Shown one piece after another: positions 1-64,000 of a stretch of DNA of 64,000 bases. The stretch comes from Solirubrobacteraceae bacterium. Lineage in GTDB: Bacteria; Actinomycetota; Thermoleophilia; Solirubrobacterales; Solirubrobacteraceae. The position numbers were made by a program, and so were the translations under genes. Positions within the stretch are counted from its first letter, which is position 1; the number at the start of each line of letters is the position of its first letter. The stretch spans positions 1-64,000 of the forward strand of contig JADGPL010000002.1 of the NCBI GenBank assembly GCA_017882455.1, written 5' to 3'. The notes beneath the pieces were generated by a model. That model saw only the letters and a program-made list of their open reading frames with translations. It did no database searches and was not told where the DNA came from.

Positions 1-90
1 AGCCCAAACGCCTGCGCTTTAGCTCGTCGTCACCGACGCCCACCAAGAACTGTTGCACGATCCCATGCAACGCGCTCCGTGATTTGACAT

Positions 91-828
91 TCATCCGTAC
101 CTCTTGGCGGCGCGTGTCTTCTTGGCGGGGCGCGTCTGGGCGGTGTGTGTGCGGTTGACAGCGGCCTGCACACGCTTGGTGAGCCTCGCGACCCGGGCGC
201 TCTCGCTCGCCTTGGGGAGCTTTCCGGCGCTCACGGCGGCTGCGATCCGCTTGCCGTTGGCCGCGACGATCGCTTCCACGAGCCCGGCTTCTGACTTGCC
301 GGGGGTCGCAGCGGCTATCTGGGCCAGTGTCTCACCGGAGCGCAGCTTGGCCCTGACCGTGGCCGCGGTGAGGCCGAGGTAGCGAAGCGCGGCGGCCGAG
401 GCGCCGCGAGCACGGCCGTGGCGGGCGCCGGGGCCGAGCAGCGGCCGGTTGACCTCGGCGTTCACACTCTGAGCCAGGTTCGCGTCCGCCTGAGCGAGCT
501 TCGCCTTGCGGGCCGCGAGGAGCGCCGCGATCAGCCCGGCTTCGGACCTGCCGGGTGTCGCGTCGGCTATCTGGGCAAGCGTCTTGCCCGAACGCAGGTC
601 GCTGCGCAACTGCGAGACCGCGATCCCGAGGTAGTCGGCCGCGCTCACCAGCACGCCGCCGGCACCTGCTGTCCGACGCGCAGCCCGATGGGCGCCCGCG
701 CGGTGAGCGCTCCTGGCCTTGCCTGCCGTGCCCTGGCCGGTGGCCGACACGGCCGCGATCGCCCCACCGCTCAGGACCGCTGTCACGGCCACGCCGATTG
801 CGAGCCTGTGTTTGAGCGCCTTGGTCAT
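91..828 (-). CDS. secreted/anchored protein with two ~45-aa tandem repeats (YLG..LRSGxTLAQIAxATPGxSEAGL)
   Basis: ORF 91..939; likely start is MTKALKHRL.. (cat 826-828) followed by a hydrophobic signal-like segment; internal repeat visible in translation. Confidence 0.7.
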   Translation of the reverse strand: MTKALKHRLAIGVAVTAVLSGGAIAAVSATGQGTAGKARSAHRAGAHRAARRTAGAGGVLVSAADYLGIAVSQLRSDLRSGKTLAQIADATPGRSEAGLIAALLAARKAKLAQADANLAQSVNAEVNRPLLGPGARHGRARGASAAALRYLGLTAATVRAKLRSGETLAQIAAATPGKSEAGLVEAIVAANGKRIAAAVSAGKLPKASESARVARLTKRVQAAVNRTHTAQTRPAKKTRAAKRYG

Positions 829-872
829 GTCCAGATGGTGGCAGAGACGGCTAAAGACCACATGGGTATCGA

Positions 873-1370
873 CTAAAGCGTCCCGCAAGGGGCGGAGTCC
901 CGGGCGTGAAGCTCGCGAGCGCGGCGCAGCAGCCAGCAACCGGCGGGAAGCGCCGCCAGGAATCCCGATCTCGGCATCACCGTGGTCCCGACGACGCCGA
1001 TCCCGAGCACGGTCCTACCGCCAACCCTCACAGCACGAGCATCTCCTGAGCGCAGCGCAGACTCCAACAGATAGCCGCTGAGCGCCATGAACGGGGCGGC
1101 CAGCAGGAACCAGAAGCCCGCGGCGCGGGGGCCGCGGTCGTGGTCGGTATCGAATATGCCATCGCCGACCGAGCGGACAACGCGCTCTTGAACGATCTCC
1201 CGGAGCGGCTCGCGATAGACAACCAGGCCCCAGATGGCGTGCCCACAGCCGAGCAGCATGGTTGCGTAGCCGGGCGAGAGGAAGCGACTTCTCGGGATTC
1301 TCACGGCCGATCCACCATAACCGACTCTCCGCCGCGCGATTCCACTCCCCGTATACGCTCGATAATCCAT
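873..1370 (-). CDS. small membrane protein, DUF6463-like
   Basis: 165 aa ORF; pattern GHAIWGLVVYREPLREIV...AAGFWFLLAAPFMALSGYLLE resembles the DUF6463 family; start uncertain. Confidence 0.6.
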   Translation of the reverse strand: MDYRAYTGSGIARRRVGYGGSAVRIPRSRFLSPGYATMLLGCGHAIWGLVVYREPLREIVQERVVRSVGDGIFDTDHDRGPRAAGFWFLLAAPFMALSGYLLESALRSGDARAVRVGGRTVLGIGVVGTTVMPRSGFLAALPAGCWLLRRARELHARDSAPCGTL

Positions 1371-1567
1371 GTTATGTCAACTAGACGGTAATCGGGGCCT
1401 CTCCGTTGGGCAACCAACCCACCGCAGGCGAGCGGTCGAGGTATGTCCCACCTTGCAGTGGTAGGCCGCCGAGGTTAGGCCTCCGAGCGTCTCGGGTCTT
1501 GACGCTCTAGGCGGCGAGCAGCCGTGATCTAGCATGAGCTGAACTCGATCCCACGAGGAGGCAAGCG

Positions 1568-1999
1568 ATGGCGAACAAGCTCTACACGGCCAAGGCACAC
1601 GTCACCGGCGGTCGCGCCGAGGGCCACGGCGTAAGCAGCGACGGCGCGCTCGAGGTCGACCTGCGCGTGCCCCCCGAGATGGGCGGGCCGGGCGGCGGCA
1701 CCAACCCCGAGCAGCTGTTCGCCGTGGGATACGCATCCTGCTTCGAGAGCGCGCTCGGCGTGGTGGCGCGCCGCGCCAAGGCCGAGAGCGGCGACGTCGC
1801 CATCGACTCCGAGGTCTCGCTCTCACCCGACGGCAAGGGCGGGTTCGTGCTCTCGGTCGCGCTCGACGTCACGCTTCCGAGCGTCGCCGGCGACGCCGCC
1901 GTCGAGCTCGTGCGAGCCGCACACGAGGTCTGCCCCTACTCGAACGCCACCCGCGGCAACATCGAGGTCGCGCTCACCGCCAACGGCGCGCCCGTCTAG
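1568..1999 (+). CDS. ohr: organic hydroperoxide resistance protein (Ohr/OsmC family)
   Basis: 143 aa; NPEQLFAVGYASCFESAL and VCPYSNATRGNI hold the two conserved Cys motifs; GAGGAGG RBS upstream. Confidence 0.95.
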   Translation: MANKLYTAKAHVTGGRAEGHGVSSDGALEVDLRVPPEMGGPGGGTNPEQLFAVGYASCFESALGVVARRAKAESGDVAIDSEVSLSPDGKGGFVLSVALDVTLPSVAGDAAVELVRAAHEVCPYSNATRGNIEVALTANGAPV

Positions 2000-2023
2000 C
2001 GTCGGCGTCCTGCGCTCTCCCGC

Positions 2024-2482
2024 TTAGCGACCGAGCGTGCGCACGAGCTCGTGCGCACGCGTGCTCAGGTGTCCGAGCAGCTCGCGCACCTGCTCCAGGC
2101 CCGCCCGCAGCTCGGGGTCCCCCACCTCCACCGGGAGCATCGAGTCCTGCAGCGTGGCCAGCGCGTGATCGGCGGCGGCGATCGCCTGCACGGCTGCTTC
2201 CACGAAGCCCTTGGCGCCTTTCGAGGGGGCGCCGGGCACGGCCGGCTCGAATGCGCGCGACGGGAGCCCGTGGCGGGCCGCGAACTCCTCATGGGTGCGC
2301 TGCGCGCGACCGTAGGCCATCTGCACCGGGCGAAACAGCTCCCGCTCCAGGCGGTCGGCGTTGGCTTCGTCCAACAGCTCGTAGGCCTCGGTGAGCGACG
2401 CCAGCGCCGCTCCCAGCGAGTCCGCCGCCTCGGCAACCGTGTCGAGCAACTGTTGCCTGGCGTCGGCTGTCGTATAGGGCAC
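2024..2482 (-). CDS. hypothetical helical protein
   Basis: 152 aa ORF with coding-like composition; no family recognised. Confidence 0.55.
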   Translation of the reverse strand: MPYTTADARQQLLDTVAEAADSLGAALASLTEAYELLDEANADRLERELFRPVQMAYGRAQRTHEEFAARHGLPSRAFEPAVPGAPSKGAKGFVEAAVQAIAAADHALATLQDSMLPVEVGDPELRAGLEQVRELLGHLSTRAHELVRTLGR

Positions 2483-2523
2483 AGGGCAAGGTTAGACGCC
2501 CGATCGCCCTCTCCTCTCCGGTT

Positions 2524-3255
2524 CTAGCCACTCGAATCGTGCGGGGCTCGCGGGAGCTCGGCGAGCGCCAGGGCGCGTTGCAGCAGCCCGTCGATCATCG
2601 ACTCGGTCAGCCTGCCCGTGAAGGTGTTCTGCTGGCTCGGGTGGTAGCAGCCGATCAGCGCGTAGCGCCCGCCCTCGAGCACGGCCCCGTGCGCAAAGCG
2701 CGGTCGCGGTCGCGGCAGCGCGCTCTCCCCACCCCCCACGGCCGCGATCAGGCGCAGCGCCGCATCCCAGGCGAACGCCCCGAGGCAGACGATCACCCGC
2801 ACCTCGCTCAGCAGGCCCAGCTCGCGCACGCTCCACGGCAGGCAGCGGTCGCGCTCCTGCGGCGCCGGACGGTTGGCCGGGGGGGCGCAGCGGACGGCTG
2901 CGGTGACCCAGACGTCGGTGAGGGCGAGCCCGTCACCGCGTGCCCGCGAGTGAGGCTGGCTGGCCAGTCCCGCTCGCCACAGCGCTCCGTAGAGGAAGTC
3001 GCCCGAGCGGTCCCCGGTGAACATGCGCCCGGTCCGGTTCGCGCCGTGCGCCGCCGGCGCGAGGCCGAGCAGCAGCAGGCGGGCATCCGGGTCGCCGAAG
3101 CCCGGGACCGGACGACCCCAGTACTCCTCGGAGATGAACGCGGCGCGCCGCTCGCGCGCGACCTGCTCACGCCAGGCCACCAAGCGTGGACAGGCTCTGC
3201 AGCCCGCCACCTCGGAGGCCAGGAGCTCCAGCTGATTGCCTCTACCCGATTGCAC
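2524..3255 (-). CDS. uracil-DNA glycosylase, type 5 (UdgB-like)
   Basis: 243 aa; CRACPRLVAWRE, LLLGLAPAAHGANRTGRMFTGDRSG, CYHPSQQNTFTGRLT motifs of Fe-S UDG families. Confidence 0.9.
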   Translation of the reverse strand: MQSGRGNQLELLASEVAGCRACPRLVAWREQVARERRAAFISEEYWGRPVPGFGDPDARLLLLGLAPAAHGANRTGRMFTGDRSGDFLYGALWRAGLASQPHSRARGDGLALTDVWVTAAVRCAPPANRPAPQERDRCLPWSVRELGLLSEVRVIVCLGAFAWDAALRLIAAVGGGESALPRPRPRFAHGAVLEGGRYALIGCYHPSQQNTFTGRLTESMIDGLLQRALALAELPRAPHDSSG

Positions 3256-3281
3256 GGTGCAGTAGTACCATCGCCGGGGAG

Positions 3282-3578
3282 ATGCCGATGTGGGTCTGGA
3301 TCGTCATGCTGGCTGCTCTCATCAAGCTGCCCATCGCGGCTTTGATGCTGTGGATCCCATTCCACAACGACGAGGCGATGCGCGACCCGGAAGCCTCGGA
3401 CTCCTCCGAAGAGGACGGCGGATCGCGCGCGCTGCCCGCCGGCCCGCTGGATCCCCATCCCCGCACGCCAAGGACACCGAAACCCAGGCGCGGCCCCCAC
3501 GGCTCCCCTTCGCCCTCATCGCCGCCCCGCGTGCGCACCAGACGCCCCGCAGCGCGTCCCACTCACGTCTCCGGCTGA
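3282..3578 (+). CDS. small membrane protein, hypothetical
   Basis: MPMWVWIVMLAALIKLPIAALMLWIPF N-terminal TM segment; rest low complexity. Confidence 0.45.
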   Translation: MPMWVWIVMLAALIKLPIAALMLWIPFHNDEAMRDPEASDSSEEDGGSRALPAGPLDPHPRTPRTPKPRRGPHGSPSPSSPPRVRTRRPAARPTHVSG

Positions 3579-3632
3579 CGTCTCCGGCTGAGGAGCGAGG
3601 AGCGAGGAGCGGCGACCGAGGAGCGGCGACCG
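3565..3632. repeat. tandem repeat tract: ACGTCTCCGGCTG x2 followed by a 7-mer array (AGGAGCG x3, GCGACCG, AGGAGCG, GCGACCG)
   Basis: read directly: 3565-3577 = 3578-3590; 7-nt periodicity 3591-3632. Confidence 0.9.
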
Positions 3633-3633
3633 G

Positions 3634-4092
3634 CTAACGGTTGCGCTTGCGCTGTCGCCGCGCAGCCTTGGCTTTGGCGCGTCGCTTGCGCAACGCCACG
3701 GCGGGGTCGCGCGCCGAGCTGCCTTCCGCCATTTCGGCGTCGGTGGCCGGAGCGACCCGTCGGACGTCCCGGATGATCACGAACGTGATGCCGCCGAGCA
3801 GAACGGCGGCGGCAACGAACGCGATGACCAGGATCGAGGTCGATTTCGTGTTCGACGTTTCTGTCGAGGTGCTGCTCGTCGTCGGCGTGGTCGGAGTGGT
3901 CGTTTCTGGTTCAGCGGCCCCTTCGGTCAAGGGGCTGCCTTCGTTCAGCGAGGCTGCCATGGCCAGCGGTGCCGCGGCGCCGGTGAACGCGAATAGAAGC
4001 ATCAGGCACAGGACACACGCCAGGACACGTGAGGTGAGACGGGGAGCGCTCGACACGCGGCGAGCATACCTGCTGGCTCGCCACGCGCCCAA
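3634..4092 (-). CDS. hypothetical protein with signal peptide, Thr/Ser-rich linker, TM and basic C-terminus
   Basis: 152 aa; hydrophobic N-term, TTTPTTPTTSSTST linker, TM ILVIAFVAAAVLLGGITFVII. Confidence 0.6.
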   Translation of the reverse strand: MGAWRASRYARRVSSAPRLTSRVLACVLCLMLLFAFTGAAAPLAMAASLNEGSPLTEGAAEPETTTPTTPTTSSTSTETSNTKSTSILVIAFVAAAVLLGGITFVIIRDVRRVAPATDAEMAEGSSARDPAVALRKRRAKAKAARRQRKRNR

Positions 4093-4142
4093 TCGCGAAG
4101 GCTCCCGCGTAGGCGGTTGCGCAAACCATAGAATGCGAGCTC

Positions 4143-4745
4143 ATGGCTCCCAAACAACGCCAGGTACGCATCGAGCAGCGCGGCGGCCTCGAGGCCATCC
4201 AGGCCCTCGAGAAGCGCTCCGACGAGGAGCTCGAAGCCGAGACCAAATACAAGGCCGCGGCGATGGCGATCCTCGGCGCGCGCGCATCCGAGCGATTCGA
4301 CGCAGAGGCTGCGCGCGGCTACTTCCAGCGCGCCATCGCCGCCGCGCGTCCGCAGGAGCGGATGCAGATACGGCGTATGGCCGACGCGTCGCTCGCCCTC
4401 GCCGAACGCCGCGCCGGAGATCTCAAGAGCGCCGTCGAGCGCCTCGGACAGACGCCGCCGAGTGGGCGCCAGCTCTTCGCCCTGCGGGCCATGGGCCTGC
4501 TCGTCCCCCCCGCTTCCGCGGGAATCCTCGCGCGCATGCGCGGCATCCTTCTGATCATTGCCTTGATCATCGTGTTCATCGCCGTCGGACTCGGCCTCGT
4601 CGAGCTCGTCTCACTCCCCTTTGGGGGTGTCGGCCTCGCGCCCGGCATCCTGCTCGGGCTGTTCGTGGTCATCGCCGCGCTGGCCATCGCCGCGGCGATC
4701 GGGCGACGACGACGCAACAGGGCGCAAAGCGCCCCTGCAGCCTGA
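4143..4745 (+). CDS. hypothetical membrane protein (two C-terminal TM helices)
   Basis: 200 aa; charged helical N-half, two TM segments. Confidence 0.65.
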   Translation: MAPKQRQVRIEQRGGLEAIQALEKRSDEELEAETKYKAAAMAILGARASERFDAEAARGYFQRAIAAARPQERMQIRRMADASLALAERRAGDLKSAVERLGQTPPSGRQLFALRAMGLLVPPASAGILARMRGILLIIALIIVFIAVGLGLVELVSLPFGGVGLAPGILLGLFVVIAALAIAAAIGRRRRNRAQSAPAA

Positions 4746-4789
4746 GTCCCACACGAGCCACCTGCCACGTCGGCCACTAGGCTTGCCTC

Positions 4790-5761
4790 GTGCCCGATCC
4801 CGTCTGCCTGATCGTCAATCCAGCTGCCGGCGGCGGCAAGGCCGGGCGCATTGCGCCCGCAGTCGAGCAGGCATTGCTCGGGCACGGCCTGCGCGTGCGC
4901 CGTTGCGAAACGCTCCATCTCGAGCACGCGCGCGAGCTCGGATGCGAGGCCGCGAGGGCCGGAGAGACGGTCGTCGCGCTCAGCGGCGACGGCATGATCG
5001 GGGTCCTCGCCGACGCGCTGCAGGCGGTCCCCGGGGCGATCCTCGGCGTGCTTCCCGGCGGGCGCGGCAACGACCTCGCACGCGTGCTCGGGATCTCCGA
5101 TGACGCTGTGGCCGCCTGCGAGACCATCGCCCACGGCGTCCCGCGTCCGGTCGACCTCGGCGTGGCGGTCGACCCGAGCACGGGCGTGGTGGGCCGAGCA
5201 TTCGTGGGGATCGCCTCGGTCGGATTCGACAGTGAGGCCAATCGCATCGCAAACGAGGCCCCAGCCTGGCTCGGTGGAGGTGTCTACGCCTACGGCGCCC
5301 TGCGCGCGCTGCTCTCCTGGCGCCCAGCCCGTTTCGAGATCGAGCTGGACCCGCCCGGCGAACGCCACGCGTTCACCGGCTACACGATCGCCGCGGCCAA
5401 CTCCAGGGCCTACGGCGGCGGGATGCTGATGGCGCCCGACGCGCTGCTCGACGACGGGCTGCTCGAGGTGATCGTCGTCGAGGACGTCAGCCGCGCACGG
5501 TTCCTGGCCAACCTGCCCAAGGTCTTCCGCGGCACCCACGTGCAGCTGCCCTCCGTGCACGTGTTCCGAGCGGCCGAGGTCGCGATCGCCGCCAACCGTC
5601 CCTTCACAATGTACGCCGACGGCGACCCGCTCGGAGAGCTCCCGCTGCGCATCCGCGCCGTCGCCGGCGCCGTGAACATACTCGTCCCCGCCGACCGCCC
5701 CGACTCTCCGTTCGCCAAGGCGTACCGCCCCACGGCCTCCGCCGAGATCGGCGCGGACTGA
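4790..5761 (+). CDS. diacylglycerol kinase family lipid kinase
   Basis: 323 aa; IVNPAAGGGKAGR, LSGDGMIGV, PGGRGNDLAR motifs. Confidence 0.93.
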   Translation: MPDPVCLIVNPAAGGGKAGRIAPAVEQALLGHGLRVRRCETLHLEHARELGCEAARAGETVVALSGDGMIGVLADALQAVPGAILGVLPGGRGNDLARVLGISDDAVAACETIAHGVPRPVDLGVAVDPSTGVVGRAFVGIASVGFDSEANRIANEAPAWLGGGVYAYGALRALLSWRPARFEIELDPPGERHAFTGYTIAAANSRAYGGGMLMAPDALLDDGLLEVIVVEDVSRARFLANLPKVFRGTHVQLPSVHVFRAAEVAIAANRPFTMYADGDPLGELPLRIRAVAGAVNILVPADRPDSPFAKAYRPTASAEIGAD

Positions 5762-7170
5762 TGAGCGCCACACTGCAGGTCAAGCTCGCGCTCGCGCGGG
5801 CCGTGGGCGCGCTCTCGCGCCTGCGCGGCGGAGGCGCCACGAGCGTGCCCGGGAAGGTCCTGATGCGCCTGCAGCCGGACGCCATCGGCGCCCTCGGGGC
5901 GCGGCTGCGCATGGGCAGCGTGCTCGTATCGGCGACCAACGGCAAGACCACCACCGCCACCATGACCGCCGCGGTCCTCCAGCGGGCCGGCATCGAGCTC
6001 GTGCACAACCAGGCCGGGGCCAACATGGCCGGCGGGATCGCCACCACGCTGATCGGCGCCTCCCGCCCCCACGGGTCGATGGCCGGTGAGCTCGGCCTGT
6101 TCGAGGTCGACGAGCTGTGGCTCGCCTCGCTCGCGGCCCAACTGCGCCCTCGCGTCGTCCTGCTCGGCAACCTGTTTCGCGACCAGCTCGATCGCTACGG
6201 CGAGCTCGAGACGATCGCCGAGAGCTGGAAGCGGGTGATCGAGGATGGCGCCGCGCAGCTCGTGCTCAACGCCGACGATCCGCTCGTGGCCGATCTCGGT
6301 CGCGGGCGCTCCGACGTCGTGTACTTCGGTCTCGAGGACGACACGCTCGCCCTCCCCGGGATGGCCCATGCGGCCGACGCCAAGCACTGCCGTCGCTGCG
6401 GCGCGCCCTACGTCTTCGACGCCGTATATCTCGGCCACCTCGGCCACTATCACTGTCCGAGCTGCGGCCAGAGCAGGCCGGCTCCGACGGTCAGCGCCGG
6501 CGAGGTACGCCTAGAAGGGGTCCGCGCGGCGCGCTTCACGCTGAGCACGCCCGCCGGGCAGGCCGAGGTATCACTCGCCCTCCCGGGCCTCTACAACGTC
6601 TACAACGCGCTCGCAGCCGCCGCGCTCGCAACCGCCCTCGAGGTTCCGCTCGAGACGATCGCGGCGGGGCTCTCGAGCGCCAGAGCCGCATTCGGCCGCG
6701 CCGAGAGCGTCGGCCTCGCGATCCCCGCAACCGCAGGCGGCGCCGCGGCCGCCAGGCGCGAGTTGCGAATCATGCTCATCAAGAACCCCGCCGGCGCCAA
6801 CGAGGTCCTGCGCACGCTCGCCCTCGAGCCCGGCGAGCACGACCTGCTCGGGGTGCTCAACGACCAGATCGCGGACGGCCGCGACGTCTCCTGGATCTGG
6901 GACGCCGACTTCGAGCTGCTCGCCGACCGCGTCCGCCTCGCAACCTGCAGCGGCACTCGCGCCGCCGACCTCGCCGCCCGCTTGAAGTACGCCGGCCTCG
7001 ACCCCTCGCGGATCCACATCCAGAGCGATCTCGGCGCGGCGCTGCGCGAAGCCGCCGCGGAGCGCCCCGACGCCGATGCTCCGCTGTATGCGCTGCCAAC
7101 CTATACGGCAATGCTCTCGCTGAGGGAGCTGCTCGTCGCCCGCGGCGAGGCCAGCAGCGCATGGTCGTGA
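5761..7170 (+). CDS. murT: lipid II isoglutaminyl synthase, MurT subunit (Mur ligase / DUF1727)
   Basis: 469 aa; ATNGKTTTATM P-loop, CRRCGAPY..CPSCGQ Zn ribbon, DUF1727-like C-term LIKNPAGANEVLRTL. Confidence 0.93.
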   Translation: MSATLQVKLALARAVGALSRLRGGGATSVPGKVLMRLQPDAIGALGARLRMGSVLVSATNGKTTTATMTAAVLQRAGIELVHNQAGANMAGGIATTLIGASRPHGSMAGELGLFEVDELWLASLAAQLRPRVVLLGNLFRDQLDRYGELETIAESWKRVIEDGAAQLVLNADDPLVADLGRGRSDVVYFGLEDDTLALPGMAHAADAKHCRRCGAPYVFDAVYLGHLGHYHCPSCGQSRPAPTVSAGEVRLEGVRAARFTLSTPAGQAEVSLALPGLYNVYNALAAAALATALEVPLETIAAGLSSARAAFGRAESVGLAIPATAGGAAAARRELRIMLIKNPAGANEVLRTLALEPGEHDLLGVLNDQIADGRDVSWIWDADFELLADRVRLATCSGTRAADLAARLKYAGLDPSRIHIQSDLGAALREAAAERPDADAPLYALPTYTAMLSLRELLVARGEASSAWS

Positions 7171-7949
7171 CCCCGAGCCGCGCCGGCGCGCACCACACGC
7201 TCCCGCCAGAGGTGGTCTGGCACGACCTCGAGTGCGGCGCCTACCGCGCAGACCTGCCGCTGTGGCGCGAGCTGGCCGAAGAGGCGCGTCTGGCGGACCC
7301 CGCGGCGAGGATCCTCGACATCGGCGCCGGAAGCGGGCGCGTGGCGCTCGAGCTCGCCCGGGCCGGGCACCACGTAACCGCGCTCGACAGCGCCGGCGCG
7401 CTGCTGGAAGCGCTGCGCCTGCGCGCGAGCGGGACACCGGTGGAGACCGTCGAAGCCGACGCTCGCAGCTTCGAGCTCCCCCATCGCGACTACGCCCTGT
7501 GCCTGGTGCCCATGCAGACGGTCCAGCTCCTCGGCGGCCCGGCCGGGCGCAGGGAGATGCTTCGCGCCGTGCGCGCCCACCTGCGTCCCGGAGGCCTGCT
7601 GGCCTGCGCAATCGTGACCGAGCTCGAGCCATTCGACGCCGAGCTCGAGGGTCACCGGCCATCCCCCGAGCGTGCCCACATTGAAGCGGCGCTCTACGAG
7701 AGCCGTGCGCTGAGTGTGCGGGTGGGCCGGCGCAGCATCCGCATCGAGCGCGAGCGCACCGCCACGCCGGACTCGGGCGGACAGGCTCCGGCGCCCACGC
7801 GTGAGCGCAATGTCATCGAGCTCGACCGCCTGAGCGCAGCCCGCCTGCATCGCGAGGGAGGCGAAGCGGGACTGCACGATGCCGGCACGCGCTCGGTGTC
7901 CTCGACCGAGGAGCACGTCGGCAGCACGGTGGTGATGCTCCGTGGCTGA
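7161..7949 (+). CDS. class I SAM-dependent methyltransferase
   Basis: ILDIGAGSGRVALELARAGHHVTALDSA motif; overlaps murT end and gatD start. Confidence 0.88.
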   Translation: MVVTPSRAGAHHTLPPEVVWHDLECGAYRADLPLWRELAEEARLADPAARILDIGAGSGRVALELARAGHHVTALDSAGALLEALRLRASGTPVETVEADARSFELPHRDYALCLVPMQTVQLLGGPAGRREMLRAVRAHLRPGGLLACAIVTELEPFDAELEGHRPSPERAHIEAALYESRALSVRVGRRSIRIERERTATPDSGGQAPAPTRERNVIELDRLSAARLHREGGEAGLHDAGTRSVSSTEEHVGSTVVMLRG

Positions 7950-8712
7950 CAGCGCTCCCGCGACCCCGGGCTCCACCCTGCGCGTCTGCGCGCTGTATCC
8001 CGACCTCATGAACATCTATGCCGACCGCGGCAACCTGATCGTGCTCGAGCGCCGCTGCGCCTGGCGCGGGATCGGCTTCCAGCTGTTCTCCAGCAGCCTG
8101 GGCGAGCCCCTCGACGGGGGCGAGCACGACCTCTTCTACATCGGCGGCGGCCAGGACCGCGACCAGCGCCTCTGCGCAGAGGACCTGATCGAGAACAAGC
8201 GCGAGGGACTGCGGGCCGCCGCCGCGCGCGGAGCCATCGTGCTCGGGGTCTGCGGCGGCTACCAGCTGCTCGGGCACTCCTACGCCCTCGGCGAGGAGGA
8301 GATCCCCGGCGTGGGGCTGCTCGACGTGCGCACCGTGCGCGAGGACGGCCCCCGTCTGATCGGCAACGTCGCCATCGAGGCCTCGCTCGACGAGATGGAC
8401 GCCAACGCCGAGGAGCGGGTGCTCGCGGGCTTCGAGAACCACGGCGGACGCACCTACCTAGCCGAGGGCCAGGCCCCGCTCGGGCGGGTCCTCAAGGGCT
8501 ATGGCAACGACGGCCGCAGCGGCGTCGAGGGCGCCCGCACCGCCAACACGATCGGCACCTACCTCCACGGACCGCTGTTGCCCAAGAACGTGTGGTTCGC
8601 CGACTGGCTGATCTCGCGGGCGCTGGGGCTGGGCCCCGGGGAGCTCGCCCCGCTGGAGGACGGGATCGAGCGCCAGACCCACCGGAGCGCGCGCCAGGCC
8701 GCGGGCGTCTGA
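7942..8712 (+). CDS. gatD: lipid II isoglutaminyl synthase, glutamine amidotransferase subunit GatD
   Basis: 256 aa; GVCGGYQLLGHSY nucleophile elbow, GFENHGGRTYL, paired with murT. Confidence 0.92.
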   Translation: MADSAPATPGSTLRVCALYPDLMNIYADRGNLIVLERRCAWRGIGFQLFSSSLGEPLDGGEHDLFYIGGGQDRDQRLCAEDLIENKREGLRAAAARGAIVLGVCGGYQLLGHSYALGEEEIPGVGLLDVRTVREDGPRLIGNVAIEASLDEMDANAEERVLAGFENHGGRTYLAEGQAPLGRVLKGYGNDGRSGVEGARTANTIGTYLHGPLLPKNVWFADWLISRALGLGPGELAPLEDGIERQTHRSARQAAGV

Positions 8713-8786
8713 GCGAGCGACGCGGGCCCACCGCTCGGCCGGCTCGGCGGCTTGACTCGACGCGATCCTCCGAGGACAATCGCTCC

Positions 8787-9170
8787 GTGGAGAACGAGAG
8801 CTCAGCCGCAGTCGAGCTCGCCCGAGCGCTCGCCGCCCGGGACGCCGATCGACTGCTCGAGCTGATGCATCCCGAGATCGAGTTTCGGGCATTGACCCCC
8901 CGCCGCGGCTGGGAGGCCGACGACGCCGAGGGCACGGTCGAGGTGATGCTCGGGAGCTGGTTCAAGGAGACCGACCACATCGACGCGCTCGAGCGACTCG
9001 ACAGCGACGCCTTCGCCGACCGCCAGCGCGTCGGCTATCGCTTCCGCATCACCAATCCGGAAGGCCGCTTCCTGGTCGAGCAGCAGGCCTACATAGAGGA
9101 GCGCGACGGGCAGATCGGATGGCTGCGCGTGCTCTGCTCGGGATACCGCCCGTTGGCAGCGAGCGAGTGA
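8787..9170 (+). CDS. SnoaL/NTF2-like protein
   Basis: VENESSAAVELARALAARDADRLLELMHPEIEFRALTPR...; GTG start inferred. Confidence 0.6.
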   Translation: MENESSAAVELARALAARDADRLLELMHPEIEFRALTPRRGWEADDAEGTVEVMLGSWFKETDHIDALERLDSDAFADRQRVGYRFRITNPEGRFLVEQQAYIEERDGQIGWLRVLCSGYRPLAASE

Positions 9171-9203
9171 GGCCGCCGCCGGGCGATCGCCGGCGGCGGT
9201 GCA

Positions 9204-9513
9204 GTGGCCACAGCGGTCGAGCCGGTCCGGCTCGTATTCCACGGCCGTGGACTCGACATCCGCCGGATACGCGGCGCGCCGACCCGGGCCGAAGCGACCC
9301 GCCGCGGCGCGCCCGCGAACGCCCGGCGCTCCGAGAGCGCCGCGCGGCGACAGGCTCGACGGCCAGGCGCCGCTGGACGCCCAGCAGCCGGGTGCCGAGC
9401 GCCGATATCCCCAGCAGCAGGACGACCACCAGCGGCCAGCCGACCGCACGAGCGACCTCGAAGAAGGCGAGAACCTCGATCGCGGCCACTCCGAGCAGGG
9501 CAGCTAGGAACAT
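9204..9513 (-). pseudogene. FxsA-like membrane protein N-terminal fragment, probably truncated
   Basis: MFLAALLGVAAIEVLAFFEVARAVGWPLVVVLLLGISALGTRLLGVQ resembles the FxsA N-term; expected second hydrophobic half absent in all three frames; end approximate. Confidence 0.4.
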
Positions 9514-9604
9514 CTCACCCTCAGCCTAGGAACCCCGCCCGATTCCACCCAAACTCCGGCTTACAGCCACACGGCCCCGGCCCCCGTGCGCATACGATCG
9601 CCCG

Positions 9605-9931
9605 ATGGAGCTCTCCGAGTACCAGCGCCTCTCGCGGCGCACCGCCGAGTACCCCCGCGAGGCGTGGCTGGCCTATCCCGCGCTTGGCCTCGCCGGTGAG
9701 GCCGGCGAGGTGGCAGAGCACGCCAAGAAGGCCATCCGCGACGACGGCGGCGAGATCACCGAGGAGCGCCGCGCGGCGATGTCCAAGGAGCTCGGCGACG
9801 TGCTCTGGTACGTCGCCCAGCTCGCCAGCGAGCTCGACCTCGAGCTAGAGGAGATCGCGCAGACGAACCTCGACAAGCTCCTCTCCCGCCAGCGCCGGGG
9901 CGTCCTCTCGGGCAGCGGCGACGAGCGCTGA
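9605..9931 (+). CDS. MazG-like nucleotide pyrophosphohydrolase
   Basis: 108 aa; GLAGEAGEVAEHAKKAIRDDG...KELGDVLWYVAQLASEL typical EExxE/ExxD pattern. Confidence 0.93.
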   Translation: MELSEYQRLSRRTAEYPREAWLAYPALGLAGEAGEVAEHAKKAIRDDGGEITEERRAAMSKELGDVLWYVAQLASELDLELEEIAQTNLDKLLSRQRRGVLSGSGDER

Positions 9932-9942
9932 GGCGCCCTTAT

Positions 9943-9966
9943 GGTGACTGGTCGCTACCAGTCACC
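9943..9966. terminator. perfect 10-bp-arm hairpin GGTGACTGGT-CGCT-ACCAGTCACC after mazG-like gene
   Basis: direct inverted repeat; no T-tract, so terminator function uncertain. Confidence 0.5.
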
Positions 9967-10180
9967 TCAACCGCATCACTCCTAGATTGCAGCTGCGGAA
10001 TACGAGAACGACGCAATTTGCGGTCAGCCACCAAAGTGATCTCCGTGCGTGGTTTGACTTTGCGGCCCTCGTAGTCGATGAGACCGTCGTCGCGCATAGC
10101 TCGCCAGATGTAGGACTGTTTTTCTCTGTGCATGGGGCGAAGAGTCGTCTCGACTCGCTGCGAAGCACAAGGGGTCAGAC

Positions 10181-10198
10181 CAGCGCTTTCGAGCGCTG
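10181..10198. terminator. hairpin CAGCGCT-TTCG-AGCGCTG downstream of hflX
   Basis: perfect 7-bp stem; UUCG loop on + strand. Confidence 0.45.
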
Positions 10199-10217
10199 AG
10201 CCGGCTGCAGCGCCCGC

Positions 10218-11531
10218 TCAGGAGGCGACCGCGAAGCGCGCGAAGCGCTCCGCCAGGCGGATCGGGACGAGCGCGCGCACGCGCACGCCCTCCGCGGTGT
10301 CCTCGCGGGTGACCTGGCCCGCCAGCTCGTGCAGCTCCGCCAGACTGCCGCCGTCCGCGTAGGGCACGAGCAGCTCCACACGACGCAGCGTGTGACGCAG
10401 CTCGCGCTCGATCCGCCTGCCCAGCTCCTCGAGGCCCTCTCCGCTCTCCCCGCTCACCAGCACCGCCTCCGGGTGGTGCAGGCGCAGCTCGTCGCGAGCC
10501 TCATCGTCGAGCAGGTCCACCTTGTTGAGCACCAGCAGGCGCGGGCGATCCCCCGCGCCGATCTCCTCGAGTGTCTGCTCCACCGAATGTTTCATCAGCT
10601 CCAGCTGGGCGTCAGGCGCTGAGGCGTCGAGCACGTGCGCGAGCAGCTCCGCCCGGCGCGTCTCCTCGAGCGTCGCCCCGAAGGCGTCCACCAGCTGGTG
10701 GGGGAGCTTTGAGATGAAACCCACCGTGTCCGTCAGCAGGTGGGGGCGCCCGTCCAGGCGCAGCGTGCGTGTGGTCGGGTCCAGGGTGTGAAAGAGGCGG
10801 TCCCGCACGCCCACCTCCGAGCCCGTGAGCGCGTTCAGGATCGTCGACTTGCCCGCGTTGGTGTAGCCCACCAGGGCGATCGTCGGCAGCGCAGCACGCT
10901 CGCGCTCCGCGCGCTGCACAGCCCGCGTGCCCTTCACATGCTCCAGCCGGCGGCGCAGCGCCGCGATCCTGTCGCGCGCCAGGCGGCGATCCGTCTCGAT
11001 CTGCGTCTCCCCCGGGCCCCTCGTGCCGATGCCCCCGCCGAGGCGCTCGAGGTGGCTCCACAGGCCACGCATGCGCGCCAGGTTGTACTCCAGCTGCGCC
11101 AGCTCCACCTGGAGCTTTCCCTCCGCGCTGCCCGCGTGGGAGGCGAAGATGTCGAGGATCACCGTCGTGCGGTCCACCACAGGCAGGCCCAGCGCCTCCT
11201 CCAGGTTTCGCTCCTGGCGGGCGCTCAGCTCATCGTCGCAGGCGATCAGGTTCGCGTCGCACGCCTTCGCGGCCGCCTTCGCCTCGGCCACCTTGCCCGG
11301 GCCGAGGTACGTGTTGGGGTGGGGCGCCTCGCGGTGCTGGATCATCTCCCCCGCCACCGCCACGCCCGCCGTGCGCAGCAGCTCGCCGAGCTCTGAGAGG
11401 TCATCCCCCTCTCCCAGCGCCGCTATGCAGAAGGCGCGCTGCGCCGCTCGGGCGGTCGACTCCGTCCCGTTGCGGGTCCCATGAAGCTGGTGAAAGGTGC
11501 GCTCCGCGCGCCCGTTGCGGCGTGAATCCAT
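10218..11531 (-). CDS. hflX: GTPase HflX
   Basis: 437 aa; LVGYTNAGKSTILNALTG, DTVGFISKLPHQLVDAF, HxNxYLGPGK region. Confidence 0.97.
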   Translation of the reverse strand: MDSRRNGRAERTFHQLHGTRNGTESTARAAQRAFCIAALGEGDDLSELGELLRTAGVAVAGEMIQHREAPHPNTYLGPGKVAEAKAAAKACDANLIACDDELSARQERNLEEALGLPVVDRTTVILDIFASHAGSAEGKLQVELAQLEYNLARMRGLWSHLERLGGGIGTRGPGETQIETDRRLARDRIAALRRRLEHVKGTRAVQRAERERAALPTIALVGYTNAGKSTILNALTGSEVGVRDRLFHTLDPTTRTLRLDGRPHLLTDTVGFISKLPHQLVDAFGATLEETRRAELLAHVLDASAPDAQLELMKHSVEQTLEEIGAGDRPRLLVLNKVDLLDDEARDELRLHHPEAVLVSGESGEGLEELGRRIERELRHTLRRVELLVPYADGGSLAELHELAGQVTREDTAEGVRVRALVPIRLAERFARFAVAS

Positions 11532-11628
11532 CCACCCATCAGTCTAGGAGGTCTCGCAGCACCAACATGTGAAGTGACCGGTGCCGCTGCGGCTGTAGGG
11601 GCACGGCGCGATCTTGTCTCCCCAAATG

Positions 11629-12795
11629 TCAACCCGCGAGCGTGCCCAGCCGTGTCATGGCCTCCAGCAGGCGATCGTCTGGAGTCGTCAGCGAGATCCG
11701 AAACCAGCCCTCGCCCGCGGGACCGTAGACGGCGCCCGGGGTGAGCACCACGCCCGTGCGCTCGATCACGTGCTCGCAGTACTCCTCCGAGCTGCCGAAG
11801 CCCTCAGGCACGGGCGCCCACACGTAGATCGTGCTCCGCGGCGGCGTCACGTCCACGCCGATCGAGCGCAGCCCCTCGCACACCAGATCGCGCCGGCGCA
11901 GGTACAGCTCGTTCATCGAGGCCACCTCCGCGTCCGCCTCCGGCGAGAGCGCCGCGATCCCAGCCAGCTGCACCGCCTCGAACAGCCCCGAGTCGATGTT
12001 TGTCTTCAACCGCCAGTACGTCTGCACCGCCTCCGCGTTTCCCACCACCACCGCGCAGCGCCAGCCCGTCATGTTGTAGCCCTTCGACAGCGAGAACACC
12101 TCGATCCCCACCTCCTTGGCGCCCGGCGTCGCCAGGAACGAAGGCGCCCGGTAGCCGTCGAAGGTGATCTCCGAATAGGCGTTGTCGTGCACCACCAGGA
12201 TCTCGTGCTCGCGCGCGAACTCCACCACGCGCTCGAAGAAGCCCTCCGGCACCACCGCTCCCGTCGGGTTGTTGGGGTAGTTGAGGTACATCAGCTTCGT
12301 GCGGCCGAGGACCTCCTCGTCGATCGCCTCCAGGTCCGGGGTGAAGCCGCGCTCGGGCTCAAGCGCCATCAGCACCGGCTCCCCGCCCGCCAGCCACGGC
12401 CCGCCCGTGTACACCGGGTAGCCCGGGTCCGCCGCCAGCGCGTAGTCCCCCGGGTCCAGGAAGGCCAGGTTGAGGTTGAAGATCGCCTCCTTGGCCCCGA
12501 TCGCCGGGATGACCTCCCGCTCCTTGTCCAGGTCCACGTCGAAGCGGCGCTCGTAGAAGTCGCTGACCGCTTCCCGGAAGTCCTCGCGGCCGCGGTTCGA
12601 GGGGTAGCGGTGGGTCTCCGGCTCGCTCACCGCCTCCTGCATCGCCTCCACCACCAGCGCCGGCGTCGGGCGGTCCGGGTCGCCGATCCCGAGGCTGATC
12701 ACGTCCACTCCCGCTGCCCGCTTCTCCTCGATCGTCCGCTCCAGGCGGGCGAACGCGTACGGCGGGATGCGCTCCAGGCGCTTACTCGGTCTCAT
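11629..12795 (-). CDS. dapL: class I/II aminotransferase, probable LL-diaminopimelate aminotransferase
   Basis: 388 aa; ISLGIGDPDRPTP, YLNYPNNPTGAV, SLSKGYNMTGWR PLP-Lys motif; adjacent to dapF. Confidence 0.75.
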   Translation of the reverse strand: MRPSKRLERIPPYAFARLERTIEEKRAAGVDVISLGIGDPDRPTPALVVEAMQEAVSEPETHRYPSNRGREDFREAVSDFYERRFDVDLDKEREVIPAIGAKEAIFNLNLAFLDPGDYALAADPGYPVYTGGPWLAGGEPVLMALEPERGFTPDLEAIDEEVLGRTKLMYLNYPNNPTGAVVPEGFFERVVEFAREHEILVVHDNAYSEITFDGYRAPSFLATPGAKEVGIEVFSLSKGYNMTGWRCAVVVGNAEAVQTYWRLKTNIDSGLFEAVQLAGIAALSPEADAEVASMNELYLRRRDLVCEGLRSIGVDVTPPRSTIYVWAPVPEGFGSSEEYCEHVIERTGVVLTPGAVYGPAGEGWFRISLTTPDDRLLEAMTRLGTLAG

Positions 12796-13684
12796 GCAGC
12801 TCCTTTTCGAAGTCCTCGCTGATGTGGCCCTCGAACACGGGCCGCGCCCAGCCTGTCAGGTTCACGCGCAGATCCTCCCCCACCTCCACCTCCAGCTCAC
12901 CTCCGTCCAGCTCCACCTTCACGTGCGCCCCCGCAACCCGGTGCAGGCCGCGCGTCACCACGTAGGCCACCGCCGCCCCCGTCGCGCCCGTGCCCGAGGA
13001 GAGCGTCTCCCCCACCCCGCGCTCGAAGATGCGCGCGCGGATGCTCGCCGGCGAGTGCGCCGAAGCCTCCTCGCCCGCCTCCAGCTCCGTGTACCAGGAG
13101 ACGTTCGTGCGGTTGGGGAACTGCCCGTCGCCTTCGATATGCGGACCGATCGCCGGCAGGTCCAGTTCCATCAGCTCTCTCAGCGAGCCCACCTCGATCG
13201 CGCACTGAGGATTGCCGATCGACACATGGCGAAACGGCCACAGGTGATGCTCGGTCGCAACCGAGCCCAGGCCGTCCTTGAGGCCATCCGGGAAGTCGCT
13301 CGATGTGAGGCTCGCGCGGCCCATGTCCACCCTGCACGTATCCGGCCCCGTGATCGTGGGCCTGATCTCGCCGGCGGCCGTGTTGATCGCGAAGCTGTCC
13401 TGCTCCGTCCAGCCGCGGCGGCGCAGGTACAGGATCGCCTCGCGCGCACCGTTGCCCGACAGCTCCGCCTCCGAGCCATCCGGGTTGAAGATGCGCAGGT
13501 CCGCCACGTGCGCCGGGTCGGCCGGCTGGGAGAGCAGCAGCACACCGTCCGCGAACAGCCCGAAGTGGCCCTCGCACAGCCTGCGAATGCGCGCCCGGGT
13601 CAACTCGAACGGGAGCTCGTCGCGCTCCACGATCAGGTAGTCGTTGCCCAGCGCCTGCCACTTCTCGAATCTCAGCGTTCCCAT
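12782..13684 (-). CDS. dapF: diaminopimelate epimerase
   Basis: MGTLRFEKWQALGNDYLIV..; IFNPDGSEAELSGNGAR and ETLSSGTGATGAA motifs (canonical Cys positions look non-standard). Confidence 0.9.
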   Translation of the reverse strand: MGTLRFEKWQALGNDYLIVERDELPFELTRARIRRLCEGHFGLFADGVLLLSQPADPAHVADLRIFNPDGSEAELSGNGAREAILYLRRRGWTEQDSFAINTAAGEIRPTITGPDTCRVDMGRASLTSSDFPDGLKDGLGSVATEHHLWPFRHVSIGNPQCAIEVGSLRELMELDLPAIGPHIEGDGQFPNRTNVSWYTELEAGEEASAHSPASIRARIFERGVGETLSSGTGATGAAVAYVVTRGLHRVAGAHVKVELDGGELEVEVGEDLRVNLTGWARPVFEGHISEDFEKELHETE

Positions 13685-14580
13685 CAGGCGCCGGAGTCTA
13701 GGATCTCGCGCGCCACGAGCGCCGGGTCGCGTCCCGTCACCTCGATGACCCGCACGCCCGCGAGCTTCCGCATCCACGTCAGCTGGCGCTTGGCATAGTT
13801 GCGCGTGCGCTGCTTCATCCGCTCGCGCTCGTCCGCCAAGAGCTCCTCGAACCCGAGCGCCTTGCGCGCCGTCAACGAGGCGCCCGCCGCATGCGCACGG
13901 CGAACCTCCTCGACGGCGCCCGCCGCGATCATCGCCTCCACGCGCGCGTCGATCGCCGCGTAGAGCGCCTCCCGCTCCATCGTCAGGCCGGCCAGCAGCG
14001 TCGGATGACGCAGCTCCCCACTCCACAGCTGCGAGGGGCCCTCCGGCGCCTCCAGCTCGCCCAGGTCCAGGAGCTCGAGCGCACGCACGACCCGCCGGCG
14101 GTCGTTCGGGTCGATCTCCGCCGCGGCCCACCCCGCCCGCTCGGCCAGGAGGGCGTGCAGCGCCGGCGCCCCCTCACGTTCCAGCGCCCCCAGCCAGCGC
14201 GCCCGCACGCCCTCCGGTGGCGGCGGTCGCAGGTCGAGCTCGCACAGCGCCGCACGCAGATACAGCCCCGTTCCACCCACCACGATCGGCCGCCGGCCCT
14301 GCGCCAGCAGCGCATCGATCTCCGCGTGGGCCAGCTGCGAGTACTCGCCCACGCTGAACCTGGCGTCCACCGGCACGAACGACACCAGGCGATGCTCCAG
14401 CAGCGATCGCTCCGCCGGCGAGGCCACGCCCGTCAGCGTCTCCAGGCCCTCGTACACCTGCAGCGCGTCCGCCGACACCGCAACCGGGTCCTCCCCCCGC
14501 TCGCGCAGTTGCCCGGCGAGGGCCACCGCCACGGCGGTCTTGCCAACGCCCGTCGGGCCGAACAGCGCGATGATCCGCAT
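13684..14580 (-). CDS. miaA: tRNA dimethylallyltransferase
   Basis: MRIIALFGPTGVGKTAVAVALA, VSADALQVYEGL, VVGGTGLYLRA. Confidence 0.95.
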   Translation of the reverse strand: MRIIALFGPTGVGKTAVAVALAGQLRERGEDPVAVSADALQVYEGLETLTGVASPAERSLLEHRLVSFVPVDARFSVGEYSQLAHAEIDALLAQGRRPIVVGGTGLYLRAALCELDLRPPPPEGVRARWLGALEREGAPALHALLAERAGWAAAEIDPNDRRRVVRALELLDLGELEAPEGPSQLWSGELRHPTLLAGLTMEREALYAAIDARVEAMIAAGAVEEVRRAHAAGASLTARKALGFEELLADERERMKQRTRNYAKRQLTWMRKLAGVRVIEVTGRDPALVAREILDSGA

Positions 14581-14599
14581 GCGGGTAGGGTCACAGCTC

Positions 14600-15391
14600 G
14601 TGCAGATCTCCGGCTCCACCGTGCTGCTCACGGGCGCCACCGGCGGCATCGGGCACGCCATCGCCCGAGCTCTGCGGGCACGCGGCGCCACGCTGATCCT
14701 CACCGGCCGGCGCAGCGAGGTGCTCGAGCCGCTCGCCGCCGAGCTCGGCGCGCGCGCCCTCTCCGTGGACCTCGCCAGCGCCGAGGAGCTCGACCGTCTC
14801 GTCGCCGAGGCCGGCACAGTGGACATCCTCGTGGCCAACGCCGCCCTGCCCGCCACCGGCACGCTCGACACGTTCTCCATGGAGGAGATCGATCGCGCCA
14901 TCGCCGTCAACCTGCGCGCCCCCATCGCCCTCGCCCACGCTCTCTCGCCTTCCATGATCGCGCGCCGCAGCGGCCACCTCTGCTTCATGTCCTCGCTCAA
15001 CGGCAAGGCCGCAACGCCACAGACCTCCATCTACAACGCAACCAAGTTCGGCCTCAGGGGTTTCGCCACAGCCCTGCGCGCCGACATGCGCCCCCATGGC
15101 GTCGAGGTCTCCGCGATCTTCCCAGGCTTCGTCAGCGACGCCGGCATGTTCGCCGACGCCGGCGTCAAGCTGCCTCCAGGCGTCGGCACGCGCTCGCCCG
15201 AGGACGTCGCCCGCGCGACCATCAGCGCGATCGAGCACAACCGTGGCGAGGTCGACGTGGCGCCGCTGGCCCTGCGCCTCGGCTCAGCCTTCGCTGGGCT
15301 CGCCCCCGAGCTGTCCGCCACCGTCACCCGCAAGCTCGGCGGGGACAAGATCGCCGGCGAGCTGGCCATCGCCAACAACAGCAAGCGCTGA
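14600..15391 (+). CDS. SDR family NAD(P)-dependent oxidoreductase
   Basis: TGATGGIGHAIA, NAALPATG, YNATKFGLRG motifs; GTG start. Confidence 0.92.
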   Translation: MQISGSTVLLTGATGGIGHAIARALRARGATLILTGRRSEVLEPLAAELGARALSVDLASAEELDRLVAEAGTVDILVANAALPATGTLDTFSMEEIDRAIAVNLRAPIALAHALSPSMIARRSGHLCFMSSLNGKAATPQTSIYNATKFGLRGFATALRADMRPHGVEVSAIFPGFVSDAGMFADAGVKLPPGVGTRSPEDVARATISAIEHNRGEVDVAPLALRLGSAFAGLAPELSATVTRKLGGDKIAGELAIANNSKR

Positions 15392-15543
15392 GCCAGGGCG
15401 ACCCCCGCCCACGCGGCGCGAAGCAGCGCCGCGCGGCGCGGCGCGAGCGGAGTGACCACCGCCCACTCCCGCAAACAGCGGAGAAACCCTGTGTTGCCCT
15501 GCGGTCAACGTCCGTCCAGCTCCCAGCCGGCGTGTAATCGAAG

Positions 15544-16659
15544 GTGCCCCGACGGCCGAGCGAATGGGTACTCATGCGCGCAGATCGTCCTGTCCCCGCC
15601 GAGCACACGCCGTCCAAGGCTTCCTGGCTCTGCCGCGACGAGTTCGACCGTGAACGCATGCTCGACATGGAGGAGCGCGTGCGGCCGTATCGGCAGGGCA
15701 CGCTGCTGATCCTCGCGATCGCACTCGTCGGCCTTGCACCCTCGCTCGGATGGTGGCCGCTGCTGTTCCTGATCCCCGCCGGCCTCTTCTTCGGCCTCGC
15801 CGACGGGCTGATGCCCAAAGTCGCCCGACCCGAGAACGTCATGTTCGCAGCCTGGGTCGGCAGTGAGCTGACGATCGCAGGCGCGGTGTCGCTCGAGGGC
15901 GGACCGCGCGTGGTGGCGCTGTCGTGGCTCGCCATCCCCGTGATGACGCTCAGCTCGCGCTTTGGGGTGCGCGGCGTCGTGGCCGGCGTGGCGATCGCCT
16001 GCGCGCTGATGCTCGCCGTCGCCTTCGGCTTCGACGCAAGCGCCGTGGTGTCGAGCCCCGAGCTCGTCGTGGCGCCATTGGCGGTGGTCCTGTCCGTGGC
16101 CCTTCTCTCGACGCCGCTGATGCGCTCAGACATCCAGCACCGCAGCGACGCCGTGATCGATCCGCTCACGGGGATGCTCAACCGCAAGGCGCTCAGCGCT
16201 CGCGTTCATGAGCTCGGCCAGCAGTCCGAGATCACAGGCGAGCCCGTCGGCGTGATCGTGGCCGATCTCGACCACTTCAAGAACGTCAACGACACGCGCG
16301 GGCACACCGTCGGCGACGTCGTGCTCAGAGAGGTCGCCTATCTGCTGCGCAAGCACCTGCGCGCCTTCGACCTCGCCTACCGCCTCGGCGGCGAGGAGTT
16401 CCTGATCCTGGTCCCCGGCTCCGATCTGGAGAGCACCGCCGATCTCGCACACCGGCTGCGCGAGGGGGTCTGCGCAGAGGAGCTGACCGGGGGTGTCCGC
16501 GTCACGATGAGCATCGGCGTGGCCGCCTCAGCTCACCACGAGCGCTTCCACTACACCGAGGTCTTCGCCGAGGCCGACGCAGCCCTCTACCGCGCAAAGC
16601 GGGCGGGACGCAACCGCGTCTGCCTGGCCGGCGGCGGCGAACTCCCGGCCGCCGCCTGA
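15544..16659 (+). CDS. membrane-anchored GGDEF diguanylate cyclase
   Basis: multiple TM segments then DPLTGMLNRKAL...RLGGEEFLIL (GGEEF active site). Confidence 0.93.
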   Translation: MPRRPSEWVLMRADRPVPAEHTPSKASWLCRDEFDRERMLDMEERVRPYRQGTLLILAIALVGLAPSLGWWPLLFLIPAGLFFGLADGLMPKVARPENVMFAAWVGSELTIAGAVSLEGGPRVVALSWLAIPVMTLSSRFGVRGVVAGVAIACALMLAVAFGFDASAVVSSPELVVAPLAVVLSVALLSTPLMRSDIQHRSDAVIDPLTGMLNRKALSARVHELGQQSEITGEPVGVIVADLDHFKNVNDTRGHTVGDVVLREVAYLLRKHLRAFDLAYRLGGEEFLILVPGSDLESTADLAHRLREGVCAEELTGGVRVTMSIGVAASAHHERFHYTEVFAEADAALYRAKRAGRNRVCLAGGGELPAAA

Positions 16660-16678
16660 GGCTGGGCCGGAGGCCTCA
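16657..16678. terminator. TGAGGC...GCCTCA hairpin between convergent genes
   Basis: 6-bp perfect stem spanning the GGDEF stop and the adh end. Confidence 0.4.
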
Positions 16679-17779
16679 CAGCTCGATCACGCTGCGGATC
16701 CCGTCCTGGGCCTCCATCAGCTCGAAGCCGCGGTTGACCTCATCGAGAGAGATGCGATGCGAGATGAATGGATCGACGTCGATCTGGCCCTCCAGGTAGC
16801 GGCTCACCAGCGCCGGCACGTCCTCGCGGCCCTTCAGCCCACCGAAGGAGGAGCCGCATACGCGCCTGCCGGTGATCAGCAGGCGCGGAATCACCTCGAG
16901 CATCTCTCCGCGTCCCGCCACCCCGCAGACCGTGCACAGGCCCCAGCCCATGCGCGCCGCCTCCACCGCCTGGCGCATCACAGCCACGTTGCCGGTCGCC
17001 TCGAAGGTGTAGTCAGCGCCGAAGCCATCCGTCATCTCGAGGATCCGCTGCACCGCGTCCTCGCCGCCGATCATCGTCTCGGTGGCGCCCTGGCCGCGCG
17101 CCAGCTCCAGGCGCTCGCCCGACATGTCCACGCACACGATTCGCTCGGCGCCCCGCAGGCGCGCCCCCGCCACCGCGCCGAGGCCGACCATGCCCGCGCC
17201 GAACACCACGCACGTCGAGCCCTCGCGCACCGCCGCCGTCTTCATCGCCGCCCCCAGGCCCGTCGAGAGGCCGCACGCGAACAGGCACGCGCGATCCAGC
17301 GGTGCCTCACGGTCGATCCTTGCCAGCGCGATCTCAGGCATGACCGTGTACTCGGCGAACGTGGAGGTCCCCATGAAGTGGCGCACCGGCTCCCCGCCCC
17401 GCGACAGGCGCGTGGTCCCATCCGGCAGGTAGCCCAGGTTCTGCTGCTCGCGGATCGCCAGGCACAGGTTGGTCAGCGGGCTCACGCAGTGAACGCACTC
17501 CCCGCATTGGGGCGAGAACAGCGTCACTACGTGATCGCCCTCGCCGACCAGCCTCACGCCTTCCCCACAGCGCTCCACCACGCCCGCGCCCTCGTGCCCG
17601 AGCACCGTCGGCGCATAGCCCGAGGGGTCCACCCCTGAAGCCGTGTACATGTCGGTGTGGCACACGCCGCAGGCCACCAGCCGAACGAGCACCTCCCCCG
17701 GCCCGGGATCCGCCAGCTCCACCTCCTGCACCACCAGCGGCCTGGCGAACTCCTCCAGCACCGCCGCGCGCATCCGCAT
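16676..17779 (-). CDS. zinc-dependent alcohol dehydrogenase (class III-like)
   Basis: 367 aa; GHEGAGVVE, CGECVHCVSPLTNLC structural Zn site, VFGAGMVGLGAV Rossmann motif. Confidence 0.9.
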   Translation of the reverse strand: MRMRAAVLEEFARPLVVQEVELADPGPGEVLVRLVACGVCHTDMYTASGVDPSGYAPTVLGHEGAGVVERCGEGVRLVGEGDHVVTLFSPQCGECVHCVSPLTNLCLAIREQQNLGYLPDGTTRLSRGGEPVRHFMGTSTFAEYTVMPEIALARIDREAPLDRACLFACGLSTGLGAAMKTAAVREGSTCVVFGAGMVGLGAVAGARLRGAERIVCVDMSGERLELARGQGATETMIGGEDAVQRILEMTDGFGADYTFEATGNVAVMRQAVEAARMGWGLCTVCGVAGRGEMLEVIPRLLITGRRVCGSSFGGLKGREDVPALVSRYLEGQIDVDPFISHRISLDEVNRGFELMEAQDGIRSVIEL

Positions 17780-17783
17780 CGGC

Positions 17784-19103
17784 TCAGCTCACCGCCCTGG
17801 CCAGCAACCGCTCCTCACCCAGAAGCGTCTGGCTGGTCGCCTTCATGATCTCCACGTCTGCCATCTCGCCCGGCTGGGCCAGCCCGGCGAAGTTCACGAC
17901 CTTGTTGTGGCGCGTGCGCCCACGCTGGCGCTCTGGGTCCGTACGCGAGGCCCCTTCCACGAGCACCTCCACCGTGCGGCCCACGAAGCGCTGCGCCCGC
18001 TCGCGCGCCCCGCGCTGGACCAGCTCCACCAAGCGCTCCATCCGCTCGACCTTGACCGGGTGCGGAACCACGCCCTCGGTTATCTCAGCCGCCTCGGTGC
18101 CCCGCCGCGGCGAGAAGATGAACGTGAACGCGCTGTCATAGCCCACCTCCGCCACCACCTCCAGCGTCTCCGCGAAGTCCGCCTCGGTCTCCCCCGGGAA
18201 GCCCACGATGATGTCTGTGCTCAGCGCCGCATCGGGCACGTGCTCGCGGATCAGCGCCACGCGGTCCATGTAGCGGGCGCGGTCATACGTGCGGCGCATC
18301 GCCTTCAGGATCCTGCTGGAGCCCGACTGCAGCGGCAGGTGGATGTGCTCGCACACACTCTCCAGCTCCGCATGCGCGCGGATCACGTCCTCGCGCATGT
18401 CCTTCGGGTGCGGGCTCGTGTAGCGGATGCGATCGATCCCCTCGATCCCATCCAGGAGCCTCAGGAGCTCAGCAAAGCTCGCGCGCTCGCGCAGGTCGCG
18501 ACCGTAGGAGTTCACGTTCTGCCCCAGCAGCGTCACCTCGCGCACGCCCTCCGCGGCCATCGTCTCCACCTCCCCCACGAGCTCCTGCAGCCGACGGCTC
18601 ACCTCCCGCCCGCGCGTGGAGGGCACGATGCAGTAGGAGCACGCGCAGTTGCAGCCCACGCTGATCTGCAGCCAGCCCTGAAACGGGCGCTCGCGCCGCG
18701 CAGGGAGATGCCCGGTGAAGCCCTCGAACTCGAAGTAGCCCTGCGCCGTCAGCGAGTCGCTCGTCAGGAACTCCGCCAGCTTGTGGACCTGGCCCGGCCC
18801 AAACGCCACGTCCACGAAGGGGAAGCGCTCGAAGACCTCGTCCTTGAGCGACTGCGCCCAGCACCCACCCACGCCGATCACGCGCTCCGGGTTCTCGCCC
18901 TTCAGTCTTTTGGCCTCTCCCAGGTGGGCGATGAAGCGACTGTCCGCCGTCTCGCGGATCGAGCACGTGTTGAAGAGGATCAGGTCCGCCTCGCTGCGCT
19001 CCGCAGCCTCGCCGTAGCCGAGGGACTCGAGCATCCCCTTCATCCGCTCCGAGTCGTGCTCGTTCATCTGACAGCCGAACGTCGTCAGGTGGTAGCGCTT
19101 CAT
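17784..19103 (-). CDS. miaB: tRNA-2-methylthio-N6-dimethylallyladenosine synthase
   Basis: MKRYHLTTFGCQMNEHDSERM, NCACSYCIVPSTRGRE radical SAM CxxxCxxC. Confidence 0.96.
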   Translation of the reverse strand: MKRYHLTTFGCQMNEHDSERMKGMLESLGYGEAAERSEADLILFNTCSIRETADSRFIAHLGEAKRLKGENPERVIGVGGCWAQSLKDEVFERFPFVDVAFGPGQVHKLAEFLTSDSLTAQGYFEFEGFTGHLPARRERPFQGWLQISVGCNCACSYCIVPSTRGREVSRRLQELVGEVETMAAEGVREVTLLGQNVNSYGRDLRERASFAELLRLLDGIEGIDRIRYTSPHPKDMREDVIRAHAELESVCEHIHLPLQSGSSRILKAMRRTYDRARYMDRVALIREHVPDAALSTDIIVGFPGETEADFAETLEVVAEVGYDSAFTFIFSPRRGTEAAEITEGVVPHPVKVERMERLVELVQRGARERAQRFVGRTVEVLVEGASRTDPERQRGRTRHNKVVNFAGLAQPGEMADVEIMKATSQTLLGEERLLARAVS

Positions 19104-19323
19104 CGGCACAGGGTATCCGGCAGGTTGCAACGACCGAGGAGCAGGGCATCCGTGCCCTGTCCACGATCCGCCAAGCGGCGGCGCTGAACGCCCTCTCCCC
19201 AGTTCGGTCAGCGCCTCATGCCGCGTGGCTAGCGGCCAGTCATCCCCTCACATGATGACCGTCGCAGTTTTTAGGCTGGTCCGCCTCTTTATTCCATCCT
19301 CGAGGATCGGCTCCTTAGGGGAT

Positions 19324-19409
19324 CGTGGACCAAGCGGAGCGCGGACGCAGAGAGCGTGGCGTGCTTTGCACGCGAGCGACCGAGGACAAAGCTCCGCGCC
19401 GCATCCACG
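19324..19409 (-). ncRNA. structured 3' element (copy A) directly downstream of recA
   Basis: nested stems CGTGGA/TCCACG, GCGGAGC/GCTCCGC, GCGTGC-TTT-GCACGC; gapless ~72% match of 67-nt core to copy B. Confidence 0.6.
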
Positions 19410-19414
19410 GTTCC

Positions 19415-20509
<1,095 letters not shown>

Positions 20510-20565
20510 CGTCTTACTCCTCCGGTTCGCAGTTGGAGAGAGGAAGGTAGAGCCCGCTTCGGACG

Positions 20566-20577
20566 GAACAGTTGTTC
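20566..20577. promoter_or_regulatory. LexA/SOS box GAACAGTTGTTC upstream of recA
   Basis: exact match to the Gram-positive LexA consensus GAACNNNNGTTC, 57 nt upstream of the recA start. Confidence 0.85.
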
Positions 20578-20690
20578 GTATTGCGCGACCTTCGTCCACG
20601 GAGTCCCGGTGCGCTCGCCCCCGTGGACGCCCGCGACGATGACTCACATGCAGCCCTCCCCTCGATCCACACCCGGAGATCCAGTTGTCG

Positions 20691-21227
20691 ATGAGCCACT
20701 CCACCCGTCCCGTCCTGCGCTTCGCGCTCGCGTTGGCGGCGCTTGGGCTCCTCTCGGCGCTGCTGCTGCTCCCGTCGCCGATCCCGGCGCAGGCCAAGAG
20801 CTCGAACTGCTCCTCGGGCTCCCACGCCGGCCATGCCGGCAGCGCGTGCCCCAAGCCGACCCATGGGGGCGCCACCCACAGCCGCACGGGCAAGCGCCAC
20901 CATCACGCCAAGCACCCGGCACACAAGCCGAAGCACGCCAGCAAGCCGCCGGCCTCGGCACTGTGCGAAGACGGCAGCAGGGCGCTCGCCGTGGCCGGCT
21001 CGTTCGTCTGCGCAGACGGCTCCGAACCGGCCTGCGAAGACGGCGCCACCCCCCTGATCCATGGCGCGGCGCTCCTCTGCCCGGCGGCCGCCGAAGAGAG
21101 CTCGAGCTCCGGCGCACAGGAATGCGAAGCCGAAGGCGGCTGCGGCCTCGACTTCGAAGGCCCCTCCGGCGAAGAAGCGCCCTGCACGAGCTGCCAAGCG
21201 CCCGCGAGCGCCGTACCAGAAGGCTGA
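20691..21227 (+). CDS. secreted His/Cys-rich protein, hypothetical
   Basis: signal peptide-like N-term ...[27 protein letters not shown]; repeated C-E/A-D-G motifs. Confidence 0.6.
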
Positions 21228-21242
21228 GCACCCCGCCGCCCC

Positions 21243-21854
21243 TCAGTCTCCCGGTGCGAGATCGCAGCTCGCCACGGTCTCATAGCTGGCCCCCGCGGGC
21301 GCGAGCCAGGAGCGGTAGAGGGCGAGCCTCTGCGGCCTGAAGCGCAGCCGCGGCGTGGGCGGCAGCGGCTGATCCGCAGCCGGCCAGCGTGTCTCGGCGC
21401 GCATCCGCGCCACGGTCACGTGCGCGCGGAAGCCGCGCCGCTCGGCGGGCTCCCACCCGCTCGCCTCGGAGAGGATGCGGACGGTTTGCGCCTGCAGGCG
21501 TGCGAGCGCGCCGCTGGGATCGCGGATCTCGACGGCGAGCGCGCGCGGGCGGCGCGGCGGCAGCAGCAGCGGAGCCCCCACCGACAGCTCACCCACAGGC
21601 GCGGCGCACTCCGCCAGCGCGGCCGCGAGACCCTCGATCTCGCCCACCGGGCGGGCGCCCAGGAAGCACACGGTCAGATGCAGCGAGTCGGCTTCCAGCG
21701 GGCGGATCCCCGAGTGCGAGGAGTCATCCCGACGACCACCGCGCGCCGATCGCACGACGCCGGCCACGAGACGGGCCCAGGAGGCAAGCTCCGCGCACAC
21801 CTGGAGCGGCGGATCGACCGCCACGAACAACCGCGCTGTGGCACCGTGTGGCAC
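21243..21854 (-). CDS. thpR: RNA 2',3'-cyclic phosphodiesterase
   Basis: RLFVAVDPP, HLTVCFLG and HVTVARMR (two HxT motifs). Confidence 0.92.
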   Translation of the reverse strand: MPHGATARLFVAVDPPLQVCAELASWARLVAGVVRSARGGRRDDSSHSGIRPLEADSLHLTVCFLGARPVGEIEGLAAALAECAAPVGELSVGAPLLLPPRRPRALAVEIRDPSGALARLQAQTVRILSEASGWEPAERRGFRAHVTVARMRAETRWPAADQPLPPTPRLRFRPQRLALYRSWLAPAGASYETVASCDLAPGD

Positions 21855-21860
21855 AGCCGC

Positions 21861-23147
21861 TCATGCGTCGGCGAGCGCGCGGCGCACGAGGTGCATGGCG
21901 ACGGTCGTCGAGCGATCGCGCACGTCGGCGCGTCCGCCCGGCAGGTTGACCGAGCGCGTGATCGGCTCCTGCTCCTCCAGCACGACGCTGATCCAGACCA
22001 GGCCCACGGGCTTCTCCTCGCTGCCGCCGCCCGGCCCCGCCACACCCGTGATCCCGACGCCGACGTCTGCGCCCGCGCGCGCGCGGGCGCCACGGGCGAG
22101 CGCCTCGGCCACCTGCGAGGAGACCGCACCGTGGGTCTCGATCAGCTCGAGGGACACGTCGGCCAGCGCGACCTTGACCTCGTTGGCGTAGGCGACGATC
22201 GCGCCCCTGACGTAGTCGGATGAGCCGGGGAGCTCCGTCAGCCGGGCGGCCAGCAGCCCCCCGGTACACGACTCGGCGGTCGCGATCGTCCAGCTGCGTT
22301 CACGCAGGAGCGCGGCCACCTGCTGATCGACTGTGCTCCCGTCCTCGGAGAAGAGCGTGTCGGCGTGGCGGGACTCGACCACCGCCGCAAAGGCCGCATA
22401 CACCTCGGCCGCGTCGGGCTCGTAGCGCGCCACGATCTCGACCTCGCCCCGTTTCAGGCAGGTCGTGACCTCGATCCGACCGAGCTCCACGCCCTCGCGT
22501 TCGGCCACGCGCAGCGTCTCGGCGATCTCGGACTCGGGGATGCCGAACAGGCGCATCGTGCGTTGCTCATAGACGGTCGCGTCACGCAGTGCCGCGCGCA
22601 GTGCGTCCGTCTGGGCGGCCGTCTGCCACATCGGCTGCAGCTCGCGCGGTGGCCCGGGCAGGACGACGATCGTGGGGCCACGGCGCGACTGCGGCGGCCC
22701 CACGACCAGGCCGGGGGCGGTGCCGACGGGCTCGAGCACGGTTGCGCCGCGGGGAACCGTGGCCTGCTTGCGGTTGGCCCGCGCGATCGCCTCGGGGTCG
22801 ATGTTGGGCCAGCGTTTCATCAATGGCGCCACGATCGCGGCGATCCGCCCGGATAGCGCCTCGTCGAGCTCCATCGGACGTTCCTGGAAGCCCCCGACCA
22901 CCTCCGCGGTCAGGTCGTCGGCGGTGGGGCCGAGACCGCCGCTCGTCACGACCACGTCCAAGCCCTGCTCGGCCATGAACGCCAGCGCGGCGCGCATGTC
23001 CTCGGGACGGTCGCCCACAATCGCCGTGTAGGCGAGATCGACGCCCAGCTCGCGGAGCCGTTCGGCCAGCCACGGACCGTTGCGGTCGCTGACCCTGCCG
23101 GTCAGCACCTCGGTGCCGGTGACGACGATGCCTGCGCGGGTGCTCAC
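21861..23147 (-). CDS. cinA: CinA family competence/damage-inducible protein
   Basis: [45 protein letters not shown]. Confidence 0.95.
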
Positions 23148-23154
23148 GGCCGGC

Positions 23155-23937
23155 TCACTTGCAGGTCGGCAGCTGGGCGGCGGCGAGCGGCTGGCGGCCG
23201 TGCGCCTTGGTGATCGAGTAGCCGATCGCCTGGCTCGAGGGCGCCACGGTACGGGGCGTGCCGTCGATGAACATCGTCACGGAGCTGTTGCCGAGCGTGA
23301 TCTCGAAGCGCCTTGCGTGGTACGTGGGCGTGCTTTCACCGGCCGGCAGGTCGGTGCCCGGGATCAGCTTGCGTCCGTTGTCGCCGATCAGGCACACGTA
23401 CACGAGCGCGCTGGGCTTCAGCGACAGGGCGACGAGCGAGGACGAGGAGGAGCTCGTGCGCGGCTTGGTGGCGCCCGGATGCCGTTTGACTGTGTGCTTG
23501 GGCTTGCTGGTACCGGCAGCGGTGCTCGTCGTGTGGTTGGACGAGGAGCCTCCGCCGCTGACGAGCGCGATCACCAGCGCGACGATGATCAGGCCGATCA
23601 CGCCCACCGCCACCATGTACCCACGCGACGGGCCACTCGGCTTCGTGCGCCTGCGCTGGCGCTGGGGCGTGGAGACGATCGGCTCGAGCATCGCGTCGCT
23701 GGGACGCTCGTGGTGCAGGCGGTACTCCTCGACCATGGACTTGCCGTCGAGCCCGAGCGCCTCCGCATAGGTGCGCAGGAAGCTCTTGACGAAGGTCGGC
23801 CCGGGGAGCAGCCCCCACTCTTCGTTCTCCAGCGCGCGCAGGTACTTCGCACGGATCTTCGTCGTCGCCTCGATCTCCGAGACGTCTATGCGCGCGCGCA
23901 TACGCGCCTCGCGTAGCGTTGCTCCGATCTCGGGCAT
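23155..23937 (-). CDS. RodZ-like HTH/TM protein
   Basis: [46 protein letters not shown], periplasmic domain. Confidence 0.85.
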
Positions 23938-23949
23938 CTGTGCCAGAGG

Positions 23950-26487
23950 CTAGTCGCTGATGGTCGAAGCGGACTTGGCGGGTGATTCCAGGGCCGCCAG
24001 CACCCTCGGGAGGTCAGCCTCGGTGACCAGCACCTGCCTCGGCTTGGACCCCTCGTAGCCCGAGATCACCCCTCTGCGCTCGAGCATGTCGATCATCCGG
24101 CCGGCCCGTGTGTAGCCGAGTCGCAGGCGGCGCTGGAGCATCGAGGTGGAGGCGGTCTGCATTTCGGCGACCAGGCGGATCGCGTCCGTCAGCAGCGGAT
24201 CCTCGTCCGGATCGAACTCGTCGGGGCCGCTCTCCGGCGTCTCGGGCTCGACCTGCTCGAGCAGCTCCTCGCGCAGCTCGGGCTCGCCCTGGCGACGCCA
24301 CAGATCGGTCAGCTTGGCGATCTGGGCCTCGTCGATGTAGGCGCCCTGGATGCGCTGCAGGCGCGAGCTGCCGACCGGGCTGAAGAGCATGTCGCCCTGG
24401 CCGAGCAGCGACTCGGCGCCGTTGTGGTCGAGGATCACGCGCGAGTCCGTCTGGGATGAGACCGCAAAGGCGATCCGTGAGGGGACGTTGGCCTTGATCA
24501 TGCCGGTGATCACGTCCACGCGCGGGCTCTGGGTGGCTAGCACGAGGTGGATGCCGACCGCCCTGGCCTTCTGGGCGAGGCGGATGATCGAGTCCTCCAC
24601 GTCGGCCGGGGCGACCATCATCAGGTCGGCGAGCTCGTCGATCACGCAGAGGATGTAGGGCAATGGCGCTTCGCCGCGCTTGGCGCGGGATTTGTTGAGC
24701 TCGATCAGGCTGCGGGTGCGCGCGAGCGACATGATCCCGTAGCGCTGCTCCATCTCCTTGACGAGGTTCTGCAGCGCGTTGGCGGCCATCCGTGGGCTCG
24801 TGATGACGGGTGTGAGCAGGTGCGGGATCGACTCATAGTGGTTGAGCTCCACCTGCTTGGGGTCCACGAGCACGAGCCTCACGTCGTGCGGGGTGGCTCG
24901 CAGCAGGACGCTCGCGAGCATCGCGTTGATCGCACCGGACTTGCCGGCGCCGGTGGTGCCGGCCACGAGCAGGTGGGGCATCTTGGCGAGATCGGCGCCG
25001 ATCGCCTTGCCGGCGACGTCCTTGCCGAGCCAGACCGTCAGCGGCGACCAGTCCTTGGGCGGCTCCTGGAAGACGTCGCCGAGGCGGACCATGCGCCGGT
25101 GGGCGTTCGGCACCTCCACTCCGACCGCCTGCTTGCCGGGTATCGGCGCGAGGATGCGAATGTCGGTGGCCGCGAGCGCGTAGGCGAGATCGTCCTTGAG
25201 CTGGGCCACCTTGCCGACCTTGATCCCGGGCGCCAGCCGCAGCTCATAGCGGGTGATGTGCGGGCCGGCGACAGTGCCGATGACCTTCGCCTGCACGCCG
25301 AAGTGCCCGAGGGCCTCGACCAGGCTCGTTGCCGTGCGCTCCTGCCCGGCGGTGTCGGGGCGCGTCTGCTCGGTGGTCGAGCGCGTCAGCAGCTTGGACG
25401 CGTCCGGACGCTCCCAGACGAAGTCCGGGTCGTCGGTGACCGCACCGCGCAGCCTGCCCTGGGGCGTGAGGTCGGCCGGATCGGCGTGGGCCACGCCGGC
25501 GATCTGCTCCTCTTCCTCCTCGCCGGCCTCCTCACCCGCGCCGGAATCGCCCTCGGCGCTCGGCTCTGCGGCGTCGTGGTCCTCGGCACCCCAGGCGGGT
25601 CGCGCCTCGGGTGTCTCCTCGGCTGCCTCCTCGGCCTCGGCATCGCGCCAGTCGTGTGCGGGCGCCTCCACGTGGGTGGCGCGGACGATCAGCTCGCTGT
25701 CGGGCTCGGGTGGACGCAGCGGGAAGGAGCCCTCGTCCTCGGGAATGCGGGGCGCCGCGGGCATGCTCTCCGGACGCTGGCCGAGGCTGCGCATCATCTT
25801 GGTGGTGTCAATCAGGCCGGTGCCGGTGGCGCGCAGGACGCCCGCAAGCGAGGCGCCGGTCACGAGGATCACGCCGGTGATCAGCAGGAAGACCACGAGG
25901 ATGTTCACCCCCACGCTCTGGATCAGGCGGTGGGCGAGCTCGTACAGCGCCTGGCCCACCACGCCGCCGTGGCTCTGCAGGTGCGAGGAGAGCCACGCGT
26001 GGGTGTCGCGCCCGGGGCTCGAGCTGAGGCCGAGCGTGCCGGCCGCGAGCGCCAGCGTGACCGAGGCGAACAGGCAGATCGATCCGGTGCGCAGCGGCCG
26101 CACGGCCGGGAGCACGAGGCGCAGCAGCAGCACCCCACCTCCGATCACGAGCGCGACAGGCGCGAGCACGCGCGCGCGTCCGAGCGTCCATCCGAGCGCA
26201 AGCGCAACGCCATGGCCGGCGCGGCCGCCGTTCCAGCCGCCGTAGAGGACGAAGCCCATGAAGATTCCGACCGCCACGAGCGCAAGGCCGAGGACGTCGC
26301 GCTGGCGCTGGTCGAGGACGGGCAGCCTGAAGGGCACTGGCAGACCCGGCGCACCAGCGGAGAAGATCGATCCGGATCCGCGTCCGCGGCGCTTGGCGTT
26401 GCGGCGCGCGCGCGCGCGCGACGCGGGCTTGCGGGCGGCGGGTTTCCGGGCAGGGGCGCGTTTGCGCGTGGCAGCCATCCCGCGCAA
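23950..26487 (-). CDS. ftsK: DNA translocase FtsK
   Basis: TM N-term; LVAGTTGAGKSGAINAML Walker A; C-terminal gamma domain (STSMLQRRLRLGYTRAGRMID). Confidence 0.96.
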   Translation of the reverse strand: MRGMAATRKRAPARKPAARKPASRARARRNAKRRGRGSGSIFSAGAPGLPVPFRLPVLDQRQRDVLGLALVAVGIFMGFVLYGGWNGGRAGHGVALALGWTLGRARVLAPVALVIGGGVLLLRLVLPAVRPLRTGSICLFASVTLALAAGTLGLSSSPGRDTHAWLSSHLQSHGGVVGQALYELAHRLIQSVGVNILVVFLLITGVILVTGASLAGVLRATGTGLIDTTKMMRSLGQRPESMPAAPRIPEDEGSFPLRPPEPDSELIVRATHVEAPAHDWRDAEAEEAAEETPEARPAWGAEDHDAAEPSAEGDSGAGEEAGEEEEEQIAGVAHADPADLTPQGRLRGAVTDDPDFVWERPDASKLLTRSTTEQTRPDTAGQERTATSLVEALGHFGVQAKVIGTVAGPHITRYELRLAPGIKVGKVAQLKDDLAYALAATDIRILAPIPGKQAVGVEVPNAHRRMVRLGDVFQEPPKDWSPLTVWLGKDVAGKAIGADLAKMPHLLVAGTTGAGKSGAINAMLASVLLRATPHDVRLVLVDPKQVELNHYESIPHLLTPVITSPRMAANALQNLVKEMEQRYGIMSLARTRSLIELNKSRAKRGEAPLPYILCVIDELADLMMVAPADVEDSIIRLAQKARAVGIHLVLATQSPRVDVITGMIKANVPSRIAFAVSSQTDSRVILDHNGAESLLGQGDMLFSPVGSSRLQRIQGAYIDEAQIAKLTDLWRRQGEPELREELLEQVEPETPESGPDEFDPDEDPLLTDAIRLVAEMQTASTSMLQRRLRLGYTRAGRMIDMLERRGVISGYEGSKPRQVLVTEADLPRVLAALESPAKSASTISD

Positions 26488-26560
26488 CTTCGACGCCGGG
26501 GCCCCGGAACCTGCCTGGGAGCCTTACCATCGCTTTACACCCGGCAGTTACATAAAGACC

Positions 26561-27247
26561 ATGAATGACTTCTCCCGCGCCCCGCGCGTCCTCGTGGTCG
26601 AGGACGACGAGGACATCGCCCAGGCCCTTCAGCGCTCACTGCGCATGGAGGGGTATGACGTGCGCACGGCCGCCGACGGTCAGGAGGCGCTCGAGCAGGG
26701 CCGCGGGTTCGCCCCGGATCTGGTGATCCTCGATCTCGGCCTACCCAAGCTCGACGGCGTCGAGGTCGCGCGGGCGTTGCGCGCGGATGACGACGTTCCG
26801 ATCCTGATCTTGACCGCGCGCGACGCGCTCGAGTCGCGCGTCGAGGGCCTGGACGCCGGCGCCGACGATTACCTGGTGAAGCCCTTCGAGCGCCAGGAGC
26901 TGCTGGCGCGGATGCGGGCACTGCTGCGCCGGCGCCCGCCGCGCGGCTCGGCCCCGCTGCGCGTGGGCGACCTGACGCTCAACGCCGACACCCACGAGGT
27001 GGCGCGCGGCGTGCGCGCGATCGAGCTCACCCAACGCGAGTTCGAGCTGCTCGAGTACCTGATGCGGAACGAGCGCATCGTGATCTCGCGCCAGCGTCTG
27101 CTCGACGAGGTCTGGGGCTATGACCCGTTCTCGACGACCAACACGATCGAGGTGTTCGTCTCCAACCTGCGCCGCAAGCTGGAGGCCGACGGCGACGAGC
27201 GGCTGCTGCACACGATCCGGGGAGCCGGCTACGTCCTTCGCGCGTAG
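26561..27247 (+). CDS. OmpR-family response regulator
   Basis: VLVVEDDEDIA, LDLGLPKLDG, LTARDALESRVEGLDAGADDYLVKPF, winged-helix C-term. Confidence 0.96.
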   Translation: MNDFSRAPRVLVVEDDEDIAQALQRSLRMEGYDVRTAADGQEALEQGRGFAPDLVILDLGLPKLDGVEVARALRADDDVPILILTARDALESRVEGLDAGADDYLVKPFERQELLARMRALLRRRPPRGSAPLRVGDLTLNADTHEVARGVRAIELTQREFELLEYLMRNERIVISRQRLLDEVWGYDPFSTTNTIEVFVSNLRRKLEADGDERLLHTIRGAGYVLRA

Positions 27248-27269
27248 CCTGACCGAGCCCCTCCAGCGC

Positions 27270-28709
27270 ATGAGCGCGCGGCTGTCGGCGAGCTTCGACA
27301 GGCTTCCGATCCGCGTGCGCCTGGCGAGCGTCTCGGCCCTTTTGACGTTTGTGATCCTGTGCGCCTTCGCCGTCGCGATCGGCTCGCTGACGGTGCACCG
27401 CATCCGCAACGACTTCAACCGCCAGGTGCAGGACACCGCGATCCAGCTGCCCTCCGAGCTGCACATCACCTGGGTTCCCTTCACGATCGAACCGCAGCTG
27501 AGCGACTTCGCCTCCGACGGGAACCACGCGGTCATCAAGATCCTGACGCTCGGCGGCAGGATCGTGGCGCAGTCGCCCGCTGGCACTCCCCCGCTCGGCG
27601 CACCGCAGCTGAGCGCGCACACGATCCATGGCTACCGGGTGGTCAGCCGCCCGGTGGTGGTCTTCGAGGACGGCTCGCGCGAGGGCGAGCTGATCATCCA
27701 GTACGGGCGCCGGGTCTCCGACACCGAGGCGACGGTCAAGCGCGTGGAGCTCTTGCTGCTGCTGGGCGTGCTCATCGGCACGGGCTTCGCGCTGCTGGCC
27801 GGAATGGCGATCGCGCGGCGCGCGATGAGACCGATCGCCCAGCTCACCTCGACCGCAGCCGAGATCGCCCGCACCCGCGACCCCTCGCGACGGGTGCCCC
27901 AGTCCGAGGCCGACGACGAGGTCTCAGAGCTCGCGCGCACGCTGGAGGGAATGCTGCGCGAGCTCGACGCCGCGCGTAGCGAGACCGAGTCGATGCTGGC
28001 CCGCCAGCGCCGGTTCGTGGCCGATGCCTCGCACGAGCTGCGCACGCCGCTGACGAGCGTGCTCGCCAACCTCGAGCTGCTCGCCGAGTCCCTGCATGGC
28101 GACCAGGGCGAGGCGGCGCGCTCGGCGCTGCGCTCATCCCAGCGCATGCGCCGCCTGGTGGCCGACCTGCTGCTGCTGGCGCGCACCGACGCCGCCCGCG
28201 TGGTCGCGCGCGAGCCGTGCGACCTGGCCAAGATCGTGGTCGAGGCGGCGGGCGAGCTCGGGCCGGTGAGTGGCGCCCACGAGATCTCGCTGGACGTCCA
28301 GCCTGCGATCGTGGAGGGCGCGCGCGATGAGCTGCACCGTCTCGTGATCAACCTGATCGAGAACGCCCTGCGCCACACCCCACCGGGCACCGAGATCCGC
28401 ATCTCCACGACGACGAGCCCCGACGGACAGGTGCAGCTGGTGGTCGAGGACGACGGCCCCGGGGTTCCGCAGGAGCTCCAGTCGACGCTGTTCGAGCGCT
28501 TCGTGCGCGGAGCGGGCGACCGCGGCGGCTCCTTCGGCCTGGGCCTGGCGATCGTGTACGCGGTCGCCGTCTCGCATGGCGGCGGCGTCACACTCGAGCC
28601 CCGCCCCGATCACAGCGGCGCCCGTTTCGTCGTGCGCCTGCCCGCCTACTCAGACCTCGACGACGACCGGCAGGACCATCGGCCGGCGCTTGAGACGGTC
28701 ATAGACTAG
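27270..28709 (+). CDS. sensor histidine kinase
   Basis: two TM, HAMP, FVADASHELRTPLTSVLANLE H-box, NLIENALRHTPPG N-box, GLGLAIV. Confidence 0.96.
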   Translation: MSARLSASFDRLPIRVRLASVSALLTFVILCAFAVAIGSLTVHRIRNDFNRQVQDTAIQLPSELHITWVPFTIEPQLSDFASDGNHAVIKILTLGGRIVAQSPAGTPPLGAPQLSAHTIHGYRVVSRPVVVFEDGSREGELIIQYGRRVSDTEATVKRVELLLLLGVLIGTGFALLAGMAIARRAMRPIAQLTSTAAEIARTRDPSRRVPQSEADDEVSELARTLEGMLRELDAARSETESMLARQRRFVADASHELRTPLTSVLANLELLAESLHGDQGEAARSALRSSQRMRRLVADLLLLARTDAARVVAREPCDLAKIVVEAAGELGPVSGAHEISLDVQPAIVEGARDELHRLVINLIENALRHTPPGTEIRISTTTSPDGQVQLVVEDDGPGVPQELQSTLFERFVRGAGDRGGSFGLGLAIVYAVAVSHGGGVTLEPRPDHSGARFVVRLPAYSDLDDDRQDHRPALETVID

Positions 28710-30317
28710 CTTCGCGAGATCGTCGTGCAGGACCTGTTGGAGCAGGTCCACCTCGCGGATCTCCTCACGCGCGGCCCGCCGCAGCGAGGTGTCGACGGTC
28801 GAGCGGATCTCCTCGAGCAGCTCGTCGGCCTCGTCGAGAAACGGCACTCCGCGGAAGATCACCTCGGGGTCTGCCACCTGGCTGCCGTCCTGCTCGGCGA
28901 TCGTGACCACGACGATGAAGATCCCGTCGGCCGAGAGCATGCGCCGGTCGCGCAGGGCGACGTCGGCCATGTCGCCGATCTCGACGCCGTCCACGAAGAT
29001 CATGCCCGACTCCTCGTGCTCGCCGAAGCCGGCGCCGCGTTCGGTGATGTCCAGCGGCAGCCCGTTCTCGCCCTGGAAGATGTCCTCGGGCGCCACCCCA
29101 ACCGCTTCGGCGAGCTGAGCATGCAGGCGCAGGCGCTTGAAGTCCCCGTGGAAGGGCATCACGTAGCGGGGCTTGACGAGGTTCAGCATCAGCTTGACCT
29201 CCTCGGCGTAGCCGTGGCCGGAAGCGTGCACCGGCGCCTCGCGCGGGGTGATCACGTCACATCCGATGTGGTAGAGCCGATCGATCGTCTCGTTGACGGC
29301 GCGCTCGTTGCCGGGGATCGGAGTCGCGGAGAAGACGACCGTGTCACCGCTCTTGAGCTGCACCTGGGGGTGGTCGCGGTAGGCCATCCGCCGCAGGGCC
29401 GAGAGCGGCTCGCCCTGGGAGCCGGTGGAGATGATCACGACGCGCTCGTCGGGGAAGTCGCCGATCTCCCGGGGCCCCACGAGCAGGCCGTCGGGGACCT
29501 CGATGTGTCCGAGGTTGCGTCCGATGCCGACGTTCTTGCGCATCGAGCGTCCCACCAGCGCAACCTTGCGCCCGAGTGCGTGGGCGGCGTCGACGACCTG
29601 CTGGACGCGATGGATGTTGGAGGCGAAGCTGGTGACGACGATCCGCCCCTCGCAGCGCGCGAAGACCTCCTCGAGGTGCGGGCCCACGACGGACTCCGAC
29701 GGGGAGAAGCCGGGACGGTCGACGTTGGTGGAGTCGCCGCACAGCAGCAGCACGCCTTCGCGCCCGAGCTCGGCCAAGCGCGAGACGTCCGCGGGCGGCC
29801 CGTCGACGGGCGTCTGGTCGAACTTGTAATCGCCGGTGATGAGCACCGTGCCGAGATCGGTGCCGAGGGCCACGGCGCTGGCGTCGGGGATCGAGTGGGT
29901 CATGTGCACCAGCTCGAGCGAGAAGGGACCGAGCTCGAGGGTTTCGCCGGGATCGATCTCGTTGAGCTCGACGTCGCGCAGCTTGTGCTCGTCGAGCTTG
30001 GAGCGTGCCATCGCGATCGTGAGCGCGCCGCCGTAGACGGGCGCGCCCAGGCGGTCGCCGAGGTCGCGCAGGACCCATGGCAGGGCGCCGAGGTGGTCCT
30101 CGTGGCCGTGCGTGATCACGATCGCCTCGATGTCCTCGGCGCGTTCGCGCAGATAGGAGAAGTCGGGTAGGACGAGGTCGATGCCGACCATCTCGGGAGT
30201 CGGGAAGCGCAGCCCGACGTCGACGACGACGATCCGTCCGTCCTGCTCGACGACGGTCATGTTCTTGCCGATCTCTCCCAGCCCTCCGAGGGGCAGGACG
30301 CGCAGGGACGAGCTCAC
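28650..30317 (-). CDS. rnj: ribonuclease J
   Basis: LPLGGLGEIGKNMTVVE; THGHEDHLGALPWVL; C-terminal RNase J domain. Confidence 0.96.
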   Translation of the reverse strand: MSSSLRVLPLGGLGEIGKNMTVVEQDGRIVVVDVGLRFPTPEMVGIDLVLPDFSYLRERAEDIEAIVITHGHEDHLGALPWVLRDLGDRLGAPVYGGALTIAMARSKLDEHKLRDVELNEIDPGETLELGPFSLELVHMTHSIPDASAVALGTDLGTVLITGDYKFDQTPVDGPPADVSRLAELGREGVLLLCGDSTNVDRPGFSPSESVVGPHLEEVFARCEGRIVVTSFASNIHRVQQVVDAAHALGRKVALVGRSMRKNVGIGRNLGHIEVPDGLLVGPREIGDFPDERVVIISTGSQGEPLSALRRMAYRDHPQVQLKSGDTVVFSATPIPGNERAVNETIDRLYHIGCDVITPREAPVHASGHGYAEEVKLMLNLVKPRYVMPFHGDFKRLRLHAQLAEAVGVAPEDIFQGENGLPLDITERGAGFGEHEESGMIFVDGVEIGDMADVALRDRRMLSADGIFIVVVTIAEQDGSQVADPEVIFRGVPFLDEADELLEEIRSTVDTSLRRAAREEIREVDLLQQVLHDDLAKLVYDRLKRRPMVLPVVVEV

Positions 30318-31189
30318 GCGGTGGCGCTCGCTGGCCGATCTTCGATCGGTAGGCCGTGGCGTTCGAGCATCGCGCGCACGGCAGCCGTCTCGTCCTCGGT
30401 GGCCGCGACGAGCGGCAGGCGCAGGCCGCCGACATCGTGGCCCAGCAGATTCAGGGCGGCCTTGGTGCACGTCGGGTTGGAGGTCAGGAAGAGCGTCTCG
30501 TAGACGTCGCGCAGCGAGGCGTCGATCTCGGCTCGCCGCTCGGGTTCCTCGACCATCTGGCGCATCTCGTTTCCAACGATGTGGCTGGCCACGGAGATCA
30601 CGCCGGCACCCCCCAGCTCCAGGGCGCGCAGGAAGGTCGCGTCGTCGCCCGCATAGAGATCGAGGCCATCGATCGGCTGGAGCTCCTGGGCGTTTGCCTG
30701 CTTGACCCCCGTCACACCCTCGATCTGGGCGAGCTCAGCGAGCAGGTCGGGGCCGATGTTGGTGCCGGTGCGGGCAGGGATGTTGTAGAGCAGGATCGGC
30801 TTGTCCGTGGCGGCCGCCACGGCTTCATAGTGGCGCTTGAGCCCCAGGCGGCTCGGCTTGTTGTAGTAGGGCGTCACCGACAGCATCGCGTCGGCTCCGA
30901 GCTCGCTCGCGCGTTCGGTCAGGTGAACGGCCTGGCGGGTGTCGTTGGTGCCGGTTCCGGCGATGATCGTCTTGCCCGCGGGGCGCTCGGCCACGGCCAG
31001 CTCGATCAGGCCGAGCTGCTCGGCCTCGGTGAGCGTCGAGGCCTCGCCGGTGGTGCCGGCCACGACGAACCCGTCCGAGCCGTTCTCGGCGAGGTGGCGC
31101 ATCAGCGCCACGAAGGACTCCTCGTTGACGGCCCCGCTCTCGTCGAAGGGCGTGACCATCGCCGTCAGGATCGTTCCGAGGGGGCTCAT
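30314..31189 (-). CDS. dapA: 4-hydroxy-tetrahydrodipicolinate synthase
   Basis: GTTGEASTLTEAEQ; YYNKPSRLGLKRHYEAVA; YNIPARTG. Confidence 0.96.
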   Translation of the reverse strand: MSPLGTILTAMVTPFDESGAVNEESFVALMRHLAENGSDGFVVAGTTGEASTLTEAEQLGLIELAVAERPAGKTIIAGTGTNDTRQAVHLTERASELGADAMLSVTPYYNKPSRLGLKRHYEAVAAATDKPILLYNIPARTGTNIGPDLLAELAQIEGVTGVKQANAQELQPIDGLDLYAGDDATFLRALELGGAGVISVASHIVGNEMRQMVEEPERRAEIDASLRDVYETLFLTSNPTCTKAALNLLGHDVGGLRLPLVAATEDETAAVRAMLERHGLPIEDRPASATA

Positions 31190-31218
31190 CGGCTGCAGTA
31201 TCTCACGCGCATGCCGAT

Positions 31219-31896
31219 TCAGAAGAGCACATTCTCGAGCCCCACCACGGGCGATTCCGTGAGAGTGGGGACCGCCCGCACGGCCAACAGGACGCCCGGC
31301 ATGAACGACTCGCGGCTGATCGTGTCATGGCGAATCGTGAGCGTCTGGCCGAGATCGCCGAGGATGACCTCCTGGCTCGCGACGAAGCCGGGCAGGCGCA
31401 CAGAGTGGATCGGCGGCGCAGCGCGGCCGTTGGCCGCGGCCATCAGCTCGGCTGTGCGCGCGGCGGTGCCGCTGGGAGCATCGAGCTTGGCGTCGTGGTG
31501 CAGCTCGATGATCTCGGCCTTCTCCATGTGCTTGGCGGCCTCGGCGGCGAAGCGCATCATCAGCACGGCGCCGATGGCGAAGTTGGGCGCGATCAGGACA
31601 TTCGCCTGTGGCCGTCCCTCGGCCGTGTGCGCCTGCTTCAGCGGCGCGGGATCGAAGCCGGTGGTGCCAATCACGACGTGCACACCGGCACGGACGCACG
31701 CGAGCGCGTTGCCGAGCGCGGTATCGGGACGCGTGAAGTCAACGACCACCTCGGCGTCGGGCAGGACGTCCTCGAGGCTCCTCTGGAGCACTGGATCGGC
31801 ACGCCCCACGAGCTCCATGTCGGCGGCCCGTTCCACCGCCTCGCAGACGGTCTGTCCCATGCGCCCGGCCGCGCCGGCGACCGCCACCCTGATCAT
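31219..31896 (-). CDS. dapB: 4-hydroxy-tetrahydrodipicolinate reductase
   Basis: VAVAGAAGRMGQTV; IELHHDAKLDAPSGTA. Confidence 0.96.
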   Translation of the reverse strand: MIRVAVAGAAGRMGQTVCEAVERAADMELVGRADPVLQRSLEDVLPDAEVVVDFTRPDTALGNALACVRAGVHVVIGTTGFDPAPLKQAHTAEGRPQANVLIAPNFAIGAVLMMRFAAEAAKHMEKAEIIELHHDAKLDAPSGTAARTAELMAAANGRAAPPIHSVRLPGFVASQEVILGDLGQTLTIRHDTISRESFMPGVLLAVRAVPTLTESPVVGLENVLF

Positions 31897-33224
31897 CGCG
31901 CCGCCCCGCCCACGCCCGCATGCGCCTCCGTAGGCGTCCCGAGCGGCTCGATCGCCTCGCGGAAGCGCTCCTCGTCGGGACCCACGCCCGCGACCGAGAG
32001 GGCGCTGGGCGCGAACAGCTCGACCGCCAGCTCGCGAACCTGCTCGATGCTCACGGAGTCGATCCGCTCGATCATCTCGTCGACCGAGAGGATCGGCAGC
32101 TCGTTGAGCACAGAGGTGCCGAGCCGCCCCATGCGCGCGCCGGTGGACTCCAGGCCGAGGACCACGCGGCCCTTGAGGTTCTCGCGCGAGCGCACGAGCT
32201 CCTCCTCGCTGGCGGGATCCTCGACGCAGCGCTCGAGCTCGGCCGTGACGACGGCGAGCGCCTCGGCGAGGTTCTCGGGACGCGTGCCGAGGTACAGCCC
32301 GACCTCGCCCGTGTGGGCGTAGAGGTTCGAGTAGGAGAAGACCGAGTAGGCAAGGCCCCTGCGCTCCCTGACCTCCTGGAAGAGGCGTGAGGAGGAGGTC
32401 CCGCCGAGCACCCCTTCGAGGACCCGCAACGCGAAGCGCCGCTCGTCCTCGCGCGCGATCCCGGCGCCGCCAAGGCACACGTGGTACTGCTCGGTGTCTT
32501 TCTGCAGGAAGCGCACACGGGGAGCGAAGTCCGGCCTCGCCGAGAAGCCACCCAGGCTGCTCGCCGGCGCATCGGGGCTCACGCCGTTGCCCGCCGCGCG
32601 TGCGGCCTCGACCGCGCGGGCCATCTCCACGAGGGCGTCGTGCTCGATCGAGCCGGCGGCTGCGATCACGATGCTCGCCGGCCGGTAGCGCTCGGCGTGG
32701 AAGGAGGCTAGCTGCTCGCGCGTGACGGCCCCCACGACCTCGGCCGTGCCGATGATCGCGCGCCCCAGCGGGTGCGATCCGAAGATGGCCTTGCCGAGCA
32801 CGTCGAAGACCCGGTCCTGAGGATCGTCTTCGTACATCGCGATCTCCTCGAGCACGACCTCGCGCTCGGCCTCGAGCTCGCCGAAGCGCGGGTGCCACAC
32901 CATGTCGCTCATCACGTCGAAGGCATGGTCGAGATGGCGGTCGAGCACGCGCGTGTAGAGCGAGGTCGCTTCCTTGTCGGTGCCCGCGTTGACCTCGGCG
33001 CCCATGGCGTCGAAGATCTGGTCGATCTCCTCCGAGCCGTAGCGGGCGGTCCCGCGGAAGAGCATGTGCTCGAGCAGGTGCGAGATCCCCGCCTGGCCGG
33101 GCAGCTCGGAGGTGGAGCCGGTGGCGATCCAGAATCCGAGCGCCACCGAGCGCACGCTTGGCACGCGCTCGGTGACGACCCGGACGCCAGAGTCCAGGGT
33201 GCTTATGCGGTGCTCGTCCGTCAA
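31893..33224 (-). CDS. M16 family zinc metallopeptidase
   Basis: GISHLLEHMLFRGTARY (HxxEH) and downstream E; TTG start inferred. Confidence 0.94.
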   Translation of the reverse strand: MTDEHRISTLDSGVRVVTERVPSVRSVALGFWIATGSTSELPGQAGISHLLEHMLFRGTARYGSEEIDQIFDAMGAEVNAGTDKEATSLYTRVLDRHLDHAFDVMSDMVWHPRFGELEAEREVVLEEIAMYEDDPQDRVFDVLGKAIFGSHPLGRAIIGTAEVVGAVTREQLASFHAERYRPASIVIAAAGSIEHDALVEMARAVEAARAAGNGVSPDAPASSLGGFSARPDFAPRVRFLQKDTEQYHVCLGGAGIAREDERRFALRVLEGVLGGTSSSRLFQEVRERRGLAYSVFSYSNLYAHTGEVGLYLGTRPENLAEALAVVTAELERCVEDPASEEELVRSRENLKGRVVLGLESTGARMGRLGTSVLNELPILSVDEMIERIDSVSIEQVRELAVELFAPSALSVAGVGPDEERFREAIEPLGTPTEAHAGVGGAAR

Positions 33225-33243
33225 GACGGCACGATGCTCAGCT

Positions 33244-35577
33244 TCAATCGCGGTCACGCCCGTGGCGGGGGCGGCCCGAGCCGCGCTCGCCGCTGCGGCG
33301 CGGTCCACGCTCGGAGCGCTCGCGCCCGTTGCGTGCGCCACCATCGCGCGGTCCACGGCTGCCACCGCCTCCGCCGCCGCCGGTGCCGACGCCTGCGAGC
33401 TCCTCGACGGACTTGCCGGCGATGTCGGGATCCTCTGCGAGGCGCAGGCCGATGCGCCCACGCTCGCGGTCGACCTCGACCACGCGGACGTTGATCTCAT
33501 CGCCCTTGTTGAGGACGTCCTCGACGCTCTCGACGCGCTCGCCGGGGGAGACGTTGGAGATGTGCAGCAGGCCGTCGGTGCCCTTGGCGAGCTCGATGAA
33601 CGCGCCGAAGGTCGTCGTCTTCACGACCTTGCCGACGTATTCGTCGCCGACCTCGACCTCCTTCATCATCATCCGCACGCGCTCAACGAGCGCGTCGCCC
33701 TGCTCGCCGTTGGCCGAGTAGATCAGCACCTGGCCGTCGTCGTTGACGTCGATCTGGGAGTCGAACTCCTCGGAGAGACCCCTGATCGTTTCGCCGCCCT
33801 TGCCGATCAAGAGGCCGATCTGGGACGGGTCGATCTGGATCGTCTGTATGCGAGGCGCGAACTGGCTGAGCTGCTCGCGCGGCGTGCCGATGACGTCGGC
33901 CATCTTGCCGAGGATGAACGTGCGGGCCTCTTTGGCCTGGGCGAGCGCGTCGCGCAGGATGTCGAACGTGACGCCCGTGATCTTGATGTCCATCTGCAGC
34001 GCCGTGATCCCGCGCTCGGTGCCCGCGACCTTGAAGTCCATGTCTCCGAGGTGATCCTCGACGCCGGCGATGTCGGTCAGGACGATGTAGTCCTCGCCCT
34101 CCTTGATCAGGCCCATCGCGATACCGGCCACGGGGCGCTTGATCGGCACCCCGGCGTCCATCAGCGACAGCGAGGAGCCACACACGGAGGCCATCGAGGA
34201 GGAGCCGTTGGACTCGAGGATGTCCGAGACCACGCGGATCGAGTAGGGGAACTCCTCGATCGAGGGCACCATCGGCGCGAGCGCCCGCTCGGCGAGCGCG
34301 CCGTGGCCGATGTCACGGCGCTTGACGCCACCCATGCGACCGGCCTCCCCGACCGAGAAGGGCGGGAAGTTGTAGTGGTGCCAGTAGTACTTTTTCGTTT
34401 CCAGCCCGAGCGTGTCGATGCGCATCTCCTCCTTGAGGGTGCCCATCGCGACGACGCTCAGCGCCTGGGTCTGCCCACGCGTGAACAGCGCCGAGCCGTG
34501 GGTCCTGGGAGTGACGCCGACCTCGATCGAGATGTCGCGGATCTCGTCCTCGGCGCGGCCGTCTGGGCGCTTCTTGTGCACGGCGATGCGCTCGCGGATG
34601 ATCGACTTCTCGAGCTTGTCGAATGCGAGCTGAACGGCCGCGCGGCGCTCCTTGGCGGCGAGCAGTTCGTGTTCAGAGGCTGCCTCGGGCGGCGCCGGGG
34701 CGTAGTGCTCGAGGATCGCCGCCTCCGCCTCCTTGGTCGCGTCCTGGCGCTCGAGCTTGTCCTCCACCTGGGTGGCGGCGTCGAGGGCCGCGCCGTGCGA
34801 GGAGCGGATCTCCTGCAGGAGCTGCTCGTCGACCGCGATCGTCTCGAAGACTTTCTTCTCCTTGCCGACTTTGGCGGCCAGGTCGCGCTGCAGCGCGCAC
34901 AGCTTCTTGATCGCCGCGTGGGCGATGTCGAGAGCGTCGAGGATCTCGGCCTCGGGGATCTCGTTGGCGCCCGCCTCGACCATCAGGATGGCCTCCTCGG
35001 TGCCCGCGACGATCAGGTCGAGGTCCGAGCCGCCGTCCTCATTATCGACTGGGGCTCCAAGCAAGTCCTCCTCGGAGGGGTTGACGACGAAGTTGCCGTC
35101 GATCTTGCCGATCCGCACGGCGCCGACGGGCGTCGGCAGCGGGATGTCGGAGATCATCAGCGCAGCCGAGGCGCCGTTCATCGCGAGGATGTCGTAGGGG
35201 TGGACGTGGTCGATCGAGAGCGGGATCGCCACGAGCTGGGTGTCGTAGCGCCATTCCTTGGGGAACAGCGGACGGATCGGGCGATCGATCATGCGCGCGG
35301 TGAGCGTGCCCTTCTCGCCGGGGCGACCCTCGCGCTTGAAGAACGAGCCGGGGATTTTCCCGGCGGCGTACATGCGCTCCTCGACATCCACCGTCAGCGG
35401 GAGGAAGTCGACGTCGCGAAGGCTCCCCGCGACGGCTGTAGCCAGAACCATCGTGTCGCCCTGGCGGACGACGACTGCGCCGGAGGCCTGCTTGGCCATC
35501 CTGCCGGTCTCGAAGGAGATCTCGCTGCCTGCAATCTCCACGGAAACCCGCGTAACAGCATCACTACTCATATTCAC
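33244..35577 (-). CDS. pnp: polyribonucleotide nucleotidyltransferase
   Basis: 777 aa; two RNase PH domains, KH ([15 protein letters not shown]), S1. Confidence 0.98.
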
Positions 35578-35589
35578 TGCCTTCCTGTA

Positions 35590-35620
35590 CCGCCCGTCGG
35601 TCGGCGGCCCGTTTCTTTTT
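35590..35620 (+). terminator. GC hairpin + T-tract on the plus strand in the pnp leader (antisense to pnp)
   Basis: CCGCC-CGTCGGTC-GGCGG then CCCGTTTCTTTTTT. Confidence 0.4.
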
Positions 35621-35745
35621 TATTCTCCGAACGCACGGAGCTTAGCGGACACGTGCCCATCGGCAAGGGTCGCGGTGAGGGGTGCCTCGCAGCGCCGCTC
35701 AGGTGCTCGGCGCGGGCGTCCCTGCGGGCAGGACGGACGCCTCGG

Positions 35746-36018
35746 CTACTTGCGCAGGCCGAGCTCTTTGATCAGCGCGCGGTAGCCCTCGAGGTCGCGG
35801 CGCTGCAGGTAGTCCAGGAAGCGGCGCCGTTTACCGACGAGCATCAACAGGCCGCGGCGCGAGTGGTGGTCTTTGCCCTGCTCGCGCAGGTGCTCTGTGA
35901 GGTGGTTGATGCGCTCCGTCAGCAGCGCGATCTGGACCTTGGTGGAGCCCATGTCCTGCTCGTTCGCGCCGAACTTCGCCGCGATCTCGCGCTTGCGCTC
36001 AGTGGTGATGGCTGCCAT
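35746..36018 (-). CDS. rpsO: 30S ribosomal protein S15
   Basis: [49 protein letters not shown]. Confidence 0.98.
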
Positions 36019-36075
36019 GGCCTCGGCACGGTAGCAGACGTCCGCGCTCCGGTCGGGGCGAGCCGATCGGCTCCG

Positions 36076-36963
36076 CTAGCCGCGACGGGCGTGCTCGGCG
36101 ACCAGCTCGCGCGTGCGGGCCACGTCGCGGCGGATCTGCTCGATCAGCGACTCGGGGTCCTTGAAACGGCGCTCGCCGCGCAGGCGCGCGAGGAACTCGA
36201 GGCGCAGATCGCGCCCGTAGAGGTCGCCGTCGAAGTCGAGGACGTAGGCCTCGATCAGCTCGCCGCGGCCGGTCTCGAAGGTCGGACGCACGCCGATGCT
36301 GACAGCTGCCGGGCGCCCGTCGGCCAGGCAGGCGTAGACGCCGTGCCCGGGGCACACGAGCGTCTCGTCGGGCACGAGGTTGGCCGTGGGGAAGCCCAGC
36401 TCGCGGCCGCGGGCGTCTCCGCGGACGACCTCCCCCCGCAGTTGGAAGGTGCTGCCGAGCAGCCGGTTCGCCTCGGCCATCTCTCCGGACAGCACGAGGC
36501 CGCGGATATGGCTCGAGGAGACGATCTCGCCGTCGACCTCGAGCAGCGGATGCACGACGGTGGTGAAGCGCGCGTCGGCCGCCAGCAGCCCCGAGTCACC
36601 CTGAGCCTTGTGGCCGAAGCGAAAGTTCTCGCCGATCGACACCCGGCTGGCGCCGAGCGCACCTACGAGTACGTCGTCGACGAACTCGGCGGCCGAGCGC
36701 TGCGCGAACTCGGCGTCGAAGGGGATCACGATCAGCTCCCCCACCCCGAGCTCGGCCAGCAGCTCGGCCTTGCGCGCGAGCGTGGTCAGCAGCTTGGGAG
36801 TGTGCTGGGGCGCAACGACCGACACGGGGTGCGGCTCGAAGGTGAGCACGCTGTCAGAGCCGTCGATGACCTCGCGATGGCCGAGGTGCACGCCGTCGAA
36901 GGTCCCCACTGCGACGCTGCGCGCTGCGCTGCGCTCGACGTCGGGCAGGCGGGTGACGATCAT
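36076..36963 (-). CDS. ribF: bifunctional riboflavin kinase/FAD synthetase
   Basis: VAVGTFDGVHLGHREVI; GENFRFGHKAQGD; GFPTANLVPDE. Confidence 0.96.
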   Translation of the reverse strand: MIVTRLPDVERSAARSVAVGTFDGVHLGHREVIDGSDSVLTFEPHPVSVVAPQHTPKLLTTLARKAELLAELGVGELIVIPFDAEFAQRSAAEFVDDVLVGALGASRVSIGENFRFGHKAQGDSGLLAADARFTTVVHPLLEVDGEIVSSSHIRGLVLSGEMAEANRLLGSTFQLRGEVVRGDARGRELGFPTANLVPDETLVCPGHGVYACLADGRPAAVSIGVRPTFETGRGELIEAYVLDFDGDLYGRDLRLEFLARLRGERRFKDPESLIEQIRRDVARTRELVAEHARRG

Positions 36964-36974
36964 CCTCGCAAAGC

Positions 36975-37667
36975 CTATTGGTCGGAGTCCCGCGCCAGCT
37001 CCAGCGCCCGCTCCAACCCGATCAACGGCGGCTCGTTCCACGGCGCTCCCCGCGGCGGGGGCGGCGAGGCGTCGCCCACCTGAAACGGCCCGATCGCGGT
37101 GCGCCTGAGCTCCAGGCAGTAGGCGTCGCCGAGATCGGCTATCAGCGAGCGCACATAGGTGCCCGAGCCGCATTCGATCTCGAAGCCCGCCCGGGGCCCG
37201 TCTTCGCCGGCCGGCGGATCGGGCTCGCGCCAGATCTGCTCGAAGCGGCGCACCGTCACGATCCGCTCGGGCATCTCGAAGCTCTCGCCGCGGCGGGCGC
37301 GGCGGTAGGCGCGCTCCCCGCCGATCTTCACAGCCGAGTGCATCGGCGGACGCTGACGGATCTCGCCGGTGGGCAGCGGCGGCGGGTCGGGCGGCACCAG
37401 GCCGGTGTGGGTGATCTCGCCCTCGGTGTCACCGGTGCTCGAACGCGCGCCAAGACGCGCCACGGTCTCATAGCGCTTGGGCAGCTCCATCATCACCTGC
37501 TGCGCTTTCGTCGCCCGGCCGACGAGCACGAGCAGCAGCCCCGTGGCGAACGGGTCGAGCGTGCCCGCGTGTCCGGTCTTGACCCCGCCGAGCGAGCGGC
37601 GGACGGCGGCCACCACGTCATGGGACGTCATCCCGGCGGGCTTGTCGATCAACAGCACTCCGTCCAT
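36975..37667 (-). CDS. truB: tRNA pseudouridine(55) synthase
   Basis: MDGVLLIDKPAGMTSHDVV; GHAGTLDPFATGLLLV. Confidence 0.97.
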   Translation of the reverse strand: MDGVLLIDKPAGMTSHDVVAAVRRSLGGVKTGHAGTLDPFATGLLLVLVGRATKAQQVMMELPKRYETVARLGARSSTGDTEGEITHTGLVPPDPPPLPTGEIRQRPPMHSAVKIGGERAYRRARRGESFEMPERIVTVRRFEQIWREPDPPAGEDGPRAGFEIECGSGTYVRSLIADLGDAYCLELRRTAIGPFQVGDASPPPPRGAPWNEPPLIGLERALELARDSDQ

Positions 37668-37698
37668 CGGGCGTCCGGGCGCGTGTCCGCCGGCGCGC

Positions 37699-38733
37699 TC
37701 AGGCGGCCGTGACGGCCGTGTGCCCGTCGGAGGCCGGATGCAGCTGGGCGTTGATCGCGCCACGCAGGAACCCGATCAACTCGTCCTCTGCGAGCGTCGT
37801 TGAGAAGCCCGCGGCGCGGCGGTGTCCGCCGCCACCCTGGGCGCGGGCGATGACCGATACGTCGACGTCGTCGTCGGTGGCGCGCAGCGAGACTTTGTGC
37901 TGGCCCTTGCGCTCGCCGCTCGCGAGCTCGCGCACGAGCCCCGCGACCTTGGTGCCCTGCAGCGCGCGCAGCTGGTCGATGATGCCCTCTGAGTGGCTCT
38001 CCTCCGCCCCGGTCCGCTCGAAGTCCGCGGCGCTCAGGGCCACGAGCGTGAGCTCGCCGGAGTCGAAGCGCTTGACCTTCCCGAGCGCGACCGCGAGCAG
38101 GGCGAGCTTGGCCTGCGGCATGTCCTCGTAAAGGCGCCGGTTGATCGCCGGGACCTCGACCCCCGCTTCGATCAGCTCCGCCGCCATCAGGTGCGCCCGC
38201 GGGCCGGTGTTCTCGTACATGAAGCGCCCCGTGTCTGTGATCAGCCCGATGTAGAGCGCCTCGGCGATCTCACGGGTGAGGTGCAGGTCGAGGCCGTGCA
38301 GCAGGTCCCAGACGATCTCGGCCGTGCAGGAGGCGTCGGCGACGACGTGGTTGAGGGTGCCGAAGCGGGTGTTGTCGTGGTGGTGATCGACGTTGAGCAG
38401 GTGCGCGCCGTCACGCAGGACGCTGGCCGAGTTGCGGTCGATGTTGCCGCAGTCGAGGAACACCACGGTGCGCTGCCCGATGTCGCCCGGCGGCTCCTGG
38501 ATCAGGCCGTCGAGGTGGAACAGGCTGTACTCGTGCGGGAGCGGCAGGTCATCGGGTGAGATGAACATGACGGTGTCCTTGCCGAGCGCGCTCAACAGGC
38601 CCTGCATCGCCACGAGCGAGCCGAGCGCGTCGCCGTCGGGGTTCTCGTGGGTGGCGAGCACGAAGCGCTCGTCCTCGCGGATGCGCGCGAGCACGAGATC
38701 CCGGGTCTTCTGAAGCGTGGCCGCGTCGCTCAC
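37699..38733 (-). CDS. nrnA: DHH/DHHA1 phosphoesterase (NrnA-like)
   Basis: ATHENPDGDALGSLVAM; LLNVDHHHDNTRFG; GGGHRRAAG. Confidence 0.93.
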   Translation of the reverse strand: MSDAATLQKTRDLVLARIREDERFVLATHENPDGDALGSLVAMQGLLSALGKDTVMFISPDDLPLPHEYSLFHLDGLIQEPPGDIGQRTVVFLDCGNIDRNSASVLRDGAHLLNVDHHHDNTRFGTLNHVVADASCTAEIVWDLLHGLDLHLTREIAEALYIGLITDTGRFMYENTGPRAHLMAAELIEAGVEVPAINRRLYEDMPQAKLALLAVALGKVKRFDSGELTLVALSAADFERTGAEESHSEGIIDQLRALQGTKVAGLVRELASGERKGQHKVSLRATDDDVDVSVIARAQGGGGHRRAAGFSTTLAEDELIGFLRGAINAQLHPASDGHTAVTAA

Positions 38734-39092
38734 GAGAGCTCCAGCTCGTCGATCAGGGCGTCCACTCGCATCGCCCGGTCGGTGGTCTCGTCGTAGATGA
38801 ACTCGAGCGTGGGCGTGCGCTTGAGCCGCAGCTCGCCGGCGAGACGGCCCTGGAGGAAGCCGTGCGCGCTGCGCAGGCCCTCGAGGCTCGCCTCGCGCTC
38901 CTGCGGCTCGGAGACGCCGCCGTCGGCCCCGAGCACGCTCACGTACACACGCGCCTGGCGCAGATCTGGGCTGGTTCTGACATCGGTCACGGTTACGAAT
39001 CCCACTCGAGGGTCCTTCAGATCACCTGCAACGGCATCGCCGATCACCTGACGAATCGCCTCATCAACGCGACGCATACGTCCTGTGCTCAT
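38730..39092 (-). CDS. rbfA: ribosome-binding factor A
   Basis: RMRRVDEAIRQVIGDAVAGDLKDPRVGFVTVTDV. Confidence 0.95.
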   Translation of the reverse strand: MSTGRMRRVDEAIRQVIGDAVAGDLKDPRVGFVTVTDVRTSPDLRQARVYVSVLGADGGVSEPQEREASLEGLRSAHGFLQGRLAGELRLKRTPTLEFIYDETTDRAMRVDALIDELELS

Positions 39093-39160
39093 CCTATTCC
39101 TCCAATTCCCTGCCGAACCGCTGGTCCCTGCCGAGCTGCATCGAGCGCCGGGGGCGCCGC

Positions 39161-41533
39161 TCAGGAGGACAGCTCGCGCTCCACCTGCCGTGTCTCGTAG
39201 GTCTCGAGCACATCGCCCTCGCGGAGATCCTGGAAGTTCGTGAGCACGATCCCGCACTCGAAGCCGCCTGCCACCTCGCGCACATCCTCGTTGAAGCGGC
39301 GCAGGCTGTCGATCGTCGTGTCGATGATGACGGTCCCCTCGCGCACCACGCGCACGCGGGCTCCGCGCGTGACTTTGCCCTCGGTGACGAACGAGCCGGC
39401 GATCGTGCCGATCCGGGAGGCTTTGAACAGCTGGCGAACCTCGGCCTGTCCGAGCGGGGTCTCGACCTCGGCGGGCTCGAGCATGCCCTGCATCGCCGCG
39501 CGCAGCTCCTCGATAGCGCGGTAGATGACCGCGTAGGAGCGGATCTCCACGCCCTCGCGGTCGGCGATCTGACGCGCGTCGCCGACCGGGCGCACGTTGA
39601 AGGCGAGGATCACGCCGTCGGAGGCCGCCGCGAGCATCACGTCGGACTCGTTGATGCCGCCAACGCCGCGATGGATGATGTTGACCTTGACCTCCTGCTG
39701 GGGGAGCTTGGCGATCTCGTCCTCGATCGCCTCGAGCGAGCCGGCGACGTCGGCCTTGACGACGAGGCCGAGCTCCTTGACGGTGCCCTCCTGGGCGAGC
39801 TTGAAGACGTCCTCGAGCGAGACCTTGCGCCCCGAGCGCCGCGCGAGGGCCTCGGTCTTGAGACGGTTGGCGCGCTCACCCGCGAGCTGGCGTGCGCGGC
39901 GCTCGTTCTCCACGACGCGCACCAGCTCGCCCGCCTCGGGTACGCCGTCGAAGCCGAGCACCTCGACCGGCTGGCCGGGCATGGCTCGTTTCATCTTCGT
40001 CCCGGTGAAGTCGTGCATGGCCCGCACGCGGCCGAAGTGCGCGCCGGCGACGAGCGCGTCGCCGACCTTCAGCGTGCCGCGCTGGATCAGGACGGTGACC
40101 ACCGGTCCACGACCGGGATCGAGCTTGGACTCGATCACCGTGCCCGATGCCTCCGTCCCCGCGTTCGCCTTCAGCTCCTCGAGGTCGGTGACGACCTGGA
40201 TCGTCTCCAGCAGCGTGTCGAGGCCGTCGTGGGTCTTGGCGCTGACGTCCACGAACTCGATCTCTCCGCCCCACTCGGCCGGCTGCAGGCCGTGCTGGGT
40301 CATCTCGGTGCGCACCCGCTCGGGCTGTGCGCCCTCCTTGTCGATCTTGTTGACGGCGACGATGATCGGCACTTCGGCGGCCTTGGCGTGGTCGATCGCC
40401 TCCTCGGTCTGGGGCTTGACGCCATCGTCGGCGGCGACCACGATCACCGCGAGGTCGGTCACTTTGGCGCCGCGCGCTCGCATCGCCGTGAAGGCCTCGT
40501 GGCCGGGGGTGTCAAGGAAGGTGATCTCCTTGCCGGCGTGTTTGACCTGGTAGGCGCCGATGTGCTGGGTGATCCCGCCGGCCTCCCCCGCCACGACCTC
40601 GGTCTGGCGGATGGCGTCCAGCAGCGAGGTCTTGCCGTGATCGACGTGGCCCATGATCGTGACCACGGGCGGACGTTCGATCAGGTCCTCCTCGGCATCC
40701 TCGAAGACCTGCTCGACCTCGACGTCGTCGGCGGCGTGGACGACCTCGATCTGCTTGTCGAACTCGTCGGCCAGGACCTGGATCGCATCGTCGGAGAGCG
40801 TCTGGGTCAGCGTCGCCATCTCGCCCAGGGACATCAGCTTCTTGATGACCTCGGGGACCGCCACGCCGAGGTACTCGGCGATGTCCTTGACGGTGGAGCC
40901 CGAGTTGACGCGGATGACGTCCGTGGCCTCCATCGCGGCGGTGTCGATCGGGGCGATCGTGTCGTCGTAGGTGCCGCGGCGGCGGCGCCCGCGCCGGGGA
41001 CGGCGCTGGGGCTGGTTGGAGGGGCCGCCCTGCTGGCGGCGCGAGGCCTGGGAGTCGATCACCACGCGCCTGCGACCGCCGGGACCGACGTCACCGGGGG
41101 TGCGCTCGCCGGTGCGCGAGTCGCGGGTGGGTCGCACGCGGTCGCGCTCGGCCGCGGCGGCGCTGGCCGCAGTGGTCGACGGTGGGGCGACAGGGGGAGC
41201 CTGGACGCTCGGCGCAGAAGCAGCGGCCAGGGGTGCAGCGGACGGTGCCGCGGCTGGTTTCGGCTGGGCGGGCACAGCGGCGGGAGCGGGCGGCGCGGCG
41301 ACGGCGGGCGCGGCAGCGGCGGTCTTCTGGGGAGCGGGAACGGTGGCGGTCGCGGCGGGTGCGCCGTTGGAGCTCGCGGATGCGCCTGCGCCCAGGGCCT
41401 TCAGCGCAGCGGACTCCTCGACGGAGGATGCAGCCGCCTTGGCCTCGACGCCGGCGGCCTTCAGCCTCTCGAGCAGCTCTTTGCTCGAGAGCCCGTGCTC
41501 CTTGGCGATTTCGTGTACCCGCTTCTTGCTCAT
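39161..41533 (-). CDS. infB: translation initiation factor IF-2
   Basis: IMGHVDHGKTSLLDAIR, DTPGHEAFTAMRARGA; Ala/Pro-rich linker. Confidence 0.98.
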   Translation of the reverse strand: MSKKRVHEIAKEHGLSSKELLERLKAAGVEAKAAASSVEESAALKALGAGASASSNGAPAATATVPAPQKTAAAAPAVAAPPAPAAVPAQPKPAAAPSAAPLAAASAPSVQAPPVAPPSTTAASAAAAERDRVRPTRDSRTGERTPGDVGPGGRRRVVIDSQASRRQQGGPSNQPQRRPRRGRRRRGTYDDTIAPIDTAAMEATDVIRVNSGSTVKDIAEYLGVAVPEVIKKLMSLGEMATLTQTLSDDAIQVLADEFDKQIEVVHAADDVEVEQVFEDAEEDLIERPPVVTIMGHVDHGKTSLLDAIRQTEVVAGEAGGITQHIGAYQVKHAGKEITFLDTPGHEAFTAMRARGAKVTDLAVIVVAADDGVKPQTEEAIDHAKAAEVPIIVAVNKIDKEGAQPERVRTEMTQHGLQPAEWGGEIEFVDVSAKTHDGLDTLLETIQVVTDLEELKANAGTEASGTVIESKLDPGRGPVVTVLIQRGTLKVGDALVAGAHFGRVRAMHDFTGTKMKRAMPGQPVEVLGFDGVPEAGELVRVVENERRARQLAGERANRLKTEALARRSGRKVSLEDVFKLAQEGTVKELGLVVKADVAGSLEAIEDEIAKLPQQEVKVNIIHRGVGGINESDVMLAAASDGVILAFNVRPVGDARQIADREGVEIRSYAVIYRAIEELRAAMQGMLEPAEVETPLGQAEVRQLFKASRIGTIAGSFVTEGKVTRGARVRVVREGTVIIDTTIDSLRRFNEDVREVAGGFECGIVLTNFQDLREGDVLETYETRQVERELSS

Positions 41534-41808
41534 GCAAGCACCGATTCTACGAGCTTGGGGTCGAGCGTCGCGCCCGAGCGCAGCGCACGCGCGATCCCGC
41601 CGCGACGCATCGCCGCGGCAAGACACTCGGCGGCCGGCTTGCCGGGCTCATCGCCGCGGCAGATGTAGGCGCCGCGGCCACCCATCGTGCCGTCGCGGTC
41701 GCATACGGCTCGGCCCCGTGGCTCGGCGGCTTCGCGGGCGACGGCGATGCGAACGAGCTCGGACTTCGATGCGATCAGCCCGCAGCCGACACAGCGGCGC
41801 TGGGGCAC
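41530..41808 (-). CDS. ylxR: YlxR family protein
   Basis: MPQRRCVGCGLIASKSELVRI...GGRGAYICR. Confidence 0.93.
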   Translation of the reverse strand: MPQRRCVGCGLIASKSELVRIAVAREAAEPRGRAVCDRDGTMGGRGAYICRGDEPGKPAAECLAAAMRRGGIARALRSGATLDPKLVESVLA

Positions 41809-41816
41809 GTGCGCGG

Positions 41817-43223
41817 CTATGTCGCCTGCTCCTCGGCCCGCGCCGGCGGTGTCTCCTGGGTGAGGATCTCGGCGGGCGGAGCCTCGGGGTCAGCGGGCTG
41901 AGCCTCAACCTCGGCCAGCGCCCTCTCGGTCGTCTCGACCGCGGGCTCGCCGCCGCCCTCGGAGGCGAGATCGGCGACGTTGTCGGTGGCGATCGCGGCG
42001 AGCGCCTGGTGACCCTCGATGCCGCAGTAGCGAGATCCCGGCAGCGCCGCGTTGGGACAGCGCCTGCCGTTGGAGAGGACGGCGGCGCAGCGGCCCTGGA
42101 CCTCCTCCTCCTCGTATCCGTGCTCGGCCTCCTCGGCGGCGAACTCGGTCTCCGAGCGGATGTCCACGCGCCAACCCGTCAGGCGCGCGGCGAGGCGCGC
42201 GTTCTGGCCCTCGCGTCCGATCGCCAGCGAGAGCTGGTCGTCGGGCACGATCACGGTGGCCTGCTTGGCCTCGTCGTCCACGAGCACCTCGCGCACGCGG
42301 GCCGGCGAGAGCGCCTTGGCGACGAAGCGGGCGGGCTCCTCGTTGAAGGGGATGATGTCGATCTTCTCGCCGCGCAGCTCGGAGACGACCATGCGCACAC
42401 GCGAGCCGCGCGGGCCCACGCAGGCGCCGACCGGGTCGACGCCGTCGGTGTGGGAGATGACCGCGATCTTCGAGCGGTAGCCGGGCTCGCGGGCGACGTT
42501 GGCGATCTCGACCAGTCCGTCGGCGATCTCGGGAACCTCGAGCTCGAACAGCTTCTTGATCAGCTCTGGGTCGCGCCGGGAGACGATGATCGCCGGTCCC
42601 TTGGTCGAGGGCGAGACCTCCTTGATCACGGCCTTGATGCGCTGCGAGTGGTCGTAGCGCTCGCCCTCCACCTGCTCGGACTTGGGCAGCAGCGCCTCGA
42701 CGCGTTCGCGCAGCTGCACGAGCGTGTAGCGGGAGTCCGACTGCTGCACGATGCCCGTGATCAGCTCGCCCACGCGGTCGCGGTACTCCTCGTACATCAT
42801 GTCGCGCTCGGCCTCGCGGATCCGCTGCAGGATCACCTGCTTGGCGGTCTGGGCGGCGATCCGGCCGAAGTCATCGGGCGTGACGTCGCGTTCGTCGATC
42901 TGGTCGCGATATTCGGCGAACTTCTTCGGGTCGATTTCCGGTTCCTCGGGTTCGCGCATCTCGCCCGTCTCGGGATCGACGGTCGTTTCCTCGTCGATCG
43001 TCTCGACGATCAGGTGCGCCTCCAGGCGCTCGGGGATGATCAGTTCGATGACCCTGAAGTCGGCGGTCTCGCGGTCCATTTCGACTCGTGCGTACTTGGC
43101 CGAGCCGGGCTGCTTCTTGTAGGCCGAGAGCAGCGCGTCCTCGAGCGCGATCATCAGCTTCTCGGGCTCGATGCCCTTCTCGCGCGCAAGCGCATGCATG
43201 GCCTCAAGGATTTCGCGTGACAT
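41817..43223 (-). CDS. nusA: transcription termination/antitermination factor NusA with unusual Cys-rich C-terminal tail
   Basis: S1/KH core (DGVDPVGACVGPRGSRVRMVV); tail RCAAVLSNGRRCPNAALPGSRYCGIEGH. Confidence 0.97.
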   Translation of the reverse strand: MSREILEAMHALAREKGIEPEKLMIALEDALLSAYKKQPGSAKYARVEMDRETADFRVIELIIPERLEAHLIVETIDEETTVDPETGEMREPEEPEIDPKKFAEYRDQIDERDVTPDDFGRIAAQTAKQVILQRIREAERDMMYEEYRDRVGELITGIVQQSDSRYTLVQLRERVEALLPKSEQVEGERYDHSQRIKAVIKEVSPSTKGPAIIVSRRDPELIKKLFELEVPEIADGLVEIANVAREPGYRSKIAVISHTDGVDPVGACVGPRGSRVRMVVSELRGEKIDIIPFNEEPARFVAKALSPARVREVLVDDEAKQATVIVPDDQLSLAIGREGQNARLAARLTGWRVDIRSETEFAAEEAEHGYEEEEVQGRCAAVLSNGRRCPNAALPGSRYCGIEGHQALAAIATDNVADLASEGGGEPAVETTERALAEVEAQPADPEAPPAEILTQETPPARAEEQAT

Positions 43224-43230
43224 AACTCCT

Positions 43231-43662
43231 CTACTCCTCGATCAGGGTCGAACGACGAATCTCCGAGTAGGGGATCGCGATGACGCCCCCGTCGGCGGCC
43301 AGGGTGACCTCCTCCTCGGAGGCCCCCACCAGCTCTCCGGTAAAGCTCTGCGTCGGCCTCTCCCCCACCGGCAGCGGATGGCGCGCGCGCACCCTCGCGC
43401 GGCGCCCGACGAAACGGCGGAAGTGCGCCGGCTTGGTCAACGGGCGCTCGCTGCCGGGCGAGGAGACCTCGAGCGAGTAGCGCTCGCGGAGGTCGCCCAG
43501 CTCGGCGGTCACGCGCTCGCACATTGCGAGCGTGACGCCATCGGGATGGTCGATGAACACGCGCAGGCAACGCCCGCCGAGAACCTCGGCGAGGAGCACC
43601 TCGATATCGGGCTGGCTGACAGCCAAACGCCTCTCTATGTCGGTCTGCAGCGGGGTCATCAA
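43231..43662 (-). CDS. rimP: ribosome maturation factor RimP
   Basis: LRVFIDHPDGVTLAMCERVTAEL...YSLEVSSPGSERPLTKPAHFRRFVG. Confidence 0.95.
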   Translation of the reverse strand: MMTPLQTDIERRLAVSQPDIEVLLAEVLGGRCLRVFIDHPDGVTLAMCERVTAELGDLRERYSLEVSSPGSERPLTKPAHFRRFVGRRARVRARHPLPVGERPTQSFTGELVGASEEEVTLAADGGVIAIPYSEIRRSTLIEE

Positions 43663-43676
43663 CTCACTCCTTACGC

Positions 43677-43699
43677 AAAAAAAGCGGGCGGGCGCCCAC
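43677..43699 (-). terminator. intrinsic terminator upstream of rimP
   Basis: minus strand GTGGGCGCCCGCCCGC followed by T7. Confidence 0.65.
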
Positions 43700-43796
43700 T
43701 CTCGGTACTGCTACTGCGCCTGCTGGCCGATCTCCGATCGGTCGGCACGAAAGCTGTCAATCGAGCATAGCATCGGCACGGCGGGCCATACCCGCC

Positions 43797-44165
43797 TCAG
43801 GCCCGTTCGGCGTCGCGACGCGCGCGATCGCGGTACAGCCGGTAATCGGCCCGCTCGGGTCGCAGAGAGCAGGCCAGAGCCAGTGGCTTGCATGCCTCCC
43901 GGTGGCGGCCGAGCAGCTGCATCGAGCGCCCCAGGCAGAACAGCGCGTAGTCGTTTGTGGGTGCCCTGGAGGCAACCGCCTGGAACTCCTTGGCCGCGCC
44001 TTCGTAGCGCTGCGCGTGGAACAGCGCGCGGCCCAGCGCCTCGCGGATCGAGGCCTTGTCCGGCTCGAGGTCGCGGGCTTTGCTGAGCGGGACTATCGCG
44101 GCCTGGTGATCGCCGTGGTCGAGCAGGTCGCAGCCACGCTGGTAGAGGTCGTAGACACTCTCCAT
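43797..44165 (-). CDS. small TPR-like protein
   Basis: YDLYQRGCDLLDHGDHQAAIVPLSKARDLEPDKASIREALGRALFHAQRY. Confidence 0.8.
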   Translation of the reverse strand: MESVYDLYQRGCDLLDHGDHQAAIVPLSKARDLEPDKASIREALGRALFHAQRYEGAAKEFQAVASRAPTNDYALFCLGRSMQLLGRHREACKPLALACSLRPERADYRLYRDRARRDAERA

Positions 44166-44174
44166 CCGGTCATT

Positions 44175-45455
44175 TTAACCGCTCCCCCGGAGCCCCTCGA
44201 CGGTGTCGAGGATGGCGGCGGCGACCTCGGCCTTGCTCGCGCGGGGAACGTGGTGGCGCTCGATCTGCGAGCGATCCCCGGGCGCGCTGAGGATCGTGAC
44301 CTCGTTGGCGTCGGAGTCGAAGCCGATGTCCTCGCGGGAGATGTCGTTGACGACGAGCGCGTCGAGGTCCTTGGCGAGGAGCTTGCCGGAGGCGCCCTGC
44401 ACCGCATCGGCTCCGTGCTCGGCGGCGAAGCCGACGAGCGTCTGGCCGGCGTGGCGGTGGGCGGAGAGCCCGCGCAGCACGTCTGCCGTCGGCTCGAGCA
44501 CGATCTCCAGGCGCTCCCGCTGCTCCTTCTTGATCTTCCCGTTCTCGACCTGCGCGGGCGTGAAGTCGGCGACGGCCGCGGCCATCAACAGCACGTCGCA
44601 GTCGGCGAAGGCCTCCTCGCAGGCGCGCTCGAGCTCGGCCGCGCTGGTCACGTCGCGACGCTCGACGCCGGCTGGCGTGGCGAGCGCGACGTTGGCGGCC
44701 ACGAGCGTCACCTGTGCCCCGCGTTCGTGGGCCACCTCGGCGAGTGCGAAGCCCATCCGCCCGGAGGAGCTGTTGCCGATGTAGCGCACGCTGTCGATCG
44801 CCTCGCGGGTGCCTCCGGCGGTGACGAGCACCCTCACCCCCTCCAGGCTCTGCGCGGCGGCGGGCGCGGGGAGCCTGCCGCCGGCGGTGATCGCCTCCAC
44901 GCAGGCCTCGAGCAGCCGCTCGGGCTCGGCCAGGCGCCCGACCCCCTGCTCGCCCTTGGAGGCGAGCCTCCCCACTCCTGGCTCCACGATCTGAACGCCG
45001 CGCCCGGCCAGCGTGCGCAGGTTGGCGGCGGTGGCGGGATGCTCGTACATGCGGTTGTTCATCGCCGGAGCGATGACCAGCGGACACGAGGCAGCCAGCG
45101 CGCAGCTGGTGAGCAGGTTGTCGGCGAGTCCTGCGGCGAGCTTCGCGATCGTGTTGGCCGAGGCGGGGGCGATCAGGAAGACGTCCGCGTTGGCCACCAG
45201 CTCGAGGTGGCTGAGCGGCTCGTGCGTGGGCGGCTCCTGGTCGGGGAAGGCCCCACGCGCGGGGTCGCGCTCGAACTCGCTCACGAGCACCGGCGCGCCG
45301 CTGAGCGCGGCGAAGGATGCCTCGCCGACGAAGCGTCGGCTCGCCGGCGTCTGCACGACGCGCACGGAGTGCCCGGCGCCCGTGGCCAGCCGCACGAGCT
45401 CGAGCGCCTTGTACGCGGCGATGCCGCCGCTGACGCCGAGCAGGATCCGGGACAT
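44175..45455 (-). CDS. coaBC: bifunctional phosphopantothenoylcysteine decarboxylase/phosphopantothenate-cysteine ligase
   Basis: ILLGVSGGIAAYKALELVR; APAMNNRMYEHPA; VTAGGTREAIDSVRYIGNSSSGRMG. Confidence 0.97.
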   Translation of the reverse strand: MSRILLGVSGGIAAYKALELVRLATGAGHSVRVVQTPASRRFVGEASFAALSGAPVLVSEFERDPARGAFPDQEPPTHEPLSHLELVANADVFLIAPASANTIAKLAAGLADNLLTSCALAASCPLVIAPAMNNRMYEHPATAANLRTLAGRGVQIVEPGVGRLASKGEQGVGRLAEPERLLEACVEAITAGGRLPAPAAAQSLEGVRVLVTAGGTREAIDSVRYIGNSSSGRMGFALAEVAHERGAQVTLVAANVALATPAGVERRDVTSAAELERACEEAFADCDVLLMAAAVADFTPAQVENGKIKKEQRERLEIVLEPTADVLRGLSAHRHAGQTLVGFAAEHGADAVQGASGKLLAKDLDALVVNDISREDIGFDSDANEVTILSAPGDRSQIERHHVPRASKAEVAAAILDTVEGLRGSG

Positions 45456-45548
45456 GACTAGAGGTTGTAGAGCGGGACGCACCCGCTGGCAAGCCGTGGC
45501 CGCGACGTTGCGGTGCGGGCGAGGGTCGTGGGCGCCCCCACTGCGCCC

Positions 45549-45653
45549 CTGAGCCGGTCGCTGGTCAAGCGAGGCAAGGACGCAGTGAGCGAAATGTGCT
45601 CAGCACATGAGTGATCGAGGACGCAGCATCGCGCCGGCCAGCGACCGGCTCAG
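45549..45653 (-). ncRNA. structured 3' element (copy B) overlapping the rpoZ stop codon
   Basis: 16-bp perfect inverted repeat CTGAGCCGGTCGCTGG/CCAGCGACCGGCTCAG enclosing a 67-nt core homologous to copy A with hairpin ATGTGC-TCA-GCACAT. Confidence 0.65.
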
Positions 45654-45877
45654 CGGTAGTGGTACTTCATCTTTCCTTGAGCTACCTCCTCGAGGGCGAT
45701 CGTGAGGTAGTTTTTCGACGCCGTTTCGATCATCGGCGGGGGGAACTCGTCGAAGGTGCCCTCGCCGAGGTTGTGGTAGTAGCTGTTGATCTGGCGGGCG
45801 CGCTTGGCGGCGACGATCACGCCGGCGTAGTTTGAGTCGACCTGCTCGAGCAGGCGGTCGATGCGGGGAGAGATCAC
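45650..45877 (-). CDS. rpoZ: DNA-directed RNA polymerase subunit omega
   Basis: MISPRIDRLLEQVDSNYAGVIVAAKRARQINSYY; gmk-rpoZ-coaBC order. Confidence 0.92.
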   Translation of the reverse strand: MISPRIDRLLEQVDSNYAGVIVAAKRARQINSYYHNLGEGTFDEFPPPMIETASKNYLTIALEEVAQGKMKYHYR

Positions 45878-45978
45878 AGGGGGCTTGCCTTTCCTTGTTG
45901 GCCTCCAAGTGTAGTGGCCCGGACCGGCGCTCCACTGCCGCGGGCGCCCGGCGATGGCGGCCCGCGGGCGCTTGGGCC

Positions 45979-46533
45979 TCAGTCGAGATTCGCGTCGACG
46001 ATCTCGACGAGGCGCTCGAGGGCTTCGTCGAGGCGGTCGTTGACGACCACGTGGGCGAACTCGGGCTGGGCCTGGAGCTCCTCCTCGGCGACCCGCAGCC
46101 TGCGCTCGACCTCGGCGGGGTCGTCGGTGCCGCGTCCCACCAGGCGGGTGCGCAGCGCGGGCAGGGACGGAGGGGCGATGAACACCTGTACGGCCTCGGG
46201 CATCGCGGCGCGGACCTGCCGGGCGCCCTGGACCTCGATCTCGAGCACGACGGGCACTCCGGCGTGGACGCGCTGCTCGAGCTCGGAGCGCAGCGTGCCG
46301 TAGCTGCGCCCGGCGTAGTCGGCGTGCTCGACGAAGTCGCCCTCGGCGACCTTGCGGTCGAACTGCTCGCGGGTGAGGAAGTGGTAGTCGACCCCGTCGG
46401 CCTCTCCGGGACGCGGCCCGCGGGTGGTGGCGGAGACGGACAGCTCGAGCTGGGGCAGGCGCTCCATCAGCCCGCGGATCAGCGTTCCCTTGCCCACCCC
46501 CGAGGGGCCCGTGATGACGAACACGCGCGCCAC
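45979..46533 (-). CDS. gmk: guanylate kinase
   Basis: VFVITGPSGVGKGTLI; SVSATTRGPRPGEADGVDYHFLT. Confidence 0.97.
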   Translation of the reverse strand: MARVFVITGPSGVGKGTLIRGLMERLPQLELSVSATTRGPRPGEADGVDYHFLTREQFDRKVAEGDFVEHADYAGRSYGTLRSELEQRVHAGVPVVLEIEVQGARQVRAAMPEAVQVFIAPPSLPALRTRLVGRGTDDPAEVERRLRVAEEELQAQPEFAHVVVNDRLDEALERLVEIVDANLD

Positions 46534-46578
46534 GCCCGGGACCCTATTGAGCGTGCCGGTGGGAACCGCCGAGGGGCC

Positions 46579-47487
46579 TCAAGCGACGGGCTGCAGGCCG
46601 GCGGGCGAGGCAGTGTGCTCGATGATCGCCTCGCAGATCGCCGGCCACAGCGGAGCGGGTCGATCGTGGCCCATGTCCTCGAGCAGGAGCAGGCGGGCGC
46701 CGGGGACCAGCGCGGCGGTGCGTTCTCCGCCGCTCGGCGCGATCAGCGTGTCGTCGAGCCCGTGGATCACCAGCGTGGGCACGGTCAGGCCGCGTAGGCC
46801 CTCGGCGCGTGGTCCGCTGGCGATCATCGCGGCGAGCTGGCGGGCCACGCCCGCGGGGTCGTGGCCGCGGTCGTAGCTCTGCCCGGCAAGCTCGCGCGCG
46901 GCGGCCAGTTCCGGATAGCGCTTGGAGCGCCAGATCACGGCCCTCTCGGCGGCGTCGACGTACCCCTCGCGGTCGGCCGGCGCGGGGGTGAGCAGCGCGG
47001 CGCTCGCCTCGGGCGTCGACTGCCCGTACTCGGGCTCGCCGGTGTTGGACATCATCGAGGTGAGGCTCGCCACCCGCTGCGGATGCTCGATTGCCATCGT
47101 CTGGGCGATCATCCCGCCCATCGAGGATCCGACGAGGTGGGCGCGCTCGATCCCAAGCGCTGTGAGCAGGGCGAAGCCGTCGCCGGCCATCGCGTTGAGC
47201 GTGTAGGGAGCGAGCGCCCGGGCGCGGTCGAAGTCGCCGGCGGAGGTAGCGGCAAGGATCGCCTCCACGTCGGCGAGCCGTCCGTCGAGCTTCGAGGATA
47301 GCCCGCAGTCACGGTTGTCGAAACGGATCACGAAGCGTCCGGCGGAGGCGAGGCGCTCGCACAGCGGGACCGGCCAGGCGATCATCTGGGCGCCGAACCC
47401 CATCACGAGCAGCAGCGCGGGATCGGTGGCCGAGCCGAAGGTGTCGTACTCGAGCGTGATGCCCTCGGGCGTGGTGATCTGCGCCAT
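46579..47487 (-). CDS. alpha/beta hydrolase
   Basis: LLVMGFGAQM, HLVGSSMGGMIAQ nucleophile elbow. Confidence 0.92.
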   Translation of the reverse strand: MAQITTPEGITLEYDTFGSATDPALLLVMGFGAQMIAWPVPLCERLASAGRFVIRFDNRDCGLSSKLDGRLADVEAILAATSAGDFDRARALAPYTLNAMAGDGFALLTALGIERAHLVGSSMGGMIAQTMAIEHPQRVASLTSMMSNTGEPEYGQSTPEASAALLTPAPADREGYVDAAERAVIWRSKRYPELAAARELAGQSYDRGHDPAGVARQLAAMIASGPRAEGLRGLTVPTLVIHGLDDTLIAPSGGERTAALVPGARLLLLEDMGHDRPAPLWPAICEAIIEHTASPAGLQPVA

Positions 47488-47551
47488 CCTCAGAGTCTCT
47501 CAGGGGCGCGTACGGCGAGGCTCAGCCACGAGCTCCAAGCCGGCGGCGGGC

Positions 47552-47896
47552 CTAGTGGTGCAGCAGCGAGATCAGCTCTGAGCGCTGACGCTCTGAGAGC
47601 CCGCCGATGGTCTTGCTCGGCGCGATGCGACAGTGGGCGAGGATCTTGTTGACCTTGACGCGCCCGTACTTGGGAACGGCGAGCAGCATGTCGAAGACCT
47701 TGGCCGTCTCGACGTACTCGGGCGGTTCGAGCAGCAGCGAGTGGATCGAGCGACGCCCGGACTTCAGATCGCGCTTGAGCTGCGCCCGCTGGATGCGGAT
47801 CTGGTTGGCTCGAGCGAGCGCATCCATCCTCTGGTTGAGCGACCGCTCAGGGGCGGTTGACGTGTTCGAGGACGTCGTTCCGGGGGCCGGCGCCAT
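47552..47896 (-). CDS. mihF: integration host factor, actinobacterial type
   Basis: KVFDMLLAVPKYGRVKVNKILAHCRIAPSKTIGGLSERQRSELI. Confidence 0.95.
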   Translation of the reverse strand: MAPAPGTTSSNTSTAPERSLNQRMDALARANQIRIQRAQLKRDLKSGRRSIHSLLLEPPEYVETAKVFDMLLAVPKYGRVKVNKILAHCRIAPSKTIGGLSERQRSELISLLHH

Positions 47897-47904
47897 GGGC
47901 GGCG

Positions 47905-47932
47905 AGTCTACACACCAGGGGCGGGCGATCAA
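47905..47932 (-). promoter_or_regulatory. candidate sigma70-type promoter for mihF: TTGATC-N16-TAGACT
   Basis: minus strand -35 at 47932-47927, -10 at 47910-47905; ATG 8 nt downstream. Confidence 0.5.
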
Positions 47933-48120
47933 GGAAAAGTCCCGAATTCACCTGAACCTCAACCTGAGGTGTAGATGAATCGAGGCTGGTGGATGGTCCC
48001 ACCAGCGTTTGCAGGGCTTTTTAGATGCTGTTGATCCGGAGTGTCACCCCGGCCGTGTGGCCTATACGGAGATGGCGCGTAGCCTGCGGATCCCGCTCCA
48101 GCTCGACGATTGCAGCACGC

Positions 48121-49017
48121 TCAGGCCGCCCCCATGGCCCGCAGCCCCTCGGCGATCCTCGCCGCGGCCACGGGATCGCGAAAGCTCTCGGTCCCGACAG
48201 CCACGAGGGTTGCGCCCACGTCCATCAGATCACATGCGTCAGCGGCGCTCTGCACACCGCCCATTCCGACAACCGGGACCTCCACGCGAGCGGCCACTGC
48301 GGCGACCTGGGCGAGCGCCACGACGCGGATGGCGGGACCGGAGAGCCCGCCCGTACCGCCGCCGAGCCAGCGCCCGGCGGGAAGCGTCGGATCGCGCGGC
48401 GCGAGCGCGGTGGCGCGCAGCGTGTTGATCAGCGACACGGCGTCTGCGCCCGCCTCCTGAGCGGCGAGCGCGCACAGGGCGACGTCGGCGGTGTTGGGCG
48501 TGAGCTTGACGATCAGGGGCTTGCGCGTGCGCGGGCGCACGGCGCGCACCACCTCTTCGAGCTGGCGGGGATCGGAGCCGATGTCAAGGCCGGTCTTGAC
48601 GTTGGGGCATGAGACGTTGAGCTCGATCGCCGCGATCTGCTCGTGCGCGTCGCAGGCCTCGAGCAGCCGCGAGATCTCCTCGGCGGTGGAGCCCATCACG
48701 TTGGTGATCAGCGGCACCTCGGCAGCGCCCGCGCCGGTGATCTCGACGATCTGGGGCAGGTCCTCCGCGAGGTAGCCCTCCAGGCCCTTGTTGGGCAGGC
48801 CGATCGAGTTGATCAGCCCAGCCGAGGCCTCCCACAGGCGCGGGGGCGGGTTGCCCTGGCGGGGCTCGAGCGTGATCGTCTTGGAGACGTAGGCGGAGAA
48901 CGGGAAGTCGCGCAGGAGCTGATCGCCGAAGGCCCTGCGCGCGGCGATCACGTCGAAGGTGCCCGAGCCGTTGAGGACGGGATGGGCGAGCTGCAGGCCG
49001 CAGAACTCGACGCTCAT
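48121..49017 (-). CDS. pyrD: dihydroorotate dehydrogenase, catalytic subunit (type 1B)
   Basis: [48 protein letters not shown]. Confidence 0.96.
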   Translation of the reverse strand: MSVEFCGLQLAHPVLNGSGTFDVIAARRAFGDQLLRDFPFSAYVSKTITLEPRQGNPPPRLWEASAGLINSIGLPNKGLEGYLAEDLPQIVEITGAGAAEVPLITNVMGSTAEEISRLLEACDAHEQIAAIELNVSCPNVKTGLDIGSDPRQLEEVVRAVRPRTRKPLIVKLTPNTADVALCALAAQEAGADAVSLINTLRATALAPRDPTLPAGRWLGGGTGGLSGPAIRVVALAQVAAVAARVEVPVVGMGGVQSAADACDLMDVGATLVAVGTESFRDPVAAARIAEGLRAMGAA

Positions 49018-49825
49018 GCTGGCGGATCCCCGATCGGCGCCGCCGCGTGTGCATCGACTCGCTCGAGCTCGGCGGCGTCGATCACGGGCCCGTCGACGCA
49101 CACGCGCAGGTAGCCGCCGCCGCGCTTGGGCACGACGCATCCGAAGCAGGCGCCGAACCCACAGGCCATCCCCGCCTCGAGGGCCAGCTGCGCGGGAACC
49201 CCGCCGCGCTCGCAGATCGCGCGCACCCCCTCGAGCATCCCGGCGGGGCCGCAGGCATAGACGACGGCTTCGGGGTCGCGCTGAAGCTCGGCGACGAGCA
49301 GGTCTGTGACGAGCCCGTGATGGCCGACCGAGCCGTCGTCGCTGGCCACACGCGCGCCGTCGAGCAGGGCGGCGCCCTGCGCGCGGGAGCGCTCGCGAAA
49401 GCCGAGCAGAACGCTCGTGGGCCCCTCGAGCTGATCCTGGAGGATCGCGAGCGGTGCGATGCCGACGCCCCCGCCGACGAGGATCGCGCGGCGTCCACCC
49501 TCGGGAGCGGCGAACCCGCGCCCGAGCGGACCGAGCGCCCACAGGCCATCCCCGGCGCGCAGCTCGCACAGGCGCTGCGTGCCCGGCCCGACGTCCTCGA
49601 GCAGGAAGTGCGACTCGCCGCCGCTGCGCCGCGCGATCGAGAAGGCGCGCGCCAGCAGCGGACGCTCGTGCTCCCCCCCGCCCCAGCCTTCGAGGGCGCT
49701 CAGCATCGCGAACTGTCCGGGCTCGGGCTCGGGGCCATCGGGGTCGGCCACGCGCAGGACGCGGTAGGCGCCGAGCTCGTCCAAGCCGGTGACGGTCAAC
49801 AGGCGCCGGGCGAAGGGCGCCTGGC

Positions 49826-49829
<4 letters not shown>
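49014..49829 (-). CDS. pyrK: dihydroorotate dehydrogenase electron-transfer subunit
   Basis: FAD/NAD reductase fold plus [16 protein letters not shown] 2Fe-2S site. Confidence 0.94.
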
Positions 49830-52987
<3,158 letters not shown>

Positions 52988-53094
52988 CTAGCGCCCCTTT
53001 CCTGCGCCCGCAGCGCCCGCGGCTGTGGTGGCCGGCGCCGCTACGGCTGGATGAGGGACCCGCGAGCGTGCCTCCCGGAGAAGCGCGCGCGCGA

Positions 53095-54225
53095 TCATGC
53101 AGCCTCCTCTATGCGGCTGAGAAACCGGTCGAACAGGTAGAGGCTGTCATGGGGACCGGGACCGGCCTCGGGGTGGTACTGGACGGTGCCGCCGGGCACG
53201 TCGAGCAGCTCGAGGCCCTCGACGGTGCGGTCGTAGAGGTTCACGTGGGAAAGGGCGGCGGCGCCGAAGTCGGTCTCCCAGCGCACGGGCTCGTCGCTGT
53301 CGATCGTGCGGGAGCCGCCGGGGCCGAGCGCGGCGAAGCCGTGGTTCTGGGAGGTGATCTCGACGCGCCCTGTCTGCAGGTCGCGCACGGGATGGTTGGC
53401 GCCGCGGTGGCCGAAGGGGAGCTTGAACGTCTCGAGGCCGACGGCGCGGCAGAGGAGCTGGTGGCCGAGGCAGATGCCCCACACGGGCTTCTTGCCGACG
53501 ATCTCGCGGACGGTCTGGACGATGTGGTCGAGGGCGGCGGGATCGCCCGGTCCGTTCGCCAGGAAGACGGCGTCGGGGTCCTCGGCGAGCAGCTCCTGCG
53601 CGCTGGCGGCGCAGGGGTGAAGCGTGACGCGGGCGCCGCGGGCGACGAGCTCGCGGACCATCGAGGCCTTGATGCCGGTGTCGATGACGGAGATGCGGGG
53701 GCCGTCGCCGGAGCCGTGACGAGAGACCTCGGTGGGGCTCACGACGCTCGCGAGGTCGAGCCCGTCCATCGGGGGCTCGGCGGCGATCAGATCGCGGGCT
53801 TCCTGCTCGGACATCTCGGCGGGGAAGACGCCTCCGCGCATGGCGCCGGCGTCGCGGATGTGCATCACCAGGGCGCGGGTGTCGACGCCGCTGATGCCCT
53901 GGACTCCGCAGTCGGCGAGCCAGTCGAGCCAGCCGCGCTCGGCCGTGGGCGCGTCTTCGCGGTTGCAGGCCTCGCGCATGATCGCCGCGCGCGCCCACGC
54001 CCGCTCGGACTCCATCGCGGCGCTGCTCGCCCCGTAGTTGCCGATGTGGGGGTAGGTGAAGGCGATCAGCTGCCCGGCGAAGGACGGATCGGTCATCGAT
54101 TCCTGGTAGCCGGACATGCCGGTCGTGAAGACGACCTCGCCGACGGCGTGGCCGGGAGCGGCGCAGGCCTCCCCGTCGAAGCGGGTGCCGTCCTCGAGCA
54201 GGACATAGGCGGTCGGGGGAGCCAT
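53095..54225 (-). CDS. carA: carbamoyl-phosphate synthase small subunit
   Basis: VFTTGMSGYQESMTDPSF; PVWGICLGHQLLCRA. Confidence 0.97.
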   Translation of the reverse strand: MAPPTAYVLLEDGTRFDGEACAAPGHAVGEVVFTTGMSGYQESMTDPSFAGQLIAFTYPHIGNYGASSAAMESERAWARAAIMREACNREDAPTAERGWLDWLADCGVQGISGVDTRALVMHIRDAGAMRGGVFPAEMSEQEARDLIAAEPPMDGLDLASVVSPTEVSRHGSGDGPRISVIDTGIKASMVRELVARGARVTLHPCAASAQELLAEDPDAVFLANGPGDPAALDHIVQTVREIVGKKPVWGICLGHQLLCRAVGLETFKLPFGHRGANHPVRDLQTGRVEITSQNHGFAALGPGGSRTIDSDEPVRWETDFGAAALSHVNLYDRTVEGLELLDVPGGTVQYHPEAGPGPHDSLYLFDRFLSRIEEAA

Positions 54226-54749
54226 CAGAGAATGAGCTTCTGGACGGCTTTGAACTCGGGGGTGCCGGCGCGCTCGAGCAGCTCGAACAGCGACGCCTCG
54301 ACGGTGCCGACGACGGCGCCGGCGCGCTCCATGCGCTCGAGGCCGCGCTCGTAGTCGATCTGGTGGCGCGAGCCGACGGCGTCGGCGGGGACGTGCACTT
54401 CGACCCCGGCGGCGAGCAGGTCGTGGACGGTCTGGCTGACGCACACATGGGCCTCGATCCCGCAGACGAGCGCCTGGCTGCGCCCACCGAGGTCGAAGCC
54501 CTCCGCACGGGCGGCCGAGAACACGGTCTTCTCGATCCGCGGCTCGTCCTGCAGACCGACCTCGGGTGCGGTGTGGCCGAGCCCTTTGGGGTACTGCTCG
54601 CTGACGAGGGCGGGCAGCTCGAGGATGCGCGCCCCCTCGACGAGCTTGGCGCAGGCGGCGGCGACGCCGGCGAAGGCCTCGTATGGACGAAAGCCCTCCT
54701 GCACGTCGATCACGACGAGGGCGGCGCGCTCGCGCTCGAGCAGGGCCAT
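54225..54749 (-). CDS. isochorismatase-family cysteine hydrolase
   Basis: ALVVIDVQEGF; CGIEAHVCVSQTVHDLL. Confidence 0.93.
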   Translation of the reverse strand: MALLERERAALVVIDVQEGFRPYEAFAGVAAACAKLVEGARILELPALVSEQYPKGLGHTAPEVGLQDEPRIEKTVFSAARAEGFDLGGRSQALVCGIEAHVCVSQTVHDLLAAGVEVHVPADAVGSRHQIDYERGLERMERAGAVVGTVEASLFELLERAGTPEFKAVQKLIL

Positions 54750-56098
54750 CAGGCGCCCACCAGCGTCAGGGCGCGGTCGCGGTGGACGACGCCACCGGCG
54801 GCGAGCGTCATCAGCACACGGCCCTGCAGCCGGCGCCCGGCGAAGCAGCAGTTCTCAGAGCGGCTCTCCCAGCCGTGCTCGCCGGCGACCCACACGGCGT
54901 CGAGGTCGATCAGCGCGAGGTTGGCGGGCTCGCCGGCGGCGATCAGCGCGGTCGGCAGCTCGAACAGCGCGGCCCCGGCGGTCATGCGCTCGATCAGGAG
55001 GGGCAGCTCGATGATCCCGCTGAGGACGAGGCCGGTGTGGAGCGCGGCGAAGGCGGTCTCGAGGCCCGTGGTGCCCATCGGCGCCTGCTCGAAGGGAACC
55101 TCCTTCTCGTCGCGGGCGTGGGGCGCGTGGTCGGTGGCGACGCAGTCGATCGTGCCGCTGCGCAACCCCGCGATCAGCGCCTGGCGGTCATCCTCGCTGG
55201 TGAGCGGCGGGTGCATCTTCATGCGCGTGTCCATCGAGCGGACGTCCTCGTCGGTGAGCAGCAGGTGGTGCGGGGAGACCTCTCCGCTGAGACGCCAGCC
55301 GTGCGCCTTGCCGTGCTCGAGCGCTTCGACGGATGCGGCGCAGCTGAGGTGCTGGAAGTGCACACGCGCGTCCTCGTAGCCGGCGAGGGCGGCGTCGCGG
55401 GCGACCATCGTGGACTCGGCGACAGTGGGGATGCCGGCGATCCCGAGCGCGGCGCTGACGGCGCCCTCGTTCATGGCGCCTTTGCGCGAGAGCGTGGGGT
55501 CCTCCTCGTGCAGCGCGAGAACGCCTCCGCACAGGCGCTGGTACTGCAGGGCCTTGCGCAGCATGCCGGCGCTGGTGACAGGCTTGCCGTCGTCGCTGAA
55601 GCCGAGGGCGCCCTCCTGCCTGAGCTCGGCCATCTCGGTGAGCTGCTCGCCTGCCAGGCCGCGCGTGATCGCCGGCAGGAAGCCGACGGGGATGCGGGCT
55701 TGGTGTATGGCAGCGTCGCGCAGCGAGCGCAGCAGCGGCGCGGAGTCGAGCACGGGGTCGGTGTTGGGCATCGCGATCACCCCGGCAAAGCCGCCCGCCG
55801 CCGCGGCGCGGGTTCCGGACTCGATGTCCTCCTTGTGCTCCTGCCCGGGCGTGCGCAGGTGCACGTGGGGGTCGAAGAAGGCGGGCGTGAGCGTGAGGCG
55901 TCCGTTTCCGGCGATCGTCTCCTCGTCCTCGCGTGCCTGCAGCGTCCCGGGCTCGGCAAACTCTGCGATCGCGCCACCGGTGATGCGGACGTCGCGGCGG
56001 GCATCGACCTCGGCGCGGGGGTCGAGCACGCGAACGTCGCTGAGCAGCAGCTCGGCGCTCGGCGTGCTCGCGCCGAACAGGCGATCGGGGCCGCTCAT
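54749..56098 (-). CDS. pyrC: dihydroorotase
   Basis: FFDPHVHLRTPGQEHKEDIESGTRAAAAGGF; CVATDHAPH. Confidence 0.97.
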   Translation of the reverse strand: MSGPDRLFGASTPSAELLLSDVRVLDPRAEVDARRDVRITGGAIAEFAEPGTLQAREDEETIAGNGRLTLTPAFFDPHVHLRTPGQEHKEDIESGTRAAAAGGFAGVIAMPNTDPVLDSAPLLRSLRDAAIHQARIPVGFLPAITRGLAGEQLTEMAELRQEGALGFSDDGKPVTSAGMLRKALQYQRLCGGVLALHEEDPTLSRKGAMNEGAVSAALGIAGIPTVAESTMVARDAALAGYEDARVHFQHLSCAASVEALEHGKAHGWRLSGEVSPHHLLLTDEDVRSMDTRMKMHPPLTSEDDRQALIAGLRSGTIDCVATDHAPHARDEKEVPFEQAPMGTTGLETAFAALHTGLVLSGIIELPLLIERMTAGAALFELPTALIAAGEPANLALIDLDAVWVAGEHGWESRSENCCFAGRRLQGRVLMTLAAGGVVHRDRALTLVGA

Positions 56099-57075
56099 CG
56101 TGACGGGCTTCCGCCGAGGACGCTCGTCTCGGCCATGGTCGAGCGATCGGCGGGGCGATCGGCTGCCGGCCGTGGCTCGCGGGCGCCGGCGAGCAGCTCG
56201 TAGAGGACGGCCATGCGCACGACCACGCCGGCCTCGACCTGGGCTGTGATGACGGCCTGGGGCGAGTCGACGACCTCCCCGGAGAGCTCCACGCCACGGT
56301 TGACCGGGCCGGGGTGCATCAGGATCTGCCTGGCGGTCAGGCGGCGAGCGTTGATCTGATACCAGGCGGCGTACTCGCGCATCGAGGGCACCCAGGTCTC
56401 GCTCATGCGCTCGTGCTGCATCCGCAGCGCGTAGACGATGTCGGCGGAGGGAAGCTCGTCGAGCGTGTAGCGCACCTCGCAGCCGAGCTGCTCGATCCCG
56501 CGCGGGATCAGCGTGGGCGGCCCGGCGATCGTGACCTTGGCGCCCATGCGCTGGAAGGCCAGCACGTTGGAGCGCGCCACGCGCGAGTGGGCGACGTCGC
56601 CGACGATCCAGATCGAGGCGCCGTCGATCTGGCCGAGACGCCTGCGCAGGGTGTAGACGTCGAGCAGCGCCTGGGTGGGGTGCTCGTGCTTGCCGTCGCC
56701 GGCGTTGACGATCGCGGCGCTGCACCATTTCGAGACGAGCTCGGCGGCCCCCGCCCACGGGGTCCGCAGGACGATCGCATCGGGCTTGTGGGCGCTGAGA
56801 GTGAGCACGGTGTCCTTCAGGGACTCCCCCTTCTCGACGCTCGAGCCGCTGGCGGCGAAGTTGACGACGTCGGCCGAGAGGCGCTTGGCGGCGAGCTCGA
56901 AGGAGCTGCGCGTGCGCGTGGAGGCCTCGTAGAAGAGGTTCAGCACCATCCGCCCACGCAGGGCGGGCACCTTCTTGATCTCGCGGTCGGAAACCTCGGA
57001 GAAGCGCTCGGCCTGGGCGATGATGCGTTCGATCGCCTCGCGGTCGAGGTCCTCGATCGAGAGCAGGTGGTTCAT
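56095..57075 (-). CDS. pyrB: aspartate carbamoyltransferase catalytic subunit
   Basis: [42 protein letters not shown]. Confidence 0.97.
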
Positions 57076-57641
57076 GCGGAGGCCTCCATGATCGGTGCCC
57101 GCCCGCCCGTGGAGATGGCCACCTCGTCGACGCCGTCGAGCTCGCGCAGGCGCACGTGGACGTGCTCGGAGCGCGAGGTGGGCAGGTTCTTGCCGACGTA
57201 GTCGGGGCGAATCGGCAGCTCGCGGTGGCCGCGGTCGGCGAGCACGGCCAGCTGCACGCGCTCGGGGCGACCGTAGGCGAACAGCGCCTCGATCGCGGCG
57301 CGGACGGTGCGACCGGTGAAGAGGACGTCGTCGACGATCACGACGGTGAGGCCGGTGAGGTCGAAGTCGATGTGGGAGGCGTGCAGGACGGGGGCATCCG
57401 GCCGCGTGGCGACGTCATCGCGGTAGAAGCCGATGTCGAGGTCTCCGAGGGGAACGTCGGCGTCGAGCAGCTCCTCGAGCAGGACGTGCAGACGCTGGGC
57501 GAGGAAGGCTCCGCGGCGGTGGATCCCCACCAGTGCGGGGACGGGATCACGGGGATTGCGCTCGAGGATCTCGTGCGCGATGCGCGTCAGCGCCCGCCCG
57601 ACCTCCTCCTCGCGGAGGACGACCTTCTCATTGCCCTGCAT
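57072..57641 (-). CDS. pyrR: bifunctional pyr operon regulator/uracil phosphoribosyltransferase
   Basis: [37 protein letters not shown]. Confidence 0.97.
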
Positions 57642-57692
57642 CGTTTCCTTCCTGGCCTCGCGGGACCGGGTTAAAGGAGCAAGCGGAATGTA

Positions 57693-58709
57693 TCAGGGGG
57701 ACGCGACGGGCTCGGGCGATGTGGACGCCTGTCCCTGCCCCTGCTGGTCCATGTCCGAGCGCTCGCGCTCGCGCGCCTGGCGCTCGGACCAGCGCAGGAG
57801 CGTGGCCGGGCCGCGCTCGGAGAAGGGCACCTCGATCGTGTCGAAGTCCCGCGGGGCCTCGGTGGCGGCGAACACGGCCCGCGCCTCCTCGCGAAGCTCG
57901 CCACCGGGATAGCGGGCGGAGACGTGGGTGAGGGCGAGCAGCCGCACCTCGGCGTCGCGGGCGAGCGTGGCGGCCTGGACTGCGGTGCTGTGGAGGGTGA
58001 GGCGCGCCCGCTCCCTCTCCTCCTCGGCGAAGGTCGCCTCGTGGACCAGCACGTCGGCCTGGTGTGCCGCGAGGGCAAGCGCCTCGCAGGGCGCGGTGTC
58101 GCCGGAGATGACCACCTTGCGCCCCTCCCTGGTCGGCCCCATCACCTGCTCGGGCTTCACCCCATCCACGGTCTCCCCGCGCTGCAGGCGCCCGAAGTCT
58201 GGACCGGGGGTCACCCCCAGCTCGGCTGCGAGGCGGGCGTCGAGATGCCCGGGACGCGGCTCCTCGACGAGCGCGTAGCCGAAGGCGCCCTCGGACTTGT
58301 GTCGCACGGGAACGGCGGCGATCAGATAGCCGTCGCGGGTCACCGTCTCGGCGGGCTCGAGCTCCTCGATGTCGAGCGCGTAGGGCAGTCGGCCGTAGAT
58401 GACGCGCATGACTCCCATCAGCTCGCCGAGGCCGCGCGGCCCGTACACCGTGAGCGGCTCGCTGCGCTCGCGCAGCGCGAAGGACTTGAGCATCCCGGGC
58501 AGCCCCAGCCAGTGATCGGCGTGGAAGTGGGTGATGAAGATCGTGTCCAGATCGAGCAGGCCCACCGAGCGCAGAAGCTGGCGCTGCGTGCCTTCCCCGC
58601 AGTCGAACAGCAGACGGTCCCCCCCACGCCTGACCAGCACGGCAGGCAGCCCCCGCCGGGCGCTGGGAACCGAGCCGGCGGTGCCGAGGAAGAACAGCGA
58701 AAGATCCAT
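57693..58709 (-). CDS. rnz: ribonuclease Z / MBL-fold nuclease
   Basis: FLGTAGSVPSARRGLPA; THFHADHWLGLPGML. Confidence 0.92.
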   Translation of the reverse strand: MDLSLFFLGTAGSVPSARRGLPAVLVRRGGDRLLFDCGEGTQRQLLRSVGLLDLDTIFITHFHADHWLGLPGMLKSFALRERSEPLTVYGPRGLGELMGVMRVIYGRLPYALDIEELEPAETVTRDGYLIAAVPVRHKSEGAFGYALVEEPRPGHLDARLAAELGVTPGPDFGRLQRGETVDGVKPEQVMGPTREGRKVVISGDTAPCEALALAAHQADVLVHEATFAEEERERARLTLHSTAVQAATLARDAEVRLLALTHVSARYPGGELREEARAVFAATEAPRDFDTIEVPFSERGPATLLRWSERQARERERSDMDQQGQGQASTSPEPVASP

Positions 58710-58818
58710 TGGCGCAACGGTAGCGGCGCAGAACGGGCAGCGGCGGGCCGGGACCCAGGCAGGCGGGTGCGGCGGCGCTAAGCTCCGAGCCCGGGATGCC
58801 GTTCCTCGGACGTCATCT

Positions 58819-58891
<73 letters not shown>

Positions 58892-59073
58892 TACGAGAAA
58901 GCCCTGCTAAAGCTAAAGTGGGGTTCCCGTTCCAAGCCTCTCTCGCGCCGGGCGGGTCGGTGGCGCAATCCGGCTGGCGGTTCCTCATCGACGCACCCTG
59001 GGGACTCTGAGGCAGGCTGTTCCGGCCATCTGCGTCGCGGTGTCGAGCGCCGACGTCGCCGCCCTTGCGGGGT

Positions 59074-59505
59074 TCACGTATCGCTGATGAATTCCCAGCC
59101 ATGGCTGACGGCGGACGCGAGCGCCGCGCCGAGGTCGATATCGCTGTCGGCCGCGGGGACACCGGCCTCTTGGAAGAAACGCTCCATCCCGGCCGGGCTG
59201 AAGAGGACGACGCGCCGGCCGGGGTGCTCCCCGACGTTGGCTCCAGAATGGATCACACCCCGCGGCACATGGATGCTCTCTCCGGCCGACAGGCGTGATC
59301 GCTCTCCGTCGAGCTCCATCACAAAGTCGCCCTCGACGATATGGATCGTCTCGGCCTCAGTCAGGTGCCGATGAGCCGGCAAGGACCAGCCAACGGGCGG
59401 GTAGTCAACGAGCAGACAGAACGCGCCGCTGGTGTCCTCACTGGTGAGGTGGATTTCGGTGCGAACGCCGCCAGGCATCCACACAACGGGAGTCTCGCGT
59501 GCCAT
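59074..59505 (-). CDS. cupin domain protein
   Basis: VGWSLPAHRHLTEAETIHIVEGDFVMELDGERSRLSAGESIHVPRGVIHSGANVG. Confidence 0.92.
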   Translation of the reverse strand: MARETPVVWMPGGVRTEIHLTSEDTSGAFCLLVDYPPVGWSLPAHRHLTEAETIHIVEGDFVMELDGERSRLSAGESIHVPRGVIHSGANVGEHPGRRVVLFSPAGMERFFQEAGVPAADSDIDLGAALASAVSHGWEFISDT

Positions 59506-59577
59506 GCACAGACCGTACAGCGGCAGAGGTCAAAGAGCGCGGAAGAGCGCGTGTCGTCTTCCGGCATACTGACCGCG

Positions 59578-60441
59578 GTGAACAGCATCGAGGAGTGGTG
59601 GACCTCCGGCGAGCGAGTCCCGATTCGCCTCGGCGGCATCGCGCGTGCCATCTTCGTGCGCCGGATGGGTTCGGGACCCACAATGACGATGCTGCACGGC
59701 TATCCGAGCTCGTCGCTCGACTGGGCAAGAGTCGCGTCGCCGCTCGCCCAGGACTACTCCCTGCTGCTTCCTGACTTCCTGGGGTTCGGAGCCTCGGAAA
59801 AGCCCGCCGACCATGTCTACTCGCTGCACGAGCAGGCCGACCTCATCGAGGCGCTGTGGGCGCTGGAGGGGACCACCTCAACGGTCATCGTCGCCTACGA
59901 CTACGGGCTCTCCGTCACACAGGAGCTGCTCGCCCGCCGCGCGCAAGGCGCTCTGACCGTTGACATCGTGACCGTCCACCTGCTCAACGGCGGGCTCTAC
60001 CCTGACCTTGCTCGTCCCAGCCGGGGCCAGTTGGCGCTGCTCGACTCTGAACGGGGTCCACAGATCAGCGCAGGCATCACCGAGGAACGGTTCGTGACGG
60101 CGCTCAAGCCAACATTCGCCGCAGACTTTGACGCCGCTGCCGACAGCACGGACATATGGCGGGCCACCTCTCGCGAGCATGGTCAGGCAATCACCCACCT
60201 TCTCACGCGCTACATCGCCGACCGAGCGCTCCACGGCGAGCGTTGGGTCACCGCGCTGGAGCAAACGGATGTGCCGGTCGCCTTTGTATGGGGCATGCTC
60301 GACCCGGTGTCGGGCGCCCACATGGCGAAGCGGATACGCGAACGCCTACCCACCGCGCCATTCCTGGAACTACCGGACGTCGGTCACTGGCCGCCGCTCG
60401 AAACACCGGAGCGCGTCGCCGCGGCGTTGCTCGGCACTTAA
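59578..60441 (+). CDS. alpha/beta hydrolase (haloalkane dehalogenase/epoxide hydrolase-like)
   Basis: MTMLHGYPSSSLDW, LLLPDFLGFGASEKP, AYDYGLSVTQELL; LPDVGHWPPLETPE; GTG start. Confidence 0.9.
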   Translation: MNSIEEWWTSGERVPIRLGGIARAIFVRRMGSGPTMTMLHGYPSSSLDWARVASPLAQDYSLLLPDFLGFGASEKPADHVYSLHEQADLIEALWALEGTTSTVIVAYDYGLSVTQELLARRAQGALTVDIVTVHLLNGGLYPDLARPSRGQLALLDSERGPQISAGITEERFVTALKPTFAADFDAAADSTDIWRATSREHGQAITHLLTRYIADRALHGERWVTALEQTDVPVAFVWGMLDPVSGAHMAKRIRERLPTAPFLELPDVGHWPPLETPERVAAALLGT

Positions 60442-60744
60442 GGAAGTCCGAAGAGAGTGAACGACAATCGCGGATATTGGTGCCGAGTCAGGCGGTGATC
60501 ACGACAGCGTTGACCGTGTTCACTCGCGGCGGCAGCACGGCCGGGACTCTCCCAGACGGAGCGTTTTCAGAGGGGCACCTGGGAGCACTTGAGGGCCTTG
60601 AAACCAGCTTAGATAAGCCAATGCCCGCCGTTTCGGGCGCCCTGCAAAGCCGTGGACACCGGTAGTGAAGGCGGCGATGTTTAGGCCCGACGCGATCGGC
60701 CGACTGGCGCGTCCCGCCTCCGGGCTATGAGTAGCTGACACCCA

Positions 60745-61002
60745 TCAAGCGTAAACGAGCTCGGCGCCAGCGCTCATCGCGACGGGCTCCAGGTGCAACG
60801 CTCCCAACGTCACCGCCGGCGGCTCCTCGCCCGGGTGCGCGAGCATGAGGGCGATTCCTTCCTGGAGGCTCTCGCGCAGCTCGTCGAGGTCATCGCCCGT
60901 AGCGAGAACACCGGGGAACTCGTCCACGGTCGCCCAGAACGCGTCGTCCTCATGGCGGACGCTGACATGCAGTTTCTGAGGCTCGGGCATCGTCTTCATC
61001 AT
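60745..61002 (-). CDS. HicB-family-like protein
   Basis: LHVSVRHEDDAFWATVDEFPGVLATGDDLDELRESLQEGIALML (HicB partial RNase H fold pattern). Confidence 0.8.
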   Translation of the reverse strand: MMKTMPEPQKLHVSVRHEDDAFWATVDEFPGVLATGDDLDELRESLQEGIALMLAHPGEEPPAVTLGALHLEPVAMSAGAELVYA

Positions 61003-61134
61003 AGATATCGGGTCAAGGCTGCTTGTCTGCCGCCTCAACAACCGTGAGCATGCATCGATCCTATGCCGCGACCGACGCAACAGCCCGCGCAACCCGCCGG
61101 ACAACCGCACGCGGCCGACGGACCCGGGCCGGTC

Positions 61135-61383
61135 CTACGCGGGCAGCATCTCGTCGAGCGACTTCGGCTCGAAGTAGCTGGAGTGCGTGAGCTTGATCGT
61201 CTCCAGCGAGTCGGCGCTGAGCAGCACCACGTCGAGGTCTTGACGACCACGCGCCTTCTGCTCAGCCTCCTGGTAGCCGTGTTGCGCAGCCTCGTAGTCC
61301 GTACCGAACTCGACGACGGTCGTCCTGCGCCGCGCCACGTCGCGCGTCACGAGGAAATGCTTGATGTCGTCGTCTGGGCTCAT
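61135..61383 (-). CDS. hypothetical 82-aa protein overlapping the RelA/SpoT gene
   Basis: MSPDDDIKHFLVTRDVARRRTTVVEFGTDYEAAQHGYQEAEQKARG...; 4-nt overlap with upstream ORF. Confidence 0.7.
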   Translation of the reverse strand: MSPDDDIKHFLVTRDVARRRTTVVEFGTDYEAAQHGYQEAEQKARGRQDLDVVLLSADSLETIKLTHSSYFEPKSLDEMLPA

Positions 61384-62150
61384 TTGGATTGTCGTTGCGC
61401 GCGTGTGCGTATCGTCAATGATGGCAGGCGCCTCAAGCCCTCGAGCAGATCATCACGCGAAAGTTCGTCTCGGTCGAAGCTGGCGATCAGCTCGGCCATA
61501 GCGAGGAAGATGCTGTCCGAACGCTCGTCCCCGGCACCAAACTTGAGGTCCACGCCAACCTGCCTGCTGGTCTCCTCCACCGTGTTGGCCCATGCGTCCT
61601 GCCCGACAGTTCGGAGCTGAACCTCGATCGGGTAGCCCATGCGCCTGACGATCAGGTGCAGCGCCCGGTAGCCGCTGCTCTTGGGCTCGGCGATGTAGTC
61701 CCGCTCCCTGACAATCCCCCAGGACTTCAGCAGCCGGCGTCTGACGACATACACATGCCGCAGGCTCGGGAGCACCGCGCGAACGCCACCGATGTCCTGC
61801 ATCTGCGTCACGTTGCCCCGCTCGCGCGCGAGCTTTCCGACCAGAGTGTCGAGGCGCTTCAAGCGCTGCGTGACCTCGATACGCTCGCCCACGCGGCCGG
61901 CGGCGCGATCGACGTGATAGCGAAGGTTCGCGGCAACCCTTGATAGCGGCCGCGCGTACAGGCTGCGCCACCACGTCAGGGCCTCCCATGCCTCGTCGAG
62001 CTTCTGCTCGTCGGAGTCTGCGACGGCGCGCTCCGCACCGTCCCGCTGCATTCGTTCGCGGAGGTCGAGCAGCAGCACGCCCGCGCGGTTGACCTCGCCC
62101 TTCGTGAACCGCGGCGCTGTCGGGGAAGAGGCTGAGCGATGCGCGGCCAC
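61380..62150 (-). CDS. RelA/SpoT nucleotidyltransferase-domain protein without HD hydrolase domain
   Basis: MQDIGGVRAVL, RDYIAEPKSSGYRALHLIV, IEVQLRTVGQDAWANTVEE motifs. Confidence 0.9.
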   Translation of the reverse strand: MAAHRSASSPTAPRFTKGEVNRAGVLLLDLRERMQRDGAERAVADSDEQKLDEAWEALTWWRSLYARPLSRVAANLRYHVDRAAGRVGERIEVTQRLKRLDTLVGKLARERGNVTQMQDIGGVRAVLPSLRHVYVVRRRLLKSWGIVRERDYIAEPKSSGYRALHLIVRRMGYPIEVQLRTVGQDAWANTVEETSRQVGVDLKFGAGDERSDSIFLAMAELIASFDRDELSRDDLLEGLRRLPSLTIRTRAQRQSK

Positions 62151-62168
62151 GGCAGGGTGGCAGCCGAT

Positions 62169-62420
62169 TCAACGCCCGAGCCGCGAGAGCGCAACGGCCG
62201 CGACCCAGTTCGGCGCGGGGGTCCCATCCTTGAGCACCTGCCACTCTGGCGGCAGCGGCAGCATCGGGTACATCTCGTCGCGCACCTCGTTCATAGCACC
62301 GGCATCGACTATGTGTTGGCCGTGCGCCGTCTCCGCCCGCAGCCGGCCCTCACGAATCCAGCGACGCACGGTGCCTGGGCTTCTTCCCACGCGCTGCGCG
62401 GCCTCTACAACACTGATCAT
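62169..62420 (-). CDS. excisionase/MerR-like HTH small protein
   Basis: MISVVEAAQRVGRSPGTVRRWIREGRLRAE... Confidence 0.8.
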   Translation of the reverse strand: MISVVEAAQRVGRSPGTVRRWIREGRLRAETAHGQHIVDAGAMNEVRDEMYPMLPLPPEWQVLKDGTPAPNWVAAVALSRLGR

Positions 62421-62480
62421 CGGGCCATGCTACGCCCGTCGCCCGACGTAGCCGTCTACTCGCGGACCCAGGCCCTCCGT

Positions 62481-62768
62481 CTACTGGCGCCGGTCAGCCC
62501 GAGTCTCACGCCGACGGACCCTCGCTCTGAGGAAGGGCGAGATCGGCACGGCCATCGCGAGCAGACCGACAACCAGCAGTGCGATGCCAACGCCGTGCGC
62601 AGCACCACTGCCCATGATGAGCAGCACGACCCCGACGGGTGCGAGCAAGCTGGCGAGAACCGTGTAGCTCCAAGCGAAGACACGCTCCCCCCTGGTCAGC
62701 ACCCGCCGGCATTCCTCTCGACCGCGGCTGAGGCCGCTCCTGATGTTGCCGAGGCGCATCACACGCAC
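62481..62768 (-). CDS. small membrane protein, hypothetical
   Basis: two TM segments VLASLLAPVGVVLLIMGSG, GVGIALLVVGLLAMAVPISP. Confidence 0.55.
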   Translation of the reverse strand: MRVMRLGNIRSGLSRGREECRRVLTRGERVFAWSYTVLASLLAPVGVVLLIMGSGAAHGVGIALLVVGLLAMAVPISPFLRARVRRRETRADRRQ

Positions 62769-62837
62769 ATCGTAATCTCGTCGCTGTCAACTGTTGACGC
62801 TCGATCGAAATTGGCAGTCATGCCACTATCGCGTCGC

Positions 62838-64000
62838 GGTAGGGACCGCCGTTGCTGGCGGCCCCCCGCGCAGATCCCAGCGTGCGGGACTACCGCACTG
62901 GGCTCTTGCCTTGGATTTTGGCGTCAAAGCGGGCGTCGGGCCAGGGGTGCAGGATGCGCACGGTGGGTAGCCATCGGGCAGCGAGGCGCGTCATCCGCTC
63001 CCAGGTCATCCTGGAGCGCTGGCTGCGACGCCGAAGCACTCCGAGCCAGCGCCGGATGATCTGCTGGCGGAAGGCGTTTAGCGCCTCGCTGTTGTCGGGC
63101 ACCGCGTAGTAGTTGCAGTGCCCCCGCAGGACGCTGGCGAGCCAGCGTCCCTGCTCAGGGATGGGCAGGTGCCGCCGCCGTATGAGCTCGGTCTTGACCT
63201 CGCGCAGCTTGGCTCGCACCCGCTTGGAGTCGGTGATGCGCTTAAGCTTGAAGCGCCCTTTCTTGGTCTTCGCGCAGATGTGCGTGAAGCCGAGGAAGGA
63301 GAACGTCTCAGGCTTGCCAAGGCCCCGCGTCTGCCGGTCCTGGGCGGCGAACCGTCCGAACTCGATCAGCCGCGTCTTCTCGGCATTCAGCTCCAGGGAG
63401 AACTCCGCCAGTCTTCGGCGAAGCTCCGCCTGGAACCGTTCGGCGTCATCCCGATGCTCAAAGCCCACCACGCAGTCGTCCGCGAAACGCGTGATGACCA
63501 CGTCACCATGCGCGTGCCGAGACCTCCACTGGTGAGCCCACAGGTCGAAGACATAGTGCAGGTAGACGTTCGCCAGGAGCGTCGAAACCGATGCCCCCTG
63601 CGGAGTACCCTGCCCAGTCTGCGACCAGTTCCCATCCTCGATGACCCCCGCCCTCAACCATTTCTGGATCAGGCGAAGGACCCGTTTGTCCGCGATCCGG
63701 TGCCCGAGCAACCTTTCCAGCCACGAGTGATCGAGGCTGGAAAAGTAGTCGCGGATATCCACATCGAGCACCCAGTTCACCCTCCTGCGCGTGATCCCGA
63801 CCGCGAGCGCGTCCAGCGCATCATGCTGGCTGCGACCAGGCCGAAACCCGTAGGAGAAACCAAGGAAGTCGCACTCGTAGATCGCGTTCAGCACCTCGAC
63901 CAGCGCCCGTTGGACAATCTTGTCCTCCAACGCGGCGACCCCAAGCGCACGCTGGCGCCCATCGGCCTTCGGTATGAACGTCCTGCGAGACGGCTTCGCC
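62838..64000 (-). mobile_element. group II intron, 3' portion (ORF, domain V, domain VI); 5' part beyond window
   Basis: RT ORF, then 34-nt domain V (GAGCCCAGTGCGGTAGTCCCGCACGCTGGGATCT) and a DVI-like hairpin GCCGCCAGCAACGGCGGTCCCTACC; 3' boundary approximate. Confidence 0.85.
62890..64000 (-). CDS. ltrA: group II intron reverse transcriptase/maturase (partial, N-term off window)
   Basis: RRTFIPKADGRQRALGVAALEDKIVQRALVEVL; TPQGASVSTLLANVYLHYVFD; RFADDCVVG active site; open through window end. Confidence 0.95.
   Translation of the reverse strand, partial: AKPSRRTFIPKADGRQRALGVAALEDKIVQRALVEVLNAIYECDFLGFSYGFRPGRSQHDALDALAVGITRRRVNWVLDVDIRDYFSSLDHSWLERLLGHRIADKRVLRLIQKWLRAGVIEDGNWSQTGQGTPQGASVSTLLANVYLHYVFDLWAHQWRSRHAHGDVVITRFADDCVVGFEHRDDAERFQAELRRRLAEFSLELNAEKTRLIEFGRFAAQDRQTRGLGKPETFSFLGFTHICAKTKKGRFKLKRITDSKRVRAKLREVKTELIRRRHLPIPEQGRWLASVLRGHCNYYAVPDNSEALNAFRQQIIRRWLGVLRRRSQRSRMTWERMTRLAARWLPTVRILHPWPDARFDAKIQGKSPVR

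Follow-up and report, generated by a model that had tools for sequence, protein, structure and literature searches.

Introduction

The trigger of CapRel-SJ46 is a phage capsid protein or Gp54, and in phage Phrann the toxSAS gp29 is partnered by the antitoxin gp30. CapRel is reported to be mostly fused to its antitoxin but usually unfused in Actinobacteria, and the C-termini of fused CapRels are homologous to ATphRel and ATcapRel (PMC9712102). Published accounts assign tRNA pyrophosphorylation to CapRel and PhRel (PMC12691689, PMC11782079), and a YXXY motif in the antitoxin is described as blocking the ATP site (PMC9712102, PMC11782079). In ATfaRel2, a circularly permuted pZFD carrying Y51-x-x-Y54, the first Tyr helps but it is the second that is essential, and the same account predicts a block at the ATP-donor site for split CapRel and PhRel (PMC11782079). 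The main text of the portions consulted gives the neutralisation motif solely as YXXY (PMC9712102, PMC11782079, PMC11578894).

Here we describe two adjacent genes in a 64,000-nucleotide stretch of actinobacterial DNA (the window), taken from a draft assembly of 51 contigs. Neither a 16S gene nor WhiB was found in the source genome; its placement in Actinomycetota follows from WhiB, an actinobacterial family, which 23 of 41 genomes of the phylum carry. The genes, encoding proteins of 256 and 82 amino acids, very probably constitute a toxSAS toxin-antitoxin pair of the unfused CapRel:ATcapRel type whose activity is predicted from homology.

Results

The earlier note on this DNA described three consecutive minus-strand open reading frames, an 83-aa HTH protein, a RelA/SpoT protein and an 82-aa ORF, which are indeed present where it had placed them, and the 4-nt overlap between the last two is visible as ATGA. 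The features discussed below are:

61380..62150, minus strand: toxin, unfused CapRel-type toxSAS (toxSYNTH domain), 256 aa, with a GTG start as called
61135..61383, minus strand: antitoxin, ATcapRel/ATphRel-type pseudo-zinc-finger protein, 82 aa, assigned by family HMM and predicted fold
61380..61383, minus strand: ATGA, 4 nt shared by the stop of the toxin and the start of the antitoxin, from the ORF coordinates; this overlap recurs in relatives
61171..61188, minus strand: T66-H67-S-S-Y70-F71, aligned to the CapRel YXXY neutralisation motif (Y352/Y355)
62169-62420, minus strand: HTH ORF, 83 aa, from the ORF call
60745-61020, minus strand: HicB/UPF0150-like ORF, Pfam match slightly below cut-off
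62890-63999, running on beyond the window, minus strand: group II intron reverse transcriptase/maturase (PF00078, GIIM)
58818..58892, plus strand: tRNA-Arg (CCG), where the island with the pair presumably integrated (ARAGORN, Rfam)
58845..58891, plus strand: attL-like direct repeat, 47 nt, with a perfect copy beyond the window at G000:C2:64893-64939

The 256-aa protein is a stand-alone synthetase lacking an HD domain, as had been proposed: Pfam RelA_SpoT is its sole domain (E=1.4e-18, residues 95-189), and Pfam, AlphaFold2 and Foldseek agree on a single toxSYNTH domain with neither HD nor regulatory domains. Its conserved block begins near residue 15. CapRel-SJ46 (9erv/7ztb) provides the top PDB matches by sequence, and in the structure prediction that the earlier note had recommended (pLDDT 90), CapRel is again the best Foldseek match (E about 1e-12). 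The synthetase motifs QDIGGVR, DYIAEPKSSGYRALH and IEVQLRT can all be found, and the catalytic positions are kept relative to CapRel-SJ46: R96, D119, R124 and Y161 align with R79, D111, R116 and Y155 of the latter (Y155/Y161 being the G-loop Tyr), and the glutamate of IEVQLRT is E176. Among phages, the characterised proteins that match best are those of SJ46 and Phrann (gp29). The resemblance to CapRel-SJ46 thus extends to the enzyme domain and its catalytic residues, and the C-terminal antitoxin domain of that protein is homologous to the 82-aa protein; CapRel-SJ46, at 31% identity, differs in carrying its antitoxin fused in cis with the sequence YPNYF, whereas the window has a separate protein with HSSYF.

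An enzyme of this fold could instead be a housekeeping small alarmone synthetase of the RelP/RelQ kind that makes (p)ppGpp, with the small ORF incidental, and RelQ and RelP are indeed the next-best PDB matches. We consider this very improbable. With the curated NCBIfam YjbM/RelQ model the protein reaches 43 bits where 320 are required, and the profile search, the tree and the PDB matches all place the protein with fused CapRels rather than with housekeeping enzymes (profile E-values of 1e-92 for the window toxin, about 1e-40 to 1e-60 for most fused CapRels and about 1e-20 for RelQ-like proteins). A long Rel frame (796 aa, C2:80679) is already present elsewhere in the genome as its one other RelA_SpoT gene, and the toxin is sporadically distributed and located in an island. 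Every close relative of the toxin is accompanied by an antitoxin, whereas the RelQ-like genes surveyed (the RelQ-like-only loci L004-L009 and L083-L086) have none.

The 82-aa protein had been described as belonging to no recognisable family, but it matches the C-terminal part of PADLOC PDC-S33 (E=4e-8) and phrog_22117 (E=3e-6). In a test set of 12 sequences, to which the following E-values refer, an HMM built from seven split antitoxins picks up Phrann gp30 (1e-13) and the C-termini of two fused CapRels, that of Nostoc (3e-15) and, as a weak match, that of SJ46 (1e-4). By sequence, the protein is a homologue of Phrann gp30 and of the pseudo-zinc-finger domain that serves fused CapRels as a C-terminal antitoxin. 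Its AlphaFold2 model (mean pLDDT 82, dropping to about 50 across the last 12 residues) has strands at 8-15 and 20-27, a helix at 30-44, a strand at 50-57 and short helices at 60-66 and 68-71, which is the beta-beta-alpha-beta order of the CapRel pseudo-zinc-finger, with THSSYF (residues 66-71) where that domain has its YXXY turn. SJ46 V338, L339, Y352 and Y355 align with V53, L54, H67 and Y70. A literal YXXY is absent; at its position we count HSSY as the neutralisation motif, in which the second Tyr is kept and the first is replaced by His, the same H-x-x-Y as in Phrann gp30. Foldseek with the antitoxin model alone returned nothing significant, CapRel chains ranking 3, 8 and 11 with E-values of 0.48-0.93, and tblastn of the protein against plasmids and phages gave zero matches.

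Profiles of fused proteins connect the two genes directly. PDC-S33, which detects the toxin with an E-value of 2e-45, has 349 positions, of which the toxin occupies 5-217 and the 82-aa protein 264-329, and phrog_4773 behaves likewise; since both models span the two window proteins in order, these are successive parts of what is one longer protein elsewhere. PDC-S33 and phrog_4773 thus each describe, in a single model and without a functional name, a fused form of what is unfused here. Searched with a profile, 399 genomes of the same class yielded 25 toxin loci, spread over 23 genomes, and an antitoxin-type domain lies directly downstream as its own ORF or is fused to the toxin in 25/25 of them, so the synthetase and the 82-aa ORF are co-conserved partners, the lack of which had been named as grounds for rejecting the reading. 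Further loci were drawn from the rest of the phylum, viral contigs, plasmids and phages; a single-protein search of the viral contigs found no close relatives, and a profile search of them found 80 relatives. One same-genus genome (G665) has three copies. Across 37 loci, the distances between toxins are correlated with those between antitoxins (r=0.69, 0/5000 permutations), which fits the expectation for genes inherited together.

Fused relatives raise the question of whether the two genes are a fused CapRel gene split by a frameshift, through pseudogenization or assembly error. Real breakage does occur elsewhere: fused-type CapRels of Escherichia phage vB_EcoM-673R5 and of one viral contig (L024, L168) are in two pieces, probably through frameshifts. 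For the window pair we regard such a split as extremely improbable. The division with a separate antitoxin start is seen in 36 loci of a supported clade (99*), with the identical 4-nt overlap in 16 of the 36, the window counted, and both halves are under purifying selection (dN/dS about 0.3 for toxin and antitoxin alike against same-genus relatives, with dS near saturation in most comparisons). The recurring overlap and this dN/dS also show that the pair of ORFs exceeds chance.

The earlier note's three-gene cassette did not hold up: just two genes make up the conserved unit, and the HTH protein comes from an HTH-PIN toxin-antitoxin family. The position of the HTH gene does allow for a three-gene system in which its product would serve the toxSAS pair as a regulator of its own or as another antitoxin, since the gene shares the strand of the pair, with 18 nt between it and the toxin start as called, and could be co-transcribed. 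Nevertheless, we judge this quite improbable. Blastn similarity to same-genus relatives covers the pair only (61134-62117 for L036 and 61172-62102 for L031), with nothing outside it. No homologous HTH was found upstream of other unfused loci, so that for this partner the absence of co-conservation that the earlier note had named as a refutation is what the relatives show. Clustering of neighbouring ORFs around the unfused loci gave no third gene that is conserved; five loci contribute to the largest cluster, which is integrase-type as judged by reading. In 25 other genomes of the class that have homologues of the HTH, a PIN-type ORF follows immediately in 22 (by reading; two were verified as PF01850). 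Neither a PIN toxin directly downstream of the window HTH nor a PIN remnant was found. As its same-class homologues mostly precede PIN ORFs, the window HTH has most likely been orphaned from an HTH-PIN toxin-antitoxin system.

The pair lies in an island of about 6 kb flanked by 47-nt repeats that match the 3' end of tRNA-Arg(CCG) perfectly, with a GC content of 65.7% in the island segment against 70% and housekeeping genes on both sides. The nearby group II intron that had been reported is confirmed by its reverse transcriptase/maturase, which is located inside the island. No integrase was found in the island, the one match being at chance level and inside the reverse transcriptase, and the parts read showed neither a prophage nor a large defence island. 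In same-genus relatives, several copies of tRNA-Arg(CCG) are directly followed by a tyrosine-integrase-like ORF, and at L195 the same tRNA is followed by a gene resembling that at 75171 in the source genome (translations read in both cases). Because same-genus copies of the tRNA adjoin integrase-like ORFs, we take tRNA-Arg(CCG) to be an integration hotspot and the pair to sit in an inserted element that has no integrase of its own. The gene after the right repeat has relatives in 1 other of 24 genus genomes, where no tRNA adjoins it.

In a toxin tree of 94 rows made by a quick method with SH-aLRT support, in which 36 of 91 inner branches are poorly supported, one branch (99*) divides H-x-x-Y systems (36 unfused and 1 fused) from Y/F-x-x-Y systems. 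T-H-x-x-Y-F is almost invariant in the unfused clade, and fused CapRels have YxxY(F). The CapRel and PhRel subfamilies are not cleanly split, and Phrann gp29 is a long branch on the unfused side. We considered whether being unfused is causally tied to HxxY, and found this unsupported: a single change on the tree accounts for the His/Tyr difference, and of four independent contrasts between fused and unfused systems, three retain the motif of their own clade. HxxY therefore marks lineage, not fusion state. The fused member of the H clade (L033, 366 aa) keeps HSSYF and sits inside the unfused clade beside an unfused sister, L032; it reflects either a fusion that took place recently or the draft state of the sequence. 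Another member, L046, has an antitoxin with HGDLF, in which the second Tyr of the motif is Leu.

Discussion

Homology, co-conservation, fusion in relatives, the catalytic residues and the fold all support the toxSAS-like reading that the earlier note had proposed. Among known systems, the pair resembles the mycobacterial unfused CapRel:ATcapRel, described as separate adjacent genes in Actinomycetota, a toxSYNTH toxin followed by a pZFD-type antitoxin (PMC9712102, PMC12691689). This likeness is by description, and a Klenkia homologue, 37-38% identical to the window protein, was aligned instead. PhRel:ATphRel of Phrann (gp29:gp30) has the same gene order and a homologous antitoxin (E=1e-13) that shares T-H-x-x-Y-F, but gp29 is a long-branched toxin with about 32% identity over 77% of the query, and its genes are separated by a 7-nt gap in a phage genome, whereas the window genes overlap in a chromosomal island. 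FaRel2:ATfaRel2, likened to the window pair by its description (PMC11782079), is likewise a two-gene, translation-targeting toxSAS neutralised via the ATP-donor site.

We infer toxicity, a tRNA target, neutralisation in trans and phage sensing or defence by analogy with these systems. The 256-aa protein would be a pyrophosphokinase of the small alarmone-synthetase fold that, when free, most likely moves pyrophosphate from ATP onto the 3'-CCA end of tRNA, stopping translation. The 82-aa protein, made from the overlapping start codon, most likely binds the toxin in trans, with its T-H-S-S-Y-F turn probably inserted into the ATP-donor pocket, between R96 and R124. Removal of the antitoxin by an infection cue would then free the toxin, and the infected cell would be sacrificed.

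A bolder extension, which we think unlikely, is that the unfused actinobacterial clade uses a different neutralisation chemistry, with the near-invariant T-H-x-x-Y-F replacing YxxY, and that here the pair has also taken over a promoter and an HTH repressor that belonged to an HTH-PIN system. If the former were true, the turn would suit an antitoxin that has to bind tightly in trans yet be releasable by a trigger.

As an unfused CapRel:ATcapRel pair, the locus would provide a compact and intact CapRel of two genes from an actinobacterial lineage about which little is known, and HxxY versus YxxY is a clean clade marker separating the unfused from the fused systems. It also illustrates how an unrelated toxin-antitoxin remnant adjoining a toxSAS can pass for a third component. 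The orphan HicB reported beside the pair is an ORF with a weak HicB/UPF0150-like match just below the Pfam cut-off, and no HicA was seen beside it. Ahead of this ORF, at 61053-61018 on the minus strand, is a truncated start, MLTVVEAADKQP*, like that of the HTH at 62420 (MISVVEAAQRVG), possibly a decayed second copy of the HTH.
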